Assembly: GCA_030447385.1 (NCBI GenBank)
Contig: JAUJOY010000005.1
Location: 192,319-256,318 of the forward strand
Source of the DNA: Mycobacteriales bacterium
GTDB taxonomy: Bacteria; Actinomycetota; Actinomycetes; Mycobacteriales; SCTD01
Reading direction: 5' to 3'
Length of the DNA: 64,000 nt
Positions 1 through 64,000 of the stretch are shown here, one piece after another (positions within the stretch are counted from its first letter, which is position 1; the number at the start of each line of letters is the position of its first letter). The position numbers were made by a program, and so were the translations under genes. The notes beneath the pieces are model-generated. The model did not search any database, had not been told where the DNA came from, and saw nothing but the letters and a program-made list of their open reading frames with translations.

Positions 1-852
1 CGCGTTCCTCGCCGCCAACGCCGGGTCGCACACCCAGTTCGTCACCGGCATCGTGGCGATGCCCGGCCCCGGACGAGAGCGGGCGCAGCTGCTCGATGTT
101 GTCCCCGGCCGGTCGGGAACCGTTGTCTCGCAATGGATGTCGGCGCGGGACCTCGCCTGGCGAGCACAGGTCACGACCGCGTCGCTGGACCCGTTCCGCG
201 GCTACGCTGCCGCCTTGCGCACCAGCCTGCCCGACGCGGTGCGGGTGCTCGACGCCTTTCACGTCGTGCGCCTGGGCCAGGCCGCGGTCGACGACGTTCG
301 ACGTCGCCGGCAGCAACAGACCCTCGGCCGGCGTGGGCATCGGCAGGACCCGCTCTACCGCGGCCGGCGGCTACTACGCCGCGGCTTCCGCACCCTCAAC
401 CAGCGGCAGTGGACCCGCCTGGAGCTGACCCTCACCGTCGGCGACCCGAGCGGGCAGCTGACGCAGGCGTGGATGGTCGCCCAGGAACTGCAACTGCTCT
501 ACGCCCGCAGCCACGACCTGTCCGACGCCAAGCACCGGTTGTGGCGGATCCTGGAGCGCTGCGCCCGCTCGGACGTGCCTGAGCTGCTCCGCCTGGTGAG
601 GACACTGGACGCCTGAGCCGACGAGCTCCTGGCCTACTGGAGCTCGACCGGCCGGCGCGGCGTCAGCAACGGCCCGACCGAAGCCACCAACGCCCTGATC
701 AAGAAGGTCAAGCGGGTCGGGCACGGCTTCCGCAACTTCGACAACTACCGACTGCGACTCCTGCTCGCCGTCGGTCTGGACTGGCGAACCGTGCACTGGC
801 AGGCTGCGCCTGCCACCCCGATCAGGGGCCCTCACCACGCTTGGTGGCGTAG
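1..852 (+). pseudogene. ISL3-family transposase, C-terminal part, disrupted
   Basis: This is the C-terminal half of a DDE transposase of the ISL3 type; its 5' end lies outside the window. The reading frame starting at base 2 gives FLAANAGSHTQFVTGIVAM, followed by the DAFHVVRLGQAAVDDVRR block typical of the catalytic domain. An in-frame TGA at 614-616 interrupts it. The same frame resumes with GVSNGPTEATNALIKKVKR and GHGFRNFDNYRLRLL, the conserved C-terminal block. Near base 828 a one-base shift restores the family ending IRG-SPRLVA and a TAG at 850-852. With one nonsense codon and one frameshift it is probably inactive. The family call is firm; the element ends were not found. Confidence 0.85.
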
Positions 853-916
853 AGCCGGCTATAAGGGAGCCGTTCCCGTCGGTGGATCGCTTTCCTACAG
901 GCGTTACCCTCGGTTG

Positions 917-1380
917 GTGACACGCCCGGAGGTGCCCGGCCACGTGGCTCTGCTCGCCGGAAGGCGGCGCGACGGCCAGCCTGTTCACGAGGTCCTTCCA
1001 GCCAGCGCTGGGCCGGACGGGCTGTGGCGGCTGATCGGGACCCCGGTCTGGCGGAGGGCTGCGCCGAGGGCGACGTGCTGTCGGTGGACCAGGACGGGCA
1101 GTTCAAGGCCCACGAGCGTGGAGGCAACATCGCCATCGTCTCGTACGCCAGACGGGGGCAGACGCGGACGCCGCATGCCCAGGCGCTCCGCGCCCTCCTG
1201 CCCCTGGGTGGCAAGGTCGAGCACCCCGAGGACGGGCGGTTCCTCGTCGCCACGGTTCCTCTCACAGTCGGCTTCCCCGCCATCGAGGAGGCGCTGAACG
1301 ACTGGGCGAGCGAGTCCGGCTGCGACTGGTCCTACGGCAACGTCTACGACGACGACGACCAGCCGCTCAACTGGTGGTAG
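917..1380 (+). pseudogene. DUF4265-like protein, single frameshift
   Basis: Two overlapping frames together read as one DUF4265-type protein of about 153 residues. The first frame, from GTG 917, ends in DGLWRLIGTPVW. The second continues AEGCAEGDVLSVDQDG and then FKAHERGGNIAIVSYARR. Adding one G in the GG run near 1051 joins them perfectly, so this is a one-base deletion or a sequencing error. The C-terminus is acidic and aromatic (NVYDDDDQPLNWW). The family has no known biochemical function. No partner gene is adjacent; it follows the broken transposase by 64 bases. Confidence 0.6.
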
Positions 1381-1488
1381 GTGCCGCTCCTCGTCCTGGA
1401 ACGGTTCGGCATCAGGGAGGCGTGGCTCGGGGGGACGCGGACGTGCTGTGCGCGGCCACGTCCGCGCCCTACCCGCGCCGGGCGGCCG

Positions 1489-2503
1489 TCAGGCGCGCAG
1501 GTCCGACGCGCGCCCGTCCGCTAGCAGAGACGGCTGTTGCGACCGGTAGAGCGCGTCGACCTCGGCCGCGGGTGGGCCGAGCTTCGACCGTGAGAAGGCT
1601 CCGCTCGGGGGTTGCTGCCACGGCATCTTCGCCACGAACAGCCGCGGGACGTTCACGACCACGCGCCGGTGGAGCACCCGCGCCACCGCGTCCAGCGGGA
1701 TGTGGACGCTGCGCCGCAGGCCACGCGCACGATGAGGTGACCGGGCGTGTCGCCGCTCGCCGGCACGACCTGCTTGAGGGTGCCGATCCGCAACCGGTCT
1801 GAGCCCACCACCGCGTCGCCCTGGCGGGGCAGGCGCGGGCCGTCGGTCAGCGCGTCGAGGAACTCCACGACGGTCAGCACCCCGTTGCCGATCAGCGGGT
1901 AGTTCAGTCGCACCGCCACCTCGTACGCCGCGACCGTGTCCGCGCCGATGGCATCGCGCAGGAACGTCACGTCGTAGCCGCGCTCCATCGCGTGCCGCCC
2001 GGTCGACTCGCAGCACAGGTTGGCCGTCATGCCGGCGATGACCAGATGGGTCGTGCCCAGCCGGTCCAGGTGCTCGGGCAGGTCGCTCTGGAACACATCG
2101 ACGCCCTTGTGCGGCAGCAGCACCACATCGCCCTGCTGCGGCTGCAGGTCGGGGTGGAAGTCGGCTCCCCACGAGCCGGCGAGGAACATCCTGCGCTCGA
2201 ACATCATCCGGTTGATGCCGCTGCGCCGCTGCAGCTGCGCGTCGGCGTAGTCCTCAGCGGTGAAGGCCATCGGCCCGAACAGCACGGGCACGCGGTGCCG
2301 GCGCGCACCGTGGATGGCCCGGCGCAGGTGTCCCACGACGTCGTGCTTCTCGACGGTGCTTCGCGTCATGTCCCAGTCGGCGCCACCCTCAGACAGGAAG
2401 TCGTTGACCGGGTCGATGACCAACAGAGCCGTCCGGTCAGCCAGGAACGCCGTCGCCGCGTCTGGGCCGCGCGGCCCCCATCAGGCGCAGCCTCGTCCAC
2501 CAT
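1489..2503 (-). pseudogene. isochorismatase-like cysteine hydrolase with C-terminal PRC-barrel/DUF2171-like domain, frameshifted
   Basis: The core is an isochorismatase-fold cysteine hydrolase. The catalytic Asp is in LLVIDPVNDFLSEGG, and the nucleophile Cys lies in VIAGMTANLCCESTGR. The family acts on isochorismate, nicotinamide or similar amides; the substrate here cannot be told. After about residue 220, GDAVVGSDRLRIGTLKQV and then SVHIPLDAVARVLHRRVV look like a PRC-barrel/DUF2171 beta domain, an uncommon fusion. The best start is ATG 2503, eight bases after a GGAGGG site. That start needs a frameshift in the G5/C5 run at 2475-2479, and the C-terminal domain needs a second near 1715. Both may be sequence errors. 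Confidence 0.6.
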
Positions 2504-2900
2504 GTCCACGTCCCTCCTGCGCCTGACTGCGGCGCGTGTACCCAGCCGGACCAGCGCTCTGCGCGCTCTGCCTCAAGCAGTGCGTCGTCATCCCGCACAG
2601 CGACAGGCTGCCACGGCCTGCGACCCGGCCTTGAACGGGCACCGCGACAGGCTCATTGACCCCGGCCGTCGTGACCATACGACCCATGTGACGCGTTAGG
2701 TGCTCTCAGGTGACCAGCGGTAGAAGCCGTTCCTCAATGGCCAGCGACAGTTGACGCAATTGGGGCGACTGCCGACGTAAGGCCCACTGACACCGGCCGG
2801 GACAGACGCGTGACGCGTGTCGGATCCCGGTCCTGTCGTAGACCGCTCTAGTGTCGTTCAGAGCCCCCGGGCAAACGTGGGCGGACGGGAGGTGGACCGA
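2504..2900. other. intergenic region between divergent genes
   Basis: This gap of 397 bases separates the cysteine hydrolase (minus) from the small aromatic-rich gene (plus). It has no coding region I can support. It holds one copy of a short sequence, AGAAGCCGTTCC at about 2720-2731, that recurs elsewhere in the first 10.4 kb. A TAGTGT hexamer at 2849-2854 could be a -10 element for the rightward gene, but no convincing -35 is visible. Confidence 0.4.
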
Positions 2901-3134
2901 GTGGCTGACCACCCGAGGTGGGTCATTGCCTACAAGCCTGATCCGGGTGAGCGGAAGCACTGGTGGGGCACCAACAACGCCGGCGCCGGGGGATGGTCGC
3001 CCTATCCGGGCAACGCCCACCACTACGACAGCGAGAACTCGGCGCTCCACGTCATGCATTCCAGGCCCAGCCTCAAGCGGAGCGCCCGCGGTGAGGTCCT
3101 TGTCGAGCGCCGGCCGCCGCTCCCGACAACCTAG
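2901..3134 (+). CDS. small aromatic- and histidine-rich hypothetical protein
   Basis: This is a 77-residue protein of unknown function. GTG 2901 is chosen because a GGGAGG ribosome-binding site ends eight bases upstream. The protein is rich in Trp, Tyr and His (RWVIAYKPDPGERKHWWG, PYPGNAHHYDSENSALHVM) and ends in a basic tail. It has no signal peptide or membrane segment. The high share of Trp and Asn and the good start context argue against a random frame. Its stop codon (3132-3134) lies one base before the CTAG target duplication of the IS1380 element, so the insertion did not cut the frame. Confidence 0.5.
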   Translation: MADHPRWVIAYKPDPGERKHWWGTNNAGAGGWSPYPGNAHHYDSENSALHVMHSRPSLKRSARGEVLVERRPPLPTT

Positions 3135-3139
3135 GCTAG

Positions 3140-3151
3140 CCTCGATCTTTC
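3140..3151 (+). repeat. left terminal inverted repeat of IS1380 element
   Basis: The 12-base sequence CCTCGATCTTTC matches the right end exactly in inverted orientation. CTAG precedes it. Confidence 0.88.
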
Positions 3152-3271
3152 GTGATCTTGGTGGACGTTGAGGGGTGTGGCCTGGCGGTCAGTCGCTGTT
3201 TCGTGGACGTGGGTGTGTTCCGCGTCTGTCGCGGCTTCCGGGTTCCTGGTCGGCGGGGCTGGGCTTGAGTG

Positions 3272-4638
3272 TCAGGTGCTGAGGGCGGTGAGCCGGTCGT
3301 GGCCGGCGAGCAGGATCGGGTTCCAGGGCCAGCCGCGGGGCAGCCGAAGCCACTCGCGTCGGCTCGTTCGGGTCCATCGTCCGGCGACGTGCAGTAGACG
3401 GAACCGCAGGCGTTTGGGTTCCCAGGTGCGCGCCTGTGCCGGTCAGAGCCAGGTGCTGGGTCCAGGCGAGCAGGTCGCTGGCCAGGGCGATGAGTTCGAG
3501 CCAGATCTGGTTGGCGGCGAAGTCGTGCAACGGCAGGTTCCGCGCAGTCCGGTGTCTTTCAGGCACCGGATGCGGTCCTCGGCTCGGGCCCGGAGCCGGT
3601 GTTGGACTTCCAGATCGGCGATGCGGCCGGGCAGGTTGGTGGCGAACACGGTGATGCGCCAGCCGTCGCGGTCGGTGATGCGCAGCCTGCGCTCCCGGGT
3701 GCGGCCGTTCCCGGCGGGCGATCACTCGCATGCTCTGCGGCCAGCGCTTGTGGCCGGTGGCGACCGGGACGTAGCGGGTGAGTTCGGCGACCTGCGCGCC
3801 CTCGCGTGGCAGCCCGTCAGGGTCGAGCGCGGCCTTCCACGCTTGGCGCGGCACGTTCTCCAGCGCGTCCAGGATCGTCGGCCAGCCGGCCAGGCCGACC
3901 GAGTAGCCCAGCCCGAGCCTGGTCCAGGTGCTCGACGAAGCGGTGCGTGCCGGCGCCGCTGTCGCCACGCACCACGACCGGGCCGCGCAGGTCCTCGGGC
4001 AGCTGGGCGAGCGCGTCGGTCAGCACGGTGATGTGGTCGGCGGCGTTGTTGGCGTTCACCTTGCCCGGCCGCAGCATCGCGGCCAGGCACTCCCCGGTGC
4101 CACCCAGGCCGTGGTCGGCGAACACCAGCAGCGGGCAGAACCCGAAGCCCCGCTTGAACGTGGGCTGCGCACCTTCCTTCTCCGAGTGCGCATCGACCAG
4201 CGTCGCGTCCAGGTCGATGACCAGCCACCCGTCCGGCTCGGTCACCGGCTGCAGCTGCCAGACCTGCGCCTGGCCTGCGCTCGGGCGCTGCGGATCGCGG
4301 CCAGCGAGGCGTCCACGTCCGCGGCGAGCGTGGTGATCAGCCGCGAGACGGTCGGGTCCGAGGCGACGTCACCGAACAGCTCCGGCTGGCAGCGGACCGC
4401 GGCCAGGTCGGCCAGGCAGTCACCGCCGAGCGCAATCGCGACGGCCAGATCGAGCAGCACCTTGCCCGGATCGTGCCGGGCACGGACCGGTCGCCACGGC
4501 GCGAGCGCCTGCGACAGGGCCCTCGGCAACCCCACCAGGCTCAGCGGTCTGCAGCAGCAGCCCGCCACCAGCCGAGGACAGCAGCCACTCGCCGCCCACC
4601 GCTACCCGCGGTCCTGTGGAACGCCCTTTACCCTTCAC
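3272..4638 (-). pseudogene. IS1380-family transposase, multiply frameshifted
   Basis: This is a DDE transposase split over all three minus frames. In order from GTG 4638: GPRVAVGGEWLLSSAGGG; then ALSQALAPWRPVRARHD and CLADLAAVRCQPELFGD; then, after 4245, GWLVIDLDATLVDAHSEKEG (first catalytic Asp) and VVVRGDSGAGTHRFVEHLD (second Asp); then, after about 3910, LGLGYSVGLAGWPTILDALE; then FATNLPGRIADLEVQHRLRA; then HDFAANQIWLELIALASDLL near the C-terminus. It ends at the TGA at 3272-3274. At least four frame changes are needed, more than programmed frameshifting could explain, so the copy is dead or the sequence is poor here. Confidence 0.85.
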
Positions 4639-4757
4639 CCACGGAGTGCCTCTCCGCTCGTGGTTTCTGCAGCCTTCGACAAGCCCAGAATCCCCAGCAG
4701 AGCAGGCACTTCCGTACATCTACGACCCGTGTCGCACCTGAAGATCAGCCGTCTTGT

Positions 4758-4769
4758 GAAAGATCGAGG
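4758..4769 (-). repeat. right terminal inverted repeat of IS1380 element
   Basis: GAAAGATCGAGG is the exact complement of the left end. CTAG follows at 4770-4773. Confidence 0.88.
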
Positions 4770-4798
4770 CTAGGGGCGGTCAGGGCCGTAGCCGCGCG

Positions 4799-5201
4799 TC
4801 AGTCCGCCTCGAAGCCCAGCAGGTCGGGCGGCACGGCCCCTCGCTCGACGAACTCCCCGAGGGCACGCACAGCGACCGAAAGCGGAACGGTGCTGCCGCT
4901 GCCCGCCTCTGACCAACTCCCTCGATAGTCGAAGACGAGGACGGGCCCTGCGGCGGTCCACCGATGCTGCTGTGCGACGCCCCGTCGGGGTGGGTGCAAA
5001 CTAGGAAGGCCCGCTCACCGTCCGTAGAGAGTGACAGGGAGGTGCCGTCGACAAAGCCTCCACTTCCAGGGTTGGGTGCCCGATGGAGGTCCGCGTCGCT
5101 AGGACATCTTCGACGGCCCGCTGAACGTCGGACGCCGTCTCAACCGGGAACGGCACGAGGTCCAAGCCATCCTCGTCCCGGTGGTACGTCCCGACCGCCA
5201 T
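4799..5201 (-). pseudogene. Imm1-like immunity protein, frameshifted
   Basis: Read across two frame changes (near 5060 and 4990), this gives a protein of about 134 residues resembling the Imm1 family, which neutralises toxins of polymorphic/contact-dependent toxin systems. The N-terminus from ATG 5201 reads MAVGTYHRDEDGLDLVPFP. The middle is FVDGTSLSLSTDGERAFLV. The C-terminus is AAGPVLVFDYRGSWSEAG and VPLSVAVRALGEFVERG, the family's typical late beta strand and helix. No toxin gene is adjacent, so it is an orphan. The frameshifts may be real decay, as it lies just beside the IS1380 insertion. The family assignment rests on pattern only. Confidence 0.5.
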
Positions 5202-5243
5202 CAGCCAGAGGCTAGGGGAGCCGTTCTGCATGTGCAGTGGCAC

Positions 5244-5249
5244 TACGGT
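5244..5249 (+). promoter_or_regulatory. candidate -10 element, leaderless gene 5256
   Basis: TACGGT ends six bases before GTG 5256 and no Shine-Dalgarno site is present, as expected for a leaderless transcript. Confidence 0.4.
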
Positions 5250-5255
5250 CGCTCG

Positions 5256-5528
5256 GTGAACGTAAACAGCCGTGCGCATCGTCGCGAACAGCGTCGGTCC
5301 GGTGTGGAAGCACTGTTTGGGGCAGCCGCCGATGCGGCGCTTGACCTCCTGGAGCTGACCGAGCTGGCCTGGCATGACTGCTACGGCGACGTCACGCCTC
5401 CGGAACAGGTCGTCGCCGACATTCTCGACGTTTCGCAGGGTCAGCTCGACCGGATGGCGTCTGCAGCCAGACTCGCCGTCGAGGACCACCGGGACCTACG
5501 GCTGCAGGCCGAGCGCCTCCGCCGGTAG
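5256..5528 (+). CDS. hypothetical protein, 90 aa, helical
   Basis: The product is a small soluble protein of unknown function. GTG 5256 is chosen because a TACGGT -10 hexamer lies six bases upstream. The sequence is mostly helical and acidic in the middle (LFGAAADAALDLLELTELAWHDCYGD is the first half), followed by a second helix pair around VVADILDVSQGQLDRMASAA. The C-terminus is charged (DHRDLRLQAERLRR). No family is recognised. It is transcribed divergently from the Imm1-like gene with 54 bases between the starts. Confidence 0.55.
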   Translation: MNVNSRAHRREQRRSGVEALFGAAADAALDLLELTELAWHDCYGDVTPPEQVVADILDVSQGQLDRMASAARLAVEDHRDLRLQAERLRR

Positions 5529-5536
5529 GGCGGCGG

Positions 5537-6082
5537 CTAGCGCTTGCCGGCCGGGCGCAGCTCGTACGCTCCCCAGACAACGAGGAGGGCGGCGTAGACC
5601 CAGGTCTGGCCGGCGAACGGCTTGACCATCTGCTGCTCGAGCAGGGCGAACACGCCGAACAGCAGCACGGGCATGGCGATGCTCATCGCGCTGATGGAGA
5701 AGCCTCGCATCTGGGTGAGCAGCGCCGCAAGCACACCGCCCAGCCCGAGCGCCATCACGGCTAGGGCGAGGAACTGGAAGCTGTCGGGCATCCGGCCGTC
5801 CCGCAGCCACAGCGCCGCTGCGAGGCCGACGGCGGTGATGACGAACCCGGGTCCCCACAGCGTGCCCCGGCTGCGGCTGGCGGCGGCTGCGGCCAGGTAG
5901 GTGAGGCCGGTCAGTGTCGGGAACCAGTAGAAGGGGATCGTTTCGGTCTCGATGAGCGCGAGGATGAGCAGGGCGCCGGCGATCAGGGCGATACCGCGGA
6001 TCCGTCGGGCTCTGGTGTCGTTGCCGTCGTGCGAGTTGTCGGCGGTGTCGGGCGCGCCGGTCGACGTCGTGGGCTGCGTCAT
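5537..6082 (-). CDS. multi-pass membrane protein of unknown function
   Basis: This 181-residue protein has a polar N-terminal tail of about 30 residues (Thr, Asp, Asn-rich, then RARRIRG) and about six hydrophobic segments. These include GIALIAGALLILALIE, LTGLTYLAAAAASR, FVITAVGLAAALWL, FLALAVMALGLGGVLAALL, SIAMPVLLFGVFALLEQQM and VYAALLVVWGAYEL. It ends with a basic RPAGKR tail. The positive charges after the tail suggest a cytoplasmic N-terminus. The frame is intact, unlike its neighbours. No known family is evident; a stress-associated small membrane protein is one possibility only. Confidence 0.65.
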   Translation of the reverse strand: MTQPTTSTGAPDTADNSHDGNDTRARRIRGIALIAGALLILALIETETIPFYWFPTLTGLTYLAAAAASRSRGTLWGPGFVITAVGLAAALWLRDGRMPDSFQFLALAVMALGLGGVLAALLTQMRGFSISAMSIAMPVLLFGVFALLEQQMVKPFAGQTWVYAALLVVWGAYELRPAGKR

Positions 6083-6222
6083 GGTTGTCCTCCAGGTGGT
6101 CCGTCAATGCGACGGTTGTCTTCTTGGACGCGCCGCAACACCTGTTGATTGCACAGAAGCGCGCCGGACCATGCTGGAGGAGCCTCGTATCGGCTGAGAT
6201 CGCGCCGAGGGCGGGCTCGTCC

Positions 6223-6898
6223 TCAGGGGACCAGCAGGCCCCGGGCGACCTGTTCGAGGGTGGCGGCGGCCACGTCAGGCTCGGTGAAGATCGCCGGCCA
6301 GGGCGTGGCGCGCCGGTTGATCCAGCCGCACCTCATCCCGGTGGCCGCCGCGCCGTGCAGGTCCCAGGGGTGCACGGCGACCATCGCGCACCGCTCCGGC
6401 GGCACGCCGCACTGCTCGGAGGCGTACCGGTAGGCGTCCGGGTGCGGCTTCCACCGGCCGGCGTCGTCGACGGACAGCCGGCGCTCGACGAGGTCCGCCA
6501 CACCGGTCCGCTCGAGCAACGACTCGGCCTGCGTGAGCGAGCCGTTGGTCAAGGTGACCACCCGTACGCCGGCCTCGGCGAGAGCTCGTAGGCCGGCCGG
6601 CACGTCCGGGTGCACGTCGAGCGCCTTCATCCCCTCGAGGACCGTGGCGACCGCCTCCTCAACCGGCAGCGTGAGGCCGTGGACGGAGCTGAGCAGCCCG
6701 TCAGGACCGCTGCACCGATCTGGGGGAACGGGCGCGCGGTGCCACTCGCGGCCAGGGCGAAGCCGTCACGAAGCGTGCCAGCGAACCAGACATCGAGCAG
6801 ATGCCCGGGGCGCCCGCCCCGAGCAGGAGGGCGCGCAGCGGCTCGAGGTCCGACAACGTCTCGTTCACGTCGAGGACGACCAGCTCCGGCGCAGACAC
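6223..6898 (-). pseudogene. haloacid dehalogenase, type II (HAD superfamily), frameshifted twice
   Basis: Three frames together give a typical type II 2-haloacid dehalogenase of about 224 residues, an enzyme that hydrolyses 2-haloalkanoates through an aspartyl ester. The N-terminus from GTG 6898 carries the nucleophile Asp in ELVVLDVNETLSDLEPLR. After a shift near 6804 it reads HLLDVWFAGTLRDGFALAA. After a second near 6700 it reads LPVEEAVATVLEGMKALDVH, VVTLTNGSLTQAESLLER, WKPHPDAYRYASEQCGV and MVAVHPWDLHGAAATGM, covering motifs II to IV. All catalytic blocks are present. The two single-base shifts could be sequence errors. Confidence 0.7.
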
Positions 6899-7196
6899 GA
6901 CGCTCAGCCGTGCCCTTGCCCGTGTTGGACTGCAGCGGTTGCCATGGGTGTGATGCCTCTCCTCGGGCAGGTGACGTGCCGCCAGTCTGCCCGCCCGAGC
7001 GGAGCAGACACAGCGGAAGATCAACATCGAAACCTGGGTTGCAGAACGGCCGCAGGAGGCTGATCGACGCCGCACGCTGGTCCTGACCATCGGGCCGCCC
7101 GGCTGGAGAGGCACCATTCGCTGCAATCAACAACACTGGGGCTGCGTCCGGAGGGGCAGGGGCCACCTGGTCACTGCACAAGCCGAGGGGGTGCCC

Positions 7197-7721
7197 GTGA
7201 ACGACGAGGAGTTCCTCGACGCGTTCCACGAGCACCTCGACCGGTTGCACAACCTGACCCGCAGCCTCACCGGCACGGCGCAGGACGCCGAGGACCTCGT
7301 GTCCGAGACGTGCCTGCTGGCGCTGCGCGGCTGGCGGCGGAAGCGTCCCGACGATCCCGCTGCCTGGTTCGCGACGATCTGCCTCAACGCCGCCCGGTCC
7401 TCATACCGGCGCCGCGCGGCTCGTCCGGTGGAGGTGTGGGCAGATGATTGGCTGGTCGGACAGGCCGATCCCGACGCCGACACCCCGCAGGCAGCGATGT
7501 CTGCGCTGGACACCCAGCGGGTGCGCACCGCGATGCTGGGGCTGCCGGCCGTGCAGCTCGAGGCGATCACCTTGATGGACCTGGCCGGCTACACCGCGGC
7601 GCAGACCGCCACCATCCTGGGCGCTCCGCGAGGCACCGTTCTGGCACGGGTGCATCGCGGTCGTAAGGCACTGGCCCGCCTGCTTCAGGAGGACGAGGTG
7701 CATCGTGCCGCACGACCCTGA
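7197..7721 (+). CDS. ECF-type RNA polymerase sigma factor
   Basis: This 174-residue sigma factor directs RNA polymerase to a stress or envelope regulon. Region 2 is seen in AQDAEDLVSETCLLALRGW and region 4 in LPAVQLEAITLMDLAGYTA and GAPRGTVLARVHRGRKALA, the helix-turn-helix that reads the -35 element. GTG 7197 is preferred over GTG 7191 because the GAGGGGG site ends at a better distance. It overlaps the next gene, its likely anti-sigma factor, by 17 bases, the usual arrangement for ECF pairs. The frame is intact within a damaged neighbourhood. Confidence 0.9.
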   Translation: MNDEEFLDAFHEHLDRLHNLTRSLTGTAQDAEDLVSETCLLALRGWRRKRPDDPAAWFATICLNAARSSYRRRAARPVEVWADDWLVGQADPDADTPQAAMSALDTQRVRTAMLGLPAVQLEAITLMDLAGYTAAQTATILGAPRGTVLARVHRGRKALARLLQEDEVHRAARP

Positions 7722-8430
7722 GACCGACGCCGCGCGCTTCCTCGGCGGTGACCTCCCCACTGCCGAGCGCGAGACGTTCTCCCGGCACCTGCTCGGCTGC
7801 AACGCCTGCTGGGACGAGGTCGAGCAGGCCAGGCAGGGACGACGGCTGGCAGAGTCGACCCGCACAGCCGCTCCCGGTGAGCTCCGGGACCGTGTGCGCG
7901 CGCTGGTCGATGCCGAGCCGATCCCTGTGCGGCGGCGATCCACGCAGGTGTCCCGCCTGAAGCCGGGCCGATGGCTGCTCCCGGCTGGTGTGCCCGTGGC
8001 CGCGGCTGCGGCGGTCGCGCTCATCCTCACGTTCGGTTCGGGCAGCTCAGAGCCGCCGTCGCTGCGACAGGCCGTGGCTGACTTCAGTGCCGGGCAGTTG
8101 CCCGGTGCGCAGGTGCCGGCGGTAGGTGCACCCGACCTGTCGCAGCTGGACCTGCAGCCGGTCGGAGCCGGTGGCGGGACGTACGCGGGGCTCGACGTCG
8201 ACGGCTACGCCTACCGCGACCCGGCCGGCCGTCGCATCGTGCTGTACCTGTCCGACGAGGCGTTCCCCGAAGCCCCAGGCGCGCGGCGGCTAGCCGGCGA
8301 GGACGGACCATGGGTGGCTCAGCGCGGCGATGTCATCGTGCTGTGCGCCCGGCTGCCGCACGCACTGCTGGTCGTCGGGCAGGACGACGAGCTGGTACGC
8401 AGCACCGCCAGCGCCCTCGGCGTGCTGTGA
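7705..8430 (+). CDS. zinc-binding anti-sigma factor, membrane-anchored
   Basis: The 241-residue product has an N-terminal anti-sigma (zf-HC2/ZAS) domain with the HLLGCNACWDE motif (HxxxCxxC) at about residues 28-35. A basic stretch follows, then one membrane span (LPAGVPVAAAAAVALILTF, about 92-110), then an extracellular domain of about 120 residues ending in a strand-rich region (YAGLDVDGYAYRDPAGRR, DVIVLCARLPHALLVV). It should hold the upstream sigma factor inactive until a signal at the membrane. It overlaps the sigma gene by 17 bases and the next gene by four (GTGA), so the three are translationally coupled. Confidence 0.88.
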   Translation: MPHDPETDAARFLGGDLPTAERETFSRHLLGCNACWDEVEQARQGRRLAESTRTAAPGELRDRVRALVDAEPIPVRRRSTQVSRLKPGRWLLPAGVPVAAAAAVALILTFGSGSSEPPSLRQAVADFSAGQLPGAQVPAVGAPDLSQLDLQPVGAGGGTYAGLDVDGYAYRDPAGRRIVLYLSDEAFPEAPGARRLAGEDGPWVAQRGDVIVLCARLPHALLVVGQDDELVRSTASALGVL

Positions 8431-8666
8431 CTGAGCCCGAACGTCTCCCTCAGCCGACCGAGCTGGAGCGGTGGGTCAGCGAAGGAGGCTGGCTGGTAGA
8501 CCTGCTGCTGCCCAGCACAGACGCCGGGGTTGCCGTGCAGGCGCTCGCGCTGACCGTCGTGTTCGGTGTGCTGTTCCGGCTTGCTCGCCGCAGCGGGCTG
8601 CTGCAGCTGTGGGCAGGTGCGGTCGTCTTCACCGCCGGCTTGTTCGTCCTGCGCGGGGCGCACTAA
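8427..8666 (+). CDS. small membrane protein coupled to sigma/anti-sigma operon
   Basis: This is a 79-residue protein with a polar N-terminus (TEPERLPQPTELERWVSEG) and two hydrophobic segments, AVQALALTVVFGVLFRLA and LLQLWAGAVVFTAGLFVL. GTG 8427 overlaps the anti-sigma stop as GTGA, so it is the third gene of the ECF operon. No family is recognised. Its position suggests a role in signal sensing or in stability of the anti-sigma factor, but that is inference only. Confidence 0.65.
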   Translation: MTEPERLPQPTELERWVSEGGWLVDLLLPSTDAGVAVQALALTVVFGVLFRLARRSGLLQLWAGAVVFTAGLFVLRGAH

Positions 8667-8730
8667 CAGCATCCGCCGCATCAGGCTGGGCAGGACCCCC
8701 AGATCGCGCCGCAACCACCGGAGGAGGACC

Positions 8731-8856
8731 ATGGCCGAGCAGCGCACCGCGGACATCGACGGAATACCCGTGCGCTGGCTCGAGCACGGCAGCGGCATGA
8801 GGCCAGGCAGCGCGACCGGGGCACGACACGCCCCGAGTCCTGACTGCGACCCATAG
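8731..8856 (+). pseudogene. alpha/beta-hydrolase N-terminal remnant
   Basis: A strong GGAGGA site precedes ATG 8731. The first 21 residues (AEQRTADIDGIPVRWLEHGS) match the conserved start of alpha/beta-fold hydrolases, just before where the oxyanion-loop HG motif should appear. The sequence then becomes unrelated and stops at residue 41. The gene was probably truncated by a deletion or insertion. From 8857 to 9111 no further coding signal is seen. Confidence 0.5.
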
Positions 8857-9099
8857 CAGGACGCCGGGCTCCTCCCACTACGCGAGTGCGACCCCGTTGC
8901 CTGAGACCCACCCGGAGCTCGGGTGATCAGCCTGCACCGCCAGGGACGCCACCAGGCACCGTCACAACAACCGCCCACGACGCCCGGCCCCGACGCCCGG
9001 CTCCGCCGAGCGTCCCCCCGGCACGCCCACAACCAGTCTTGACACAGCGGCCCGTTGCTATGGGCCGTCCCAGCGCCACCCAGCTCCGGCACCCGACGC

Positions 9100-9105
9100 T
9101 AGCCT
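9100..9105 (+). promoter_or_regulatory. candidate -10 element, leaderless HAD gene
   Basis: TAGCCT lies six bases before ATG 9112 and there is no ribosome-binding site. Confidence 0.4.
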
Positions 9106-9111
9106 CCGCGC

Positions 9112-9733
9112 ATGAGGGCGGTGCTATTCGACGTTGACGGAGTCCTGCTCGACTCCTACGCCGGATACCGCGAGGTCTGGTCCCGCTGGTGTGTGCTGCG
9201 TGAAGTCGACCTCGAACTCGCATGGGCCGCGACGCACGGACGCCGCCCGGTCGAGACCGTGGCGGAGGTCGCGCCGCACCTGACTCCGGAAGACGAGTAC
9301 GTCGTTCTGAAGGCGCTGCTGGGGGAGGTGGTCGACCTCTTCCCGGCGTTCACGGGGGCTGCGCCTCTCCTGCACACGCTGCCCTCGGAGTCCTGGGGCG
9401 TCGTCACGAGCGGTCAACGCCACACAGTGCTCGCTCGGTTCAAGGCGCACGGCCTTCCCGAGCCGTCAGTGTTCGTAGACGGCGACGACGTGGCCGAAGG
9501 CAAGCCCTCGCCCGAGGGCTACCTGACCGCGGCCAGGTTGCTCGGCGTGCGTCCGATCGACTGCCTTGTTGTCGAGGACGCACCGGCTGGTGTCCGGGCA
9601 GGCCAAGGCGGCTGGCATGACGGTGCTGGCCATCGCCAGCACGCACCGCCCCGACGACCTGTCGAGTGCGGATGACGTTGTCCTATCGCTGGCGGACGCT
9701 GGTCCACGCGTTCGTGACTGGCTCGACGGCTGA
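9112..9733 (+). pseudogene. HAD-family phosphatase (GPP/phosphoglycolate phosphatase type), single frameshift
   Basis: This is a HAD hydrolase of about 206 residues. Motif I is MRAVLFDVDGVLLDS, with nucleophile Asp 7 and acid/base Asp 9. A cap domain follows, then motif II (WGVVTSGQ), the motif III Lys in DVAEGKPSPEGYLTAA and motif IV in DCLVVEDAPAGVRAG. At about 9600 a one-base shift is needed to continue as AAGMTVLAIASTHRPDDL and VRDWLDG, ending at TGA 9731-9733. The family dephosphorylates small sugar or glycerol phosphates. All catalytic motifs precede the frameshift. Confidence 0.75.
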
Positions 9734-9915
9734 GTGCCCGTTCCTGCTCAGGCCACCCGGTGAGGTAGGTGCCGTGTTCTACAGCGGGCATACGGCACGA
9801 CCGGCGGTCCAGTAGAAGCAGCCTCCCGGATCGTCGTTCCGTCCGCGCGATGCCCGTGGACTCCGCTGCGGCGCCCTCTGGGTGAGCCGGCCCGAGGACA
9901 GGGCATGAAGGGGGC

Positions 9916-10259
9916 ATGACCCCCGCCGCCCGCGAGGCCGCCGCGCGGCTGCTCGCCGCCAAGCGCGCTGAGACCCAGGCTCAGCTTGCCGCCGTCCGCG
10001 CCGAGTCTGACCGCTCCACCGCGTCCGCCGCCGGGCTCGGGTTCGGCAAGCGCGTGGGCGACACGACCAGCGTCGCGGTCGAGCGGTTGACCGAGGTCGC
10101 TGCCCACGGCGGGCTGCTAGGGACGCTGCGCCAGCTCGACCGGGCCGAACAGCACCTGGCCGACGGGACCTACGGTCGGTGTGAGTGCTGCGCCAAACTA
10201 TCCCCGACGACCGGCTGGAGGCTCGGCCGTTCGCAAACCTGTGCGTGGGGTGCGCGTAG
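9916..10259 (+). pseudogene. DksA/TraR-type C4 zinc-finger protein, single frameshift
   Basis: The protein of about 114 residues has a helical N-terminal hairpin (AREAAARLLAAKRAETQAQL), a linker around SVAVERLTEVAAHGG and a C-terminal four-cysteine zinc finger. The first Cys pair lies in YGRCECCAKL. The second (ANLCVGCA, then stop) appears only after a one-base shift near 10,200. DksA-like proteins bind the secondary channel of RNA polymerase and alter promoter output. In actinomycetes they are common small stress regulators. The ATG start is used because the residues that follow match the family's usual N-terminus. Confidence 0.7.
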
Positions 10260-10451
10260 CCGCTTGGCCCGACACGTCCTGGCACCACCAGCCCCGCCCA
10301 CTCGTGTTCATCGACGATGACCGTCGAGGGTCGTCCTGCCGGGAGTCAGCAGGACCGCGGAGTGGCACAAGCGGTAGGAGCCGTTCTTCGTGCTGCCGGG
10401 CATGAACCTGCTCGGGGCCGTTACTGGCGTGCACGGGATGACAAGGTGAGG

Positions 10452-10793
10452 ATGCAGCAGACTTCCGACGTGACCATGCCGGAGCCTGTCCGATTCGGCG
10501 CTCAGTGGATCTCGCACTGGAACGCCCGCGATGCCGAGGCGGTCCTAGCCCAGTACGCCGACGACGTCGTCTTCACGTCCCCCCCGGCGTTGAGGGTTGT
10601 TCCGAGCAGTGGCGGGACCGTGCGCGGCAAGGACGCGCTCCGCAGGTACTGGGCACGTGCGCTCGAAGCAAATCCGGATCTTCACTTCCAGCTGGTGGGC
10701 GTCTGCGCAGGGATCAACACCATCGTTCTTCAGTACCGGAACCAGCTGGGCGGGTTGGTCAGCGAGGTCCTGATCTTCCGGGATGGCTCGTAG
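10452..10793 (+). CDS. SnoaL/NTF2-like protein
   Basis: The 113-residue product has the cone-shaped alpha+beta fold of the SnoaL/NTF2-like superfamily. The N-terminal helix WISHWNARDAEAVLAQYADD is followed by VVFTSPPALRV, GKDALRRYWARALEANPDL and the strand block INTIVLQYRNQLGGLVSEVL. Members are small enzymes or binding proteins, and the substrate here is unknown. ATG 10452 follows a weak GTGAGG site; ATG 10476, which removes eight residues, is nearly as likely. It is monocistronic. Confidence 0.7.
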   Translation: MQQTSDVTMPEPVRFGAQWISHWNARDAEAVLAQYADDVVFTSPPALRVVPSSGGTVRGKDALRRYWARALEANPDLHFQLVGVCAGINTIVLQYRNQLGGLVSEVLIFRDGS

Positions 10794-11160
10794 CGGAAGG
10801 TCACGCCACGCATCTACGGTCGTGAGGCCGAGACAACTGCAGGCGGTAGGCGCCCGCCATAACCGAGCAGATCAAGGACGGCTCGACGGACTAGCCGCCA
10901 GACGTGCGCGGGTGTCAGTCAGCCCGTCGAGGGCTTCGTCCGCCGGAGAAGGTCCGGCGGTTGAGCAGCCAGCCGGCGGCCTGCCCGGTCGGGACCGCCG
11001 TTCGGCGGCTACGTGCGGGCGATAGCCTTGGCGGGGGCGAAAGTCGCAGTCGCGTGCCCCCCGCGTGCCCCATCTGCACACCATCAGGTGACCGAGTCGG
11101 TACGCCGTGGCACAGAACGCACCTCCTGACCTGCGGCTTTGCGACGCGCCGCTCCTCAGG
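10794..11160. other. non-coding stretch, likely right arm of an integrated element
   Basis: No gene can be supported in these 367 bases. Near 11,055-11,080 a GTGCCCC sequence is repeated (GTGCCCCCCGCGTGCCCC), a pattern I associate with the attachment arms of actinobacterial integrative elements. It lies directly before the tRNA-Ala fragment. Confidence 0.35.
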
Positions 11161-11208
11161 GCCTGCCTGGCAGTGTGGGGGTCAGGGGTTCGAGTCCCCT
11201 CAGCTCCA
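11161..11208 (+). other. 3' half of a tRNA-Ala gene, candidate attR site
   Basis: CCTGCCTGGCA matches the 5' anticodon stem and loop of tRNA-Ala(GGC). AGGGGTTCGAGTCCCCT is a perfect T arm, and CAGCTCC-A is the 3' acceptor strand with its discriminator. The 5' acceptor (GGGGCTG) and D arm are absent upstream, and the 3' side of the anticodon stem is degenerate. It is therefore not a functional tRNA. A 3' tRNA fragment followed by a native terminator is what remains downstream when an element integrates into a tRNA gene. Confidence 0.55.
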
Positions 11209-11220
11209 CCCGCAGGCACA

Positions 11221-11254
11221 GGGCCGCTGACCTGGGGAGCCAGGTCGGCGGCCC
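11221..11254 (+). terminator. strong hairpin terminator after tRNA-Ala fragment
   Basis: A 15-bp stem has one G-T pair (GGGCCGCTGACCTGG at 11221-11235 with CCAGGTCGGCGGCCC at 11240-11254), closed by the loop GGAG and followed by TTCGTCGT. It is probably the original terminator of the tRNA gene. Confidence 0.75.
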
Positions 11255-11511
11255 TTCGTCGTGATGCAGGCCCTTCGCGTCGGTGAGGGCTGGTGCACCA
11301 ATGGACGCTGGTGCGCCACATCGGACGTTCCGGGCACGGGGGGCGTCCTGACGGTCGCCTGCGATGTTTCGAGCGGCCGATACGCCGGGGTCGGCAGGTC
11401 TTTTTCGGATGGCCCTGAATTCACGTCCTCGCGCTGTACCGTAGGCCTGCTTCTCGCTGCACACGCGAGTCCGGGCACTGCTCGGCGGTTCACATGCATG
11501 GAGCGGTAGCA

Positions 11512-14500
11512 ATGCGACGTGCTGCCGAGGCCTGCCTGGCTGCGCTTGCAGTCGTCGCTGCGTTGCTGCCCGGCTTGCTGCTCACGCCCGCGTCGGCTGA
11601 CTCCCCCGGGCCTGCTGGTGTGCGGGCGGTGCTGCCGATCGCGGTCAGTACCGGGTTGCTCCTCGACGAGGTGAATGGCCGCGTCTGGGTCACGCAAGGT
11701 GAAGCGACGACCATCACGGTCACCGGGTTGGACGGGGCCGGAGCACGGGAGGTGCCGCTGGGTTTCGGAGGGCGCGGCCTCACCCTGTCGCCTGACGGGC
11801 GATTCGTTCATGTGGCGCGGGCGCCGTCGCTGCAGCCCACGAGCGGTGAGATCGTCACCTACCGCGCGGCGGACCTGGTCGAGGTCTCGCGCACGTCCGT
11901 GGGCCAAGACCGCTGCCCGCGGGACCTCGCCTACGCCGGGGGCCGCCTGTGGGTTTCGCACGGCGGGTGCAGTGACAACCGCGGTGACCTGGCACCGGTC
12001 GACCCGTGGGTCTCGTTCTTCCCCCTGGCGCAGCCGGAGCGGTTCGGATCCGGACCGGAGATCGAGAGCGTCGGCCCCGAATCGACGCAGATCGTGGCTG
12101 CCGGTGTGGTGCGCGACTCTGCGGTCGTCCAGGTCTACGACGTGCGCACGTCCGCGCCGCAACTCCTACGCTCGACCGCGGGCAAGTACGACTACGGCTC
12201 CTCTCGGGTCGGTGGGCTGGACGTGCATGCCGGTCGTGGCCTCGTAGCGGTGAGCCTGCCAGGGCTGGGTCCGCGCCTGCTGCGCCTGTCCGACCTGTCC
12301 GAGGTCCGTCGATTTCCGCCCCGGCAGGTCCACGGTCTGGCGTTCGACGCGCCGGGGCGGCATCTGCTCATGGCCGCCGAGGATCAGCATGACGGGGTCG
12401 TGAGCTACCCGGTCGACCAGGATCTGGTGGCGCACGGCCGGATGATGCGGGCCGACCACGTCGCATGGTCCTCGGACGGTCGGGCATACGCCGCCGGCGG
12501 AGAGCTGCTCGTGCAGCCGGGCTGGAACGTCGACCCTCTGGATCTGCGGCTCCAGCTGGCGCAGGAGCGGGTGACGCCGGGGGGCTCGGCCGACATCGGC
12601 GGTCGGATCACCACGACAGACGGGACGGCTGTTCCGCGCACGGCGCTGACGGTGACGCGGTCGGGCCCAGGCGGGTCAGTGCTCCTTCCACCGGTGTCGC
12701 CGGCGCCTGACGGCAGCTTCCGAGTGACTGATCGGCCACCGGTGGCTGGTGGCTACACCTACCGGGTTGCGTACGCCGGCGACGTCCGGCGTGCTCGCGC
12801 GACCGCACAGGTCTCGGTCCGGGTCGGCGACGTCGCGCCGGCGACGCCTGCCCGGCCAGCCGCACGCGGGACGATCACGACCCGTGAGGTGGCGCAGCCG
12901 GCCGTGTACGACCTGATCGTCGACGATCTGCACCGGCGGGTGTACGTCAGCGGTGGCAACGGCTCCAGCGGGGTCAGCGTGCTCGACCTCGAGGGAAGCG
13001 AGGTCGGCCGGCTGCCACTGGCCGAGGCCGGACCGCTGCATCTGAGCGCAGACCGCACGACGCTGTTCGTCGGCCTGCTGGACGAGCCGACTGTCGTCTT
13101 CGTCGACGCGGCGACGGGATCCGAGGTGGACCGCTGGTGGCTGGGCCGACCGCAGCCACGGTGTACGACCTGGCGCTGGTCGGGGACCTCCTGCTGTGGA
13201 CGGCGATCGGCTACCCCGGCGGGTACGGCTGGCTGGATCCGGCCCGTACCCGTCGGTTGAGCGAGATCGAGCGCGGAGGCTTCACGAACTTCCTGACCGA
13301 TCCCGACGACCCGACGCGCGTTGTCACCCGCAACGAGACGGCCACTGTCTCGGTGCTGCGCGTCGAAGGCGGGGCTGTCAGGGTCGAAACCGGACCGTGC
13401 CGCGTGAGCCCGGGCAACGGCAGCAACTACGGCTTCGAGCAGTACGCACCCGGCGGCGACCTCGTCGACGTTCTGGCGCACGGCGGCACCCGCTCGAACA
13501 ACGGCGGCGCACGCTTCCGGCTCTCCGAGCTCACCGTGCCCTACGGCGGCCGCTGCGGGGCGCCGGACGTTCGCGAGATCGACCCTGCCTACGAGCCGCC
13601 GTCCGGCGACTACAGCGAGGCCTCCGGGGTCAACGTCTCCGCTGACGGCCGCTTCGCCGCTGTCAGCTGGGAGACCGACGTCCTGCGACTGCTGCCGTTC
13701 GACCGGCCAGGCGAGGCGTTCTGGCAGGAGCCGGTGCTCTCGGAGGAGCCGACCAAGATGGGCTCGACCGAGGACGGCAGCCGCCTGTTCATGCTCACCC
13801 ATGACGGCCCGTACCGGGCGACGCGCACCCACATCACCGTGGTCCGCGACCCCTTGGGCGGAACAGGGGATCAGCGACCGCTGCCGCCGCGCCGGATCGA
13901 CGCCGTGCAGGGGCAGACGACAACGCACGTGCGCTGGGACGCCAGTCAGGACGACGGCGGGCGTCCGGTCACGGGCTTCCGGGTCAGCGCGGACAACGGT
14001 GCCCCGGCCGTGCACCTCGCCGCGGAGGCTCGCGAGCTCGTGCTGACGGGCACTGCGCCGCAGACGACCGTGACCGTGAGCGCCGTCAACGCCCTGGGCA
14101 CCGGCCGGGGGCGATCGGTGTCGCCTCCGCCGTGCGGTGCCTCTGAGCGCGTACAAGGCACCATCCGCGAGCGATACCTGAGCTTGAACGGCGCGTGTGG
14201 CATCCTCGCGCACGCGCTGACTGACGAGCTCGCCACACCGTCCAGGCCTGGCCGGTACAACCACTTCGAGCGCGGCTCCATCTACTGGTCCGTCGCCACG
14301 GGTGCCTGGGAGGTCCACGGCGGCATCCGGGAGGCCTGGAGCCGGCTCGGCTCGGAGAACAGCGCCGTGGGCTTCCCGGTCACGAACGAGCTCGGCACCC
14401 CCGACGGGCGTGGCCGGTTCAACCACTTCGAGCGCGGCTCGGTCTACTGGACGCCGAGCACCGGCGCGCAGGAGGTACGTGGCGGGATCCGGGACAGCTG

Positions 14501-14965
14501 GTGGCGGCTGGGCAGGGAGCGCAGCGCCGTGGGCTACCCGGTCACGAACGAGCTCGGCACCCCCGACGGGCGTGGCCGGTTCAACCACTTCGAGCGCGGC
14601 TCGGTCTACTGGACGCCGAGCACCGGCGCGCACGAGATCCGTGGCGGGATACCGCCTGGTGGCGGCTGGGCAGGGAGCGCAGCGCCGTGGGCTACCCGGT
14701 CACGAACGAAACTCGGCACCCCGACGGGCGTGGCCGGTTCAACCACTTCGAGCGCGGCTCGGTCTACTGGACGCCGAGCACCGGCGCGCACGAGATCCGT
14801 GGCGCGTTCCGGGACTACTGGTCGGTGACGGGCTGGGAGCGCGGCTGGCTCGGCTATCCCGTCACCGATGAGTACCCCGTAGCAGGCGGACAGGGGCAGG
14901 ACTTCGAGTTCGGAAGACTTCGCTGGGACGCTCCCACCGGACGAGTCTCGGGAGAACGGCGGTAG
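11512..14965 (+). pseudogene. secreted beta-propeller/FN3/LGFP-repeat protein, frameshifted
   Basis: Read across frame changes near 13,141 and 14,655, this is a secreted protein of about 1,150 residues. ATG 11512 follows a GGAG site by eight bases. A Sec signal peptide (CLAALAVVAALLPGLLL, then TPASADS) leads into a repeat-rich region of propeller-like strands (LTLSPDGRFVHVARAP, HLSADRTTLFVGLLDEP), with an Ig-like segment near 360-450. A fibronectin type III domain (PPRRIDAVQGQTTTHVRWDA) follows. At the C-terminus are five LGFP repeats with the SAVGYPVTNELGTPDGRGRF pattern, a module found in actinobacterial cell-wall-associated proteins. It likely sits on the envelope. The third full repeat contains one extra and one missing base that cancel, which hints at sequencing error. 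Confidence 0.75.
14381..14805 (+). repeat. tandem 162-bp DNA repeats encoding LGFP units
   Basis: Three nearly identical copies start at 14381, 14543 and 14701. The first spacing is 162 bp (54 codons) and the second 158 bp, the missing four bases matching the frameshift in the third copy. The near-identity suggests recent duplication or gene conversion. Confidence 0.85.
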
Positions 14966-15162
14966 CTTCGTCCGGCAGGTGCCGTCCCGGGTCACCGGAC
15001 CGCCACACGCGACGACGACCAGGGGCGGCGGCAGCAGCAGCGCAACACCACGTGCAGGTCTCTCGTCTCGCGGAGGGCGGCGCTGTTGCCTCGCCCGCCG
15101 CCGAGCAGCATGATCGGCGCACGGACCGCTCAGCCAGAGTGATGACGGAGGGATGACGCCCG

Positions 15163-16701
15163 ATGCTTCCCGGAACTGCTGAGTCGTACTGGATGGACTC
15201 GACGCCGTCGACGGCCTATCCGCCGCTAGCCGGTGACCTTTCGGTGGATGTGGCCGTGATCGGCGGCGGCATCGCCGGCCTGTGCACCGCTTGGGAGCTG
15301 GTGCAGACAGGGCAGACCGTGGCGGTGCTGGAGGCCGACCGGATCGCCGCCAGTGTCAGCGGTTACACCACGGCGAAGCTGTCGTCGTTGCACACGCTCA
15401 TCTACGCCAAGATCCGCAGGTCGTTCGGCCCGGAGGCCGCTCGGCTGTACGCGCAGTCCCAGCAGCAGGCCGTCGAGCGGGTGGAGGAGGTGTGCGGGCA
15501 GCTCGGCATCGACTGCGAGCTCGAGCGCCTGCCCGGTTTCACCTACGTCGAGTCGCCGGAGCTGGTCGACCAGGTACGTGCCGAGGTCGACGCCGCGAAC
15601 GAGGCCGGCCTGCCGGCCTCGTTCGTCACCGAGACCGGCCTCCCCTTCCCGGTGGCGGGGGCCATCCGGGTCGAGGACCAAGCGCAGTTCCATCCCCGCA
15701 AGTACCTGCTCGGGCTTGCCGAGGATCTCAGCCGGAGCGGCAGCCAGATCTTCGAACGCAGCCGGGCCGTCGGACTTCACGAGGGTGAGCCGTGCCGCGT
15801 GACCACCGAGCAGGGTGCCAATCTCACCGCGCGTTCCGTCGTGGTGGCCACGCACTACCCCGTCTTCGACCGCGCACTGCTGTTCACCCGGCTCGAGCCG
15901 CGCCGCGAGCTGGTCGTCGCCGCGGTGATAGCCGCTGACCGTGACCCGCACGGGGTGTTCATCACCCAGGAGCAGAACACCCGCTCCGTGCGGACCAGCC
16001 CGTACCAGGACGGGCAGCGACTTCTTCTCATCACCGGCGAGCACTTCACGCCGGGGACGGCCGAGGTGAGCGAGCGCTGGGAGCGGCTCCTCACCTGGAC
16101 CGAGGAGCGCTTCCCCGGTGCCGAGGTCACCTACCGGTGGGCGACGCAGGACAACAGCACGACCGACCAGATCCCGTTCGTCGGGCCGTTCCATCCGGGG
16201 GCGAAGAACACCTACGTGGCCGCCGGATTCGGCGGATGGGGGATGAGCAGCGGGGTGATGGCCGGCCGGCTGCTGGCCGGGTCGATCACGGGGCAGGAGC
16301 TGGCGTGGTCGCAGCTGTACGACCCACGCCGGCTGCACCCGGCCCGCGAGGCCGGGCCGATGATCAAGCTGCAGGCCAAAGCCGCGCGTCACCTGATCGG
16401 CGACCGCCTCCGCCCCTCCCACGTCGACTCTCTCGACGACGTGAGCCCTGGGACGGGGGCGGTCCTCCGGGTCTCCGGGCAGCGCTGCGCGGTCTACCGC
16501 GACGACAGCGGCGTCCTCCACGGGGTGTCCGCGCGCTGCACGCACCTGGGCTGCATCGTCCACTTCAACGACGCCGAGCGCGCCTGGGAGTGTCCCTGCC
16601 ACGGATCCCGCTTCGACATCGACGGCTCGGTCCTCCAAGGACCCGCGAACAAGCCACTCGAGGCGGCGCGCCTTCCTGATCAGAGCAACCCGCAGGAGTA
16701 G
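15163..16701 (+). CDS. FAD-dependent oxidoreductase with C-terminal Rieske domain
   Basis: This 512-residue fusion has an N-terminal DAO-type FAD domain (dinucleotide-binding VAVIGGGIAGLCTAWEL at about 28-44; FAD-contacting VAAGFGGWGMSSGVMAG near 350). The C-terminal Rieske [2Fe-2S] domain of about 100 residues has both ligand pairs, CTHLGC and CPCHGS. It should oxidise an amine- or amino-acid-like substrate and pass electrons through the Fe-S centre; the substrate is unknown. It lacks a signal peptide, so it is cytoplasmic. A GGAGGG site lies upstream of ATG 15163. It ends 12 bases from the convergent SARP gene. Glycine oxidase-like/Rieske fusions of this length are a known actinobacterial family. 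Confidence 0.85.
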   Translation: MLPGTAESYWMDSTPSTAYPPLAGDLSVDVAVIGGGIAGLCTAWELVQTGQTVAVLEADRIAASVSGYTTAKLSSLHTLIYAKIRRSFGPEAARLYAQSQQQAVERVEEVCGQLGIDCELERLPGFTYVESPELVDQVRAEVDAANEAGLPASFVTETGLPFPVAGAIRVEDQAQFHPRKYLLGLAEDLSRSGSQIFERSRAVGLHEGEPCRVTTEQGANLTARSVVVATHYPVFDRALLFTRLEPRRELVVAAVIAADRDPHGVFITQEQNTRSVRTSPYQDGQRLLLITGEHFTPGTAEVSERWERLLTWTEERFPGAEVTYRWATQDNSTTDQIPFVGPFHPGAKNTYVAAGFGGWGMSSGVMAGRLLAGSITGQELAWSQLYDPRRLHPAREAGPMIKLQAKAARHLIGDRLRPSHVDSLDDVSPGTGAVLRVSGQRCAVYRDDSGVLHGVSARCTHLGCIVHFNDAERAWECPCHGSRFDIDGSVLQGPANKPLEAARLPDQSNPQE

Positions 16702-16713
16702 CCGACCCGCTGC

Positions 16714-18350
16714 CTAGGGCCGCCGGATCGTTCCCTCGGCTGGGAGCAGGTCGACCTCGATGTCCGCATCCTGACCTGCGAGCCAGGCGAGAAGGAAGTT
16801 CTCCTCACCCAGCGCCTCGCGCACCATGCGTACATCCCGCTCGTAAGCCGGGAGATCGGCAGGTGCGACCGGACCCCCGGCTGCCTCCCGGATGGCATGC
16901 GCCGTGCCCAGCAGCCGGGCCGCTTGCTCGAGCGCGGCCCGCGTGCGGTCGCCTGTCGCGGCCAGACCCTCGAGGCATTCCGCGGCAGCAAGCCGGTCGC
17001 CGCGACCGCCTGCCACCTCCAGGCCTTTCCGGAAGAGGGTCGCGGCGGCTGGCGCGTCCCCCTCGCCGCGTACGAGCTTGGCAAGTCGCAGGAGCGACCA
17101 GGAGATGCAGTAGGTGTCTGCCTGCACCCGGGCGATCTCGAGGCTCTCCGCCAGCAGCCGGCGGGCTTGGGACGCACGGCCGGCGACCCGCTCGAGGTCG
17201 CCGAGATGACTCAGCGACCAGGCCTGCCCGTATCGGTCGCCGAGCTCCCGCCGGACGGCCAGAGCCTCCTCGTGCAGCCGTCGAGCCGTCGGCAGGTCCC
17301 CGTCGTTCTGCGCCGCCCAGCCGAGGTACGTCAACGACCAGCAGGCGCCGTAGCGGTCGCCCAGCGCCTGCTGCAGCTCCAGGCTCAGCCGGCACGAGGA
17401 TGCGACGGTCGAGTGGTCACGGCGCAGAAGAGCCAGGTAGGCGACTGCAGTGAGTGCTTGCGCCAGACCCTGCTGATCGCCGAGCTGCTGCCATATGTCC
17501 AGCGCCTCCTCGAGGAGCCGCTGTGCGCGGACGAGGTCGCCCCGGGTCTGGGCGATCCACGCCATGTTGGTGAGCGAGGCAGCCGCCACCCGCTGCTCAC
17601 CGACCTCTCGGCCGATGCCGAGGCTCTCCTCGTACAGGAAGGTGGCTGCGTACAGCCCCCCTTCGAGGCCCTCGAGGTTGCCGAGGCTGTGCAGCGCCGA
17701 TGCGGTGCCGGACGGGTCCCCCGCCTGTCGGCTCAGGGCCAGGCCCTCGTCATAGTGCTGCCGAGCTGTCTGGTGGTCGCCCTGTCGCTGCGCGAGCACC
17801 CCTGCCCACCTGTGCGCCTTCCCGCGAAGGACTGCCGATCCTCCCGCCGCGGTGTCCAGTGCAGCCTCAAGCCAGCGCCGCGCGACGCGTCCGCGGCTGC
17901 GAACGGCTCGTAGACGAAGTCTGCGAGCGCCTCCCCCCGCCACAACGCGAGGGCCGCACGAAGGCTGAGCGCTGCCGCTTCGGGGTCCCCGGCTGACAAC
18001 GAGCGGCTGCCCTCGGCCATCAGCCGCTCGAACCGGGTGGCGTCCACGCGTTCAGGATCCACGGCGAGCAGGTAGCCAGGCTCCCGGGTGAGCAGCAGGC
18101 GAGGTGAGCTGCGGCGCTCCCGCCCGGGCTCAAGCGCAGCACGCAGGTGAGAGATGTGGGTGTTGAGCGTCGCCGTCGCCGTGGCCGGAGGGCTCTCGGG
18201 CCAGACCACCTGCATGAGCCGCTCCCGGGAGACGATCTGGTTGGCGTGCAGGACCAGCTCCGCCAGAAGAGCCCGCTGCTTGCTCGCGCCGATCTGCACC
18301 GGCCGCCCGTCGTCGACCACCTCCAGCACCCCGAGGATCCGAAACTCCAT
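16714..18350 (-). pseudogene. SARP-type regulator with TPR repeats, frameshifted and internally deleted
   Basis: From ATG 18350 the protein starts with the winged-helix DNA-binding domain of SARP regulators (ILGVLEVVDDGRPVQIGAS, LMQVVWPESPPATATATLN, THISHLRAALEPG). The first helices of the bacterial activator domain follow (VDATRFERLMAEGSRSLSAG, ALWRGEALADFVYEPFA). Near 17,895 the frame changes and the sequence jumps directly to the TPR array (RWLEAALDTAAGGSAVLRGK, ARQHYDEGLALSRQAGDPSG, ARRLLAESLEIARVQAD). The rest of the BTAD and the usual central NB-ARC ATPase of AfsR-like proteins are absent, so an internal deletion of several hundred codons is likely. At least six TPR units remain. Its function as an activator is doubtful. 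Confidence 0.65.
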
Positions 18351-18532
18351 GGCGCTCCATCCCGCGCGTGAGCGACGAGATCGTCCCACGTCCCAAGCGA
18401 TCTCCCGGACTGGCGGGGTCGAGCAAGGCAGTGGTCGGCGTCGTGGCGGGTCCTCCGCCGGCGCTCCATTCCGGCTCAACATCGAGGTTCGACCATGTCG
18501 CCACGACCACCTGGCGAAAGGGAAGGACTCTC

Positions 18533-19012
18533 ATGAACAGCAAGAGCATCAAGCGGATCGCAGCGGTGCTGACGGTGACGGCCGGCGGGGTAGCCGCCTG
18601 GTCAGGCTTGGCGCAGGCCAACAATCCCGGAGCGAGCGGGCTGAACCGCGTGGAGGACTCGAACGTGCGCATCGAGGATCCCATCAGGATCAAGGAGAAG
18701 CAGGGGGCGCAGGTGATCGTCTCCCACATCACCATTGCGCAAGGCGGCCACACCCCCTGGCACTACCACCCGGGCCCGCACATCGTGTCGGTGAAGACCG
18801 GCACGGTGACGGTCTACGAGACGGACTGCAGCCCGACCAGCTACGTCGCCAATACCGGGTTCTTCGACCCGGGCTCGGTCAAGAAGCCCCACATCCACAC
18901 CCTCCGCAACACGTCGGACCAGGTTGCCGAAGTCGTGATCACCGACATCCGGACCGAGGACCTCCGGCCGACGGTGGTGGCTGATCCGCAGCCTCCGGCC
19001 TGCTTCCCGTAG
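18533..19012 (+). CDS. secreted cupin-domain protein
   Basis: The 159-residue product starts at ATG 18533 after a GGGAAGGA site. A signal peptide (IAAVLTVTAGGVAAWSGLA, cut after AQA) precedes a single small cupin barrel. The metal-binding histidines are seen in TPWHYHPGPHIVSVKTG and, on the second motif, KKPHIHTLRNTSDQVAEV. It is likely exported and binds a metal and small ligand; no enzyme activity can be assigned. It lies between the divergent SARP gene and a strong terminator hairpin, so it is probably monocistronic and may be under SARP control. Confidence 0.8.
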   Translation: MNSKSIKRIAAVLTVTAGGVAAWSGLAQANNPGASGLNRVEDSNVRIEDPIRIKEKQGAQVIVSHITIAQGGHTPWHYHPGPHIVSVKTGTVTVYETDCSPTSYVANTGFFDPGSVKKPHIHTLRNTSDQVAEVVITDIRTEDLRPTVVADPQPPACFP

Positions 19013-19023
19013 GGCCGTGGTGC

Positions 19024-19057
19024 GCCCGGCGGGCAGCCCTCGACGAGCCCGCCGGGC
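19024..19057 (+). terminator. terminator hairpin after cupin gene
   Basis: A perfect 11-bp stem (GCCCGGCGGGC at 19024-19034 with GCCCGCCGGGC at 19047-19057) around a 12-base loop lies 11 bases after the stop codon. No T run follows, which is usual in this GC range. Confidence 0.7.
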
Positions 19058-19136
19058 CGGCGGCCCCAGGTCCCGTCGACTGCCCTGGCCCTGCGCGCCC
19101 CTGCACAACAGCCGCCACCGGTGCCATGCTTGTCCC

Positions 19137-20318
19137 ATGCGCAAGCAGCCGGAGTCGGCACCCGTCACGGGTCCGCTGGACCACGTCTATCAGGGGGTGC
19201 AGGAACGCGACGCGGCCGCGGCCGACGCGCCCTTCGCGCCCGCCGGTGTCCTGGTGGTGCCCGCGCTTCCCGGCTGCGTCTGGGACGACGCCGACGGCCG
19301 GCGGGTGGCATGGGCGAGCCTGTTCCTGCGCGTACCCGACCTGAAGTACACCGCGGTACGCCGCTACCTGTCCCCGGAGATGCACTCCGAAGAGGGCGTC
19401 CTGACCGGCACCCTCGCCACGCAGGGTCGTGCGACCGAGCCGTTCACGATCCAGATCCGACTCCTCGCCCACACCGGCGAGGAGGGCATCTCCCGCCTCG
19501 AGGTCGTCGGTGACGTCACCGCGCTGCCTGCGTCGCTGGGACTGAACGCGTCCAGCGGCGCCCTTGCCGTGAGCAGCGTCTTCTCGCTGAGATCGGGAGA
19601 GGACTCGGCCCCGCTGCGCGTCCTCGGCAGCACCGAGCGGCCGGTCGACGAACCGGTCGCCGAGGAGAAGGCGCCGCCGGACGAGGCACCCGAGGAGCCG
19701 CCGGCGCCGAGGAGGCATCGCTCCCGGCGGACTCCGCTCGTGCTGGCGCTGCTGGCTGCGGTGCTGGCCGGCTCCGCGGGTGCAGTCGCCCTGAGCGGGG
19801 ACGGGCCTCGGTCGCGCCCGGCGGGCGCGGCGGCGACTCCCGCAGCCCCGCAGGGTGCTACCGATCCGGCAACGACCCAGCCGGCTCCGGAGGCGACGGC
19901 GCCACCGGCCGCCCTGCCCTCCATCCAGCCCGAAGCGCCGGCCGCAGCGCCGCAGGTTCAGGCCGGTGAGCAGCTCGTACTCCGCAGCGACCTGCTCTTC
20001 GCCAAGAACAGCGCCGAGCTCGGTGCGGAGGCGACCAGCGCCATCGCCGCACTGGCGCAGACCATCCGCGACCGCAGGATCACCGGGGTCGTCCAGGTGA
20101 ACGGCTACACCGACGACACCGGTACCGACGCCTACGACCTGGCGCTGTCCCAGGCGCGCGCCCTCGCCGTCGCGCGGGCGTTGCAGGCGGCCCTGGTGGG
20201 TGTCCCGGTGTCGCTGCAGCCGCAAGGCTTCGGGAAGGCAGATCCGGTGGCCGACAACCGCACGCCGGAAGGGCAGGCTCAGAACCGGCGGGTGACCGTG
20301 ATCCTCCCGCAGCCGTGA
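19137..20318 (+). CDS. membrane-anchored OmpA/MotB-domain protein
   Basis: This 393-residue protein has a cytoplasmic N-terminal domain of about 150 residues without clear homology (LPGCVWDDADGRRVAWASLF, LEVVGDVTALPASLGLNAS) and an acidic/proline linker. One membrane span follows (TPLVLALLAAVLAGSAGAVAL, about 200-220), then an Ala/Pro linker and a C-terminal OmpA domain. The last shows DLLFAKNSAELGAEATSAI, VNGYTDDTGTDAYDLALSQA and AQNRRVTVILPQP. Such domains bind peptidoglycan, so it should tether the membrane to the wall. ATG 19137 has no ribosome-binding site but a CATGCT hexamer six bases upstream. Confidence 0.85.
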   Translation: MRKQPESAPVTGPLDHVYQGVQERDAAAADAPFAPAGVLVVPALPGCVWDDADGRRVAWASLFLRVPDLKYTAVRRYLSPEMHSEEGVLTGTLATQGRATEPFTIQIRLLAHTGEEGISRLEVVGDVTALPASLGLNASSGALAVSSVFSLRSGEDSAPLRVLGSTERPVDEPVAEEKAPPDEAPEEPPAPRRHRSRRTPLVLALLAAVLAGSAGAVALSGDGPRSRPAGAAATPAAPQGATDPATTQPAPEATAPPAALPSIQPEAPAAAPQVQAGEQLVLRSDLLFAKNSAELGAEATSAIAALAQTIRDRRITGVVQVNGYTDDTGTDAYDLALSQARALAVARALQAALVGVPVSLQPQGFGKADPVADNRTPEGQAQNRRVTVILPQP

Positions 20319-20408
20319 CCCACGTCGGCCCTGGGTGACCCCGGCCCGGTGCTCTGGTGATCCGTCGGCCGCCGGTGGTCAGCGGCCCCGGTGAAGCCGA
20401 TGCCGGCC

Positions 20409-21950
20409 TCAGCCCTTGCCCTCGAACCAGCGGCGGAGCTTGCGGGCCGAGACGCCTGCCCGCTGGAGGCTCCACTGCTCACTCGTGCTCTCGGCGCGGG
20501 CCTGTTCCAGGGCGTGCAGCCTGCCGTAGGTGAACCCGTTCTCTCCGGCCAGGTGCCCACGGGCCCCGAGGGCGCGGAGCGCCTCCCGGGTCGTCACGCT
20601 GTCCTGGAGGTCTCCCAGCGACTCCTGCAGCTCCTCCATGACCTTGGCGAACCGACGCGCCGGGTCCTCGAAGACAGGTACGAGCGCCTCGGCGGCGTAC
20701 CGAGCCCGCTTGGCGTCCTTGCGTACCTCGTGCAGCCGCTCCTGCTGGGTCGGGCCGGGAGGGCACCGGTCGGCTTCGGCCATGACCCGGTCGAGGCGCC
20801 GCCAGGTCCGGTGCATCGCACGCGCCAGCACCCGGGGAGCCGGGCCCTGCGCCCGGTTGCGGAACGGCGGGGTCGCCACGAGCCCGTCGAGGGCGTCCAG
20901 CAGTCGCAGGTAGCGGTCCGAGTCGAGCTCACGCAGCAGGCGTGCGTGCGCCTCTCCGTGCTGGCGTCGCATCGCGGTGCTGATGTGCTCCGCGACCTTG
21001 CCCAGCACCAGCTCGGGCGGCTCGGCCGCCACCAGCCTCAAGAGGCGGGCGTGCATGACCTCGGCGTCGCGCACCTGCCCGAGCACACCGGCGAGCCAGC
21101 GCAACTCATCGCGCAGTGGGTCTGTGCGCTCCCGGTCGAGAAGGGGCCGGAAGGTGGCGAGCGCGCTGCGCAGCCGCCGGGTAGCGACCCGCATCTTGTG
21201 GACCGCGTCCGGAAGATCCCGGCGAGCCTGCGGATCACGGGACTGCAGCTCGCCGACCTGCTCCGACAGGTGCGCGTGCACCACGGCGGCGGCAGTGGGT
21301 TGCGAACGGTGCCCGCGTGGCTTCGCCCACCACAGGCTCTCGGGGTCCGCAGCGCTCGGGTCGGGCAGGACACGGCCGACCTTGGATCCTGACCGTGAGC
21401 GCGAGGCCCCGGCCGCGAGCAGGCGCTCCTGAACGCTGTCGAGCAGCGCGCGGTCGCCGGTGAGCAGCTCCGCCTCCCACTCCCGCCAGCGCAGCTCCTG
21501 GCCATCTGCAAGCCGAACTGCCGTGACGTCGTCGTCGGCGACCTCGACCAGGGGCTTCCCGCCGTCGTCGAGCAGCCGTTGGACCGCTCGCTCGGTGGTC
21601 AGGCCGGCCACCGGCAGCAGCTCCGCGTGCCGTACCCACACCCGCACCAGCGCCTGCAGTGCCTCCGGCACCGTGCCGGCCGGGGCCTGCACGGTGACCT
21701 CCTCCCTGTCGCTGCCCGAGGGCAGCTTCAGGTGCCAGCCTCCATCTCGCCCGCCGGTACGGTGCCGCAGCGTCACGCGCGCCGCCCGCAGGCGAAGATC
21801 CGCTGTGTCGTAGTACGTCGCCTCCAGGCGGTAGCGCTCGAGGGGACTCACCGCAGTGACGCCGGGCACATCCGCGAGCTCCGGTCGAGCCACCTCCATG
21901 TCCACGTCGTACTTGCGCTCGATCTCGACCGATGTCAGCACAGTCGGCAT
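20409..21950 (-). CDS. CYTH and CHAD domain protein
   Basis: The 513-residue product has an N-terminal CYTH triphosphate-tunnel domain. It begins with the signature EIERKYDV and continues with LEATYYDTADLRL, TLRHRTGG and WHLKLPSG. The C-terminal CHAD helical-bundle domain has conserved His/Arg pairs (DAVHKMRVATRRLRSALATF, LHEVRKDAKRARYAAEAL). CYTH domains hydrolyse or bind inorganic triphosphate, and CHAD binds polyphosphate. The fusion therefore points to polyphosphate metabolism or granule association. ATG 21950 is chosen because ExERK is normally within the first ten residues. The frame is open upstream but without homology. Confidence 0.9.
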   Translation of the reverse strand: MPTVLTSVEIERKYDVDMEVARPELADVPGVTAVSPLERYRLEATYYDTADLRLRAARVTLRHRTGGRDGGWHLKLPSGSDREEVTVQAPAGTVPEALQALVRVWVRHAELLPVAGLTTERAVQRLLDDGGKPLVEVADDDVTAVRLADGQELRWREWEAELLTGDRALLDSVQERLLAAGASRSRSGSKVGRVLPDPSAADPESLWWAKPRGHRSQPTAAAVVHAHLSEQVGELQSRDPQARRDLPDAVHKMRVATRRLRSALATFRPLLDRERTDPLRDELRWLAGVLGQVRDAEVMHARLLRLVAAEPPELVLGKVAEHISTAMRRQHGEAHARLLRELDSDRYLRLLDALDGLVATPPFRNRAQGPAPRVLARAMHRTWRRLDRVMAEADRCPPGPTQQERLHEVRKDAKRARYAAEALVPVFEDPARRFAKVMEELQESLGDLQDSVTTREALRALGARGHLAGENGFTYGRLHALEQARAESTSEQWSLQRAGVSARKLRRWFEGKG

Positions 21951-22175
21951 GGTCAACCCCGCCACCCGAGTCGGGTCAGCTGCCGCTGACGACGACCCCC
22001 GAGCTGGTTGCGCTGGTCCTCGGTATACATGACGCTCCTGTGTCAGCGGTGGTGGATGGCTCTGGCTACCCGACTTCCGTGAACAGAGCGTGAACGAGAT
22101 CCTGGATCTGCCGTCGGCCGGACGCGCGCGTGTGCAGGCGCCGGCGGCAGCCGGCGCAGGAGGAAGACTGCGGGG

Positions 22176-22955
22176 GTGAAGGCACCAGAGCCCTACGCGG
22201 TCGTTGCCCGCAACATCGATCCGGCCGCCGACAACCGCATCCACGACGACGACGTGGCCCGCCGGCTCGGCTACGAGGGCGCGCTGGTTCCAGGGGTCGA
22301 GCTGTTCGCCTACGCCACCTCGCCGCTCGTGGCGCGGTGGGGGCGCGAGTGGCTGTCGGGCGGTGCGCTCGGGCTGAGGTTCCGGCGCCCGGTGTACGAC
22401 GGGGAGCGGATCGTGGTCCGGGCCGAGCCGGACGGGAGGGCCTGGCCGGTCACGGTGAGCGGGCCCGACGGCAGCGTCCGGGCCACCGGCAGCGCGCATC
22501 CTCCGGTCGCTCGTCCTTCCGTGGACCTTCACCGGTACGTCGACAGCCCGCTGCCGCCAGCGCTGCGGCCGCCAGTGCGGGCTGCCCTTCCCGTCGGTCC
22601 TCTCGGCAGCGTCACGCAGGCGGTCAGCGCCGACGACAACGCCGCCTACTGCGCGGCGATCGGCGAGCCGCTGGGCCTGTACCGGGAGGGCGTCGTCCAC
22701 CCTGGGCTCCTGCTGCGTCTGGTGAACACGGCTCTCATGCGCAACGTCGAGCTGGGGCCGTGGATCCACACGGCGAGCAGCTGCCGGATGCTGGCGGTCG
22801 CCCCCGTGTCCGCTCCGCTCACCGTGCACAGCATCGTGACCGGCCGGTCGGCTCGCTCCGGCAACGAGTACGTGCACTACGACGCGCTCGTCCTGAGCGG
22901 CGCGGCGCCGGTACTGGAGGCTGCCCACAGCGCGATCTACTCGCTCGCCGGCTGA
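22176..22955 (+). CDS. MaoC/hotdog-fold dehydratase-like protein
   Basis: The 259-residue product resembles the double-hotdog MaoC/FAS1-like proteins. The N-terminal half has ARRLGYEGALVPGVELFAYA, the position where hydratase-type members bind acyl thioesters. A second half follows (TQAVSADDNAAYCAAIGE, GVVHPGLLLRLVNTALMRN, GNEYVHYDALVL). The usual Asp-His hydratase pair is not obvious, so it may act as a thioester-binding protein or unusual hydratase. GTG 22176 is used, with GGAGGAAG about ten bases upstream. It is divergent from the CYTH-CHAD gene. Confidence 0.65.
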   Translation: MKAPEPYAVVARNIDPAADNRIHDDDVARRLGYEGALVPGVELFAYATSPLVARWGREWLSGGALGLRFRRPVYDGERIVVRAEPDGRAWPVTVSGPDGSVRATGSAHPPVARPSVDLHRYVDSPLPPALRPPVRAALPVGPLGSVTQAVSADDNAAYCAAIGEPLGLYREGVVHPGLLLRLVNTALMRNVELGPWIHTASSCRMLAVAPVSAPLTVHSIVTGRSARSGNEYVHYDALVLSGAAPVLEAAHSAIYSLAG

Positions 22956-22992
22956 CCCGCGTCCTTCGAGCGCCGGTCGACCTCGCCGGCGC

Positions 22993-22998
22993 TACCGT
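22993..22998 (+). promoter_or_regulatory. candidate -10 element, leaderless phosphatase gene
   Basis: TACCGT ends six bases before ATG 23005, with no ribosome-binding site. Confidence 0.4.
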
Positions 22999-23004
22999 GC
23001 GCCC

Positions 23005-23442
23005 ATGTCCGGCGGCTGGGACCCGACCGGATGCGGCGTGCTCGTCCTGCCGTCCGGTCGGGCCGTCCGGGGCAGGGCCCTCAGGCGCGCCCTCCCTGCG
23101 GGGCCGCTACCCGACTTCGCGCTCTACCTGCTGGCTTCCGAGCCGGACGCCACGCCGTGGCCCCACGCCTGGCTGCGCTGGCCCGACTTCGGGCTGCCCG
23201 CTGATCCTGTTGCCGCCCGCGCGGCCTTCGAGACGATCTGGACGAGGGCGGAGTACGCGCGGGTGGAGGTGGCCTGCGGTGGCGGTCGCGGACGTACCGG
23301 AACAGCGCTGGCGTGTGTCGCTGTCCTGGACGGGATGACCGCAGGTGCGGCGTTCGCCCACGTCCGCCGCCACTACCGCCCGCGCGCCGTCGAGACGCCG
23401 TGGCAGCGCCGGTACGTGCAGGCGTTCGCCGGCGGCGCCTGA
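23005..23442 (+). CDS. small protein-tyrosine phosphatase-like protein
   Basis: The product is 145 residues. The phosphatase loop appears as EVACGGGRGRTGTALAC, giving the Cys-x5-Arg signature of Cys-based protein phosphatases. The conserved general-acid region may be WLRWPDFGLPAD, ahead of the loop as in dual-specificity enzymes. The helix after the loop and a basic C-terminus (WQRRYVQAFAGGA) complete a minimal DSP fold. It probably dephosphorylates a protein or small phosphate ester. Leaderless start at ATG 23005. The next gene is 68 bases downstream and has its own ribosome-binding site. Confidence 0.75.
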   Translation: MSGGWDPTGCGVLVLPSGRAVRGRALRRALPAGPLPDFALYLLASEPDATPWPHAWLRWPDFGLPADPVAARAAFETIWTRAEYARVEVACGGGRGRTGTALACVAVLDGMTAGAAFAHVRRHYRPRAVETPWQRRYVQAFAGGA

Positions 23443-23510
23443 CCTGGTTAGGCGCGGGCGCGGCCGGGTACCTGGTCGAACAGAGGTTCGACGCAAGAGG
23501 AGGAGAGAGC

Positions 23511-23714
23511 GTGGTCGACAACAACGCCGTCACCCAGCCCGCGGAGAAGGACCCGGCGGACTGGGTCACCGGGGACGAGCCGGTCACCGGGCCGCAGCAG
23601 AGCTACCTGTCCACGCTGGCGCAGCAGGCCGGCGAGCAGGTCGAGACGACCGACCTGACCAAGGCGGAGGCGTCGCAGAAGATCGACGAGCTGAAGGAGA
23701 AGACCGGACGCTGA
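23511..23714 (+). CDS. DUF3072 family protein
   Basis: This 67-residue soluble protein shows the family core WVTGDEPVTGPQQSYLSTL followed by DLTKAEASQKIDELKEKTG. GTG 23511 is placed by an AGGAGGAGAG site. DUF3072 proteins are small actinobacterial proteins of unknown function, acidic and helical. It precedes the acetyltransferase by three bases, so the two may be co-transcribed. Confidence 0.85.
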   Translation: MVDNNAVTQPAEKDPADWVTGDEPVTGPQQSYLSTLAQQAGEQVETTDLTKAEASQKIDELKEKTGR

Positions 23715-23717
23715 GCC

Positions 23718-24290
23718 GTGTACCGCTCGCCGGCCGGCCCTGATCGAAGACCTGTCGTGGGTGAGCTCGTCGTGGCCCATACGGGACAGCTGCCGTCGGC
23801 AGTGCTCGCCGGCGCAAAGGACCTGCTCGACGACGCCTACCGCGGCGAGTTGACCGGCGAGGACTGGGAGCACTGCCTGGGCGGGATGCATGCCCTTGCA
23901 TGGCAGGGAGCCGAGCTGGTCGGCCATGCCGCCCTCGTGCAGCGGCGACTGCTGCACCAGGGTCGCGTGCTGCGCGCCGGCTACGTCGAGGGAGTGGCGG
24001 TGCGCGCGGACGCGCGCCGCCGCGGACACGGGTCGAGGATGATGTCGGCGCTGGAGAGCGTGGCGCGCGGCGCGTACGACGTGGTCGCTCTCGGTGCCAC
24101 GGACGAGGGTGCAGCGTTCTACGCCGGACGCGGCTGGCGCCGCTGGCAGGGCCCGACCTCCGCGCTGACCCCTGAGGGGATCGCGCGTACGCCGGACGAG
24201 GACGACTGCGTCCACGTCCTGCCGCTGTCGGCCGCACTGGACCTGCGCGGTGAGCTGGTCTGCGACTGGCGCGCCGGCGACGTCTGGTGA
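23718..24290 (+). CDS. aac(2')-I: aminoglycoside 2'-N-acetyltransferase (GNAT fold)
   Basis: The 190-residue protein matches the AAC(2')-I family along its whole length. It shows the LTGEDWEHCLGGMHALAWQG block, AALVQRRLLHQGRVLRAGYV and EGVAVRADARRRGHGSRMM (acetyl-CoA loop), GRGWRRWQGPTSALTPEG and the hallmark C-terminus LVCDWRAGDVW. The enzyme transfers acetyl from acetyl-CoA to the 2' amine of aminoglycosides such as gentamicin. Chromosomal mycobacterial homologues give weak resistance and may have another native role. GTG 23718 gives a 13-residue longer N-terminus than GTG 23757; the latter is equally possible. It is encoded just after DUF3072. Confidence 0.9.
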   Translation: MYRSPAGPDRRPVVGELVVAHTGQLPSAVLAGAKDLLDDAYRGELTGEDWEHCLGGMHALAWQGAELVGHAALVQRRLLHQGRVLRAGYVEGVAVRADARRRGHGSRMMSALESVARGAYDVVALGATDEGAAFYAGRGWRRWQGPTSALTPEGIARTPDEDDCVHVLPLSAALDLRGELVCDWRAGDVW

Positions 24291-24398
24291 CGAGCTGCAC
24301 GCGCGGGATCGGCTGCAGGCCTCAGGTCCTCGGCGCGGCTACCCGAAGGAAGAACGGGGCGGTGGCGTCCCTGATCCTGAGGGAAGCGGGTACCTGCA

Positions 24399-25277
24399 GT
24401 GCTGCTCGAGTCCCACCTCACTGGCTCGACTGCACGGGCGCACCGCGGCACGGTGTGGCTGCGGGTCGGCCTTCTGGCGCTGATGGCGACGGCTGTGCTG
24501 CTGGGGTCCGCCCCGCCCGCCTCCGCCGCGACCGACCAGGAGGCGGAGTTCCTGACGCTGGTCAACCAGGAGCGCACCAGCCGCGGCCTGGCCGCCCTCG
24601 AGCACCAGCCCGTCATCTCCGACAAGCTGTCCCGGCCGTGGTCGCGGACGCTCGCCACGACCGGCGTGCTCGCGCACTCCAACGTGCTGGGCAACGCACT
24701 CGTCTACTTCCCGACGATCACGAACACAGGGGAGAACGTCGGCTACGCCGCGAGCGTCCGGGAGCTGCACTCCCTGCTCATGGCCTCACCGACGCACCGC
24801 GCGAACATCCTGTCGCCGACGTTCCGCCACGTGGGGATCGGCGTGGTGCAGCAGGACTCGATGGTGTGGGTCACCGAGACCTTCTTCGCCATGAAGTCGC
24901 CCGCCCCTCCGGTCATGGCTGCTCAGGCGCCGCCCCCTCCCGCGGCCGTCGTCCCGGCACAGCGGGCACCGGCCGTGCAGAGCAGCCCGGGCACGCCGCA
25001 GAAGGTGGCGACGGCCAGGAGCATCACGCCCTCCGCGGCTCCGGCAGCCATCGTGCCCGTCGCGGCGGCTGCGCCGGTGGCGCCGCCCCTTGGCGCACCC
25101 GTGGTCGAGGCCGCACCCGTGGCGGACCTTCTCGCCCCGGTCCACCCAGACGTCCTGGCCTCCGGAAGTCGCCTCCTGGCGGCGGACCCGGGCACCGGCC
25201 CGCCACCTGTCCTTCTCCTCGCGGCCGTCCTCCTCCTCGCGCTGACCATCGGCCTGCACGTACGACTGACGCGCTGA
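24399..25277 (+). CDS. secreted CAP (SCP/PR-1) domain protein with C-terminal membrane anchor
   Basis: The 292-residue product begins with a signal peptide (LLALMATAVLLGSAPPASA). A CAP domain of about 130 residues follows, with FLTLVNQERTSRGLAALEHQ, the TGENVGYAAS motif, MASPTHRANILSPTF and HVGIGVVQQDSMVWVTETF. A Pro/Ala-rich linker of about 100 residues leads to a final hydrophobic segment (VLLLAAVLLLALTIGLHV) and a short RLTR tail. This resembles a wall- or membrane-tethered protein but lacks an LPXTG motif. Bacterial CAP proteins are extracellular and their activity is largely unknown. The upstream 108 bases contain no clear element. Confidence 0.85.
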   Translation: MLLESHLTGSTARAHRGTVWLRVGLLALMATAVLLGSAPPASAATDQEAEFLTLVNQERTSRGLAALEHQPVISDKLSRPWSRTLATTGVLAHSNVLGNALVYFPTITNTGENVGYAASVRELHSLLMASPTHRANILSPTFRHVGIGVVQQDSMVWVTETFFAMKSPAPPVMAAQAPPPPAAVVPAQRAPAVQSSPGTPQKVATARSITPSAAPAAIVPVAAAAPVAPPLGAPVVEAAPVADLLAPVHPDVLASGSRLLAADPGTGPPPVLLLAAVLLLALTIGLHVRLTR

Positions 25278-25383
25278 CCACAGCTTCCCGCTGCGAGCGA
25301 CGAGCTGACCGACCCCCGTTGCCTGGGCGGGTGGCTGCGCCTGCAGGACGGGCAGGTGGTCGACGGCTGCTAGCTGGCGGGCC

Positions 25384-25575
25384 CTACTGCTCGGCGCTCA
25401 GGAACAGCACGCACTCGGGGCACTGGTCGACCGCCGGCACCCACTCCCAGCGCATGCCGAGCAGCGCGGTCCCGTCCTTGCCGCACAGGGTCAGGCCCCT
25501 GGCCGCACTGACGGCGTGCTTCGGGACGACGACGACCTTGCCGTCCTCGCTCAGCGCCACCGCCGCGACCGTCAT
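25384..25575 (-). CDS. small hypothetical protein with CPEC motif
   Basis: This is a 63-residue protein from ATG 25575 (a start at 25605 would add ten residues). It has a beta-rich start (VAAVALSEDGKVVVVPKHA), one Cys in TLCGKDG and a C-terminal CPEC, so three cysteines could bind a metal. No family is recognised. It lies 54 bases downstream of the minus-strand terD gene and could be its co-transcribed partner. Confidence 0.5.
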   Translation of the reverse strand: MTVAAVALSEDGKVVVVPKHAVSAARGLTLCGKDGTALLGMRWEWVPAVDQCPECVLFLSAEQ

Positions 25576-25629
25576 GTGCTGGAGCGTGCCACGCACCTGC
25601 CGCAAGGGGAAGAGCCCGGCGCGTAGCGG

Positions 25630-26208
25630 TCAGAGGTGGTTTGTGACCGCCGGCAGCAGGTCCGAAATGGTCCGGCCGGTGGCGGTCGCACCGATCGCCG
25701 TCATCGACCACGCGCTTCCGTCACGCGTGACCTTGGCCATGATCTGGGCGTTGTGCCGGCCCGAGCCGGAGAGCTCGTAGCGCGCCAGCTCGGTCTGGTT
25801 GGTCTCGTCGACGAGGCGGCAGAAGGCGTTCTCGATCTGGGAGAAGTCCTGGCCCGTGAACGAGTTGACGGTGAACACCAGCGTCTGCACCGAGGCGGGG
25901 ACGGCGAGCAGGTCGACGATCACCGACTCGTCATCGCCCTCGCCCTCACCGGTGAGGTTGTCGCCGGTGTGGCGGACCGAGCCGTCCTTGCTCGTCAGCT
26001 GCTGGAACCACACCGAGTCGATCAGCTCGCGGTTGGCGCCGAAGAGCAGGCACGAGGCGTCGAGGTCGATGGCCTGCTCCTTGACCTTTCCGAACAGGCC
26101 CTTCTTCTTCATCGCGTCCCAGCCCAGTCCCATCCGAACCCGGGTGAGCCTCCCCCCGCCCTGCTTGACCAGCGAGACGCTCTGCCCCTTCTGCAGGTTG
26201 ACGCCCAT
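25630..26208 (-). CDS. terD: TerD-family stress protein (copy 1)
   Basis: The 192-residue product has one TerD domain. It starts MGVNLQKGQSVSLVKQGGG and has the calcium-binding loops IDLDASCLLFGANRE and [30 protein letters not shown] insert follows MKKK near residue 35, making it longer at the N-terminus than its paralogue. TerD proteins bind calcium and are thought to sense or relay stress at the membrane. ATG 26208 has an AAGGAG site. It is divergent from the second terD. Confidence 0.92.
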   Translation of the reverse strand: MGVNLQKGQSVSLVKQGGGRLTRVRMGLGWDAMKKKGLFGKVKEQAIDLDASCLLFGANRELIDSVWFQQLTSKDGSVRHTGDNLTGEGEGDDESVIVDLLAVPASVQTLVFTVNSFTGQDFSQIENAFCRLVDETNQTELARYELSGSGRHNAQIMAKVTRDGSAWSMTAIGATATGRTISDLLPAVTNHL

Positions 26209-26316
26209 GACGTTGCTCCTTCGTACGGCTTGCCGGCCTGGGGATGCTCCCCACGACTCCGGGCAGATCCTATGGGTGTCAAGGGTTCTGCCCCTGCGGA
26301 GGAACTGCCCGCTCCT

Positions 26317-26365
26317 GGCCCGCCGGGTGCTCCCGGCGGGCCCCAGGTGTAGCCCCCGGTGGGGG
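26317..26365 (+). promoter_or_regulatory. two hairpins in the divergent terD intergenic region
   Basis: A perfect 11-bp stem (GGCCCGCCGGG at 26317-26327, CCCGGCGGGCC at 26332-26342, loop TGCT) is followed by CCCCC-GGT-GGGGG at 26353-26365. They lie about 70-115 bases before the plus-strand terD start. They could be a leader attenuator or a barrier between the divergent promoters. Confidence 0.45.
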
Positions 26366-26432
26366 TCTGCGACTACCCTGCTCCGCATCCGGGGCCTCGG
26401 CCCTCATCCGGATCACGACGAGAGGAACACCC

Positions 26433-27008
26433 GTGACGGTCAGCCTCAGCAAGGGCGGCAACGTCTCCCTCACCAAGGAGGCCCCCGGCATGACGGCCGT
26501 ACTGGTCGGGCTCGGCTGGGACGCCCGTACGACGACAGGGACCGACTTCGACCTCGACGCCAGCGCCATCATGGTCAAGTCCGACGGCAAGGTCATGTCC
26601 GACAGCCACTTCATCTTCTTCAACAACAAGAAGTCCCCCGACGGCTCGGTCGAGCACACCGGCGACAACCTCACCGGTGAGGGCGAGGGGGACGACGAGT
26701 CGATCAAGGTCAACCTGGCCTCGGTGCCGCCGGAGGTCGACAAGATCGTCTTCCCGGTCTCGATCTACGAGGCGGACCAGCGCTCGCAGAGCTTCGGGCA
26801 GGTGCGCAACGCCTTCATCCGGATCGTCAACCAGTCCGGCAACGCCGAGGTGGCCCGCTACGACCTGACCGAGGACGCCTCCACCGAGACCGCCATGGTC
26901 TTCGGCGAGCTCTACCGCAACGGCGCGGACTGGAAGTTCCGCGCCGTCGGCCAGGGCTACGCGTCGGGCCTGTCCGGCATCGCCCGCGACTTCGGCGTCA
27001 ACGTCTGA
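26433..27008 (+). CDS. terD: TerD-family stress protein (copy 2)
   Basis: The 191-residue single TerD-domain protein starts [18 protein letters not shown]. Its calcium-site sequences are [15 protein letters not shown] and [19 protein letters not shown]. The conserved [20 protein letters not shown] and [19 protein letters not shown] blocks are present and the length is that of classical TerD/TerE. GTG 26433 follows an AGAGGA site. It heads a plus-strand run with the TerA-like and HpcH-like genes, spaced by 52 and 7 bases. Confidence 0.92.
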
Positions 27009-27060
27009 CGCCGTAGGCGGCGGCTCGGCACCCCTCTGCGCTTCCCCGAAGGAGCAGCAC

Positions 27061-27768
27061 ATGCCCATCGACTACAGCAAGCGCCCGGGCTCAGGTGGGG
27101 GCAACCCGCCGGACCCGGGCAGGCCGGCCTCGCCGGTGTCGCTGTCCAAGGTCACCCTGACCAAGTCGAGCCCCACGGTGTCGCTCACCAAGAGCGGCGG
27201 CGCCGGGGGCAAGCTCCACGTCAACCTCAACTGGAATGCCAGGGCGGCGTCGGCCGAGCAGCCGAAGGGCTTCCTCAAGCGCATCGCGGCGGCGGCGCAG
27301 AGCGGCGCGATCGACCTCGACCTGGGCTGCCTGTTCGAGCTCAGCGACGGGCGCAAGGGAGTGATCCAGGCTCTGGGGCGGCAGTTCGGCTCGCTCGACG
27401 CGCCCCCGTACATCTTCCTCGACGGCGACGACCGCTCCGGCGCCGTCTCGGGCGGGGAGAACCTCTACGTCAACCTCGCGCATGCCAACGCGCTGCGGCG
27501 GATCCTCGTCTTCGCCAGCATCTACGAGGGGGCGTCCGGCTTCGACCAGGCCGACGGCGTGGTGACGCTGACGCCGGCCTCCGGACCGCCCCTCGAGGTG
27601 CGCCTCGACGAGACCGCCGGCCGGTCGCGCATGTGCGCCATCGCCCTCATCGAGAACCGCGGTGGCGAGCTCACCGTCAGCCGCGAGGTGCGCTACATCG
27701 ACGGCGCCCAGGACGCCCTCGACCGGGCGTACGGCTGGGGCATGGACTGGACTCCGGGCCGCAAGTAG
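27061..27768 (+). CDS. TerD-domain protein, TerA-like
   Basis: The 235-residue product has a proline/glycine-rich N-terminus of about 25 residues, then a divergent TerD domain. The repeat VSLSKVTLTKSSPTVSLTKS is followed by KLHVNLNWNAR, AIDLDLGCLFELSDGRKG, PYIFLDGDDRSGAVSGGEN and ILVFASIYEGASGFDQADG. It ends RAYGWGMDWTPGRK. The Asp-rich loops are changed from the classical calcium site, as in TerA-type members. It probably partners the TerD proteins at the membrane. Start ATG 27061 with GAAGGAG seven bases upstream. Confidence 0.85.
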   Translation: MPIDYSKRPGSGGGNPPDPGRPASPVSLSKVTLTKSSPTVSLTKSGGAGGKLHVNLNWNARAASAEQPKGFLKRIAAAAQSGAIDLDLGCLFELSDGRKGVIQALGRQFGSLDAPPYIFLDGDDRSGAVSGGENLYVNLAHANALRRILVFASIYEGASGFDQADGVVTLTPASGPPLEVRLDETAGRSRMCAIALIENRGGELTVSREVRYIDGAQDALDRAYGWGMDWTPGRK

Positions 27769-27775
27769 GGCTTGG

Positions 27776-28945
27776 GTGCGCCACTTCTCCTTCCTCTCGG
27801 AGGGGGTTCTCGACGCGCTGTTCGACCGGATCCCCATGCCCTTCTCCGCCGACAGCGAGCGGGAGACTCTGGCGGTGGCGCTGGGAGCCACGCTGTACAT
27901 GCCGGGTACGCGCCCGACGCTCGCGCGCGACGTCGCACGTCGCAGCGCCGCTGGCGTCATGTCGGTGGTGCTGTGCCTGGAGGACTCCATCGCGGACGCC
28001 GACCTGCCCGCCGCGGAGTCGAACGTCGTCGAGCACGTGCACGCCCTCGCCGCCAGCAGCACCCGTGAAGATGCTCCGCTGCTGTTCGTCCGCGTGCGCG
28101 CGGCCGAGCAGATCAGCGACCTCGTCGAGCGCCTGGGCACCGCCGCCGCCCGGCTGACCGGCTTCGTGCTGCCCAAGTTCACCGCCGGCCGGGGGGTGGC
28201 GTTCTTCGACCACCTCGCCAAGGGGGAGCAGGTGGCGGGGGTGCCGCTGCTGGCGATGCCCGTGCTGGAGTCGGCCGACGTGATGTACCGCGAGCGGCGG
28301 ACCGCCGCCCTGCACGACATCGGGCAGCTGCTCGCCGAGCACCGCCACCGGGTCCTCGCGCTGCGCCTCGGCGCTGCCGACCTGGCGGGCCTCTACGCGC
28401 TGCGCCGCCAGCGCGACGTCAACGTCTACGACGTCGGGGTGATCCGCGACGTCATCACCGACATCGTCAACGTGCTCGGCCGAGCCGACGGCACCGGGTT
28501 CGTGATCACCGGCCCCGTGTGGGAGCACTTCGCCGGCACGGAGCGCCTGTTCAAGCCGCGCCTGCGCAGCACCCCCTTCCAGGCCGACGAGGAGCTGCGG
28601 GAGCAGCTGATCGGCGCCGACCACGACGAGCTCCTGCGCGAGGTCGTCCTCGACAAGGCCAACGGCCTGATCGGCAAGACGGTGATCCACCCCGACCACG
28701 TCGCGCCGGTGCACTCGCTGCTCGTGGTCACCCACGAGGAGTACGACGACGCCCAGGCCGTCCTCGACAGCACCGGTGGCGGCGCCAGCAGCTCGTCGTA
28801 CCGCAACAAGATGAACGAAGCCGGACCGCACCGGGAGTGGGCGCGGGCGGTGCTGCGCCGCGCCGAGGCGTTCGGGGTCGCCGGGTACGGGCACGGCGTC
28901 GTCGACATCCTCTCGGCGCTGTCACCGCGCACCTACCCGGCCTGA
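27776..28945 (+). CDS. HpcH/HpaI aldolase / citrate lyase-like protein of ter clusters
   Basis: The 389-residue product has a TIM-barrel C-C lyase fold of the CitE type. Typical blocks are LGATLYMPGTRPTLARDVA, VVLCLEDSIADADLPAAE, LPKFTAGRGVAFFDHLA, VLALRLGAADLAGLYALRR and IGKTVIHPDHVAPVHSLLVV, where Glu/Asp in LEDS and GAAD would bind the metal. Citrate-lyase-like members are a recurrent part of actinobacterial ter loci and are predicted to act in building the cluster's metabolite. GTG 27776 follows the TerA-like stop by seven bases. Its stop lies in a terminator stem shared with the opposing HAD gene. Confidence 0.85.
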   Translation: MRHFSFLSEGVLDALFDRIPMPFSADSERETLAVALGATLYMPGTRPTLARDVARRSAAGVMSVVLCLEDSIADADLPAAESNVVEHVHALAASSTREDAPLLFVRVRAAEQISDLVERLGTAAARLTGFVLPKFTAGRGVAFFDHLAKGEQVAGVPLLAMPVLESADVMYRERRTAALHDIGQLLAEHRHRVLALRLGAADLAGLYALRRQRDVNVYDVGVIRDVITDIVNVLGRADGTGFVITGPVWEHFAGTERLFKPRLRSTPFQADEELREQLIGADHDELLREVVLDKANGLIGKTVIHPDHVAPVHSLLVVTHEEYDDAQAVLDSTGGGASSSSYRNKMNEAGPHREWARAVLRRAEAFGVAGYGHGVVDILSALSPRTYPA

Positions 28946-28965
28946 GCCGCCGAGCCGCCTCAGGC
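28940..28965. terminator. bidirectional hairpin between convergent ter operons
   Basis: GCCTGAG (28940-28946) pairs with CTCAGGC (28959-28965). Each arm holds the stop codon of one gene: TGA 28943-28945 on plus and TGA complement 28960-28962 on minus. Confidence 0.55.
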
Positions 28966-29781
28966 GTCCGGCGTGCCCACCGCCGCGTGCTCCAGCCACG
29001 CGGCGACGATCTCCTCAGCCGCCGCGAGACCCGCCTGCGCGGTGCGGGTGAGGTGCGGCGCCGACCGGCCGAGCCGGGCGAGCTCGCTGCCCGCGGGGAC
29101 CCAACCCCTCTCCGCGGCGCACAGCATCGGCCAGTCCAGCAGCGTGTCGCCGGCCGCCAGCAGGCCCGGGGTCACACCGGTGTCCTGCTCCACGCGGGCG
29201 GCCACGTGCGCGACCGCCGCGGCCTTGTCCAGGGCGTGGGGCAGGACGTAGAGCTTTCGCCCCTGGTGCAGCGCCCGCCAGCCGTGGCCGTCACAGGCCG
29301 AAGCCACGTGCGCGAGCTCGTCGGCGGACAGCCGGTCGGCGTCGACCGCGGCCACCAGGAACACGTCGTCGGCGTCCCTGATCCGCAGCAGCCACTCCCG
29401 GTCGCGGTAGCCGTCGAAGACCTCCCGCAGGGCCGCGACCGGGGAGGAGACGTCGTGCAGCCGCGAGGCGACCGAGTCCGCCCAGTCGAGGTCCGGCTCT
29501 CCGTCGACGAGGATCCCGCCGCCGCTCGCGACGACGGCGTAGCGCGGGCGGGTCGGGAGGTCGAGCCGCTCGTACTGCCTGCGGGCCCGGGTGGTGGTGG
29601 GGACGAAGACGGCGAGCCGGTCGAGCTCGAGCAGACCGGACTCGGTCTCGTCCGACATCAGGCTGATGACCCGGCCGTCGAGGACCTCGACGACGCGGTG
29701 GGGCCTGTCCGGACCCCGGGCGGCGGCCGTGGGGGAGAAGATCAGCGTCTGGTCGAGATCGCCCGCGACGAGGAGCGTCAC
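28960..29781 (-). CDS. HAD-family phosphatase of ter biosynthetic module
   Basis: The 273-residue product is a Cof-type HAD enzyme. Motif I is VAGDLDQTLIFSP with nucleophile and acid/base Asp, and motif IV is GLLAAGDTLLDWPML. Between them is an alpha/beta cap with YVLPHALDKAAAVAHVAAR, whose Lys fits motif III. It should remove a phosphate from a small molecule, probably an intermediate made by the two adjacent phosphoribosyltransferases. GTG 29781 overlaps the upstream stop as GTGA, so translation is coupled. It is the last gene of the minus-strand run. Confidence 0.85.
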   Translation of the reverse strand: MTLLVAGDLDQTLIFSPTAAARGPDRPHRVVEVLDGRVISLMSDETESGLLELDRLAVFVPTTTRARRQYERLDLPTRPRYAVVASGGGILVDGEPDLDWADSVASRLHDVSSPVAALREVFDGYRDREWLLRIRDADDVFLVAAVDADRLSADELAHVASACDGHGWRALHQGRKLYVLPHALDKAAAVAHVAARVEQDTGVTPGLLAAGDTLLDWPMLCAAERGWVPAGSELARLGRSAPHLTRTAQAGLAAAEEIVAAWLEHAAVGTPDA

Positions 29782-30884
29782 GCGTCGGCCGCTTCCAGCG
29801 GCCGGATGAGCCCGACGCAGCTGTAGGACATGCGGTCGTAGTCCACGACCGGCACGTCCCGCTGCGCAGCGAGGTCGAGGACGTGCTCCAGGGCGGCACG
29901 GCGCCCGGGGTGCACCAGCACCTTCCACGGGAGGCGGCGAAGGAGCACCCGCGTCGTCTCGCCGACGCCCGGCTTGACCAGGTGCCATGAGGGCAGGCCG
30001 AACTCGGCCTGGATCCGCGCGACCTCGTCCAGCCCCCGGAAGGTGACGGTCCGGTCGGCGTCGTAGGCCTCGCGCCAGCTCGACCCGACCGCCGCGCTCA
30101 CCGCGGGGAACTGCCGGCTGATCGTGTCGAGGAAGTGGGCGCTGCGGTCCTGCTCCGCGAGCTCGCGGTAGACCTTCGCCCCGTGGAAGGTCCCCGGCGC
30201 GATGAGCTCGCGGCTGTAGACGGTGCGCGACACCAGCCCGCACACGGTGGAGTTCAAGCAGGCGGACGGGATGAGCACGTCCTCCCGGGTGCCGAAGTAC
30301 GACGCGCAGGCGCCCGGGTCCGCGAGCACCGCGAGCTCGTCGGGGAAGCGCGCACCGGGATGCTCGGCCAGCGCCTCCTGCAGCTCGCGCACGATGGCGC
30401 CCTTGCCCGTCCAGCCGTCGACGAAGACCACGTCGGCCGGGTCGTGCCGCGCCGCGAGGTGGTCCAGTGCAGCCCCGTCGACCCCCACGCCCCGCACGAT
30501 CGACACGCTGTAGTGCGGCAGGTCGAGCCCGTACGCGTGTGAGGCCCACCGGCGCAGCAGGATGCCGACGGGGGTGCCCGCCCGGGCCAGGGACACGAGC
30601 ACCGCCCCGGGGCCCCTGGCCGCCAGCACCATCTGCGTGACGACGCCCACCAGGCGGGCCAGCTCGGCGGCGTGCTGCTGCAACCCCTGCTCGAACAGCT
30701 CCAGGTAGCGCGGCCCCGGCGCGTACTCGACCGGCAGCATCTCGGCGTAGTTGCGCCCGCTCTGCACCGCCCGCTCCCGCTCGGCGACGTCGAGCTCCAG
30801 CGCCAGGTCGGACAGGTCGGTGAGCAGGAAGCGCACCTCCCCGGGGGCGTAGCTGCTGACGACGAGCGGCGCCTGCACCCTCAT
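29778..30884 (-). CDS. StiP-type phosphoribosyltransferase-fold protein with PELOTA-like C-terminus
   Basis: The 368-residue protein matches the family annotated as StiP cysteine protease or, in comparative work on ter loci, as a PRTase. The N-terminus RVQAPLVVSSYAPGEVRFL is typical. The PRPP-type loop region is DVVFVDGWTGKGAIVRELQE. Other conserved stretches are VLVSLARAGTPVGILLRRWA, LIPSACLNSTVCGLVSRTVY and GTFHGAKVYREL. The C-terminal 80 residues (LVKPGVGETTRVLLRRLPWK) resemble the PELOTA RNA-binding fold fused to these enzymes. ATG 30884 overlaps the previous stop as ATGA. Protease versus transferase activity cannot be settled from sequence. Confidence 0.8.
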   Translation of the reverse strand: MRVQAPLVVSSYAPGEVRFLLTDLSDLALELDVAERERAVQSGRNYAEMLPVEYAPGPRYLELFEQGLQQHAAELARLVGVVTQMVLAARGPGAVLVSLARAGTPVGILLRRWASHAYGLDLPHYSVSIVRGVGVDGAALDHLAARHDPADVVFVDGWTGKGAIVRELQEALAEHPGARFPDELAVLADPGACASYFGTREDVLIPSACLNSTVCGLVSRTVYSRELIAPGTFHGAKVYRELAEQDRSAHFLDTISRQFPAVSAAVGSSWREAYDADRTVTFRGLDEVARIQAEFGLPSWHLVKPGVGETTRVLLRRLPWKVLVHPGRRAALEHVLDLAAQRDVPVVDYDRMSYSCVGLIRPLEAADA

Positions 30885-32131
30885 GCTCCCGGGCCGACCG
30901 CGGCGCAGGACCCGCCGGCGCACACCACCACCTGCACGGTGCACGTCGCCGAGAGGGCGAGCTGGTGCACCAACCCCAGACGGGTGTGCGGCTGCAGCGG
31001 CCGGTCCAGGAGCAGCACGATGGAGTCGAAGCCCGGTGCCGGGCCACGGTCGGACTGGGTGCTCGGGAACACGTTGTAGGCGAAGGCCTCTCGACCGGCG
31101 TCGTCGGTGGCGGCGAAGCGCAGGGCGGTGCGCAGGGGGTAGCCGTGCTCGTCGACGGCCAGCGCGGGGGAGCGGGTCGTGGAGCCCGTGCGGGCGCGTT
31201 TCCCGAGCCGCTGCGCCACCAGCTGCCCGAGGTAGAGGAACTCCTCGTCACCGAGCACCAGCACCGACCCTTCGACCTCGAGCCTGCCGGCCAGCAGCTC
31301 GGCGGCCGACCGCAGCGCCTGCTCGTCGGGGAGGCCCCACCCGTGCGCCGCCGAGAGCGGTCCGGCCACCGTCAGGTCCCGCACGCTCACCGGCGCTGCG
31401 GGACCGGCGGCGCGATCGGGCTCGGCCGGGTGGGCGGCGAGCAGTGCGTCCGCCGCCGCGGAGAGCCCGGGCGGGAGCCGGACCTGCCCGTCGACCAGGC
31501 TCACCGACGTCAGCTGCGCACCCATGTCGGCCACCTCGGCGGTGTTGGCCATGCGCTGCTCGGGGCTGCGCACGTCGAGCAGGCTCGCGAGGACGTAGCG
31601 GCGCCGGGGCCAGCGGTCCTGCAGCACCCGGATGGCGTTGACCGCCGTGCGCCCGCTCGACAGCTCGTCGTCGACCAGCACCACCGGCCACTCGGGGTCC
31701 TGCAGCAGCGCGTCGTCGCGGATCGCCAGGACCTGCTCCACCGCATGGGAGTGCTCCTCCTCGAACGACAGGGGAGCCAGGCCGCTCGGCACCTTCCGAC
31801 GGGTGGTGTGCGCATACGGAGCCGGCCCGGCGTCGCGCGCGCACACCCGCGCGACGCCGTGGCCCAGCGCCGTGGCGGTCTCGGCGAAACCGAGGACGTA
31901 CGGCGTGCTGCCGCCCACCGCGCGCCGCACGCGCGATCCGAGCTCCTCGGCGGCCCCGAGCACCACCGCCGCCGGCGCAGGGACGTGCTTGCCGAGCACG
32001 CTCGACACCAGCAGGTGGGCCCGTTTCGGGTTGCGGCGAAGCGCCAGGACGGCGACGTCGCGCGCCGCGGTGAGCGTGGCGCCCGTCTTCGCGCTCACCC
32101 AGCCCGCATCGGGGACGGCAGGTGCCTGCAT
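30881..32131 (-). CDS. phosphoribosyltransferase with C-terminal TRSP domain
   Basis: This 416-residue protein has the PRPP-binding loop VVLVDDELSSGRTAVNAIRV at about residue 150 and an upstream core strand HLLVSSVLGKHVPAPAAVVL. The GFAETATALGHGVARV segment fits the PRTase hood. The C-terminal TRSP-like half holds VLVLGDEEFLYLGQLVAQRL and FDSIVLLLDRPLQPHTRLG. It belongs to the second PRTase type found paired with StiP-like proteins in ter clusters, predicted to make a C-N or C-C linked nucleoside-like product. ATG 32131 is 27 bases after the coiled-coil gene. Confidence 0.85.
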   Translation of the reverse strand: MQAPAVPDAGWVSAKTGATLTAARDVAVLALRRNPKRAHLLVSSVLGKHVPAPAAVVLGAAEELGSRVRRAVGGSTPYVLGFAETATALGHGVARVCARDAGPAPYAHTTRRKVPSGLAPLSFEEEHSHAVEQVLAIRDDALLQDPEWPVVLVDDELSSGRTAVNAIRVLQDRWPRRRYVLASLLDVRSPEQRMANTAEVADMGAQLTSVSLVDGQVRLPPGLSAAADALLAAHPAEPDRAAGPAAPVSVRDLTVAGPLSAAHGWGLPDEQALRSAAELLAGRLEVEGSVLVLGDEEFLYLGQLVAQRLGKRARTGSTTRSPALAVDEHGYPLRTALRFAATDDAGREAFAYNVFPSTQSDRGPAPGFDSIVLLLDRPLQPHTRLGLVHQLALSATCTVQVVVCAGGSCAAVGPGA

Positions 32132-32158
32132 GCGACGGCGGGCCCTCCTGGCGGGTGT

Positions 32159-33403
32159 TCAGGGTGCACGGAAGGCGCGGATGTCGACGACGAGGCCGCG
32201 TGCCTCGTCGACGATCGCGTCCAGGTTCTGAGCGTAGGCGAGCCAGTCGGGGTGGGCGCGCTCCAGCAGTCGCTGCGCCCCGTCGAGGCGTTCCGCCAGC
32301 GCGTCCAGGGCCCGCGCGTGCCGGCCGTAGAAGGGCCCGGACATGAGCAGCTTCTGGGCATCCCGCACCGCGAAGCGCGCCCTCGCGTGCACGGCCGCAG
32401 GATCGGCCGAGACCCGGTCCAGAAGTGCGAGCCGGTTGCGGGGCGCGTCGACGACGGCCTCCGCCGCGGTCAGCGCCTCCCGTGCCCGGGCCAGCCGGCT
32501 GCGGGCCTCCTCCCAGCGCTGCTGGGCATCCGAGGCGGCCAGCAGGGCGCTGTCGAGGTCGCGCTGCGCGTCCGCAAGGGCGTCGCGCACGCGCTTCGTC
32601 CCCTCCTCCAGATCCCGCCAGCAGCCCTCCACGTAGCCGCGCCGCAGGGCACGCATCTCCTGCTCGCTGCCGCGCTCGGCCCGCCACTGGACCGCCGCCA
32701 GGCGCGTGCGCAGCGAGGCGGCGCTGGTCTGCACCTGCCGGCGCAGCTCGGGCAGCTTCTCCACGTCGTGCGCCGCCTCGTGCGCCGCCGCCACCGCGTC
32801 GCCGCATGCCTGCAGCACGGTGTCCATGCCGTGCACCACCGGCCCCTCCTGCACGACCCGCAGGTGCTCCAGGGCGGCGTCGAGCAGTCCCCGTGCGCGC
32901 CGGGCGATCAGCCCGCCTGCCTCGGCCTCGGCCACCGCCGTCCCCGCCTGCGCCACCGCCTCCTCGGCGGCGCTGCGGCGCGCCCGCAGCTGGTCCAGGC
33001 TCCGCGTCACGCTGACGAAGTCGGAGGTGAAGCGTTCGGAGAACGCGGAGATGTCGGCGAGCACCGCCGACATCGCCGAGGCGTGTCCCTCGAAGCCGGC
33101 TGCGGCCGCGGAGGCCTCCTCGAGCTCCAGGTCGGTCGTGACGTCCCAGCGGTCCAGTGCCTCCAGGTAGGCGTGGATGGCCGCGTCGGCAGCCGCGCTC
33201 ACGGGGGCCCAGGCGAGGCGGATGCGGCGGGCGATGGCCCCGGCATCGACGTTGGCCAGGAAGTCCAGGTGCGAGAACGCCGAGCGCTGGGCCGTATCCA
33301 GCTCCAGCAGGGCTATCGCCGCCCGGGCCTGGGCCTCCCGCGCGGCAGCGAGCGCGAGGTCACGTCGGCGGCGCCACCACCTCGGCTGGGGGACGTCGGA
33401 CAT
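32159..33403 (-). CDS. long helical coiled-coil protein of ter cluster
   Basis: The 414-residue product is almost wholly helical with heptad-like patterns (RDLALAAAREAQARAAIALL, DLDSALLAASDAQQRWEEAR, LARAREALTAAEAVVD). It carries a basic WWRRRR patch near the start and a conserved-looking LLMSGPFYGRHARALDAL near 340. It has no signal or membrane segment. A scaffold or filament role within the Ter system is plausible but not shown; no named family is recognised. It lies 27 bases after terB and 27 before the phosphoribosyltransferase gene, clearly within the operon. Confidence 0.75.
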   Translation of the reverse strand: MSDVPQPRWWRRRRDLALAAAREAQARAAIALLELDTAQRSAFSHLDFLANVDAGAIARRIRLAWAPVSAAADAAIHAYLEALDRWDVTTDLELEEASAAAAGFEGHASAMSAVLADISAFSERFTSDFVSVTRSLDQLRARRSAAEEAVAQAGTAVAEAEAGGLIARRARGLLDAALEHLRVVQEGPVVHGMDTVLQACGDAVAAAHEAAHDVEKLPELRRQVQTSAASLRTRLAAVQWRAERGSEQEMRALRRGYVEGCWRDLEEGTKRVRDALADAQRDLDSALLAASDAQQRWEEARSRLARAREALTAAEAVVDAPRNRLALLDRVSADPAAVHARARFAVRDAQKLLMSGPFYGRHARALDALAERLDGAQRLLERAHPDWLAYAQNLDAIVDEARGLVVDIRAFRAP

Positions 33404-33430
33404 CGCGGCCCCCGCCGTCGAGGTGCTGCG

Positions 33431-33886
33431 CTACAGGTCGAACTCGGACGGCGAGATGCCGACCGCGAAGCAGGCCTCCTTGACAGCCTTCTTCTCGTCG
33501 GCGTCGAAGTTGCCGTCGGCCCCGCCGATGATGATCCCGATCTGGATCACGGCGCGCCCCTGGTCCTGCTTCTTCTTGAGCTTGGCGATGGTGGCGATGG
33601 CCTCCACCTTGCCGAAGTCGTAGTCCTTGCTCAGCTTGTCGCAGTAGAAGTCGAACTTCTGCCTCAGCTCGTCGGGCGGGAACACCGACAGCACGTCGTT
33701 GCTCATGATCAGGCTGGCCGTCTTCTGGCGCTCGGAGGCGTCGATGCTGCCGTCGGCGGCCGCGATGAGCGCGCACATCGCCATGCTCGCGCTGGCGAAC
33801 TCCTTGCTCTTGAACTGGTCAGCCTTGGTCTTGAGCTGGCTGCTCATCTCCTGCGTACGCGTCTTGAGCTGGTCGAAGAACGCCAT
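33431..33886 (-). CDS. terB: TerB tellurite-resistance protein
   Basis: The 151-residue protein has the all-helical TerB fold with its two acidic metal-binding loops, CALIAAADGSIDASERQKTA and IGGADGNFDADEKKAVKEA. The N-terminus has an amphipathic FFDQLKTRTQEMSSQLKTKA. TerB binds divalent cations and is placed at the inner membrane with TerC. Start ATG 33886 is 54 bases after terC. Length and motifs are canonical. Confidence 0.92.
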   Translation of the reverse strand: MAFFDQLKTRTQEMSSQLKTKADQFKSKEFASASMAMCALIAAADGSIDASERQKTASLIMSNDVLSVFPPDELRQKFDFYCDKLSKDYDFGKVEAIATIAKLKKKQDQGRAVIQIGIIIGGADGNFDADEKKAVKEACFAVGISPSEFDL

Positions 33887-33940
33887 GGGGTCTCCTGGTC
33901 TGCGGTGGTAGGGGTGGGCTGGAGTGGGCGGACCGGCCGG

Positions 33941-35041
33941 TCAGACAGGGGCGGGCTCGTTGCTGGGTATGTCCTTGTCTCCGCTGCCGCCGGGCGTCTC
34001 GCGCTCGCGGCGGTTGGCGAGCACCGAGGACGTGTAGGCGGCCAGGATGAAGGCGAGCCCCAGCAGCCCGGTGACGACCTCGGGGATCTCGTAGTGCAGC
34101 TCGATCAGCAAGATGATCGCCAGCGCGCCGATGGCCCAGTGGGCGCCGTGCTCGAGGTAGCGGTACTCCGCGAGCGTCCCCTGTCGGACGAGGTAGACCG
34201 TCATCGAGCGTACGAAGACCGCGCCGATCCCGAGGCCCGCGGCGATCACGAGCACGTTGGTGCTGATGGCGAAGGCACCGATGACGCCGTCGAAGGAGAA
34301 GGACGCGTCGAGGACCTCGAGGTAGAGGAACGTCGCGAACCCGGCCTTGCCGACGGTCGCCGCGGCCGCTCCCGCGCCGCCGACCTGCGCCGGCAGGGAC
34401 TCGTCCTCGTCCTCCTGCTCGAAGAAGCTGTCGAGGCCGGCCACGCCGAGGTAGGTCACGAGCCCGATGAGGCCGCTGAACAGCACGGTCTTCGCCTCCT
34501 CCTGCTCGACCACGGCCGAGGCGATGAGGACGAGGATTCCGGCGATGAAGATGGACAGCTGGTCGAGCTTGCCGAGCCGCTCCAGGCGGGACTCGAGCGG
34601 CACGAGCCACTTGACCTCCTTCTCCTCGAACAGCCAGTCCAGGAAGATCATCAGGAGGAAGACGCCGCCGAAGGAGTAGATGGACGACTTCGCCTCCTCG
34701 AGCTCCTCGGCGTAGGTCTCGCTGTCGTTCAGGGCGAGGTCGACCACCTCGGCCAGCCCGAGGTTGGCCGTGAGGGCCACGATGACGATCGGGAAGACCA
34801 GGCGCATGCCGAAGACGGCGATGAGGATGCCGACGGTGAGGAACAGCCGCTGCCACAGCGGGGACATCTTCTTGAGGTACTTCGCGTTCACGACCGCGTT
34901 GTCGAACGACAGCGTCACCTCGAGGATCGCGAGGACCGCCGCGGTGAACACCAGCGCGATCGAGCCGCTGAGGATGCCCACGAGGGCCAGCGTGATGATG
35001 GTGACGGCGAGGGAGCCGCGGAAGGCCTTGAGGGTCTGCAC
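33941..35041 (-). CDS. TerC-like integral membrane protein (DUF475)
   Basis: This 366-residue protein has about nine membrane spans and the two signature acidic motifs of the TerC superfamily, LEVTLSFDNAVVNAKYLKKM at about 40-60 and VLDASFSFDGVIGAFAIST at about 225-243. Between them is an acidic cytoplasmic loop (FFEQEDEDESLPAQ). The tail (GSGDKDIPSNEPAPV) is hydrophilic. DUF475 members are the TerC form found in large actinobacterial ter operons and probably export a metal (manganese or calcium) or anchor the TerB/TerD complex. It follows the FN3/J-like gene by 100 bases, enough for its own promoter. Confidence 0.9.
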   Translation of the reverse strand: MQTLKAFRGSLAVTIITLALVGILSGSIALVFTAAVLAILEVTLSFDNAVVNAKYLKKMSPLWQRLFLTVGILIAVFGMRLVFPIVIVALTANLGLAEVVDLALNDSETYAEELEEAKSSIYSFGGVFLLMIFLDWLFEEKEVKWLVPLESRLERLGKLDQLSIFIAGILVLIASAVVEQEEAKTVLFSGLIGLVTYLGVAGLDSFFEQEDEDESLPAQVGGAGAAAATVGKAGFATFLYLEVLDASFSFDGVIGAFAISTNVLVIAAGLGIGAVFVRSMTVYLVRQGTLAEYRYLEHGAHWAIGALAIILLIELHYEIPEVVTGLLGLAFILAAYTSSVLANRRERETPGGSGDKDIPSNEPAPV

Positions 35042-35141
35042 GTTCGACAGCTCCTGGTCGTGGGGGTGGGCGCTGCGGCGCAGTCCCGTCCGAGGAGGGA
35101 GCCCGGCCGCGCCCGGCCAGCCTAGACGGCGCCCTGCTCGA

Positions 35142-37688
35142 TCAGCCCGCCTCGGGAACGTGCATCCTCGCGTCTGGGCCGGGCTCGGCGGCCGCGTGCA
35201 GCGCCCCGTGCACCCGGGCCGCGGTGAAGACCGCGACGTGCAGCGGACGCTCCGGTGGCAGCGCTGCGCCGCCGTCGATCTCGTACCGGGTGTTGGTGAT
35301 CTTGCGCGTCGTCGCCTGCTGCTCGTACGCGGCCTCTGGCGGCGAGTCGCTCCGGCAGGTCAGCAGGACCTCCGTGCAGCCAGGCGGCCACTGCCAGTGC
35401 AGCCGCCCATCCTGGATCTGCAGCCCGTGAACCGGCTCGAGCTCGAGGTAGGCCGCGCACGCCCCCGCGACCGCCGAGCCGTCCGCGCTCGTGGTGAGGA
35501 CGACGTACAGCTGGGGGGCAGCGGGGCGACGGTCGATCGCGAGCCCGGGCCCCATGGCCGGCACCAGGTCGCCCAGCCGCGCCGGTTCGGCGAGGACGCT
35601 GCCGGGTGCTGGTGGGGGAGTGCCGGCGGGCAGCCGGCGGACCTCGCCCTGCCCGCTCCCCGGTGGCGGGTAGGCGAGGCGGATCCGGCGGCCCATCGGC
35701 AGGACGGTCAGCGACGTGACCACCTGGGGAGCCGACGGGGACGGCTGGGCCGCCGGGGTCGGGTTCGCCCGGGGCGATGCGGGGGTCGGGTTCGCGCGTG
35801 GCGCCGGGGTCGCTGCGGGGGTCGCTGCGGGGGTTCCCAGCCGGGGCGGAGCCGCCCCGGGCGGCTCGTCGCCGGACGCCGCCTCGCTGGACACGATGCC
35901 GGCGCGGCGCGCGACGACGACGTAGGTCGGAAGCGGTCCGCCGCCCGGTGGCAGGCCGTCCTCCAGCTCGGTGGTCTGGGTGGTGCCGACAGCCCGGCCG
36001 TTCCCGCGCCGGACCCGGTAGTCGACCGGGCCGGGGGAGGTCGAGGCCTGCCAGCTGACGCGGACCCCGCCGCCGACCCGTTCAGCGCGGACCGAGGTAG
36101 GGGGCGCGACCACCACGTCGGCGAGCGCCGCCACCGTGCCCTCGTGGTCGGGTGCGAGGCGGGCGGCCTCGAGCAGGGCGAGCTCGCGCGAGGTCCCTGA
36201 GAGGACCTGCGCCGCGACCAGGCGGGCGCCGGCCGCCTCCAGACCGGCCCGGGCGAGCGCCAGCGCATCGACCACGGAGGTCCCGCGCGGGCTCGGCAGG
36301 TCGGCGGCGAGCTGCACGAGGCGCTCCAACGCGCCGGCGGCGGTGGTGAAGCGGCTGGTCGCGAGCGCCTGCTCCACCGTCCGCCACTGCTGCTGCGCCT
36401 CGGCCAGCACCGCGGCCACCTCGTCGTCGACCGCGCGGATCGGCGGGAGGGTGCCCCCGGCGAGCCGGCGGGCCTCGCCCACCAGCTGCTGAGCCTGGAC
36501 GGCCCGGCCGGCCCGGAGCGCCGCCCGCGCCTGGGAGAGCGGCTCGGTCCAGGCTCCGCCGCTCGGAGGGGGTGCCGGAGGGAACGGCCGGCCGCCGGAC
36601 CCGGCCCCGGGGGAGCGGGGCCGCCCGGCGGATCCCGTTCGGTCAGCGCGGCCGGCACCTCCACGCAGCGGATGCCCCGACGTCGCGGCGGCTCCCGTCG
36701 GGGGCGCGCCGGCAGATGCCGGCTGCGGCGCGCGTACCCCTGCTTCCCGCGCGAGGTCGGCGAGCACGCGTACCGCCCGGTCCCGGTCGAGCCCGGCCGT
36801 CTGGGCCTCCGCCAGCAGGTGCTCGTGGTCGTCACGCGTGAGCTCGTCCTCGACCAGGACCGCGGCGACGACGCGCGGCCGCAGCCGGGCGGTCACGTCC
36901 TCGGCGACCGCGTCGAGGTAGGCCGAAGCGTCGCCGTCGACCAGCAGCGTCGTGACGGCGGCCAGGAGGTCGTCGACGAGCGCCCGCCGCCGGTCGGGGC
37001 GCAGCTCGCGGTTGCGCGCGGCGGCCGCCTCCCGCTCCGCGCGGACCTCCTGCGCCGGCGCGCCCGGCGGCAGGCCGAGCAGGTCGTACAGGCTGGCCGG
37101 CGGCGTCTCGCCGAGCAGCCGGCCCAGCTCGTCGAGGTCGGCGCGTACCTGGCGGAAGACCGGCGCGGGGACGCTCGGGGCCGCCGCTGCAGGGGCGTCG
37201 TCCAGCAGCGGATGGCGGGCCAGGCGGCTCTCGGTGCTCGCTGCGTCCAGCCCGGCCGCCGCGGCGAACCGGCGCAGGCCGTCGAGCTTGTTGCGCGGGA
37301 TGCCGCCGAACCTCTGGACGACGCGGTCGATCGCGGCGTCGAGGTCGCCGAACCGGTCCTGCTCACGTGCCGCGCGGGCGCTGCGGGCCTGCCCGGCCAT
37401 CGCCGCGCGGCTGTCGCGGCTGCGCAGCAGCGGCGCGACCTCGTCGTGCACCGACAGCAGCGCGGTCACGAGGCCGCGGTACTTCGGGTGGTCGCGCGAC
37501 TTCTGCCAGAAGGCCCACACCGCGTCGATCTGGGTCTCGACGGCGCGGTCCTGAAGCCGCTCGGCCTCCTCGAGCGGGAGGTCGTAGTACTCGAACGGGT
37601 CGCTCGTCTGCGGCCCGCCGCGGGCGTCGATGACCGCGAGCACCCGCTTGCGGTAGTCGTTGCCGTCGAACGGCGCTGCACCCCTCAC
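35142..37688 (-). CDS. large FN3-containing protein, probable Hsp70 partner (J-like)
   Basis: The 848-residue cytoplasmic protein starts at GTG 37688, overlapping the Hsp70 stop as GTGA. The N-terminal 100 residues include DPFEYYDLPLEEAERLQDRA. A second segment near 190-270 (SLYDLLGLPPGAPAQEVRAE) looks like a J-domain but lacks a clear HPD motif. A helical region with QARAALRAGRAVQAQQLVGE and AALERLVQLAADLPSP precedes an FN3 domain (APPTSVRAERVGGGVRVSWQ) and a Pro-rich linker. Two more beta domains end the protein. Coupling suggests it recruits or regulates the adjacent Hsp70 in stress. No named family is certain. Confidence 0.7.
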   Translation of the reverse strand: MRGAAPFDGNDYRKRVLAVIDARGGPQTSDPFEYYDLPLEEAERLQDRAVETQIDAVWAFWQKSRDHPKYRGLVTALLSVHDEVAPLLRSRDSRAAMAGQARSARAAREQDRFGDLDAAIDRVVQRFGGIPRNKLDGLRRFAAAAGLDAASTESRLARHPLLDDAPAAAAPSVPAPVFRQVRADLDELGRLLGETPPASLYDLLGLPPGAPAQEVRAEREAAAARNRELRPDRRRALVDDLLAAVTTLLVDGDASAYLDAVAEDVTARLRPRVVAAVLVEDELTRDDHEHLLAEAQTAGLDRDRAVRVLADLAREAGVRAPQPASAGAPPTGAAATSGHPLRGGAGRADRTGSAGRPRSPGAGSGGRPFPPAPPPSGGAWTEPLSQARAALRAGRAVQAQQLVGEARRLAGGTLPPIRAVDDEVAAVLAEAQQQWRTVEQALATSRFTTAAGALERLVQLAADLPSPRGTSVVDALALARAGLEAAGARLVAAQVLSGTSRELALLEAARLAPDHEGTVAALADVVVAPPTSVRAERVGGGVRVSWQASTSPGPVDYRVRRGNGRAVGTTQTTELEDGLPPGGGPLPTYVVVARRAGIVSSEAASGDEPPGAAPPRLGTPAATPAATPAPRANPTPASPRANPTPAAQPSPSAPQVVTSLTVLPMGRRIRLAYPPPGSGQGEVRRLPAGTPPPAPGSVLAEPARLGDLVPAMGPGLAIDRRPAAPQLYVVLTTSADGSAVAGACAAYLELEPVHGLQIQDGRLHWQWPPGCTEVLLTCRSDSPPEAAYEQQATTRKITNTRYEIDGGAALPPERPLHVAVFTAARVHGALHAAAEPGPDARMHVPEAG

Positions 37689-39391
37689 CGGTCGCGGCGA
37701 CGCACCCGCGCCACCTGGGCCCGCTCGCGCGCGACGTCGGCCTGGCTCAGGGCCGCGCTCGTCTCGACCTGGACGGTCAGCGGCCGGTCGGCCAGTCCCT
37801 CGTGCCAGGCGTGCAGCTCGAGGATCCCGTCGAAGCCCATCCGCAGGCCGATGGAGATCTCGCTGCCCGCTGGGTAGCCGGGCGGGATGCCGGTGATGGA
37901 GGCCTCGGCGATGATCTTGTTGTCCTCCAGGCGCTCGGACTCGGCGCCGCCGCCCTGCTCGACCACCCGGACCGTCACAGTGTCCTGGTCGTCGTGCACC
38001 GTCCCGAACGAGCGCCGTACCGCGACCGGCAGCCGGTCGTTGCGGTGGACGAGGAAGACCGCCTCCGGCTCACCGGTGATGCTCGACAGGGCCAGCACGC
38101 CGAACGCCCGCGAGCAGACGTTGAGCACCTGGACCTGCACGGTCCGGCGGATCCGCTCCGTCGTCAGACCGAGCGCCTCGCCGAGGCGGGCACAGGCCGC
38201 GTCGACGTCCTGCGGCGCGGCGGCGCTGAGCGGCGCGCCGTCCGCGAGCTGCCCGCGGGTCACCAGGTCACCGAGGACGAGCCGCTCGACAGCCTTCTTC
38301 TCGCCGTAGATCGCGGCCCCCTTCGCGACGGCGAGATCGGGGTCGGCGAGCTCTGCGGTGACCCCCAGCTCGGAGGTCAGCCGGGCAGCCACCGCCGGCA
38401 TGCGGCTGGCGCCACCGACGAGCAGGACCCGGTCGAGCCTTCCCAGTCCGCGGTTTCGGGCCGCGGCGACTGCGCTGCGGGTCAGCTCGACGGTGCGGTC
38501 GAGGAGCCCGGCGGTCAGCCGCTCGAAGTCCGTACGGCTGACGGGGACGTCCACCCGCCGGCCGTCGTGCTCGACGCGTACGACGGTGTCGGCCCGATCG
38601 GACAGCTCGCGCTTCGCCCGCTCCGCGGCGAGGACGAGCGCCTGCGCGCCGGCGCTGTCGTCCAGCGGGTCCTCGGCGTCCGGGTGGGCCTGCCGGAAGG
38701 CGTGCGACAGGTGCAGGGCGAGCTTCTCGTCCCAGTCGGCCCCCCCCAGCTCGTGGTCGCCGTCGATCGCGACCACCGCCACGCGGCGCTCGGCGAGCTC
38801 CACCACCGTCACGTCGAACGTGCCGCCGCCGAGGTCGTAGACCAGCGCCGTCTCCTCTACCGGCCCCTTGACGAGGCCTGGGTCAAGGCGCGCGAAGCCG
38901 TACGACAGCGCCGCGGCGATGGGCTCGCTGATCACGTCGAGCACCGTCAACCCGGCGTACTCGCCCGCGAGCACGGTCGCCCGGCGCTCCTCGTCCCCGA
39001 AGTAGGCGGGGACGGTGATGACCACGTCCTGCACCGGCCCGGAGTTGAGGGCGGCGTCGTTGACGAGCGCCTTGAGGATCAGGCTGCTGACTGCAGGCGC
39101 CGACCACGACCTGCCCGAGCTGACGAAGCGCCAGTCCCCGTCACCCATGCGGCGCTTGACCAGCGAGCAGACGTCGTCCGGACGCGACCGGGCCTGGCTG
39201 CGCGCCGGCTCACCGGTCATGCAGTCGTCCGCTCCGAGGAACAGCACGACGCTGGGCAGCGTGAGGGAGCCGTCGAGCAGCGGGACGACCTCGGGCACGC
39301 CTGCGGCGTTGACCGAGGCGAGGCAGCTGTACGTCGTGCCCAGGTCGATGCCGTGCACGGCACCGGTGGACCTCGGCTTCCTGCGCGACAT
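37685..39391 (-). CDS. Hsp70-family chaperone linked to ter cluster
   Basis: The 568-residue product carries all Hsp70 ATPase signatures: VHGIDLGTTYSCLASVNAAG, VITVPAYFGDEERRATV, ALVYDLGGGTFDVTVVELAE and VLLVGGASRMPAVAARL. The substrate domain is short and ends in a basic stretch without the EEVD or DnaK-like acidic tail. It is shorter than housekeeping DnaK (about 620 residues) and has no GrpE or DnaJ neighbour, so it is a specialised paralogue serving the Ter system or its partner gene. ATG 39391 is 114 bases from the divergent AIM24 gene. Confidence 0.88.
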   Translation of the reverse strand: MSRRKPRSTGAVHGIDLGTTYSCLASVNAAGVPEVVPLLDGSLTLPSVVLFLGADDCMTGEPARSQARSRPDDVCSLVKRRMGDGDWRFVSSGRSWSAPAVSSLILKALVNDAALNSGPVQDVVITVPAYFGDEERRATVLAGEYAGLTVLDVISEPIAAALSYGFARLDPGLVKGPVEETALVYDLGGGTFDVTVVELAERRVAVVAIDGDHELGGADWDEKLALHLSHAFRQAHPDAEDPLDDSAGAQALVLAAERAKRELSDRADTVVRVEHDGRRVDVPVSRTDFERLTAGLLDRTVELTRSAVAAARNRGLGRLDRVLLVGGASRMPAVAARLTSELGVTAELADPDLAVAKGAAIYGEKKAVERLVLGDLVTRGQLADGAPLSAAAPQDVDAACARLGEALGLTTERIRRTVQVQVLNVCSRAFGVLALSSITGEPEAVFLVHRNDRLPVAVRRSFGTVHDDQDTVTVRVVEQGGGAESERLEDNKIIAEASITGIPPGYPAGSEISIGLRMGFDGILELHAWHEGLADRPLTVQVETSAALSQADVARERAQVARVRRRDR

Positions 39392-39505
39392 GGTGCGGAA
39401 CCTATCCGGCGCCCGCGGCCGTTGGCGGGAAATCGGGCAGACAGCGGGCACCTCTGGCTGCCTGTGCGGCGCAGGTGCAGGATGCGGGCAGAGGAAGGGG
39501 GCGGC

Positions 39506-40321
39506 ATGACGCTGCAGATCTCGCTGGTCGGCAACGCGATGCAGATGGCTGTGGCGACGTTGGGTCCGGGGCAGACGGTCTACTGCGAGGCCGGCAAGTT
39601 CCTGTTCAGCTCGGGGGATGTGCTCATGGAGACCAAGCTGAGCGCGCCGAGCAGCGGCGAGGAGGTCCCGGGCGCCGGTGGTCTCGGCGGCCTCATGAGG
39701 GGCGCGCTCGACGTCGGCAAGCGGATGATGGCAGGGGAGAGCTTCGCCTACCAGCACTTCTCGACCAGGGGCGGCGACGGCCTGGTCGCGTTCGCCGGGG
39801 TGCTGCCCGGGGAGATGAGGCTGCTGGAGCTCGACGGCGCCACCACGTGGTTCGCGGAGAAGGACGCCTTCGTCGCGGCGGAGGCGGGCGTACGGTCCGA
39901 CATCGCCTTCTCCGGACTGCGTCAGGGATTCGCCGGCGGCGAGGGCTTCGTGCTGCAGAAGCTCAGCGGGACGGGGACGCTGCTGATCGCCGGCGCGGGC
40001 AACTTCATCGAGATCGACCCGGCCGACTACGGCGGCACGCTCAAGGTCGACACCGGCTGCATCGTCGCCTTCGAGTCCACGGTCTCGTACGGCATCGAGC
40101 GGGTCGGACGGCTCAACCGGCAAGGGGCGATGACCGCGCTGTTCGGCGGCGAGGGGCTGTCGCTGGCGACGCTCACCGGCCGCGGGAAGGTCATCCTGCA
40201 GTCGATGACGGTGGAGGCGCTCGCGACGGCTCTCGCGAAGTTCGCCCGGCGGGGTGACGGCGACAACGGGGCGACCGGACTGGGAGCGATCGGCGGCCTG
40301 CTCGGCGGACGGGGCGGCTGA
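39506..40321 (+). CDS. AIM24 family protein (TIGR00266 type)
   Basis: The 271-residue product folds as stacked beta layers, with the family blocks LGPGQTVYCEAGKFLFSSGD, ESFAYQHFSTRGGDGLVAFA, GFAGGEGFVLQKLSGTGTLL and VDTGCIVAFESTVSYGIERV. Its tail is Gly-rich (GAIGGLLGGRGG). AIM24-type proteins are frequent companions of ter genes; their function is unknown. ATG 39506 has AGGAAGGGGG upstream. It is divergent from the Hsp70 gene, so one intergenic region may co-regulate both. Confidence 0.88.
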   Translation: MTLQISLVGNAMQMAVATLGPGQTVYCEAGKFLFSSGDVLMETKLSAPSSGEEVPGAGGLGGLMRGALDVGKRMMAGESFAYQHFSTRGGDGLVAFAGVLPGEMRLLELDGATTWFAEKDAFVAAEAGVRSDIAFSGLRQGFAGGEGFVLQKLSGTGTLLIAGAGNFIEIDPADYGGTLKVDTGCIVAFESTVSYGIERVGRLNRQGAMTALFGGEGLSLATLTGRGKVILQSMTVEALATALAKFARRGDGDNGATGLGAIGGLLGGRGG

Positions 40322-40409
40322 GCGCAGGCAGGCGTCGGGGGCGCGTGCCGGTGCCGGTGGCCGGCGGAGGTGGTGCTGCGACGGGACGACCGTCAGCGGC
40401 GCAGGCAGC

Positions 40410-40415
40410 TATCAT
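40410..40415 (+). promoter_or_regulatory. candidate -10 element, leaderless arsR-type gene
   Basis: TATCAT ends six bases before ATG 40422. It overlaps the inverted repeat at 40412-40431. Confidence 0.45.
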
Positions 40416-40431
40416 CGGGCCATGACGATGA
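40412..40431 (+). promoter_or_regulatory. inverted repeat, probable operator of the ArsR regulator
   Basis: TCATCG (40412-40417) and CGATGA (40426-40431) form a perfect 6-8-6 repeat overlapping the -10 hexamer and start codon. This is the usual place for autorepression by ArsR/SmtB proteins. Confidence 0.5.
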
Positions 40432-40763
40432 CAGCGGATCGGACCGACGTCTCCGCGGCAGCCTGCCTGTTCCGCAGCCTGGCCGAGCCGGCCCGGCTCG
40501 CGATCCTGCGCCACCTTGCTCTGGGTGAGCACCGCGTCGTGGACCTCACCGCCCACCTGGGCCTTGCGCAGTCCACGGTCAGCGGCCACCTCGCCTGCCT
40601 GCGCGACTGCGGGCTGGTGGACGTGCGGCCGGCAGGTCGGGCGTCCTGGTACTCCCTGGCCCACCCGGAGCTGATGGACCTGCTGGGGTCGGCGGAGCGG
40701 CTGCTGGAGGCCACCGGTGACGCCGTGACGCTGTGCCCCACCCACGCCGGCGACGGCCGATGA
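40422..40763 (+). CDS. ArsR/SmtB-family metal sensor, CmtR-like
   Basis: The 113-residue winged-helix repressor has its recognition helix in LGLAQSTVSGHLACLRDCGL. The cysteine pair at 59 and 63 (CLRDC) plus Cys 105 near the C-terminus is the arrangement known from mycobacterial CmtR, which senses Cd(II)/Pb(II). It should repress the metal exporter operon until it binds metal. The start ATG is leaderless with an operator-like repeat across it. It overlaps the exporter gene by four bases (ATGA). Confidence 0.85.
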   Translation: MTMTADRTDVSAAACLFRSLAEPARLAILRHLALGEHRVVDLTAHLGLAQSTVSGHLACLRDCGLVDVRPAGRASWYSLAHPELMDLLGSAERLLEATGDAVTLCPTHAGDGR

Positions 40764-41527
40764 CCGCCGTCCACGACCACGCCGAGGCGCGGGCCGCGCT
40801 GCTGCCGGAGGAGCGGGCCCGGCTGGGACGCCGTGCGCAGCTGCTGGCCGGCGCGAGCGTCACCTACAACGCGGTGGAGGCGGTCATCGCGATCGCCGCC
40901 GGACTGGTGGCCGGCTCCGCGGCTCTGGTCGGGTTCGGGCTCGGCTCGGTGATCGAGGTGTCCAGCGGACTGGTCATCCTGTGGCAGTTCCGCCACCGGC
41001 TGCCGGAGAGCCGCGAGCAGGCGGCCCTGCGCATCATCGCCCTGTCGTTCTTCGCCCTGGCCGCCTACGTCAGCGTCGACAGCATCCGCGCGCTGACCGC
41101 CACCGACCTGCCCGATCCCTCCCCGGCCGGGATCGCCCTGGCCGCGACCAGCCTGGTCGTCATGCCCTTCCTGTCGTGGGCGCAGCGGCGTACGGGACGG
41201 GCGCTGCACAGCAACGCCGTCATCGCCGACAGCACCCAGACCCTGCTGTGCACCTACCTGTCCGGGGTCCTGCTCGCCGGGCTGCTGCTGAACGCCACGC
41301 TCGGATGGGCCTGGGCGGACCCGCTCGCCGGACTGCTGATCGCCGCGCTCGCGGCCAAGGAAGGCCGCAACGCCTGGCAGGGCAAGGGGTGCTGCGGATC
41401 CGCCCTGGCACCCGGAGCCACGGCCGCAGCCACAGCGACAGCCACAGCCGGTGCCTGCGCCGACGCGAAGACCGGCGACGGCGCGCCCGCCTGCCACAGC
41501 GCGCACACCGGCTGCGGCACGAGCTGA
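40760..41527 (+). CDS. cation diffusion facilitator family metal exporter
   Basis: The 255-residue membrane protein has about six spans, with the polar metal-site segment of CDF proteins in TYNAVEAVIAIAAGLVAGS and HSNAVIADSTQTLLCTYLSG (metal ligands in the H-x3-D and N-x3-D positions). The cytoplasmic tail is short, Ala/Thr-rich and carries six Cys and two His residues (GKGCCGS, ACADAKTG, ACHSAHTGCG), a likely metal-binding extension in place of the usual cytoplasmic domain. The ATGA overlap with the sensor shows translational coupling. Confidence 0.85.
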   Translation: MTAVHDHAEARAALLPEERARLGRRAQLLAGASVTYNAVEAVIAIAAGLVAGSAALVGFGLGSVIEVSSGLVILWQFRHRLPESREQAALRIIALSFFALAAYVSVDSIRALTATDLPDPSPAGIALAATSLVVMPFLSWAQRRTGRALHSNAVIADSTQTLLCTYLSGVLLAGLLLNATLGWAWADPLAGLLIAALAAKEGRNAWQGKGCCGSALAPGATAAATATATAGACADAKTGDGAPACHSAHTGCGTS

Positions 41528-41532
41528 CCGCG

Positions 41533-41844
41533 ATGGAGGTGGTGCTGCTCTACTTCGACGGCTGCCCCACGTGGCGGGTGACCGAGCAGCGGCTCACCCA
41601 GGCGCTCGCCCTCGCAGGGGCCCCCGACACCCCGGTGACCCGCCGCCAGGTCACCACCCCCGAGGAGGCGGAGCGGCTGGCGTTCCGGGGCTCGCCGACC
41701 GTGCTCATCGACGGTCGCGACCCGTTCGCCGCTGCGGACGCCCCTGTCGGCCTTGCCTGCCGGCTGTACGCCACCCCCCAGGGTCGTGCGGGTGCCCCGA
41801 CCGTGGAGCAGCTGGTGGCTGCAGTGAGCCCGCCCCGCGGCTGA
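41533..41844 (+). CDS. thioredoxin-like protein of the DF (seleno)protein type
   Basis: The 103-residue product has the start VVLLYFDGCPTWRVTEQRL with a single active-site-like Cys, followed by FRGSPTVLIDGRDPFA and ACRLYATPQGRAGAPTVEQL. Relatives are thioredoxin-like proteins encoded with mercury, cadmium or other metal genes. In some the Cys position is selenocysteine. It is the third gene of the sensor-exporter operon (five-base gap) and may bind or reduce the metal. Confidence 0.75.
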   Translation: MEVVLLYFDGCPTWRVTEQRLTQALALAGAPDTPVTRRQVTTPEEAERLAFRGSPTVLIDGRDPFAAADAPVGLACRLYATPQGRAGAPTVEQLVAAVSPPRG

Positions 41845-41865
41845 GGACCTGCCGCCGGTGGCCGG

Positions 41866-42624
41866 TCAGCCAGGCAGGCTCTGCATGATCGAGAACGGTG
41901 CCCCCCACGGGTCCTCGACCACCGCGAAGCGGCCGAAGAAGGTGTCGGCCGCCGGCATCGTGACCTTGCCGCCGGCCGCCTGCACGGCGTCGACCACGTC
42001 GTTGACCGAGCGAACGGCGAAGCAGCAGCTCCAGCCCGCGGGTGCCCCGTCCCGCGGGCCTCCGAGCCCCCCCACGGATCCGGACCCGACGTGGAAGGTG
42101 GCGTAGCCGGCCATCCCCTCGAGGTCCTCGAACCGGAAGTCGAAGACCGCCCCGTAGAACCGCCGAGCGGCGTCGACGTCCTCGAAGGCCCCGTCGTTCC
42201 AGATCAGCGCCCCGGGCTCGTTGTAGATGGTGACCCCGGGGTGCTGGGCGGCTTGCCAGACGCCGAACAGGTGCCCCTGCGGGTCGGCGGCCACAGCCAT
42301 CCGCCCCAGCGGCCCCACGTCCATCGGCGGGGCCACGAGGGTCCCCCCGCCGGCGGAAATGGCCTCGGCGGTCTTGTCGGCGTCGTCGGTGGCGAAGTAG
42401 GTGGTCCACGAAGGCGGCGTCGAGGCGTCCATCCGCGGCATCATGCCCGCGGCTTCCTGCCCCTCGGCCAGGCAGGTCAGGTAGCCGCCGTGCTCCGGAT
42501 CGCCCTCGGTGTAGGTCCAGCCGAGCAGGTCGGTGTAGAAGGCCTGCGCTGCAGGAAGGTCAGCGGCGCTGTAGTCGACCCAGCACGGTGTCCCGGCCGG
42601 CCAGGTGGTGTCGCGAGTGGGCAT
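41866..42624 (-). CDS. VOC-family protein, two glyoxalase domains
   Basis: The 252-residue protein consists of two tandem vicinal-oxygen-chelate modules of about 120 residues. The first has [20 protein letters not shown] and [12 protein letters not shown]; the second has [20 protein letters not shown] and [15 protein letters not shown]. Such pairs act as a single metal-site enzyme or drug-binding protein. The substrate is unknown. GAGGAG precedes ATG 42624. It is divergent from leuS, with 105 bases between the starts. Confidence 0.85.
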
Positions 42625-42715
42625 CGCTCCTCCTCGAGGTCTGAGGGCACCACGCTTCCACCTACGTCGGACACATTCCAGACCCGGAGCGGCGAAAGCC
42701 CCTTGGCCCTACCCG

Positions 42716-42721
42716 TAAAGT
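42716..42721 (+). promoter_or_regulatory. candidate -10 element of leuS
   Basis: TAAAGT ends eight bases before ATG 42730, and no ribosome-binding site is present. Confidence 0.4.
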
Positions 42722-42729
42722 CGACGCAC

Positions 42730-45213
42730 ATGACCACCGAGGCCCCCGCCGAGCGCGTCGCGTACGACCCGCACGCGGTCCAGGAGCGCTGGCTCCCGGT
42801 GTGGGACACCCTCGACCTCTACCGGGCGGGCCGAGTCGAGGGGGCTCCGAAGAAGTACGTGCTCGACATGTTCCCCTACCCCAGCGGTGACCTGCACATG
42901 GGGCACGCGGAGGCGTACGGCCTGTGCGACGTGCTGGCCCGCTACTGGATGCGGCGCGGCTTCGACGTGCTGCACCCGATCGGCTGGGACTCCTTCGGGC
43001 TGCCCGCGGAGAACGCCGCCATCCGCCGCGACGAGCACCCGGCGACGTACACCTACGCCAACATCGAGACGCAGGCGCAGTCCTTCCGGCGCTACGCGAT
43101 CAGCTTCGACTGGTCCCGGCGGCTGCACACGAGCGATCCCGAGTACTACCGCTGGACGCAGTGGCTGTTCCTGCGCTTCCGCGAGCGGGGGCTGGCCTAC
43201 CGCAAGAGCAGCGCCGTCAACTGGTGCCCGCAGGACCAGACGGTGCTGGCCAACGAGCAGGTGGTGCAGGGCGCCTGCGAGCGCTGCGGGGCGCCGGTCA
43301 CCAAGCGCGAGCTGACGCAGTGGTTCTTCAAGGTGACCGACTACGCCGATCGGCTGCTGGCGGACATGGAGCAGCTGCGCGGTGCATGGCCCGAGCGCGT
43401 GCTGCTGATGCAGAAGAACTGGATCGGGAAGTCGCAGGGCGCCCACGTGGATTTCGTCGTCCGGCTGGCCGAGGGAGCGCAGAAGGCGGTCACCGTCTTC
43501 ACGACCCGCCCCGACACCCTGTACGGCGCGACCTTCTTCGTGGTGGCCGCGGACGCGCCGCTGGCGCTCGAGCTGTGCGCTCCGGACCGCCGGCCCGCGC
43601 TGGACGCGTACCGCGAGGCCGTGCGCTCGCTGAGCGACATCGACCGGCAGTCCACCGACCGGAAGAAGACCGGCGTCGACCTCGGCGTGACGGCGCTCAA
43701 CCCCGTGACGGGTGGGCAGATCCCGGTGTACGCCGCCGACTACGTGCTGGCCGACTACGGGACCGGCGCGATCATGGCGGTTCCGGCGCACGACCAGCGC
43801 GACCTCGACTTCGCGCTGCAGTTCGGCCTGCCGGTGCGCGTGGTCGTGGAGACGGGCGCCGAGGACCCCGCGGTGTCGGGGACGGCCACCGCGGGCGACG
43901 GAGTGCTGGTCAACAGCGGCCCGTACGACGGCCTGCGCAAGGACGAGGCCTCCGCCCGGATCGTGGCCGACCTCGAGGCTCGCGGCGGCGGCCGGGGTGC
44001 AGTCAACTTCCGGCTGCGGGACTGGCTGCTGAGCCGGCAGCGCTTCTGGGGAGCGCCGATCCCGATCGTGCACTGCCCGTCCTGCGGGGAGGTCGCGGTC
44101 CCCGACGAGCAGCTGCCCGTACGCCTGCCGGACCTGCGGGGTGCAGCGCTGAAGCCGGTGGGCACGTCACCGCTGGGGGCGGCGGGGGAGTGGGTGAACA
44201 CCACCTGCCCGTCCTGCGGAGGAGCGGCGCAGCGTGACACCGACACGATGGACACCTTCGTCGACTCGTCCTGGTACTTCCTGCGCTTCTGCTCGCCGGA
44301 CTACCAGGACGGCCCGTTTGACCCCGCGGCCGTCCGGGAGTGGATGCCGGTCGCGCAGTACGTCGGCGGGGTCGAGCACGCGATCCTGCACCTGCTCTAC
44401 AGCCGCTTCTTCACCAAGGTCCTGCAGGACATGGGGATGGTCGACTTCGGTGAGCCCTTCCTGCGGCTGATGAACCAGGGCCAGGTCATCAACCAGGGCA
44501 AGGCCATGAGCAAGTCGCTCGGCAACGGCGTCGACCTCGGCGCGGAGCTGAGCCGGTTCGGCGTCGACGCGGTGCGGCTGACGGTGGTGTTCGCCGGGCC
44601 GCCGGAGGACGACATCGACTGGGCGGACGTCTCACCCGCCGGGGCCGTGAAGTACCTCGCGCGGGCTGCCCGGCTGGCCGAGGACGTCGCGGCTCTGGTC
44701 GGCGACGAGCGGGATCTGGCCGTCGACCGGGCGGTCGCGAAGACGGTGGACGAGGTGACGCGGCTGATCGAGGCGCAGCGGCTGAACGTCGTGGTGGCCC
44801 GCTTCATGGAGCTCACCTCGGCGCTGCGCAGAGCCGTGGACGGACCGGTCCCGGCCGCGGCCTCACTGCGGGAGGGAGTGGCAGCCCTGGCGATCATGCT
44901 GGGGTGCTTCGCGCCCTACACCGCCGAGGAGATCTGGTCCCGCCTGGGTCATGACGTGGTGGCCGGCGACTCCGTGCACGCGACCGCGTGGCCGACGGCC
45001 GACCCTGAGCTGCTCGTCGAGGAGGCCGTCACGTGCGTGGTGCAGGTGGCCGGCAAGCTGCGTGACCGGCTGCAGGTGCCGCCGGACATCGCCGAGGACG
45101 AGCTGCGCACGCTCGCGCTGGCCTCCCCCGGGGTGGTCGCCACCCTGAACGGGCGCGACGTCCGGCTGGTGGTCGTACGCGCCCCGAAGCTCGTGAACGT
45201 CGTCCCGGCCTGA
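42730..45213 (+). CDS. leuS: leucyl-tRNA synthetase
   Basis: The 827-residue class I synthetase charges tRNA-Leu. The HIGH motif is in [17 protein letters not shown] at about 60 and KMSKS is in [16 protein letters not shown] near 595. The CP1 editing domain has [19 protein letters not shown] and [20 protein letters not shown]. Zinc-ligand pairs occur in CPQDQT/CERCG and CPSCG twice. The anticodon-binding C-terminal domain is complete. Length is close to the E. coli enzyme. It is one of the most secure calls in the window. Confidence 0.98.
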
Positions 45214-45225
45214 GGCGCGGCGCGC

Positions 45226-45615
45226 TCATCCGAACACCTCGAGCTGGATGTTGTCCGGGTCCCGGAAGGTGATGGTCGACACGCCGCCGGGGTAGTCCTT
45301 GAGGTCCGAGTGCTCCACCCCGAGCTCCTCGAAGCGGGTCTTCAACATCGCGACGCTGCCCGCCTTCACCGCGAACGAGACGTGGTCCATGCCGATGCAC
45401 CGCTCGTCGAACGGCTCGTGCGACGTCGCGTCGTGCTGGGTCAGCGTGAGGGTGAGCGCGCCACCGGAACCCTTCATACGGGTGCGCTGGAAGCCCTCGC
45501 CCTCGATCTGCGCGGTGATCTCCAGGCCGAGCACCTTCTGGTACCACGCCGTGCTGCGGGGGAGCTCCCGGACGCTCAGGCTCAGGTGGTGGTAGCCCAG
45601 CACTTCTGGGGGCAT
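45226..45615 (-). CDS. VOC-family protein, single glyoxalase domain
   Basis: The 129-residue product begins VLGYHHLSLSVRELPRSTAW and shows IGMDHVSFAVKAGSVAMLK and STITFRDPDNIQLEVFG, the four-strand metal site of VOC enzymes with His, His and Glu in place. It forms a dimer in the family. ATG 45615 is chosen from the conserved N-terminal start. It ends 12 bases from leuS in convergent orientation. The 235 bases upstream (45616-45850) show no gene. Confidence 0.85.
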   Translation of the reverse strand: MPPEVLGYHHLSLSVRELPRSTAWYQKVLGLEITAQIEGEGFQRTRMKGSGGALTLTLTQHDATSHEPFDERCIGMDHVSFAVKAGSVAMLKTRFEELGVEHSDLKDYPGGVSTITFRDPDNIQLEVFG

Positions 45616-45850
45616 GTGCCGTGTCCGTTTCGTTGACGGCGGGGTGCGCCGGGTCCTCTGGCCTGTCGCAGGAGTGCAGCATCTCCACACCCGTGCCGCC
45701 CGGTCAGCGGGTGCGTCTTCCTTCGGCGCGACTGGACCGCCGTCGCGTCGCCGGGCACCTGAAGACCCGTGCCCGTCTTCCCGCCGAGCTCGACATCCGT
45801 ACGAAGATCGCCTCCGGCAGGGTAGAGGACACTGGTCCGCGGCCCGTACG

Positions 45851-46217
45851 TCAGGCGGGCTGCACGGCCGCCGGACGACTGCCCTGCGTCTCGGACTGGA
45901 CCCGGCGCCAGTGGTAGAGGTAGGCCGGGCCGGCGATCAGCAGCATCGTGCCGGATCCCACCAGACCCAGAACGGCCTGGTGCTGCTGTGAGTCGCGCTG
46001 CCTGCTTCCGGCGCTCCTCCTCTGCGGGGTCGATGCGGCGGTCCTTGCCGTCCGGCGCGAACGCCGGCTCGTACCCGAAGTAGCCAGGGTCGGGATAGGC
46101 CAGCTGCACCACGTTCCGCACGGCGTTGACGGCGGAGAAGATGACCATCACCAGCGTCACGAGACAGATGAGGTAGAGGTAGGCGCTGCGCAGGCTCGCG
46201 CGGTCGGTGACGCTCAT
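45851..46217 (-). pseudogene. small two-span membrane protein, frameshifted
   Basis: Two frames join to give about 121 residues. The first part (SAYLYLICLVTLVMVIFSAV, then VQLAYPDPGYFGYEP) has one membrane span and a conserved-looking PDPGYFGYEP motif. After a frame change near 45,990 it continues QQHQAVLGLVGSGTMLLIAG and YLYHWRRVQSETQGS, a second span and basic tail, ending at TGA 45851-45853. No function is known. The second half fits the first so well that a single-base sequence error is likely. Confidence 0.6.
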
Positions 46218-46433
46218 GATCGGTCCCTTCGTGCGACGGAGGTCGCCTGCTCAGGCTGGATCTCGCGCGCCGCGAGGTCCATCCGCAGTTCTACTCAAGG
46301 CGCGGGTTCATTCCGCGAGTTCGTCCTGCGCGCCGACGGGGTCGGTGTCCGGCGCACCGGCCTGAAGATCACGAGGGCGCCCGCATTGGACTGCGCGATC
46401 CAGTGCGGGCCATCGGTCCCCGCCACCCCGTCG

Positions 46434-46439
46434 TAGCCT
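46434..46439 (+). promoter_or_regulatory. candidate -10 element, leaderless degV gene
   Basis: TAGCCT ends seven bases before ATG 46447, with no ribosome-binding site. Confidence 0.4.
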
Positions 46440-46446
46440 CCCGGCC

Positions 46447-47292
46447 ATGACCCCCGTCGCGGTGGTGACCGACAGCACCGCCTACCTCCCCGACGGCATG
46501 GCGGCCTCGCACGGGGTGGGGGTGGTGCCGCTGCACGTCGTGCTCGGCACGCACAGCGGGAAGGAGGGGCAGGAGGTCTCGCCCGGAGAGGTCGCGGCGG
46601 CGCTGACCGAGCGGCGGGTGCAGGTCTCCACGTCCCGGCCCACCCCCGCCGAGTTCGCCGCCGCCTACCGGGCGAGTGGCGCCACCTGCCTGGTCTCGGT
46701 GCACCTGTCGGCCGAGCTGTCCGGCACCCACGAGGCGGCGGTCCTCGCCGCGGCGGACGTGGCAGGCGACGGGATCGAGGTGCGGGTCGTCGACAGCGGC
46801 ACGATCGCGATGGGGCTCGGTTTCGCGGTGCTCGCGGCGGCGCGGGCGGCGCGCGATGGCGGGGACATCGACGCGGTCGTCTCGGCTGCGACGTCGGCCG
46901 CCGCCAACACCGACACCCTCTTCTACGTCGACACGCTGGAGCACCTCCGGCGCGGTGGCCGGATCGGCGCCGCCGCAGCGCTGTTCGGTGCAGCGCTCGC
47001 GGTCAAGCCGCTGCTGCACGTCACCGGGGGCCACATCGCGCCGCTCGAGAAGGTCCGCACCGCGTCCAAGGCCCTGGCCCGGCTGGAGGACCTCGCCATG
47101 CAGCGGGCCGGGAACGGGGAGGTGGACCTGGCGGTGCACCACCTGGCGGCTGCCGACAAGGCAGGTCAGCTGGCGGAGCGTCTGCGGGCGCGGCTGCCAG
47201 GGGTCGGGGCGCTGCACGTCTCGGAGGTCGGGGCGGTGGTCGGTGCGCACGTGGGTCCCGGACTGCTCGGAGTCGTTCTCTCCCGCAGATGA
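46447..47292 (+). CDS. DegV-family fatty-acid-binding protein
   Basis: The 281-residue product has the family start VAVVTDSTAYLPDGMAAS and the lipid-head-group segments VQVSTSRPTPAEFAAAY and VSVHLSAELSGTHEAAVLAA, with Ser-Arg and Ser for carboxylate binding. DTLEHLRRGGRIGAAAALFG completes the conserved core. DegV (FakB-like) proteins present fatty acids to a kinase for phospholipid synthesis. Its ATGA overlap with plsY, an acyltransferase, fits that role. Confidence 0.92.
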   Translation: MTPVAVVTDSTAYLPDGMAASHGVGVVPLHVVLGTHSGKEGQEVSPGEVAAALTERRVQVSTSRPTPAEFAAAYRASGATCLVSVHLSAELSGTHEAAVLAAADVAGDGIEVRVVDSGTIAMGLGFAVLAAARAARDGGDIDAVVSAATSAAANTDTLFYVDTLEHLRRGGRIGAAAALFGAALAVKPLLHVTGGHIAPLEKVRTASKALARLEDLAMQRAGNGEVDLAVHHLAAADKAGQLAERLRARLPGVGALHVSEVGAVVGAHVGPGLLGVVLSRR

Positions 47293-47855
47293 GCGTCCTG
47301 CTGCTGCTGGCGGTCCTCGTCGGGTACCTGGTCGGGGCGGTGTCGCCGGCCAGCTTTCTCGCCGCCCGCAGAGGTGTGGACCTGCGGGTCGTGGGCTCGG
47401 GCAATCCTGGTGCGACGAACGCCTCGCGGGCGCTCGGCCGCCGAGCCGGGTTGGTCGTGGCACTGCTCGACGTGCTGAAGGGTCTCGTGCCGGCCGCCGG
47501 TTTCGGCGTTCTGGATCCGCGCGCAGGTCTGCTGGCGGGGCTGGCTGCGGTCCTCGGCCACGTGACGTCCCCGTTCCTGCGGGGCCGTGGCGGAAAGGGA
47601 GTGGCCACCGCTGCGGGCGCCGTCCTGGGTGTCCATCCACTGTGGGCGCTGGGCGCGCTTCTCGTGTGGCTCTGCGTCTTCGCGACCACGCGATGGGTTG
47701 CGCTGGCATCGATCGCCGGGGGGTCGTCCGTGGCCGTCATCGCCGTTCTCCTGCACGAGGACGTCCTGTGGGCGTGCGCCATCGCGGCGGTGATCCTCGT
47801 GCGGCACCGCCGCAACCTCCTCCGGCGGCTGGCGCTGCGCAGGAGCCAGGGCTAG
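47289..47855 (+). CDS. plsY: acyl-phosphate:glycerol-3-phosphate acyltransferase
   Basis: The 188-residue membrane protein has about five spans with the three conserved cytoplasmic motifs of PlsY: GAVSPASFLAARR, GSGNPGATNASRALGRRAG and HVTSPFLRGRGGKGVATAAG. It transfers acyl from acyl phosphate to glycerol-3-phosphate, the first step of phospholipid synthesis. Its start overlaps the degV stop. A basic C-terminus (RHRRNLLRRLALRR) ends it. Confidence 0.95.
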   Translation: MSVLLLLAVLVGYLVGAVSPASFLAARRGVDLRVVGSGNPGATNASRALGRRAGLVVALLDVLKGLVPAAGFGVLDPRAGLLAGLAAVLGHVTSPFLRGRGGKGVATAAGAVLGVHPLWALGALLVWLCVFATTRWVALASIAGGSSVAVIAVLLHEDVLWACAIAAVILVRHRRNLLRRLALRRSQG

Positions 47856-47972
47856 GGCGTACGCGGGGCGCGCCTTGCAGCATGCCGTTGCTGCGCTCGG
47901 GATGCCCATCCACAGGGCGGCGGGTCCTCCACAGCGCAGGCGGCCCCGGCCCGCTCCGGCGAGTCCTCTGCC

Positions 47973-47978
47973 TACCGT
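47973..47978 (+). promoter_or_regulatory. candidate -10 element, leaderless comEA
   Basis: TACCGT ends seven bases before GTG 47986, with no ribosome-binding site. Confidence 0.4.
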
Positions 47979-47985
47979 CCGCAGC

Positions 47986-48839
47986 GTGCTCTTCCGGTCC
48001 CGATCCACCGCGCCAGCGGCGGAGGCCGCGGAGAGGCTGAGCGGGCTGCTCGCCCGGAGGGAGTGCGGCTGGGTGCTGCCGCCGGAGGAGGGCGACGCGC
48101 AGCATCCCGAGCCGGACCCGGTCGAGCCGCCGGACCGCGCCGACGAGCGAGGCGCCGAGCCACTGCTCCCGCGGTCCTGGAGCGAGGATGCGGACCAGCC
48201 GGACGCGTGCCCGCCCGGCCTGCTGCCGACCTCGGTGCGGACCGGCCGCCTCGACCTGGGCCGTCGAGGGGCGGCCGCTCTCGTGGTCGTCGTGCTGCTG
48301 GCGGCGGCTGTGGCCGCCGGGGTCGTGCATCGAGGGCGGCCCCAGGAGGTCGTCGTACCCGCTGTTCTGGAGCCGGCGCGGCCGCTGCCCGTGGCCTCCC
48401 CGAGCCCGGTCGCGGAGGTGGTGGTGTCCGTCGGGGGGAAGGTCCGCTCGCCGGGGATCGTCCGCCTTCCCGCGGGCAGCCGGGTCGACGACGCGGTACG
48501 CGCAGCGGGCGGCGTCCTGCCGGGAGCGTCCACGGAGCTGCTCAACCTCGCGCGCAAGCTGGTGGACGGCGAGCAGGTGCTGGTCGGCGTCGACGCGCCG
48601 CCGGGCGCCCCCGCCGCACCCACCGGCGGCACGAACGGCGGGCCGACGGGCCTGGTCGACCTCAACGCCGCATCGGCCTCCGATCTGGACGCCCTGCCCG
48701 GTATCGGCCCGGTCCTGGCGCAGCGCATCGTCGACTGGCGGACCGAGAACGGCCGCTTCGACAGCGTCGAGCAGTGCGCGAGGTCACCGGCATCGGCGAG
48801 GCGAAGTACACCGACCTCGCCAGGAAGGTGACGGTCTGA
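47986..48839 (+). pseudogene. comEA: ComEA-type DNA-binding competence protein, single frameshift
   Basis: The protein of about 284 residues has a long acidic cytoplasmic N-terminus and one span (ALVVVVLLAAAVAAGVVH). A SLBB domain follows (VVVSVGGKVRSPGIVRLPAG), then a helix-hairpin-helix DNA-binding domain (LVDLNAASASDLDALPGIGP and IVDWRTENGRFDSVEQ). Near 48,778 a one-base shift is needed to finish with REVTGIGEAKYTDLARKVTV. ComEA binds incoming DNA for transport through ComEC, encoded next with a one-base overlap (TGATG). Confidence 0.85.
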
Positions 48840-51189
48840 TGCCGGCGCTGCCCCCGGCCGGCGAGCGGCTCGACCTGCGGCTCGTGCTCCCTGCCGGAGC
48901 CGCCTGGCTCGTGGCGTGGCAGGGGCGCCTCGTGCCGCCGGGTCTGCTGCTGGAGCTGGCCGCAGGGATGCTGGGCGGTGCGCTGGTGCTGCTGTGCCTT
49001 CACCGCAGCGGCCGGGCGCTGGTGCTCGCCGCGGTGCTCGGCTGCTGCGCGGCGTCGGCCACCGTGACGGCGCTGCACACCGGCTCCCGGTCGACGGGGC
49101 CGCTCGCGGCGGCGGCCGGACGCGAGGCGGCTGTCACCGTGGAAGCGGTGCTGGTCGACGACCCGCGTCAGGCACTGCAGCCGGGCGGACTCGAGCCGGT
49201 GACCGGGAGCTGGTCGTGGCGCGCGTGCGGGTGGAGACGGTGCGTACGGGCGGCCGGACCTTCCGCCTGCGCGCCCCCGTCGTGGTGCTCTCCTCCGAGC
49301 CCTCCTGGCTGGAGCTGCTGCCCAGCCAGCGGATCCGCACCGAGGGGCGTCTGCGCCCGCCCGAGCGCGGCGACGATGTTGCCGCAGTGCTCTCGGGGCG
49401 CGGCCCGCCGGTCGTGCTGTCCGGGCCGAGCGGCGTGCAGCGGGCTGCCGGTCAGCTGCGGGCCGGCCTGCGCCGGGCCGTGGATCCGCTGCCGGCCGGG
49501 GAGCGGGGCCTGCTGCCCGGCCTGGTCGTCGGCGACACGAGCCGGCTGGACCCGTCGGTCCGGGAGGACTTCCGCACCGTCGGGCTCACGCACCTGACCG
49601 CGGTGTCCGGGACCAACGTCGCCATCGTCGTCGGCGCGGTCCTCCTGCTGTGCCGCCGGCTGCGGGTGGGGCTGCGGATCAGCCCCGTCGTGGCCGCGGT
49701 GGCGCTGGCCGGCTTCGTCGTGCTGGCCCGGCCCTCACCGAGCGTGCTGCGGGCAGCGGTCATGGGGCTGGTCGCTCTGGTGGCGCTGTCCTCCGGCAAC
49801 CGCAAGGCGGCGATGCCGGCGCTGGCGACCGCGGTGCTGGTGCTGGTGCTGGCGGACCCGGACCTCGCCGCGACACCCGGGTTCGCGCTGTCGGTGCTGG
49901 CGACGGGCGGCTTGCTCGTGCTGGCCCCGGCGTGGCGGGAGCGGTGGTCCAGGCACCTGCCCCGCTGGCTGGCCGACGCCCTCGCGGTACCAGCCGCGGC
50001 ACAGGTCGCCTGCGGCCCTGTCGTCGTGGCGATCTCCTCCTCCCTCGGTCTGCTGTCGGTGCCGGCCAACCTGCTTGCGGTGCCCGCGGTGGCGCCGGCA
50101 ACCGTCACCGGGGTGGTCGCCGCACTGCTGGCTCCCGTGTGGCTGCCGGCGGCTCACGCCGTCGCCTGGGTGGGCTGGCTGCCCACCGCCTGGCTCGTGC
50201 TGGTCGCGCGTACGGGGGCAGGGCTTCCGGGAGCCTCCGTCCCCTGGCCGAACGGCATGCGCGGAGCCCTCCTGCTGGCGGGGTTCACCGTGCTGCTGCT
50301 TCCGGCGCTGCGCCGTCGCCGGCTACGGCTTGCCCGGCTCGCCGGCTCGACCGGGGCCGCGGTCGTCACCGCCGGCCTGTCGATGGCCGCACCGGCCTGG
50401 CCGCCGACCGGATGGTTCCTCGTGGCGTGCGACGTCGGGCAGGGGGACGCGGTCGTCCTTCGCGTGGGCGAGGGCAGTGCGGTCGTCATCGACGCCGGAC
50501 CGGAGCCGAGGGCGGTCGACCGTTGCCTGGACGACCTCGGCGTACGGCAGGTGCCGCTGGTGCTGCTGACGCATCTGCACGCCGACCACACCGACGGGCT
50601 CCCGGGGGTGCTGCAGGGCCGGACGGTGGGAGAGGTCGAGATCGGGCCGCTGGACGATCCGGAGGAGCAGCACGACGACGTCCTCGGCCAGGCACGGGAC
50701 GCCGAGGTGCCCGTGCAGCGGGCCGCACTGGGCGAGGCGCGCACCGTCGGACCGTTGCACCTGTCGGTGATCGCCCCCGGCCGCGCCTACCGGGGCACCA
50801 GCTCCGACCCGAACAACAGCTCCCTCGTGGTGCGCCTACGGGTCGGGCCGACGACGGTGCTGCTGACGGGCGACGTCGAACCCGAGGCGCAGCGCGACCT
50901 GCTTCGCCGCGGCATCGACGTGCAGGCCGACGTGCTCAAGGTCCCGCACCACGGCAGCGCGTCCCAGGAACCGGCCTTCCTGGACGCCGTCGGCGCCTCC
51001 GTCGCCCTCACCTCGGTGGGCGCCGGAAACACCTACGGCCACCCGTCCAGGAACACCCTCGACCGGCTCCTCGCCACTGGGACGCGGTCGTTTCGCACCG
51101 ACCTCGACGGCGACATCGCGCTCGCCCACCGGGACGGGCAGCTGGTGGTCATCGGCCGGCGAGGAGCAGGGAGCGCTGCGCCGCGCTAG
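48839..51189 (+). pseudogene. comEC: ComEC/Rec2 DNA-uptake channel, single frameshift
   Basis: This membrane protein of about 783 residues has an N-terminal span region (LVLLCLHRSGRALVLAAVLG), an OB-like domain, and the central Competence domain with LTAVSGTNVAIVVGAVLLLC and further spans. A C-terminal metallo-beta-lactamase domain carries CDVGQGDAVVLRVGEG, LLTHLHADHTDGLPGVL and LKVPHHGSASQEPAFLDAVG. A one-base shift near 49,195, in the OB-like region, is needed to join the first 118 residues. All later domains are in one frame. It forms the channel for transforming DNA. comEA is also frameshifted. Confidence 0.87.
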
Positions 51190-51245
51190 CCGCACGCCGA
51201 CCCACGGCAGCACGTGCCGGCCGCCCGCTCGTGCCACGATGCGGC

Positions 51246-52214
51246 GTGACCGCGATCCCGCTCGTACCGCTCACGCTGGTCGTCGGTGACGAGGAGCTGC
51301 TCGTCAGCCGGGCCGTCTCCGCGGTGGTGCGCGCTGCCCGGGAGGCCGATCCCGAGGTGGACGTCCGCGACGTCCTCGCGACCGACCTGCAGCGCGGGGA
51401 CCTCGACGACATCCTCAGCCCGTCGCTGTTCGGGGAGCGCAGAGTGCTGGTGCTCCGCTGCGCGCAGGACCTGGCGAAGGACGTCGCCGCCGAGCTGCTC
51501 TTCCACGCCCAGGATCCTCTCGACGACGTGCACGTCGTGGTCGTGCATACCGGAGGCGCGAAGGGCAAGGCGATGCTCGCTGCACTCGCGGCCCTGTCAC
51601 CGCACCGCGTGCTCGCACCGAGGATGACCCGCTTCACGGAGCGTCGGGACTTCCTGCGGCGTGAGCTGCGAGCGGACGGGCGCAGCGTCGACGAGGACGC
51701 CGTCGGCCTCGTGCTGGACGCGGTCGGCAGCGACCTGCGGGAGCTGGCGTCCGCGGCGAGCCAGCTGCTGGCGGACAACGACGGCCCGATCACGGCGCAG
51801 ACGGTGGCCCGCTACCACCGGGGGCGCGCCGAGTCCTCGGGCTTCGCAGTCGCCGACCGGGCCGTCGAAGGGGACCTCGGCGGTGCTCTCGAGGCGGCCC
51901 GTTGGGGGCAGAGCACCGGCCTCGCTCCGGTCCTTGTGACGAGTGCGCTCGCCAGCACCCTGAGGTCGATGGCCCTCGTGGCCAGCGCCGGCCGCGTTCC
52001 CGCGCACCAGATCGCCGGGCAGCTCGGCATGCCGTCGTGGAAGGTCGAGAAGACGCAGCGCCAGGCCCGCGGCTGGCGACCGGAGGCACTCGCGTCCGCG
52101 CTGTGCGCCGTCGCCGGTGCGGACGCCGACGTCAAGGGTGCCGCCGCCGATGCGGACTACGCGGTGGAGCGGGTGCTGCTCGCCGTCGTGCAGGCCCGCC
52201 GGACCGACCGGTGA
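51246..52214 (+). CDS. holA: DNA polymerase III subunit delta
   Basis: The 322-residue clamp-loader subunit starts VPLTLVVGDEELLVSRAVSA and continues with LFGERRVLVLRCAQDLAKDV, VVVVHTGGAKGKAMLAAL, the helical domain VLDAVGSDLRELASAASQL and the collar domain WRPEALASALCAVAGADADV, ADYAVERVLLAVV. The Walker motif is degenerate, as always in delta. It opens the beta clamp during loading. GTG 51246 is used. The usual comEC-holA-rpsT order of actinobacteria is kept, with one gene inserted before rpsT. Confidence 0.93.
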   Translation: MTAIPLVPLTLVVGDEELLVSRAVSAVVRAAREADPEVDVRDVLATDLQRGDLDDILSPSLFGERRVLVLRCAQDLAKDVAAELLFHAQDPLDDVHVVVVHTGGAKGKAMLAALAALSPHRVLAPRMTRFTERRDFLRRELRADGRSVDEDAVGLVLDAVGSDLRELASAASQLLADNDGPITAQTVARYHRGRAESSGFAVADRAVEGDLGGALEAARWGQSTGLAPVLVTSALASTLRSMALVASAGRVPAHQIAGQLGMPSWKVEKTQRQARGWRPEALASALCAVAGADADVKGAAADADYAVERVLLAVVQARRTDR

Positions 52215-52261
52215 AGCGAACCCGTACGCCCGACGCACCCTCACCGGAGGAGGAGCCCGCC

Positions 52262-53047
52262 ATGCCGCAGGCACCGCAGGCGCCGGAGGCACCGGCCGGC
52301 CGCTGGCCGGACCCTGACGCACAGGTCAGCGCTCGCAGCCCTTCGTCCTCGATCCGACGGGCCGGTCGGCGTGAGGAGGCGCCGACTCGAGGCGTGGGCG
52401 AGGCCGCGCGTCCGGGCCGCCGCTCCCGCAGTGAACCGGGAACCGGAGCCTCCCCCGCCGGTCGACCCGGACAGCCCAGGAAGAAGCCGCTCTACTCGCG
52501 CCTCCTGCGGCTTCAGCACATCTCGCCGAACGTCTGGCAGCGCGCGCTGCTGGGTGAGGGGGCCCTCGCGGCGGGCGTCGTCCTGGTCCTCGCGGACCTG
52601 GCGACGGCGTGGACGATCCTGGTGCTCCCGCTGGCCGTCGCCGTCGTGGTGAAGGCCCACGACCTGCTCGCCGGCTTCCTGCAGCGCCCCGTGAGGGTGA
52701 AGCCGGCGAAGGCGCCGAAGGCCCGCCGTACGAAAAGCGCGGCGACGCCCGAACCGAGGCCGGCCGGGCGTACGCGGCGCAGCCGGCGCGCAGCCGGAGT
52801 GGCAGCGCCCGCTTCCGACGAGGGGGCTCCGCAGGAGTGGCCCGCGGACGACGACGAGGGGGCTCCGCAGGAGTGGCCGGCGGACGACGCCGCACCCGCG
52901 CAGGAGTGGCCCGCGGACGACGACGAGGGGGCTCCGCAGGAGTGGCCCGCGGACGACGCCGCACCCGCGCAGGAGTGGCCCGCAGACGACGACGACGCCG
53001 CACCCCCGCAGGGGTCGGCGCCGTCCGGACGGCGGAGGAGGACCTAG
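52262..53047 (+). CDS. membrane protein with acidic tandem-repeat tail
   Basis: The 261-residue product starts at ATG 52262 after a GGAGGAGGAG site (GTG 52211, coupled to holA, is the alternative). A disordered N-terminus of about 75 residues precedes [20 protein letters not shown] and two hydrophobic stretches ([38 protein letters not shown]). After a basic stretch ([11 protein letters not shown]) the last 80 residues are five acidic repeats of the type [10 protein letters not shown] or [11 protein letters not shown]. The membrane part resembles hypothetical proteins beside holA in other actinomycetes; the repeat tail looks lineage-specific. Confidence 0.7.
52817..53010 (+). repeat. tandem repeats encoding EWPADD units
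   Basis: Five units of 36 to 39 bases encode [12 protein letters not shown] or [12 protein letters not shown]. Alternation of the two types gives a 75-bp higher-order repeat, so copy number may vary between strains. Confidence 0.8.
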
Positions 53048-53319
53048 GAGGAGGTGCTGCTCAGCGAGGCGACCCGGCGAGCGAGCGCGGACTTGCGGTT
53101 GGCCGCCTGGTTGGCGTGGATGACGCCCTTGCTGGCGGCCTTGTCGAGGGCCCGGCTCGCGTCGCGCATCAGCGCGGTGGCGGTGGTGGTGTCGCCGGAG
53201 TCGGCGGCCTCGCGGAACTTGCGGATCGCGGTCTTGAGCGAGGACTTGACGGACTTATTGCGGACCCGCGCCTTCTCGTTGGTCTTGTTGCGCTTGATCT
53301 GCGACTTGATGTTCGCCAC
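53044..53319 (-). CDS. rpsT: 30S ribosomal protein S20
   Basis: The 91-residue protein matches S20: [40 protein letters not shown] and [20 protein letters not shown]. It binds 16S rRNA in early assembly. GTG 53319 is used because the second residue is Ala, as in most actinobacterial S20. Its stop shares CTAG (53044-53047) with the stop of the opposing gene. Confidence 0.97.
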
Positions 53320-53447
53320 GCTGCGTCGTCCTCGGTTTCGCTGGGGGGAGTTCCTGCGGGCGCGCGCGCACAGACGGCGCGGCGCGCGTTCGGGCACGAC
53401 ACTAGCAGGGGACAGGGGGCCCGCCCCCGCTGTCAGGCTGCCGCTCG

Positions 53448-55307
<1,860 letters not shown>

Positions 55308-55335
55308 GAACGACCGCCGCGCCAGGTCGCCCGCC

Positions 55336-55728
55336 TCAGGCCCCGGCCCCGACCTCGGCCATCAGCGCCAGCGTGTTGCCCTCGCCGTCGGAGAAGAAGG
55401 CCATCCACTCCTCGACGCCCGAGTCGTGCCGGTGGATGAGGTGCGGCGGGCTCTCGAAGGCGATCCCCTGCTCGAGGAGCTCGGCGTACCGGGCGTCGAT
55501 GTCGGCGACCCGGAAGTAGAGGATCGACCCGGGCCGCCACTTCTCCTCGGTCGTTCGCTGCAGGTAGAGCCGGACCCCCGCGCAGTCGAAGAAGACGAGG
55601 TCGCCGTAGGTGTAGAGGTGCCGCAGCCCGAGGGACTGCTCGAAGAACCGGGTGGCGCGGTCGGTGTCGCGGATGTGCAGCGAGACCTGGCCGAGGCCGA
55701 CGATCCCGCCGACGGCGTCTGCTCCCAC
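55336..55728 (-). CDS. VOC-family protein, single glyoxalase domain
   Basis: The 130-residue product reads IVGLGQVSLHIRDTDRATRF, FFEQSLGLRHLYTYGDLVFF, LYFRVADIDARYAELLEQG and WMAFFSDGEGNTLALMAEV. The metal ligands His and Glu are in their usual positions, so it could be a lyase or dioxygenase of a small molecule. GTG 55728 has an AGGAGG site. It is convergent with lepA, 28 bases away. Confidence 0.87.
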   Translation of the reverse strand: MGADAVGGIVGLGQVSLHIRDTDRATRFFEQSLGLRHLYTYGDLVFFDCAGVRLYLQRTTEEKWRPGSILYFRVADIDARYAELLEQGIAFESPPHLIHRHDSGVEEWMAFFSDGEGNTLALMAEVGAGA

Positions 55729-55820
55729 AGGACCTCCTGGGCTGACGGCAGCGGTGCCGGCCCGCACCGTAACGCGAGGTGCCCGGCACCCCGCAACTCG
55801 CTGCTGGCACGCTGGCGGGC

Positions 55821-57842
55821 ATGACCGGTCCCGGCACGTCCTCCAACGCCTACGCCGACCTGGATGCCTACGTCCGGCTGCCCCGCCTGTCAGGGCTCGC
55901 GCTCAGCCCGGACGGTGCGCGGCTGGTGACGGCGGTGGCCACCGCCAACGCGGGCGTCACCGCCTACGCCTCCGCGCTGTGGGAGGTCGACCCGGCGGGG
56001 ACGATGCCCGCCCGACGGCTGACACGCAGCCGCAAGGGCGAGAGCGGGCCGGTGTTCGCCGGCGACGGCACCGTGCTGTTCACCTCCGCCCGGTCGGACC
56101 CGGACGCCGCCGAGGACGACGACGACTCCCCGCCGGCGCTGTGGGCGCTGCCCCCGGCGGGGGAGGCGCGCGTCGTCGGCACCCGCCCCGGTGGTGTCGG
56201 CACGGTGCGGACGGCCGCGCGGACGGTGCTGGTGCTCAGCGACACCCTCCCGGCCTCGACCGACAGCGAGAGCGACGAGCAGCGCCGCAAGGCCCGCAAG
56301 GACGCCAAGGTGACGGCGATCCTGCACACCGGCTACCCGGTGCGCTTCTGGGACCACGACCTCGGCGTCGGCCAGAGCCGCCTCCTGGCGGGGGACCTCG
56401 ATGCGGACGGCAGCATCACCTGGCAGGACCTGACCCCGGCCCCTGGCCGGGCGCTTGAGGAGGCATCGGCGGACCTGTCACCGGACGGGCGTACGGCCGT
56501 GACGACCTGGGCGCTGTCCGAGCCGCACGGCTCCCGCCGCACCAGCCTGGTCGCGCTCGACACGTCGACCGGGAAGCGGCGCACCCTCGCCGCCGACGAC
56601 GACAGCGAGTACGGCTCGCCGCGGGTGTCACCGGACGGGCGGTGGGTCGCGGCCGTGCGCGAGCGCCGCAGCACCCCGAGCGAACCGGGAGACGAGCGCC
56701 TCGTGGTCCTCCGGCTCGACGGCAGCGACGGGCCGCGCGACGTGGCGCCGGAGTGGGACCGCTGGCCGGGGGAGCACCGCTGGTCTCGCGACGGCGCGGC
56801 ACTTCTCGTGGCCGCCGACGAGGGCGGCCGCCGGCCGGTCTTCCGCGTCGAGGTGGCCACCGGCGAGGTCACCCGGCTCACCGGGGACGCCGGCCACTAC
56901 ACCGACCTGCAGATCTCACCGGACGGCGCGTCGGTGTACGCCCTGCGCGACGCCGTCGACGCGCCGCCCGCCCCTGTGCGCCTCGACGCCCGCGCGCCCG
57001 ACCAGCAGCCGGTGCTCCTGCAGGGACCGCGGACCGGGCCGGCGCCGCGGGGGACGCTGACCGAGGTCACCACCACGGCGGCGGATGGTGCAGCCCTGCG
57101 GTCGTGGCTGGTGCTGCCGGAAGGCGAGGGTCCGCACCCCTTGCTGCTGTGGGTGCACGGCGGCCCGCTCGCCTCCTGGAACGGCTGGTCCTGGCGGTGG
57201 TGCCCCTGGCTGCTGGCCGCGCGGGGCTACGCCGTCCTGCTGCCCGACCCCGGGCTCTCCACCGGCTACGGCCTCGACTTCGTCCGCCGCGGCTGGGGCG
57301 CCTGGGGCGACGAGCCCTACACCGACCTGATGGCGCTGACCGATGCAGCGCTGGAGCACCCGGCCGTCGACGCGTCGCGCACCGCCGCCATGGGCGGCTC
57401 CTTCGGCGGCTACATGGCCAACTGGATCGCCGGTCACACCGACCGCTTCGCCGCGATCGTCACCCACGCGAGCCTGTGGGACCTCGAGCAGTTCGGGACG
57501 ACGACGGACGTGTCGTACTACTGGACCCGCGAGATGACCCAGGAGATGGCGACCGCGCACAGCCCGAGCCGGTTCGCCGACGACATCCGCTCGCCGATGC
57601 TCGTCATCCACGGGGACAAGGACTACCGCGTGCCCATCGGCGAGGGCCTGCGGCTGTGGTGGGACCTGGTGTCGCGGGCCGAGAAGCCGGACGAGATGCC
57701 GCACCGCTTCCTGTACTTCCCGAACGAGAACCACTGGGTGCTCACCCCGCAGCACGCCAAGATCTGGTACGAGACGGTGCTCGCCTTCCTCGCCGTCCAC
57801 CTGCGCGATGAGCCGGAGGAGATCCCCGATTTGCTTCGCTGA
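55821..57842 (+). CDS. S9-family serine peptidase (acylaminoacyl/dipeptidyl type)
   Basis: The 673-residue protein has an N-terminal beta-propeller (LSGLALSPDGARLVTAVATA, GSPRVSPDGRWVAAVRERRS, YTDLQISPDGASVYALRDAV) and a C-terminal alpha/beta-hydrolase. The nucleophile is in AAMGGSFGGYMANWIAG, the Asp in VIHGDKDYRVPIGEGL and the His in FPNENHWVLTPQH. It cleaves short peptides. No signal peptide is seen, so it is cytoplasmic. Upstream CACGCT lies seven bases before the ATG. Confidence 0.93.
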   Translation: MTGPGTSSNAYADLDAYVRLPRLSGLALSPDGARLVTAVATANAGVTAYASALWEVDPAGTMPARRLTRSRKGESGPVFAGDGTVLFTSARSDPDAAEDDDDSPPALWALPPAGEARVVGTRPGGVGTVRTAARTVLVLSDTLPASTDSESDEQRRKARKDAKVTAILHTGYPVRFWDHDLGVGQSRLLAGDLDADGSITWQDLTPAPGRALEEASADLSPDGRTAVTTWALSEPHGSRRTSLVALDTSTGKRRTLAADDDSEYGSPRVSPDGRWVAAVRERRSTPSEPGDERLVVLRLDGSDGPRDVAPEWDRWPGEHRWSRDGAALLVAADEGGRRPVFRVEVATGEVTRLTGDAGHYTDLQISPDGASVYALRDAVDAPPAPVRLDARAPDQQPVLLQGPRTGPAPRGTLTEVTTTAADGAALRSWLVLPEGEGPHPLLLWVHGGPLASWNGWSWRWCPWLLAARGYAVLLPDPGLSTGYGLDFVRRGWGAWGDEPYTDLMALTDAALEHPAVDASRTAAMGGSFGGYMANWIAGHTDRFAAIVTHASLWDLEQFGTTTDVSYYWTREMTQEMATAHSPSRFADDIRSPMLVIHGDKDYRVPIGEGLRLWWDLVSRAEKPDEMPHRFLYFPNENHWVLTPQHAKIWYETVLAFLAVHLRDEPEEIPDLLR

Positions 57843-57877
57843 CCGGCCGGACCCGGCCGGTGCCGCAGACTGGACAG

Positions 57878-59080
57878 GTGGCCAGTGCCCTGCCCGTCGG
57901 CGATCCCGCTCCGGCTTCGGGGCGACTTCCGGCGTCAGCGCTGGAGGGGCTGGGGCAGCGGCCGTTCGGGATCTACCTGCACGTGCCGTTCTGTGCCTCC
58001 CGCTGCGGCTACTGCGACTTCAACACCTACGTCGGCAGCGAGCTCGGCGGCGGGAGCCTGCAGGCGGGCTATGTGGACACGGCCATCCGTGAGGTGCGCC
58101 TAGCCAGGGCCGTGCTCGGCGAGGCGGCCCCGCCCGTGGACACGGTCTTCGTCGGCGGGGGCACCCCGACGCTGCTCCCGCCCGCCGACCTGGTGCGCCT
58201 TCTGGCCGCCGTGGCCGGCGAGTTCGGCCTCGCCGCCGGTGCCGAGGTCACCACGGAGGCCAACCCCGACTCGGTGGACGAGCGCGCGCTGGCCGCCCTC
58301 CGCGCCGGCGGCTTCACCCGGGTGTCCTTCGGCATGCAGTCGGCGGTCCCGTCCGTGCTGCGCGTGCTCGACCGCACCCACACGCCCGGCCGGCCGCAGC
58401 AGGCGGCGAAGGAGGCGTTCGCCGCCGGCTTCGAGCAGGTCAGCCTGGACCTCATCTACGGCGCCCCGGGCGAGAGCGACGAGGACTGGCGGACCTCCCT
58501 GCGGGAGGCGCTGGCGGCGGGGCCGACGCACGTCTCGGCGTACGCCCTGATCGTCGAGGAGGGGACCCGGCTGGGCCGGCAGGTCCGCCGCGGGGTCCTT
58601 CCGGCGCCGGAGGACGACGTGCTGGCCGACCGCTACCTGATCGCGGAGCAGCTGCTGTCCGGCCTGGGCTGGTACGAGGTGAGCAACTGGGGCGAGCCGT
58701 GCCGGCACAACCTCGGCTACTGGCGCGGCGGGAACTGGTGGGGGGTCGGCCCCGGGGCGCACAGCCACGTCGGGGGCGTGCGCTGGTGGAACGTCCGGCA
58801 CCCCCAGGCGTACACCGACCGGCTCGCGGCCGGCGTGTCACCGGGTGCCGGGCGGGAGGAGCTGTCGGTCGAGGACCGCCGGCTGGAGCGGGTCCTGCTG
58901 GAGCTGCGCCTGCGGGAGGGCGTGCCGCTGTCGGTCCTGCATCCGGCCGGGACGGCCGCCGCGGCTCGGCACGTCGGGGGTGGGCTGCTCGAGCCGCAGG
59001 AGCACGCGCGGGGGCGGGCGGTGCTCACGCTGCGCGGCCGGCTGCTGGCCGACGCCGTCGTCCGCGACCTGACGGACTAG
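57878..59080 (+). CDS. hemW: HemW-type radical SAM protein (heme chaperone)
   Basis: The 400-residue product has the radical-SAM motif VPFCASRCGYCDFNTY (CxxxCxxC), VDTVFVGGGTPTLLPPADL, GGFTRVSFGMQSAVPSVLRV and YEVSNWGEPCRHNLGYWRG with the HNxxYW signature of HemW rather than true HemN. It delivers heme to membrane proteins. GTG 57878 has a CAGACT hexamer six bases upstream. It follows the S9 peptidase by 35 bases. Confidence 0.93.
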   Translation: MASALPVGDPAPASGRLPASALEGLGQRPFGIYLHVPFCASRCGYCDFNTYVGSELGGGSLQAGYVDTAIREVRLARAVLGEAAPPVDTVFVGGGTPTLLPPADLVRLLAAVAGEFGLAAGAEVTTEANPDSVDERALAALRAGGFTRVSFGMQSAVPSVLRVLDRTHTPGRPQQAAKEAFAAGFEQVSLDLIYGAPGESDEDWRTSLREALAAGPTHVSAYALIVEEGTRLGRQVRRGVLPAPEDDVLADRYLIAEQLLSGLGWYEVSNWGEPCRHNLGYWRGGNWWGVGPGAHSHVGGVRWWNVRHPQAYTDRLAAGVSPGAGREELSVEDRRLERVLLELRLREGVPLSVLHPAGTAAAARHVGGGLLEPQEHARGRAVLTLRGRLLADAVVRDLTD

Positions 59081-59093
59081 GGCGCCGGCGCCC
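59080..59093 (+). terminator. palindrome after hemW
   Basis: GGGCGCCGGCGCCC is a perfect 14-base palindrome starting at the last base of the hemW stop codon. It could form a short GC hairpin between the two convergent genes. Confidence 0.4.
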
Positions 59094-59121
59094 CCTGCTC
59101 GGCAGCCACCGCTCGCCGCGG

Positions 59122-59670
59122 CTACGACACGAAGTGGATCGTCAGCGGGTAGCGGTAGGGCTCCCGCCGGCTCGCGGCGATCGTGGCGAGGATGGAGAAG
59201 ACGAACGACGCGATCACGATGGCGATCAGCAGCGGGAAGCCGATGAGCACGAAGACCAGGGGGATCGACACGAGCACGGCGATCAGCAGCGTGATGTGGA
59301 AGTTGAGCGCCTCCGCCGCGTGATGGCGGGCGAACGGCGAGGTGTCCTTGAACACCAGGTAGATCACCAGCGGCGCGACCAGCGCGAAGACGAAGATCGA
59401 CAGGTGCGCGAGGATGCCCCAGATGGTGTCGTCGGTGCGCGTCCCCTGGCCGTAGCCCGGCGGCGCCCCCTGGCCGTAGCCCGGCGGCGGGCCGTAGCCC
59501 GGCGGCGGGCCGTAGCCCGGCGGGCCGTAGCTCGGCGGGCCGTAGCCCGGTGGCGGGGCTCCGTAGCGCGGGCCGCCCGTCTGGTCCCCGGGCGCCTGCC
59601 CCTGGGAGGGGGGCGCGCCGTAGGGAGGCGGCGGGGACTCCGGCCGTTGCGGCGGTGTCGGCTCGCTCAT
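59122..59670 (-). CDS. DUF4870 membrane protein with Gly-Pro-Tyr-rich N-terminus
   Basis: The 182-residue product has about 75 disordered residues built from GYGPP and GYGQG units, encoded by tandem DNA repeats around 59,448-59,571. DUF4870 follows: TIWGILAHLSIFVFALVAPL, SPFARHHAAEALNFHITLL, LVSIPLVFVLIGFPLLIAIV and a last span. The HHAAEALNF motif is the family hallmark. Function is unknown; the Tyr/Pro tail may mediate protein contacts. Confidence 0.9.
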   Translation of the reverse strand: MSEPTPPQRPESPPPPYGAPPSQGQAPGDQTGGPRYGAPPPGYGPPSYGPPGYGPPPGYGPPPGYGQGAPPGYGQGTRTDDTIWGILAHLSIFVFALVAPLVIYLVFKDTSPFARHHAAEALNFHITLLIAVLVSIPLVFVLIGFPLLIAIVIASFVFSILATIAASRREPYRYPLTIHFVS

Positions 59671-59911
59671 GGCCGGAGCGTACGGCTGACGTCAGGCGCA
59701 TGAGGCGCAACGTGCACGCTGCCCGAGCGCGGCGCGGCGGCGCAGCAGGTAGGCTCGAACCGCTTCGACGTTCTGGTCACCTCCGATCCGACCGTCACCT
59801 CTGCGGGCGAGCCGTCCGCTGGTCGCCTCGTGTTGTGGCTCCGCTCCGGACTTCGGGTGCGCCGCGGGCAGGTTCGCGGCCCGACACACAGCAACGGAGT
59901 TGTTCTTCTTC
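59671..59911 (+). promoter_or_regulatory. long leader region of the DEAD-box helicase gene
   Basis: 241 bases separate the divergent DUF4870 and helicase genes. The last part reads CGGAGTTGTTCTTCTTC before ATG 59912, pyrimidine-rich with a weak site 12 bases upstream. No safe coding frame is present. Long leaders are common for cold-induced RNA helicases, so control of translation is possible. Confidence 0.35.
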
Positions 59912-61438
59912 ATGCCCGGCCGTCCCACGTCCTCGTACTCCTCCTCGTCCTCCTCGACCGCCGGTCGGGGGGCCTCCTCGTTCGGCCGCGGTGCCGCCTC
60001 CGGTCGTCGCGGCCCCGCCCGCCGCCCCTCCGCAGCATCCCGGCCCTCAGCCGTCGTGTCCGACCTGGAGCTCGCTCTCGCCGCTGCCGCCGACGCCGCA
60101 GCAGCCGAGATCGACGGGCCTGCAGCGACGTTCGGGTCGCTCGGGCTGCCGGACAAGCTGGTCGGCGCACTGGCCCGGCGCGACCTGCACTCCCCCTTCG
60201 CCATCCAGACCCGCTCCATCCCGGACGCCCTGGCCGGCCGCGACGTGCTCGGCCGGGGGGCGACCGGGTCGGGCAAGACCCTGGCCTTCGGGCTGCCGAT
60301 GCTCTCCCGGCTGATCGGCGGCCGGCGGGCGTCCGGTGCCCCCAGGGGCCTGGTCCTCGTACCCACCCGTGAGCTGGCGCAGCAGGTGCACGACGCCATC
60401 GCGCCGCTCGCGCAGGCGGTGGACCTCAAGGTCAACGCGATCTACGGCGGCGCGTCCATGGGCCGGCAGATCGATCAGCTGCGCCGCGGCGTCGACATCG
60501 TGGTGGCCACGCCGGGGCGGCTGCAGGACCTCATCGAGCAGCGCGAGTGCACTCTCGGCAACATCGCGATCACGGTGCTGGACGAGGCTGACCACATGGC
60601 CGACCTCGGCTTCCTGCCGGCGGTCACCGCGCTGCTCGACCTGACCCCCGGCGACACCCAGCGGATGCTCTTCTCGGCCACCCTGGACCGCGGCGTCGAC
60701 AAGCTCGTCCGCCAGTACCTCAAGGACCCGGCGATCCACGCCGTCGCGACGGCCGAGTCCTCGGTGACGACGATGGACCACCGGGTCTACGCGGTCCAGC
60801 ACTCGGCCAAGGTCGACATCGTCGCCGAGATCGCCGCCCGCCCAGGACGCACGTTGATCTTCGTACGCACCAAGCACGGCGCCGACCGGCTCGCCCTCCA
60901 GCTGCGGACCTCAGGTGTCGAGGCGGGGGCCATCCACGGCAACCTGACCCAGCAGGCCCGCAAGCGCGCGCTGGAGAACTTCACGACCGGCCATGCCCGT
61001 GTGCTGGTGGCGACCGATGTCGCCGCCCGCGGGATCCACGTCGACGACGTCGACCTCGTCGTCCACTACGACCCGCCGGCGGACCACAAGGACTACCTGC
61101 ACCGCTCCGGACGCACGGCGAGGGCCGGCGCCAGCGGAACCGTGCTGTCGTTCATCACCAGCGACCAGGTGCGCGACCACCAGCGCATGCGTGAGCGGGC
61201 CGGCGTGGAGACCAGCGCCGTCACGGTCGTGCCGGGTCACCCGGCCGTCCGGGAGCTTGCCGAGTCCGGCGAGCCGATCCTCCTGGCGCCGCGCGCCGCC
61301 TACGTGCCGAGGCCGCAGGGCGACCGCCGCCCGACGCGGCGTCCGGGGACGACCGGTGGCCGCCCGACCGGCGGGCGGCCGACCAGCGGCTCGTCGACCT
61401 ACGCCGGCCGCAGTCCGCGCGCGGCCCGGAGCGCCTGA
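59912..61438 (+). CDS. DEAD-box RNA helicase
   Basis: The 508-residue product has a Ser/Arg/Gly-rich N-terminus of about 50 residues, then all DEAD-box motifs: Q motif FAIQTRSIPDALAGRDVLG, motif I ATGSGKT, Ia PTRELAQQ, motif II VLDEADHMADLGF, motif III FSATLD, motif V VATDVAARGIHVDDV and motif VI HRSGRTARAG. The tail is basic and Gly-rich (TTGGRPTGGRPTSGSS), typical of RNA-binding extensions. It unwinds structured RNA, often for ribosome assembly or in the cold. TTG 59900 is an alternative start. Confidence 0.93.
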   Translation: MPGRPTSSYSSSSSSTAGRGASSFGRGAASGRRGPARRPSAASRPSAVVSDLELALAAAADAAAAEIDGPAATFGSLGLPDKLVGALARRDLHSPFAIQTRSIPDALAGRDVLGRGATGSGKTLAFGLPMLSRLIGGRRASGAPRGLVLVPTRELAQQVHDAIAPLAQAVDLKVNAIYGGASMGRQIDQLRRGVDIVVATPGRLQDLIEQRECTLGNIAITVLDEADHMADLGFLPAVTALLDLTPGDTQRMLFSATLDRGVDKLVRQYLKDPAIHAVATAESSVTTMDHRVYAVQHSAKVDIVAEIAARPGRTLIFVRTKHGADRLALQLRTSGVEAGAIHGNLTQQARKRALENFTTGHARVLVATDVAARGIHVDDVDLVVHYDPPADHKDYLHRSGRTARAGASGTVLSFITSDQVRDHQRMRERAGVETSAVTVVPGHPAVRELAESGEPILLAPRAAYVPRPQGDRRPTRRPGTTGGRPTGGRPTSGSSTYAGRSPRAARSA

Positions 61439-61445
61439 CCCGAGG

Positions 61446-61470
61446 GGCTGGCCGCTTCGGCGGGCCAGCC
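61446..61470. terminator. hairpin with TTCG loop between convergent genes
   Basis: GGCTGGCC (61446-61453) pairs with GGCCAGCC (61463-61470). The loop GC-TTCG-GC forms a UUCG tetraloop with one extra G. It serves the helicase and the VOC gene from both sides. Confidence 0.75.
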
Positions 61471-61472
61471 GT

Positions 61473-61985
61473 TCAGGCCGGGATGCTGATGCCCACCCCG
61501 CCGCGGGTGTCCGCGCCGTAGCGCGCCTTCTCCCTGGCGATGTCGAGCGGGGCGATGCGGCTGGCGGCCTCGACGGCCTGCTCGTCCAGCAGGTCGGCCG
61601 GCACGATCCACACGACCTCGAACTCGAGTCCGTCCGGGTCCTGGGCGTACAGGCTCTTGGTCGTGCCGTGGTCGGAGGCGCCGACGAGCGCGCCGACCGC
61701 TCCCAGGCGCTCCGCGTGCGCCTCGAGCTCGGACAGCGTGCCGAGCTCCCAGGCCAGGTGGTACATCCCGACGGCGCCGCGTCCGGCGGGAGAGGCTCCG
61801 GCGCCGTCGCCGACGGCGAAGAGCCCGAGGTCGTGGTCGTTCGTGGAGTCGGGTGCCTGCAGGAAGGCGGCCTTGTCCCCCATCGTCGTCTTCACCCGGA
61901 AGCCGAGCACGTCGCGGTAGAAGGCGGTGCTGCGGGCGACGTCGCGCACGTAGAGGACGGCGTGGTTGAGGCGGAAGATTCCCAT
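61473..61985 (-). CDS. VOC-family extradiol dioxygenase-like protein
   Basis: The 170-residue protein has FRLNHAVLYVRDVARSTAFY and DVLGFRVKTTMGDKAAFL, followed by VGMYHLAWELGTLSELEAHA and YAQDPDGLEFEVVWIVP. His, His and Glu are in the metal-site positions of catechol-type dioxygenases. A C-terminal extension of about 35 residues (LDIAREKARYGADTRGGV) is typical of one actinobacterial subgroup. It is divergent from a MarR regulator, which probably controls it. Confidence 0.88.
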   Translation of the reverse strand: MGIFRLNHAVLYVRDVARSTAFYRDVLGFRVKTTMGDKAAFLQAPDSTNDHDLGLFAVGDGAGASPAGRGAVGMYHLAWELGTLSELEAHAERLGAVGALVGASDHGTTKSLYAQDPDGLEFEVVWIVPADLLDEQAVEAASRIAPLDIAREKARYGADTRGGVGISIPA

Positions 61986-62029
61986 GTCGCTGCTCCTGGT
62001 CCGTGGGAGGTGGCTACCTCAGGCCAAGG

Positions 62030-62047
62030 TAGTTGAGCGCTGAACTA
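62030..62047. promoter_or_regulatory. near-perfect palindrome, probable MarR operator
   Basis: TAGTTGAGCGCTGAACTA is symmetric apart from one pair of positions. It lies between the divergent VOC and marR-type starts and covers the -35 hexamer TTGAGC (62033-62038) of the regulator. Its layout is that of MarR-family binding sites. Confidence 0.65.
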
Positions 62048-62054
62048 TTCCGCC

Positions 62055-62060
62055 TAGACT
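62055..62060 (+). promoter_or_regulatory. -10 element of the MarR gene, leaderless
   Basis: TAGACT is 16 bases after TTGAGC and ends six bases before ATG 62067, so transcription should begin at or next to the start codon. Confidence 0.55.
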
Positions 62061-62066
62061 GCACGC

Positions 62067-62504
62067 ATGACGCGGTGGCTGGACGACGAGGAGCAGCAGA
62101 CCTGGCGGGCCTTCCTACGCGCCGTGGCGGTCGTCCAGAGCGGGCTCGACGCCCAGCTGCAGGCCGAGGCAGGGATGCCGCACGCCTACTACGAGCTCCT
62201 GGTGAGGCTGTCGGAGGCACCGGAGGGAACCCTGAGGATGAGCGCGCTCGCCGGGGCGGTGCACTCCTCGCGCAGCCGGCTGTCGCACGCGGTGGGTCAG
62301 CTGGAGCAGCGCGGCTGGGTGCGCAGGGCGCCGTGCCCGCAGGACCGTCGGGGACAGCTGGCGGTGCTGACCGCGGAGGGACGAAGGGCGCTGCAGCAGG
62401 CTGCTCCGGGTCATGTCGAGGCCGTACGCAGGCTGCTGTTCGACCGTCTGGCCCCTGCGCAGGTCCGCCACCTCCGCGGCATCGCCGCTGCTGTCGCCGG
62501 CTGA
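62067..62504 (+). CDS. MarR-family transcriptional regulator
   Basis: The 145-residue winged-helix protein has the dimer helices RAFLRAVAVVQSGLDAQLQA, the recognition region RMSALAGAVHSSRSRLSHAV and the wing RGWVRRAPCPQDRRGQLAVL. MarR proteins usually repress a neighbouring gene until a phenolic or similar ligand binds. The facing VOC dioxygenase-like gene is the natural target and the palindrome between them the operator. There is no leader. Confidence 0.92.
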   Translation: MTRWLDDEEQQTWRAFLRAVAVVQSGLDAQLQAEAGMPHAYYELLVRLSEAPEGTLRMSALAGAVHSSRSRLSHAVGQLEQRGWVRRAPCPQDRRGQLAVLTAEGRRALQQAAPGHVEAVRRLLFDRLAPAQVRHLRGIAAAVAG

Positions 62505-62523
62505 CCCGGCCGGGACTCAGCAG

Positions 62524-62970
62524 CTACTTCTCGTCCCCTTCGGTCACGAAGCGGGCGTAGACCATCTTGCCGTCGCCCCGGATCTGCTCGACGCCCACCT
62601 CCGCAGCGACGGACGACACGATCTGCAGCCCCCGCCCGGTCTCACTCGTCTGTGCCGCGAGGGCCGGCGGTGCCGGCAGGCGTGGCTCGCGCGGGTCGGC
62701 GTCGTGGACGTCGATGCGGATGCCGTCGATCAGGCGGCTGAGCGTGAGCTTGACCGGTGCAGCCCCGTGGCGGACGGCGTTGCCGACCAGCTCCGAGACG
62801 GCGAGCAGGACCGAGTCGAGCAGCGGAGTGAGCCCCCACCGCCGGAGCACCTGGCCCGTGGCCCGCCGAGCGTGCTCGGGAGCAGCGAGGTTGTCCTCGA
62901 GCTGGACGCGTACGGTCTCGCCTCCCGGCGCCTTGAGGTTGCCCTCGGTCATGCGGCGCAGCATTCCCAT
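62524..62970 (-). CDS. RsbW-like serine kinase/anti-sigma ATPase-fold protein
   Basis: The 148-residue product has the HATPase_c_2 fold: ATGQVLRRWGLTPLLDSVLL, the N box VSELVGNAVRHG, DVHDADPREP and the G box TGRGLQIVSSVAAEVGVE. Such proteins bind ATP and act as anti-sigma factors or kinases in partner-switching systems. No sigma or anti-anti-sigma gene is adjacent within the window. ATG 62970 is used; ATG 62952 would remove six residues. Confidence 0.88.
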   Translation of the reverse strand: MGMLRRMTEGNLKAPGGETVRVQLEDNLAAPEHARRATGQVLRRWGLTPLLDSVLLAVSELVGNAVRHGAAPVKLTLSRLIDGIRIDVHDADPREPRLPAPPALAAQTSETGRGLQIVSSVAAEVGVEQIRGDGKMVYARFVTEGDEK

Positions 62971-63037
62971 GCGCCCATGCCCTTACTCGTGACGTGGCAC
63001 GGGGGGCGGCCAGGCTCCCAGGCGGGACCACGCCGGT

Positions 63038-63523
63038 TCAGTGCGGCCCCGGCCAGGGCGTCGGCGCGCCACCCTCGAACTGGGTCAGGATCTCGGCCGT
63101 GGTCCAGGTCTGCAGCGCGACCACCGCGGCCGGTCGGGCCAGGGCGAGCAGGTCCCCGGCCCGGCAGTAGTCGTCCACGATCTCCCACACGGCGTCGAGC
63201 TTGCGCACCAGCTGGGGCGTGCTGGCGGGCAGCGGCACCCGCCAGTCCATCCGGTCCGCGCCCGCGTCGAGCCGGGCCTGCCGCACCGAGGTGAGCTCGT
63301 CGATCAGAGGCCCGAAGCGGGTGCTGAACATCTCGGCCAGATCCACCAGCTGTCGGGGCGGCGAGTCGGCCGTACCGGAGTCCGCGCCGTCGAGCAGCAG
63401 CCGGAACTCGCGCAGGACCTCGTCAGCGTGCTCCTGCTGGCGGGCCCACAGGCGAAGGGGGTAGTCCCGCAGGACCGCCTCCCCCACGATCGCGCGGTCG
63501 TCGACGTCAGGTCGCTGGCTCAC
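63038..63523 (-). CDS. helical protein of unknown function between two RsbW-like genes
   Basis: This 161-residue protein from GTG 63523 (ATG 63550 would add nine residues) is mostly helical. Segments are DYPLRLWARQQEHADEVLRE, QLVDLAEMFSTRFGPLIDEL, PQLVRKLDAVWEIVDDYCRA and PAAVVALQTWTTAEILTQFE. No membrane segment or signal peptide is seen. It has the look of a sensor or scaffold partner of the flanking ATPase-fold proteins, but no family is recognised. Confidence 0.65.
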   Translation of the reverse strand: MSQRPDVDDRAIVGEAVLRDYPLRLWARQQEHADEVLREFRLLLDGADSGTADSPPRQLVDLAEMFSTRFGPLIDELTSVRQARLDAGADRMDWRVPLPASTPQLVRKLDAVWEIVDDYCRAGDLLALARPAAVVALQTWTTAEILTQFEGGAPTPWPGPH

Positions 63524-63595
63524 CGGGGCATAGTGCCGCAAGCCGGACATCGGTGGCCAACCCCATCCGCCGCCACAGCGGCGCGGACCGGCCTT

Positions 63596-63601
63596 TAGGG
63601 T
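63596..63601 (+). promoter_or_regulatory. candidate -10 element, leaderless RsbW-like gene
   Basis: TAGGGT ends seven bases before GTG 63609. Confidence 0.4.
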
Positions 63602-63608
63602 GGGCGAC

Positions 63609-64000
63609 GTGCCGGATGCCGAGGTGACGCTGCCCAGCACCACCGCCAGCGTTCCCACCGCTCGCCGTTTCGTCGAGTCGGTCCTGCTCGGCTGGGGTCT
63701 GGAGCGCCTCAGCTGGGACGCCGCCATGATCATCAGTGAGCTGACGTCCAACGTCGCCCTGCACGCCGGTGGGAGCGCCTTCATCGTGCGCGTGTCGGGT
63801 CGCCCGGACGGCAGCGTCCGCCTCGAGGTGAGCGACGGGTCGCTGCGTCTGCCGCAGCAGCGCACCCACTCAGCCACGGCCACGACCGGGCGGGGGCTGC
63901 GGATCGTCGGCGACCTGGCCGACGACTGGGGCGCCACTGCCGGGGTCGGTGGCAAGACCGTCTGGGTGGAGCTGGGCGGGCCGGCGTCTCGGGCCGCGGC
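63609..64000 (+). CDS. RsbW-like ATPase-fold protein, partial at window edge
   Basis: The first 130 residues are open to the end of the window. They begin PDAEVTLPSTTASVPTARRF, with the N box ISELTSNVALHAGGSAF, VSGRPDGSVRLEVSDGSLR and the G box TTGRGLRIVGDLADDWGA. It is a second HATPase_c_2 protein, divergent in sequence from the one at 62,524. With the helical gene between them, the three may form a partner-switching module. The stop lies outside the window. Confidence 0.85.
   Translation, partial: MPDAEVTLPSTTASVPTARRFVESVLLGWGLERLSWDAAMIISELTSNVALHAGGSAFIVRVSGRPDGSVRLEVSDGSLRLPQQRTHSATATTGRGLRIVGDLADDWGATAGVGGKTVWVELGGPASRAA

Follow-up and report, generated by a model that had tools for sequence, protein, structure and literature searches.

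A displaced tRNA-Ala 3' half as the probable attR of a 17.6-kb genomic island, with co-variation between arm-type sites and integrase residues

Results

The tRNA-Ala fragment and its direct repeat

The DNA analyzed here is a stretch of 64,000 nucleotides (hereafter, the window) that corresponds to positions 192319-256318 of contig C13 in a host genome (G000) of 3.41 Mb with a high G+C content. Coordinates are those of the window unless preceded by a contig name. The following features of the window and of the adjoining part of C13 are relevant to the analysis:

1..11166, no strand: right 11.2 kb of the element delimited by direct repeats; the left 6.4 kb (intact tRNA-Ala, attL, integrase) is at C13:185842-192318
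C13:190663-192934, reaching window position 616: two transposase genes in the island (IS630-like DDE_3 and ISL3 type)
1024..1380, plus strand: DUF4265 protein, cargo (PF14085)
1653..2423, minus strand: isochorismatase-fold hydrolase, cargo (PF00857)
6223..6630, minus strand: HAD hydrolase, C-terminal part only, cargo (PF00702 positions 98-189 of 191)
7191..7721, plus strand: ECF sigma factor, cargo (PF04542/PF08281; TIGR02937)
7705..8430, plus strand: anti-sigma-like protein overlapping the sigma gene, cargo (NF052375, below cut-off)
9112..9675, plus strand: HAD hydrolase, cargo (PF00702)
10317..10793, plus strand: SnoaL-like protein, cargo, the final called gene before attR (PF12680)
11053..11074, plus strand: arm-type site at attR, CGTGCCCCCCG CGTGCCCCATC, two copies with an 11-bp period, 114 bases left of the core
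11167..11264, plus strand: attR, a perfect direct repeat made up of the displaced tRNA-Ala 3' part and a terminator-like hairpin
11167..11210, plus strand: tRNA-Ala(GGC) 3' half, equal to C13:185872-185915 of the intact ARAGORN-called gene
11167..11173, plus strand: anticodon loop CTGGCAG, presumed crossover region; the first repeat bases, with identity to the intact tRNA starting exactly at 11167
11220..11255, plus strand: terminator-like hairpin of 16 pairs without a T tract, present in both repeat copies

The tRNA-Ala 3' half includes the anticodon loop, the variable region, the T arm and the acceptor 3' strand and, as the original prediction held, is not accompanied by a 5' half: the tRNA sequence does not extend leftward past 11167. 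No complete tRNA was detected in the window by ARAGORN (0 genes) or Rfam (0 hits). When the fragment was used as a query against the genome, a single strong match was obtained elsewhere, at C13:185872-185965. The intact tRNA-Ala(GGC) gene expected to the left of the window was found at C13:185842-185915 (ARAGORN; C13:185842-185913 according to Rfam), 6.4 kb away, and its 3' end repeats the fragment.

The direct repeat spans 98 bp, with 98 of 98 bases identical between the attR copy (C13:203485-203582 in contig coordinates) and C13:185872-185969, and the copies diverge immediately past both edges. Its left edge is base 1 of the anticodon loop and its right edge lies 9 bases beyond the hairpin, such that the repeat extends 54 bases beyond the tRNA. 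The start of the repeat had been placed at 11161; the fragment itself stands, although the break falls exactly at 11167, 6 bases later. Similarly, the proposed 15-bp terminator is a genuine hairpin, albeit one of 16 pairs with no good T tract behind it. Its predicted free energy, for a folded stretch of 49 bases, is -39.7 kcal/mol (z -6.2), and none of 200 shuffles was equally stable. At 11376-11405, about 110 bases right of attR, there is another terminator-like site, with 6 pairs followed by a T run.

The repeat copies are spaced by 17,613 bases, which gives an element of 17,613 bp bounded on one side by the intact tRNA gene and on the other by a piece displaced from that gene. The claim that positions 1-11,160 belong to an integrated element was thus borne out, positions 1..11166 being the right part of this element. 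The element has a G+C content of 0.698, below the values obtained left of the tRNA (0.738) and, within the window, to the right of attR (0.729).

Integrase and cargo

The check proposed in advance also called for an integrase gene, and one was found within the element, beside the intact tRNA and just inside attL (C13:186081-187625, minus strand). The product is a tyrosine integrase (PF00589, E 3e-17; phrog_1, E 6e-58) in which the R...HxxR...H...Y residues are present, as read from the translation. The open frame encompasses 514 aa, and the start is probably the Met that gives about 376 aa; residue numbers used below are those of the 376-aa frame.

Apart from the cargo listed above, several further called island genes gave no match. 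Among the 20 called element proteins (simple G+C-rule gene calls), no Rep protein (RepSA, RepAM, Prim-Pol) was detected with Pfam. The FtsK/SpoIIIE domain is absent from the element, with the sole hit in the genome at C8, and so is the PF03432 relaxase, for which genome hits were obtained only at C1, C9 and C11. Because no excisionase or transfer gene was recognized in the element, the present mobility of the island is doubtful. A PADLOC defence scan of 10 element proteins found nothing, and the search of the same 10 proteins against PHROGs returned integrase, transposase and unknown families only; the possibility of defence or phage cargo was dropped after these results. The island isochorismatase has one good relative in the same genus (G002:C9, 67%), on a contig other than the tRNA contig.

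Tandem arm-type sites

The GTGCCCC repeat upstream of the fragment had been likened to attachment arms of actinobacterial integrative elements. The 7-mer by itself is not enriched in the window (18 found against 26.5 expected), and its count, being below expectation, was rejected as a signal; the 22-bp tandem is the meaningful part of this claim and occurs at both element ends. The GTGCCCC pair noted at 11054 belongs to one of two arm sites, the second of which lies inside attL; the attR arm CGTGCCCCCCGCGTGCCCCATC (11053-11074) matches the attL arm CGTGCCCCCTGCGTGCCCTATC (C13:186000) at all but 2 of 22 bases. The pattern GTGCCC-N5-GTGCCC is found 4 times in the 3.41-Mb genome (reversed control, 0), namely at both element ends, beside an integrase at tRNA-Gly(CCC) on C9, and on C1. 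The occurrence of such a rare tandem inside both ends, and also beside related integrases, supports the attachment-arm interpretation.

At the C9 locus (G000:C9:422378; L054, L154), the GTGCCC tandem arm recurs beside a second integrase, which adjoins tRNA-Gly(CCC). In the match between this second integrase and that of the island, about 80 residues are skipped although the DNA is adjacent; the gene may therefore be broken. The 16.5 kb read at this locus contained no orphan tRNA half. Another related integrase is encoded on the island's own contig (C13:142274-143338; L261), with no convincing arm tandem.

From named public genomes, we collected 80 related-integrase loci, 53 of which have an adjoining tRNA on the expected strand. 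A tandem with an 11-bp period follows the tRNA in 52 of these 53 loci, 40-88 bases downstream, compared to 0.33 in shuffled intervals and a background of 0.007 per interval. In a motif-free scan of periods 8-20, only 11 stands out (50/53 loci), all other periods being represented 0 to 5 times. Wherever a strong orphan tRNA half was in view (L064, L071, L130, L132 and L135), a tandem of the same type precedes it by 105-145 bases (5/5). These five loci measure approximately 2-3.4 kb from the tRNA to the orphan half and contain little beyond the integrase gene and the arms. One further element with an arm before an orphan half was observed in G021. The tandem is not a feature of every integrase: the motif was called for 72 of 162 integrases, against 4.7 in shuffles. 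The literal arm strings were not found in the literature searched.

Co-variation of arm bases and integrase residues

The letters of the tandem vary among elements, and so do a few residues in the N-terminal part of the integrase. To quantify this association, we collapsed identical pairs of arm and N-terminus, which left 81 non-redundant pairs out of 95; L260 and L261 (unclear phase, poor tandem) were left out of the 81-pair count. Some of the arms in this first set had been selected with a rule in which base 5 had to be C and base 6 either C or A; this rule was not applied to the held-out set. The latter consists of 30 loci, that is, 43 minus 8 with integrases more than 95% identical to those of the first set and minus 5 redundant ones; the rules for arm bases 3, 6 and 7 were fixed before any additional loci were fetched.

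Among the 321 columns, the highest normalised mutual information was obtained with residues 12, 10, 20 and 8 for arm bases 3, 5, 6 and 7, respectively; no N-terminal column stands out for bases 8 and 9. In the 81 pairs, G at base 3 goes with R at residue 12 (G with R, 15; G without R, 1; T without R, 65; 80/81 in agreement, p 2e-15), and a base other than C at base 6 goes with S at residue 20 (not C with S, 11; C with S, 1; C with R, 69; again 80/81, p 1e-12). Base 5 and residue 10 are likewise associated (A with D, 5; C with R, 76; p 4e-8), as are base 7 and residue 8 (C with R, 12; C without R, 9; neither, 60; Fisher p 4e-9).

On a tree inferred from the catalytic and core-binding regions of the integrase, base 3 and residue 12, with 8 changes each, co-change on 6 branches, and base 6 and residue 20, with 8 and 9 changes, co-change on 8 branches. 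The tree shows just one event for base 5 and residue 10, and 3 shared branches for base 7 and residue 8. When all testable columns were ranked by the number of shared branches, residues 12 and 20 came out on top for bases 3 and 6; residue 8 did not for base 7. In the held-out loci, the base 3 and base 6 rules each held in 29 of 30 cases and the base 7 rule in 24 of 30. The link between base 7 and residue 8 is weak because residue 8 is not the best column on the tree and because of this lower held-out agreement.

The exceptions include L202, with G at base 3 and L at residue 12; L258, in which the two arm copies differ at base 6; L214, L071 and L075, which lack R at residue 8 despite C at base 7; and loci whose arms read GTGACC, which combine C at base 7 with S or T at residue 8. 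In two plasmids, Micromonospora rosaria pMR2 and Paenarthrobacter pTC1, the related integrases carry S at residue 20; inspection of the arms by eye gave G or A at base 6, matching the non-C rule. In pMR2, the arms flank a stretch that we interpreted, again by eye, as the 3' half of a tRNA-Phe lying in the opposite orientation.

The N-terminal domain

Arm-binding domains are considered a mark of mobile tyrosine recombinases (PMC8138268). Pfam alone does not name the N-terminal domain. In the predicted model of a related integrase (L057, mean pLDDT 89.6), residues 4-50 adopt an arm-binding-type arrangement of three strands (4-8, 14-19 and 25-27) and a helix (35-50). Residues 8, 10 and 20 of our numbering correspond to residues 5, 7 and 17 of this model, on strands 1 and 2, and residue 12 corresponds to residue 9, just beyond strand 1. 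Because residues 8 and 10 alternate on strand 1 of the model, they should face the same way. Among solved structures, Tn1549 Int matched over 291 residues (Z 23.4, rmsd 2.7), its N-terminal domain being absent, and lambda Int (1z1b) over 316 residues (Z 18.8, rmsd 10.0), with an alignment that begins at residue 1.

The tRNA-Ala site in related genomes

In genomes of the same family, the gene immediately left of tRNA-Ala and the genes preceding it retain their order, without the element. At the relatives' tRNA-Ala, the element's integrase alone gave matches (19 stretches of limited length, some ending at contig ends). Conserved synteny of positions 1-11,160 in relatives, the observation named in advance as speaking against an element, was therefore absent from the stretches searched. 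The genes called on the 3' side of 12 relatives' tRNA-Ala loci are almost never shared, either mutually or with G000: a comparison of the 12 loci that also included the element and the right flank of attR matched only one integrase pair at 96%, another at 31% and a single further pair at 29%. Orphan tRNA-Ala 3' halves, with a match start at query positions 347-351, are present in at least 18 of 61 genomes, among the matches listed. The low gene sharing combined with the recurrence of orphan halves argues that the tRNA-Ala site is used repeatedly for insertion.

Two observations on other genomes bear on the same site. A single contig, G013:C1 (L148, L149, L150), carries one intact tRNA-Ala and two orphan 3' halves, which suggests tandem islands; its arms, located after the tRNA and before the first orphan half, are of a different type (CGTGGTGCCAG CGTGGTGGCC). 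The integrase fragments at tRNA-Ala in G007:C162 (L141) and G013:C1 (L148) are 96% identical across two genera, and the same hairpin type follows the tRNA in both; this points to recent transfer, and the hairpin seems to accompany the integrase type.

An empty site was sought with a query consisting of the joined flanks (800 bases). All 61 genomes matched around the tRNA, and the full flanks matched in G000 alone; none of the 60 relatives has a clean empty site, the joined flanks matching around the tRNA and hairpin only or in short pieces. Two candidates were rejected. G003 matches at 97% over query positions 311-437, with no integrase match before the contig end and only a degenerate arm-like stretch. 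G001, from the same genus, has a perfect arm after tRNA-Ala and no integrase match in 18 kb; this locus (G001:C38 near 26.5 kb, L137) looks like a footprint left by an element that was lost or has decayed, and not like an empty site.

The genes right of attR are also not found beside tRNA-Ala in the relatives' stretches, and for this reason an older insertion may be present right of attR. The CHAD gene right of attR was detected, with good E-values, in 4 genomes of the same genus; because it resides there on contigs other than the tRNA ones, the right flank is unusable as proof of an empty site.

Discussion

The original prediction, that the fragment is the attR of an island lying to its left, is supported by the present analysis. 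The direct observations are the repeat, the intact tRNA, the integrase gene, the arm sequences and their co-variation with the protein. From these, we infer strand exchange, arm binding and any mobility at present. Under the model we propose, the tyrosine integrase encoded inside attL would have recombined attP with attB within the anticodon loop. The incoming element would have supplied its own tRNA 3' half and hairpin, leaving the tRNA gene whole at attL, and the original 3' half and hairpin would have been displaced to attR. The two arm-type sites, 11-bp tandems inside attL and attR, would be read by the three-stranded N-terminal domain of the integrase, chiefly via residues 12 and 20 and perhaps also 8 and 10. 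We assign a probability of about 95% to this explanation as a whole, that is, that positions 11167-11264 represent the attR of a 17.6-kb integrative genomic island in tRNA-Ala(GGC), made by its own integrase, with arms read by the N-terminal domain.

Partial tRNA genes are reported to be common in prokaryotes (PMC9897764), and no transfer genes were found in the cargo, as might be expected if the fragment were a leftover of tRNA duplication or decay and positions 1-11166 were ordinary chromosome. This interpretation is hardly credible given that the repeat continues past the tRNA through the hairpin and breaks precisely at the anticodon loop, and that an integrase gene lies between the copies, with matching arm sites at both ends. 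The affiliation of the 17.6-kb element with the AICEs is a different matter. With 40.7% identity over 91%, the integrase is a relative of the one in the AICE pMR2, and the attP layout resembles that of pMR2, such that this assignment deserves consideration; we nevertheless regard it as rather unlikely, with the FtsK/SpoIIIE domain encoded only on a contig outside the element, no relaxase of the PF03432 family within it and no Rep detected with Pfam among its 20 called proteins. Because neither an FtsK/SpoIIIE nor a PF03432 relaxase gene was found in it, the element is a tRNA-gene genomic island and not a demonstrated AICE.

With regard to the co-variation, arm and integrase are inherited together, and shared ancestry alone could generate associations of this kind. 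For base 5 and residue 10, which changed in one event, and for base 7 and residue 8, with few common branches, the tree agrees with such an origin. The two main links are more difficult to explain in this manner: base 3 and residue 12 as well as base 6 and residue 20 changed together repeatedly, on more branches than any other column, and the rules held in the subsequently fetched loci. We therefore consider shared ancestry as the sole cause to be improbable. An alternative that we deem probable is an arm-site code in a large family of actinobacterial integrases. The code would reside in strands 1 and 2 of the N-terminal sheet together with the intervening turn: arm base 3 would be G when residue 12 is R and T otherwise, and arm base 6 would be C when residue 20 is R but a different base when it is S. 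Residues 10 and 8 are less certain candidates, for bases 5 and 7, respectively. The code would apply independently of the tRNA that is targeted.

These findings have several implications. An 11-bp tandem beside a tRNA gene provides a compact signature for the ends of actinobacterial islands, even when the integrase has decayed, and the links between arm bases and residues make the choice of arm site directly testable by binding, with proteins and short DNA. If the code is true, the protein could serve to predict att sites in elements not yet studied, and single changes could reassign arm specificity.

As an individual, the island is new; otherwise, it is an ordinary member of a well-described class. 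In the islands of the Islander class, an intact tRNA gene at one end is combined with a displaced fragment at the other, and anticodon-centred sites form a main group, with 2083 of 3919 candidate islands in this crossover class (PMC4383910). The present island shares with them the intact tRNA, the displaced 3' fragment, the tyrosine integrase and the anticodon-centred crossover, and we found no difference of weight relative to the cited part of that account; the 98-bp repeat is long because the hairpin is included. AICEs of the pMR2 and pSAM2 kinds use tRNA 3' ends (PMC3218068), and arm repeats have been described for pACPL and pSAM2, those of pACPL being two 21-nt repeats (PMC3364876). The tRNA target and the arm repeats flanking the core are thus common to the island and these AICEs (PMC3218068, PMC3364876), and pMR2 also resembles it in the related integrase and the 11-bp tandem arms in the att region. 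In contrast, the pACPL arms, as described in the cited part of the source, have other letters and an apparent 12-base period (PMC3364876), and no Rep or Tra was found in the island, unlike in AICEs. Lambda Int and Tn1549 Int share the fold of the core-binding and catalytic domains, and lambda Int also aligns over the N-terminal domain; however, the identity is 18-23%, and the matched Tn1549 structures lack the N-terminal domain.

Both the arm layout and the idea of arms read by particular residues have precedents in mycobacteriophages (PMC3203893, PMC3706429). In Cluster K, two pairs of 11-bp repeats flank the core, and N-terminal positions 17 and 19 have been proposed to read a variable arm base (PMC3203893); in Cluster J, there are pairs of 10-bp arms, and the core starts in the anticodon loop of tRNA-Leu (PMC3706429). 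The attP sites of both clusters resemble the island in having paired arm sites of 10-11 bp around the core. A comparable table of arm bases and residues was not found in the literature searched, which excluded most subscription papers. The co-variation table, computational as it is, appears to be the more novel part of this work. The cited part of the Cluster J report includes no systematic link between arm and residue (PMC3706429), whereas two strong base-residue links emerge here; and for Cluster K, the cited part of the report discusses one variable arm base in four phages, compared to 81 pairs here, with two strong links and repeated changes on the tree.

Follow-up and report, generated by a model that had tools for sequence, protein, structure and literature searches.

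Hsp70, GrpE and a J/TPR-FNIII protein have already been described together in the GAP1-N2 GTPase conflict systems (Kaur et al. 2020, PMC7159879), so the parts list of the locus described here is already known from GAP1 systems. In the canonical chaperone machine, R167, E217 and D393 of DnaK contact or cooperate with the J domain (PMC13012618, PMC7289447). The contact that triggers hydrolysis is formed by D35 of the HPD motif and DnaK R167, and a change at either position can be suppressed by a compensating change at the other (PMC7289447, PMC13012618). In simulation, DnaK R167D had a looser contact between the NBD and SBD-beta, an effect similar to that of a bound J domain; when R(NBD) is altered, the basal activity goes up and stimulation by J is blocked (PMC7289447). 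J proteins are taken to carry the HPD motif universally, with R167 as the fixed counterpart in Hsp70; in the gene pair of this study both have been lost together. The literature searched contained no description of the recruitment of such a pair to Ter, of the co-occurrence rule or of HPD and R167 being lost jointly, and a mention in the 2012 Ter survey (Anantharaman et al.) is possible.

The window, i.e., the whole stretch of 64,000 nucleotides that was analysed, belongs to an actinobacterium closely related to members of Geodermatophilaceae and Frankiaceae, and the carriers of the pair are some soil actinobacteria. The reverse strand encodes an Hsp70 of 568 aa (37685..39391, Pfam HSP70 1.5e-84), which is composed of an ATPase domain and a beta substrate-binding domain and is lid-less, followed by a partner protein of 848 aa (35142..37688), which is predicted to contain the segments J1 and J2, helices, TPR-like helices and an FN3-like C-terminal half. 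The initial annotation had placed the two reading frames here with overlapping stop and start codons, and the sequence agrees: the Hsp70 stop TGA (37687-37685) and the partner start GTG (37688-37686) share a GTGA on the reverse strand (37685..37688), and both ORFs have codon-usage gene calling scores among the highest in the window. The 4-nt overlap was also found in L005, L007 and L039, and the spacing in the remaining loci ranges from a 1-nt overlap to about 100 nt, with 250 nt in L043 when the called start is used. The Hsp70 and partner genes are adjacent and on the same strand in all the related loci found. In the ter-embedded locus L044 (7600-12100), both genes seem to be split by frame changes; this draft genome is 74% complete, and sequencing error or decay is possible.

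Pfam confirmed that the pair is followed on the same strand by TerC and TerB, as had been annotated. On the reverse strand of this ter island lie TerC (DUF475/TerC, 33941..35041, Pfam 8.5e-120), TerB (33431..33886, 8.4e-24), a coiled-coil protein of no family (32159..33403) with homologues in the ter islands of several families (L010, L012, L037, L038 and L041), PRTase_2 with TRSP (30881..32131, 2e-57), StiP with PELOTA_1 (29778..30884, 2.2e-98), a HAD-like phosphatase (28960..29781), which has weak HAD matches and is conserved in ter islands, and a second copy of TerD (25630..26208, 3.8e-48). The forward strand encodes a CitE/HpcH-like C-C bond lyase (27776..28945, PF15617, 2.8e-118), a TerA-like protein (27061..27768), which has no Pfam match and was named from its sequence pattern and context, and TerD (26433..27008, 3.9e-87). 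Seven proteins of the window gave no match to the PADLOC defence models. A gene of the AIM24 family (window 39506-40321) is divergent from the Hsp70 gene, and three AIM24 genes lie in tandem in Geodermatophilus L012 (14142-16413) and in L041 (12400-14551). The recurrence of AIM24 beside the pair or ter genes suggests that AIM24 is part of the Ter island.

The Hsp70 of the pair is a member of the Hsp70 superfamily and, judging from its residues, is predicted to be ATPase-competent, the equivalents of the catalytic D8, K70, E171 and T199 being retained across the family in the alignment (the called ORF in L011 lacks the N-terminus). It scored 290 bits against the NCBIfam DnaK equivalog, below the DnaK cut-off of 648. 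The alignment with the DnaK of the same genome showed an insertion before the linker and the presence of SBD-beta; the protein stops just past SBD-beta and therefore has no helical lid. In the Hsp70 tree, all the pairs whose partner carries an HP[K/R]Y motif formed one clade (99/99), hereafter the ter clade, in which the ter-embedded L043 was deepest. The alignment with the DnaK of the window genome placed Asp152 (codon 38936..38938, reverse strand) at the position of DnaK R167, the partner of the HPD aspartate. This position is Asp in 17 and Gly in five of the 22 ter-clade Hsp70s and Arg in none (L044, an interrupted fragment, was scored for this position only), and the glycines belong to one subclade (L013, L014 and L040-L042). 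The E217 position is occupied by Ala, Ser or Gln and the D393 position by Asn or Thr in every aligned ter-clade Hsp70; the housekeeping DnaK of the window genome has Arg, Glu and Asp at the three positions. Since related Hsp70s outside the ter clade lack R167 as well (E, D, G), its loss extends beyond the Ter link. A second charge swap, at DnaK D477, which is Arg in the window subclade and faces DnaJ K48, was considered and dropped, since other members have E, D or A.

The Pfam scan of the partner gave nothing above the gathering score, and the FN3 and J calls therefore rest on structure; in the partners of relatives, Pfam fn3 gave sub-threshold matches only. AlphaFold2 models were built with 12 homologues for residues 1-322 (pLDDT 91) and 376-848 (pLDDT 85), and the pTM of the former was only 0.5, i.e., the mutual placement of its domains is not fixed by the model. 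Structure prediction bore out the J-like segments proposed in the initial annotation, more clearly for J2 than for J1. The predicted J fold of J2 (residues 197-256, 36921..37100, reverse strand) was compared by VIA, in which J domains headed the list, with Z 7.4 and an rmsd of 2.1 A over 60 residues to the DnaJ of 5NRO (5NRO_B, in complex with DnaK) and Z 7.5-7.6 to two other J domains, values under the 8 below which the tool deems a match not decisive. By hhalign J2 reached 53% against canonical J domains. Foldseek on the 322-residue model returned no E below 0.001 and placed J domains at prob 0.6-0.9, and VIA ranked J domains first. J1 (residues 30-112, 37353..37601, reverse strand), with AlphaFold2 helices at 31-34, 47-63, 71-89 and 91-127, gave Z 6.2 to the J domain of J-PKAc and Z 5.7 to another J domain, which is weaker than J2, and hhalign found no match between J1 and five canonical J domains. 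The predicted fold and the position of its motif weakly suggest that J1 is J-like.

This motif is HPKY (residues 67-70, 37479..37490, reverse strand), which replaces HPD in the predicted helix II-III loop of J1. All 22 partners have HP[K/R]Y without exception, even the most distant ones, which differ at most other positions, and few stretches of the partner are as well conserved as this loop. No HPD motif was found throughout the window partner, in agreement with the earlier reading, or in any of the 21 partners scanned. J2 has RPD in place of HPD; it was rejected as a working motif, being conserved only in the subclade of Geodermatophilaceae, Frankia and the window. The model of residues 376-848 consists of TPR-like helices before an FN3 domain and a disordered stretch after it. 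The FN3 domain already proposed from the sequence is supported by the predicted structure (residues 525-606, 35871..36116, reverse strand), with Z 10.9 and an rmsd of 1.8 A over 79 residues to FN3tt 7JGU. The beta-rich C-terminal region (residues 655-848, 35145..35726, reverse strand), across whose AlphaFold2 strands receptor FN3 tandems could be aligned, is probably two further FN3-like domains.

The pair has a sparse and patchy distribution, with 12 clear cases among 298 genomes of the order, and every Hsp70 relative scoring above 490 bits came from a pair-bearing genome. StiP was present in all 12 of these genomes versus 67 of the 298 overall (Fisher p = 7e-9 by genome and 1e-4 by genus, finer relatedness being ignored, in a sample drawn mainly from one order whose genomes are phylogenetically non-independent). 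Another seven pair-bearing genomes, among them Frankia and Parafrankia, in which the pair is not near ter, were all StiP-positive, giving 19 of 19 testable genomes, and in the window's genus the identical two of nine genomes hold both the pair and StiP. The Ter link is thus strong at the whole-genome level. Among the 12 sampled genomes, the pair and StiP are within about 16 kb in eight, on separate contigs in two and far apart in two. The pair had been interpreted as a chaperone arm of the Ter system, and it does accompany StiP in every pair-bearing genome tested and is itself constant, but the association does not always hold by position: about half of the loci are in or beside a ter island, and the others have ter elsewhere, with the pair away from the island in Frankia, Nocardia, Tsukamurella, L039 and L040. 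Nor are TerC and TerB the usual neighbours, as the window had implied. TerA adjoins the pair in eight of the nine ter-linked loci with visible ter genes (L004, L010, L012, L037, L038, L041, L043 and L044), the window being the exception. In L043 the order on one strand is TerD-TerC-TerA-GrpE-Hsp70-partner-CitE-PRTase-StiP-HAD, and TerA, TerC, StiP and others surround the pair in distant lineages too. The Ter linkage in the ter clade looks old, with later dispersal. GrpE adjoins the pair in eight loci (L013, L014 and L039-L044), three of the calls being above the Pfam cut-off and the rest made by a profile built from neighbouring GrpEs; the profile search of the window and close relatives found no GrpE near the pair in the window, Geodermatophilaceae or Frankiaceae.

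On balance we lean slightly towards the reading that the pair is a dedicated Hsp70 machine for the Ter stress system, insulated from the housekeeping DnaK, DnaJ and GrpE. J1, together with J2, would dock on the Hsp70 of the pair through a rewired contact, in which the K/R of HP[K/R]Y would face the Asp in most members and the contact would be relaxed to Gly in one subclade, and this rewiring would prevent cross-talk with DnaK or DnaJ. Client holding or signal sensing may fall to the partner's TPR-like and FN3 parts, and cycles of ATP binding and hydrolysis would serve to load or release one of the Ter components. The most likely one is TerA, the candidate client because it adjoins the pair in nearly all the visible ter-linked loci. 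Contact of the pair with Ter proteins is what we infer from these data. A more specific version, in which the lock between the HPD aspartate and the R167 arginine has been rebuilt with reversed charges (HP-Lys/Arg versus Asp) into an orthogonal circuit driving a Ter protein, probably TerA, is tentative and seems rather doubtful because of the Gly subclade and the loss of R167 outside the ter clade.

The same losses could be read in another way, i.e., the partner has ceased to be a J protein, the Hsp70 is J-independent and permanently released by the change of R167 to D or G, and the partner is a client-binding scaffold, possibly for Ter. This would account for the loss of both HPD and R167 and for the lack of sequence similarity between J1 and J domains, and it is consistent with the simulated R167D, which mimics a bound J domain, and with the raised basal activity when R(NBD) is altered (PMC7289447). 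But the HP[K/R]Y stretch is highly conserved and occupies the loop between helices II and III in a J-like fold, and the retention of GrpE in eight loci argues for a regulated nucleotide cycle, so we regard a J-independent Hsp70 as unlikely. If the pair is a dedicated machine of Ter, as we prefer, the poorly understood Ter system gains an ATP-driven chaperone arm with TerA as the candidate client, which makes the long-open question of Ter protein function directly testable. The joint loss, with a possible charge swap, would also be a natural experiment on Hsp70 switching and on the separation of chaperone circuits.

Further lid-less Hsp70s, with 40-43% identity, were found in five places, three of which (L054-L056) are GAP1 clusters where an Hsp70 of the sister branch is accompanied by GrpE and a homologous FN3 partner (the GAP1-N2/M/C and DO-GTPase2 domains were scanned in L054). 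The ter clade stands next to this GAP1 branch in the tree (92/86), a join made less certain by long branches. GAP1-C is absent in 17 of the 19 pair-bearing genomes, the window genome included, and was detected in all three GAP1 genomes; no GTPase was seen at the pair loci. From this absence and the sister branch in the tree, the pair is a sister module of the GAP1 Hsp70 theme, without the GTPase half and found with Ter. The shared set of components (PMC7159879) and the content of L054-L056 could also mean that the pair is what remains of a GAP1-N2 system, or a variant of one, with its partner GTPase elsewhere or a role in anti-invader sensing, and that Ter is merely a frequent island neighbour. 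We consider this quite unlikely, since GAP1-C is missing from most pair-bearing genomes and detectable in the GAP1 genomes, StiP accompanies the pair in every pair-bearing genome tested and the ter clade forms its own well-supported branch. As for an ordinary extra Hsp70 of general proteostasis, linked to ter by a common lifestyle, bacteria commonly have Hsp70 paralogues with specialised partners, but the co-occurrence with StiP holds inside a single genus and the pair genes are embedded in ter operons of distant families, which makes this explanation very improbable.

Several other arrangements were observed around these Hsp70s. In L052 (5790-7823), an Hsp70 ATPase domain with Arg at the R167 position is fused to a von Willebrand A domain, and beside the fusion are a lid-less Hsp70 with Glu at this position, a GrpE-like gene and a zinc-ribbon/FN3 protein. 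L053 (8603-10866), which shares its genome with the ter-embedded set L043, has GrpE and a lid-less Hsp70 with Asp at the R167 position and no adjacent FN3/J partner. A second Hsp70-like ORF lies at the far end of the clusters L054-L056, with Glu at the R167 position in the two that were read (L055 and L056).

As compared to the GAP1-N2 DO-GTPase theme (PMC7159879), the pair has the same lid-less Hsp70 of about 560 aa, a GrpE at eight loci, the window not among them, and a large FNIII protein with J or TPR parts. It differs in being Ter-linked, in lacking GAP1-C in 17 of 19 genomes, in having HP[K/R]Y and in the basic RR/KK pair found in a hairpin of the ATPase domain of the ter-clade Hsp70. 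With respect to the Ter-dependent system, the window has the full set beside the pair, i.e., TerA-like, TerB, TerC and TerD proteins, StiP, PRTase, HAD and C-C lyase. The pair shares the three-part logic and the catalytic ATPase residues of DnaK-DnaJ-GrpE, but it has no lid and no HPD, R167, E217 and D393 are replaced, and its co-chaperone is private. Like HscA/Ssq1-Hsc20, the pair would devote a single Hsp70, served by its own J protein, to a single task; that system keeps both the arginine (Ssq1 R207) and the HPD of Hsc20 (PMC7289447), whereas both have been lost in the pair.
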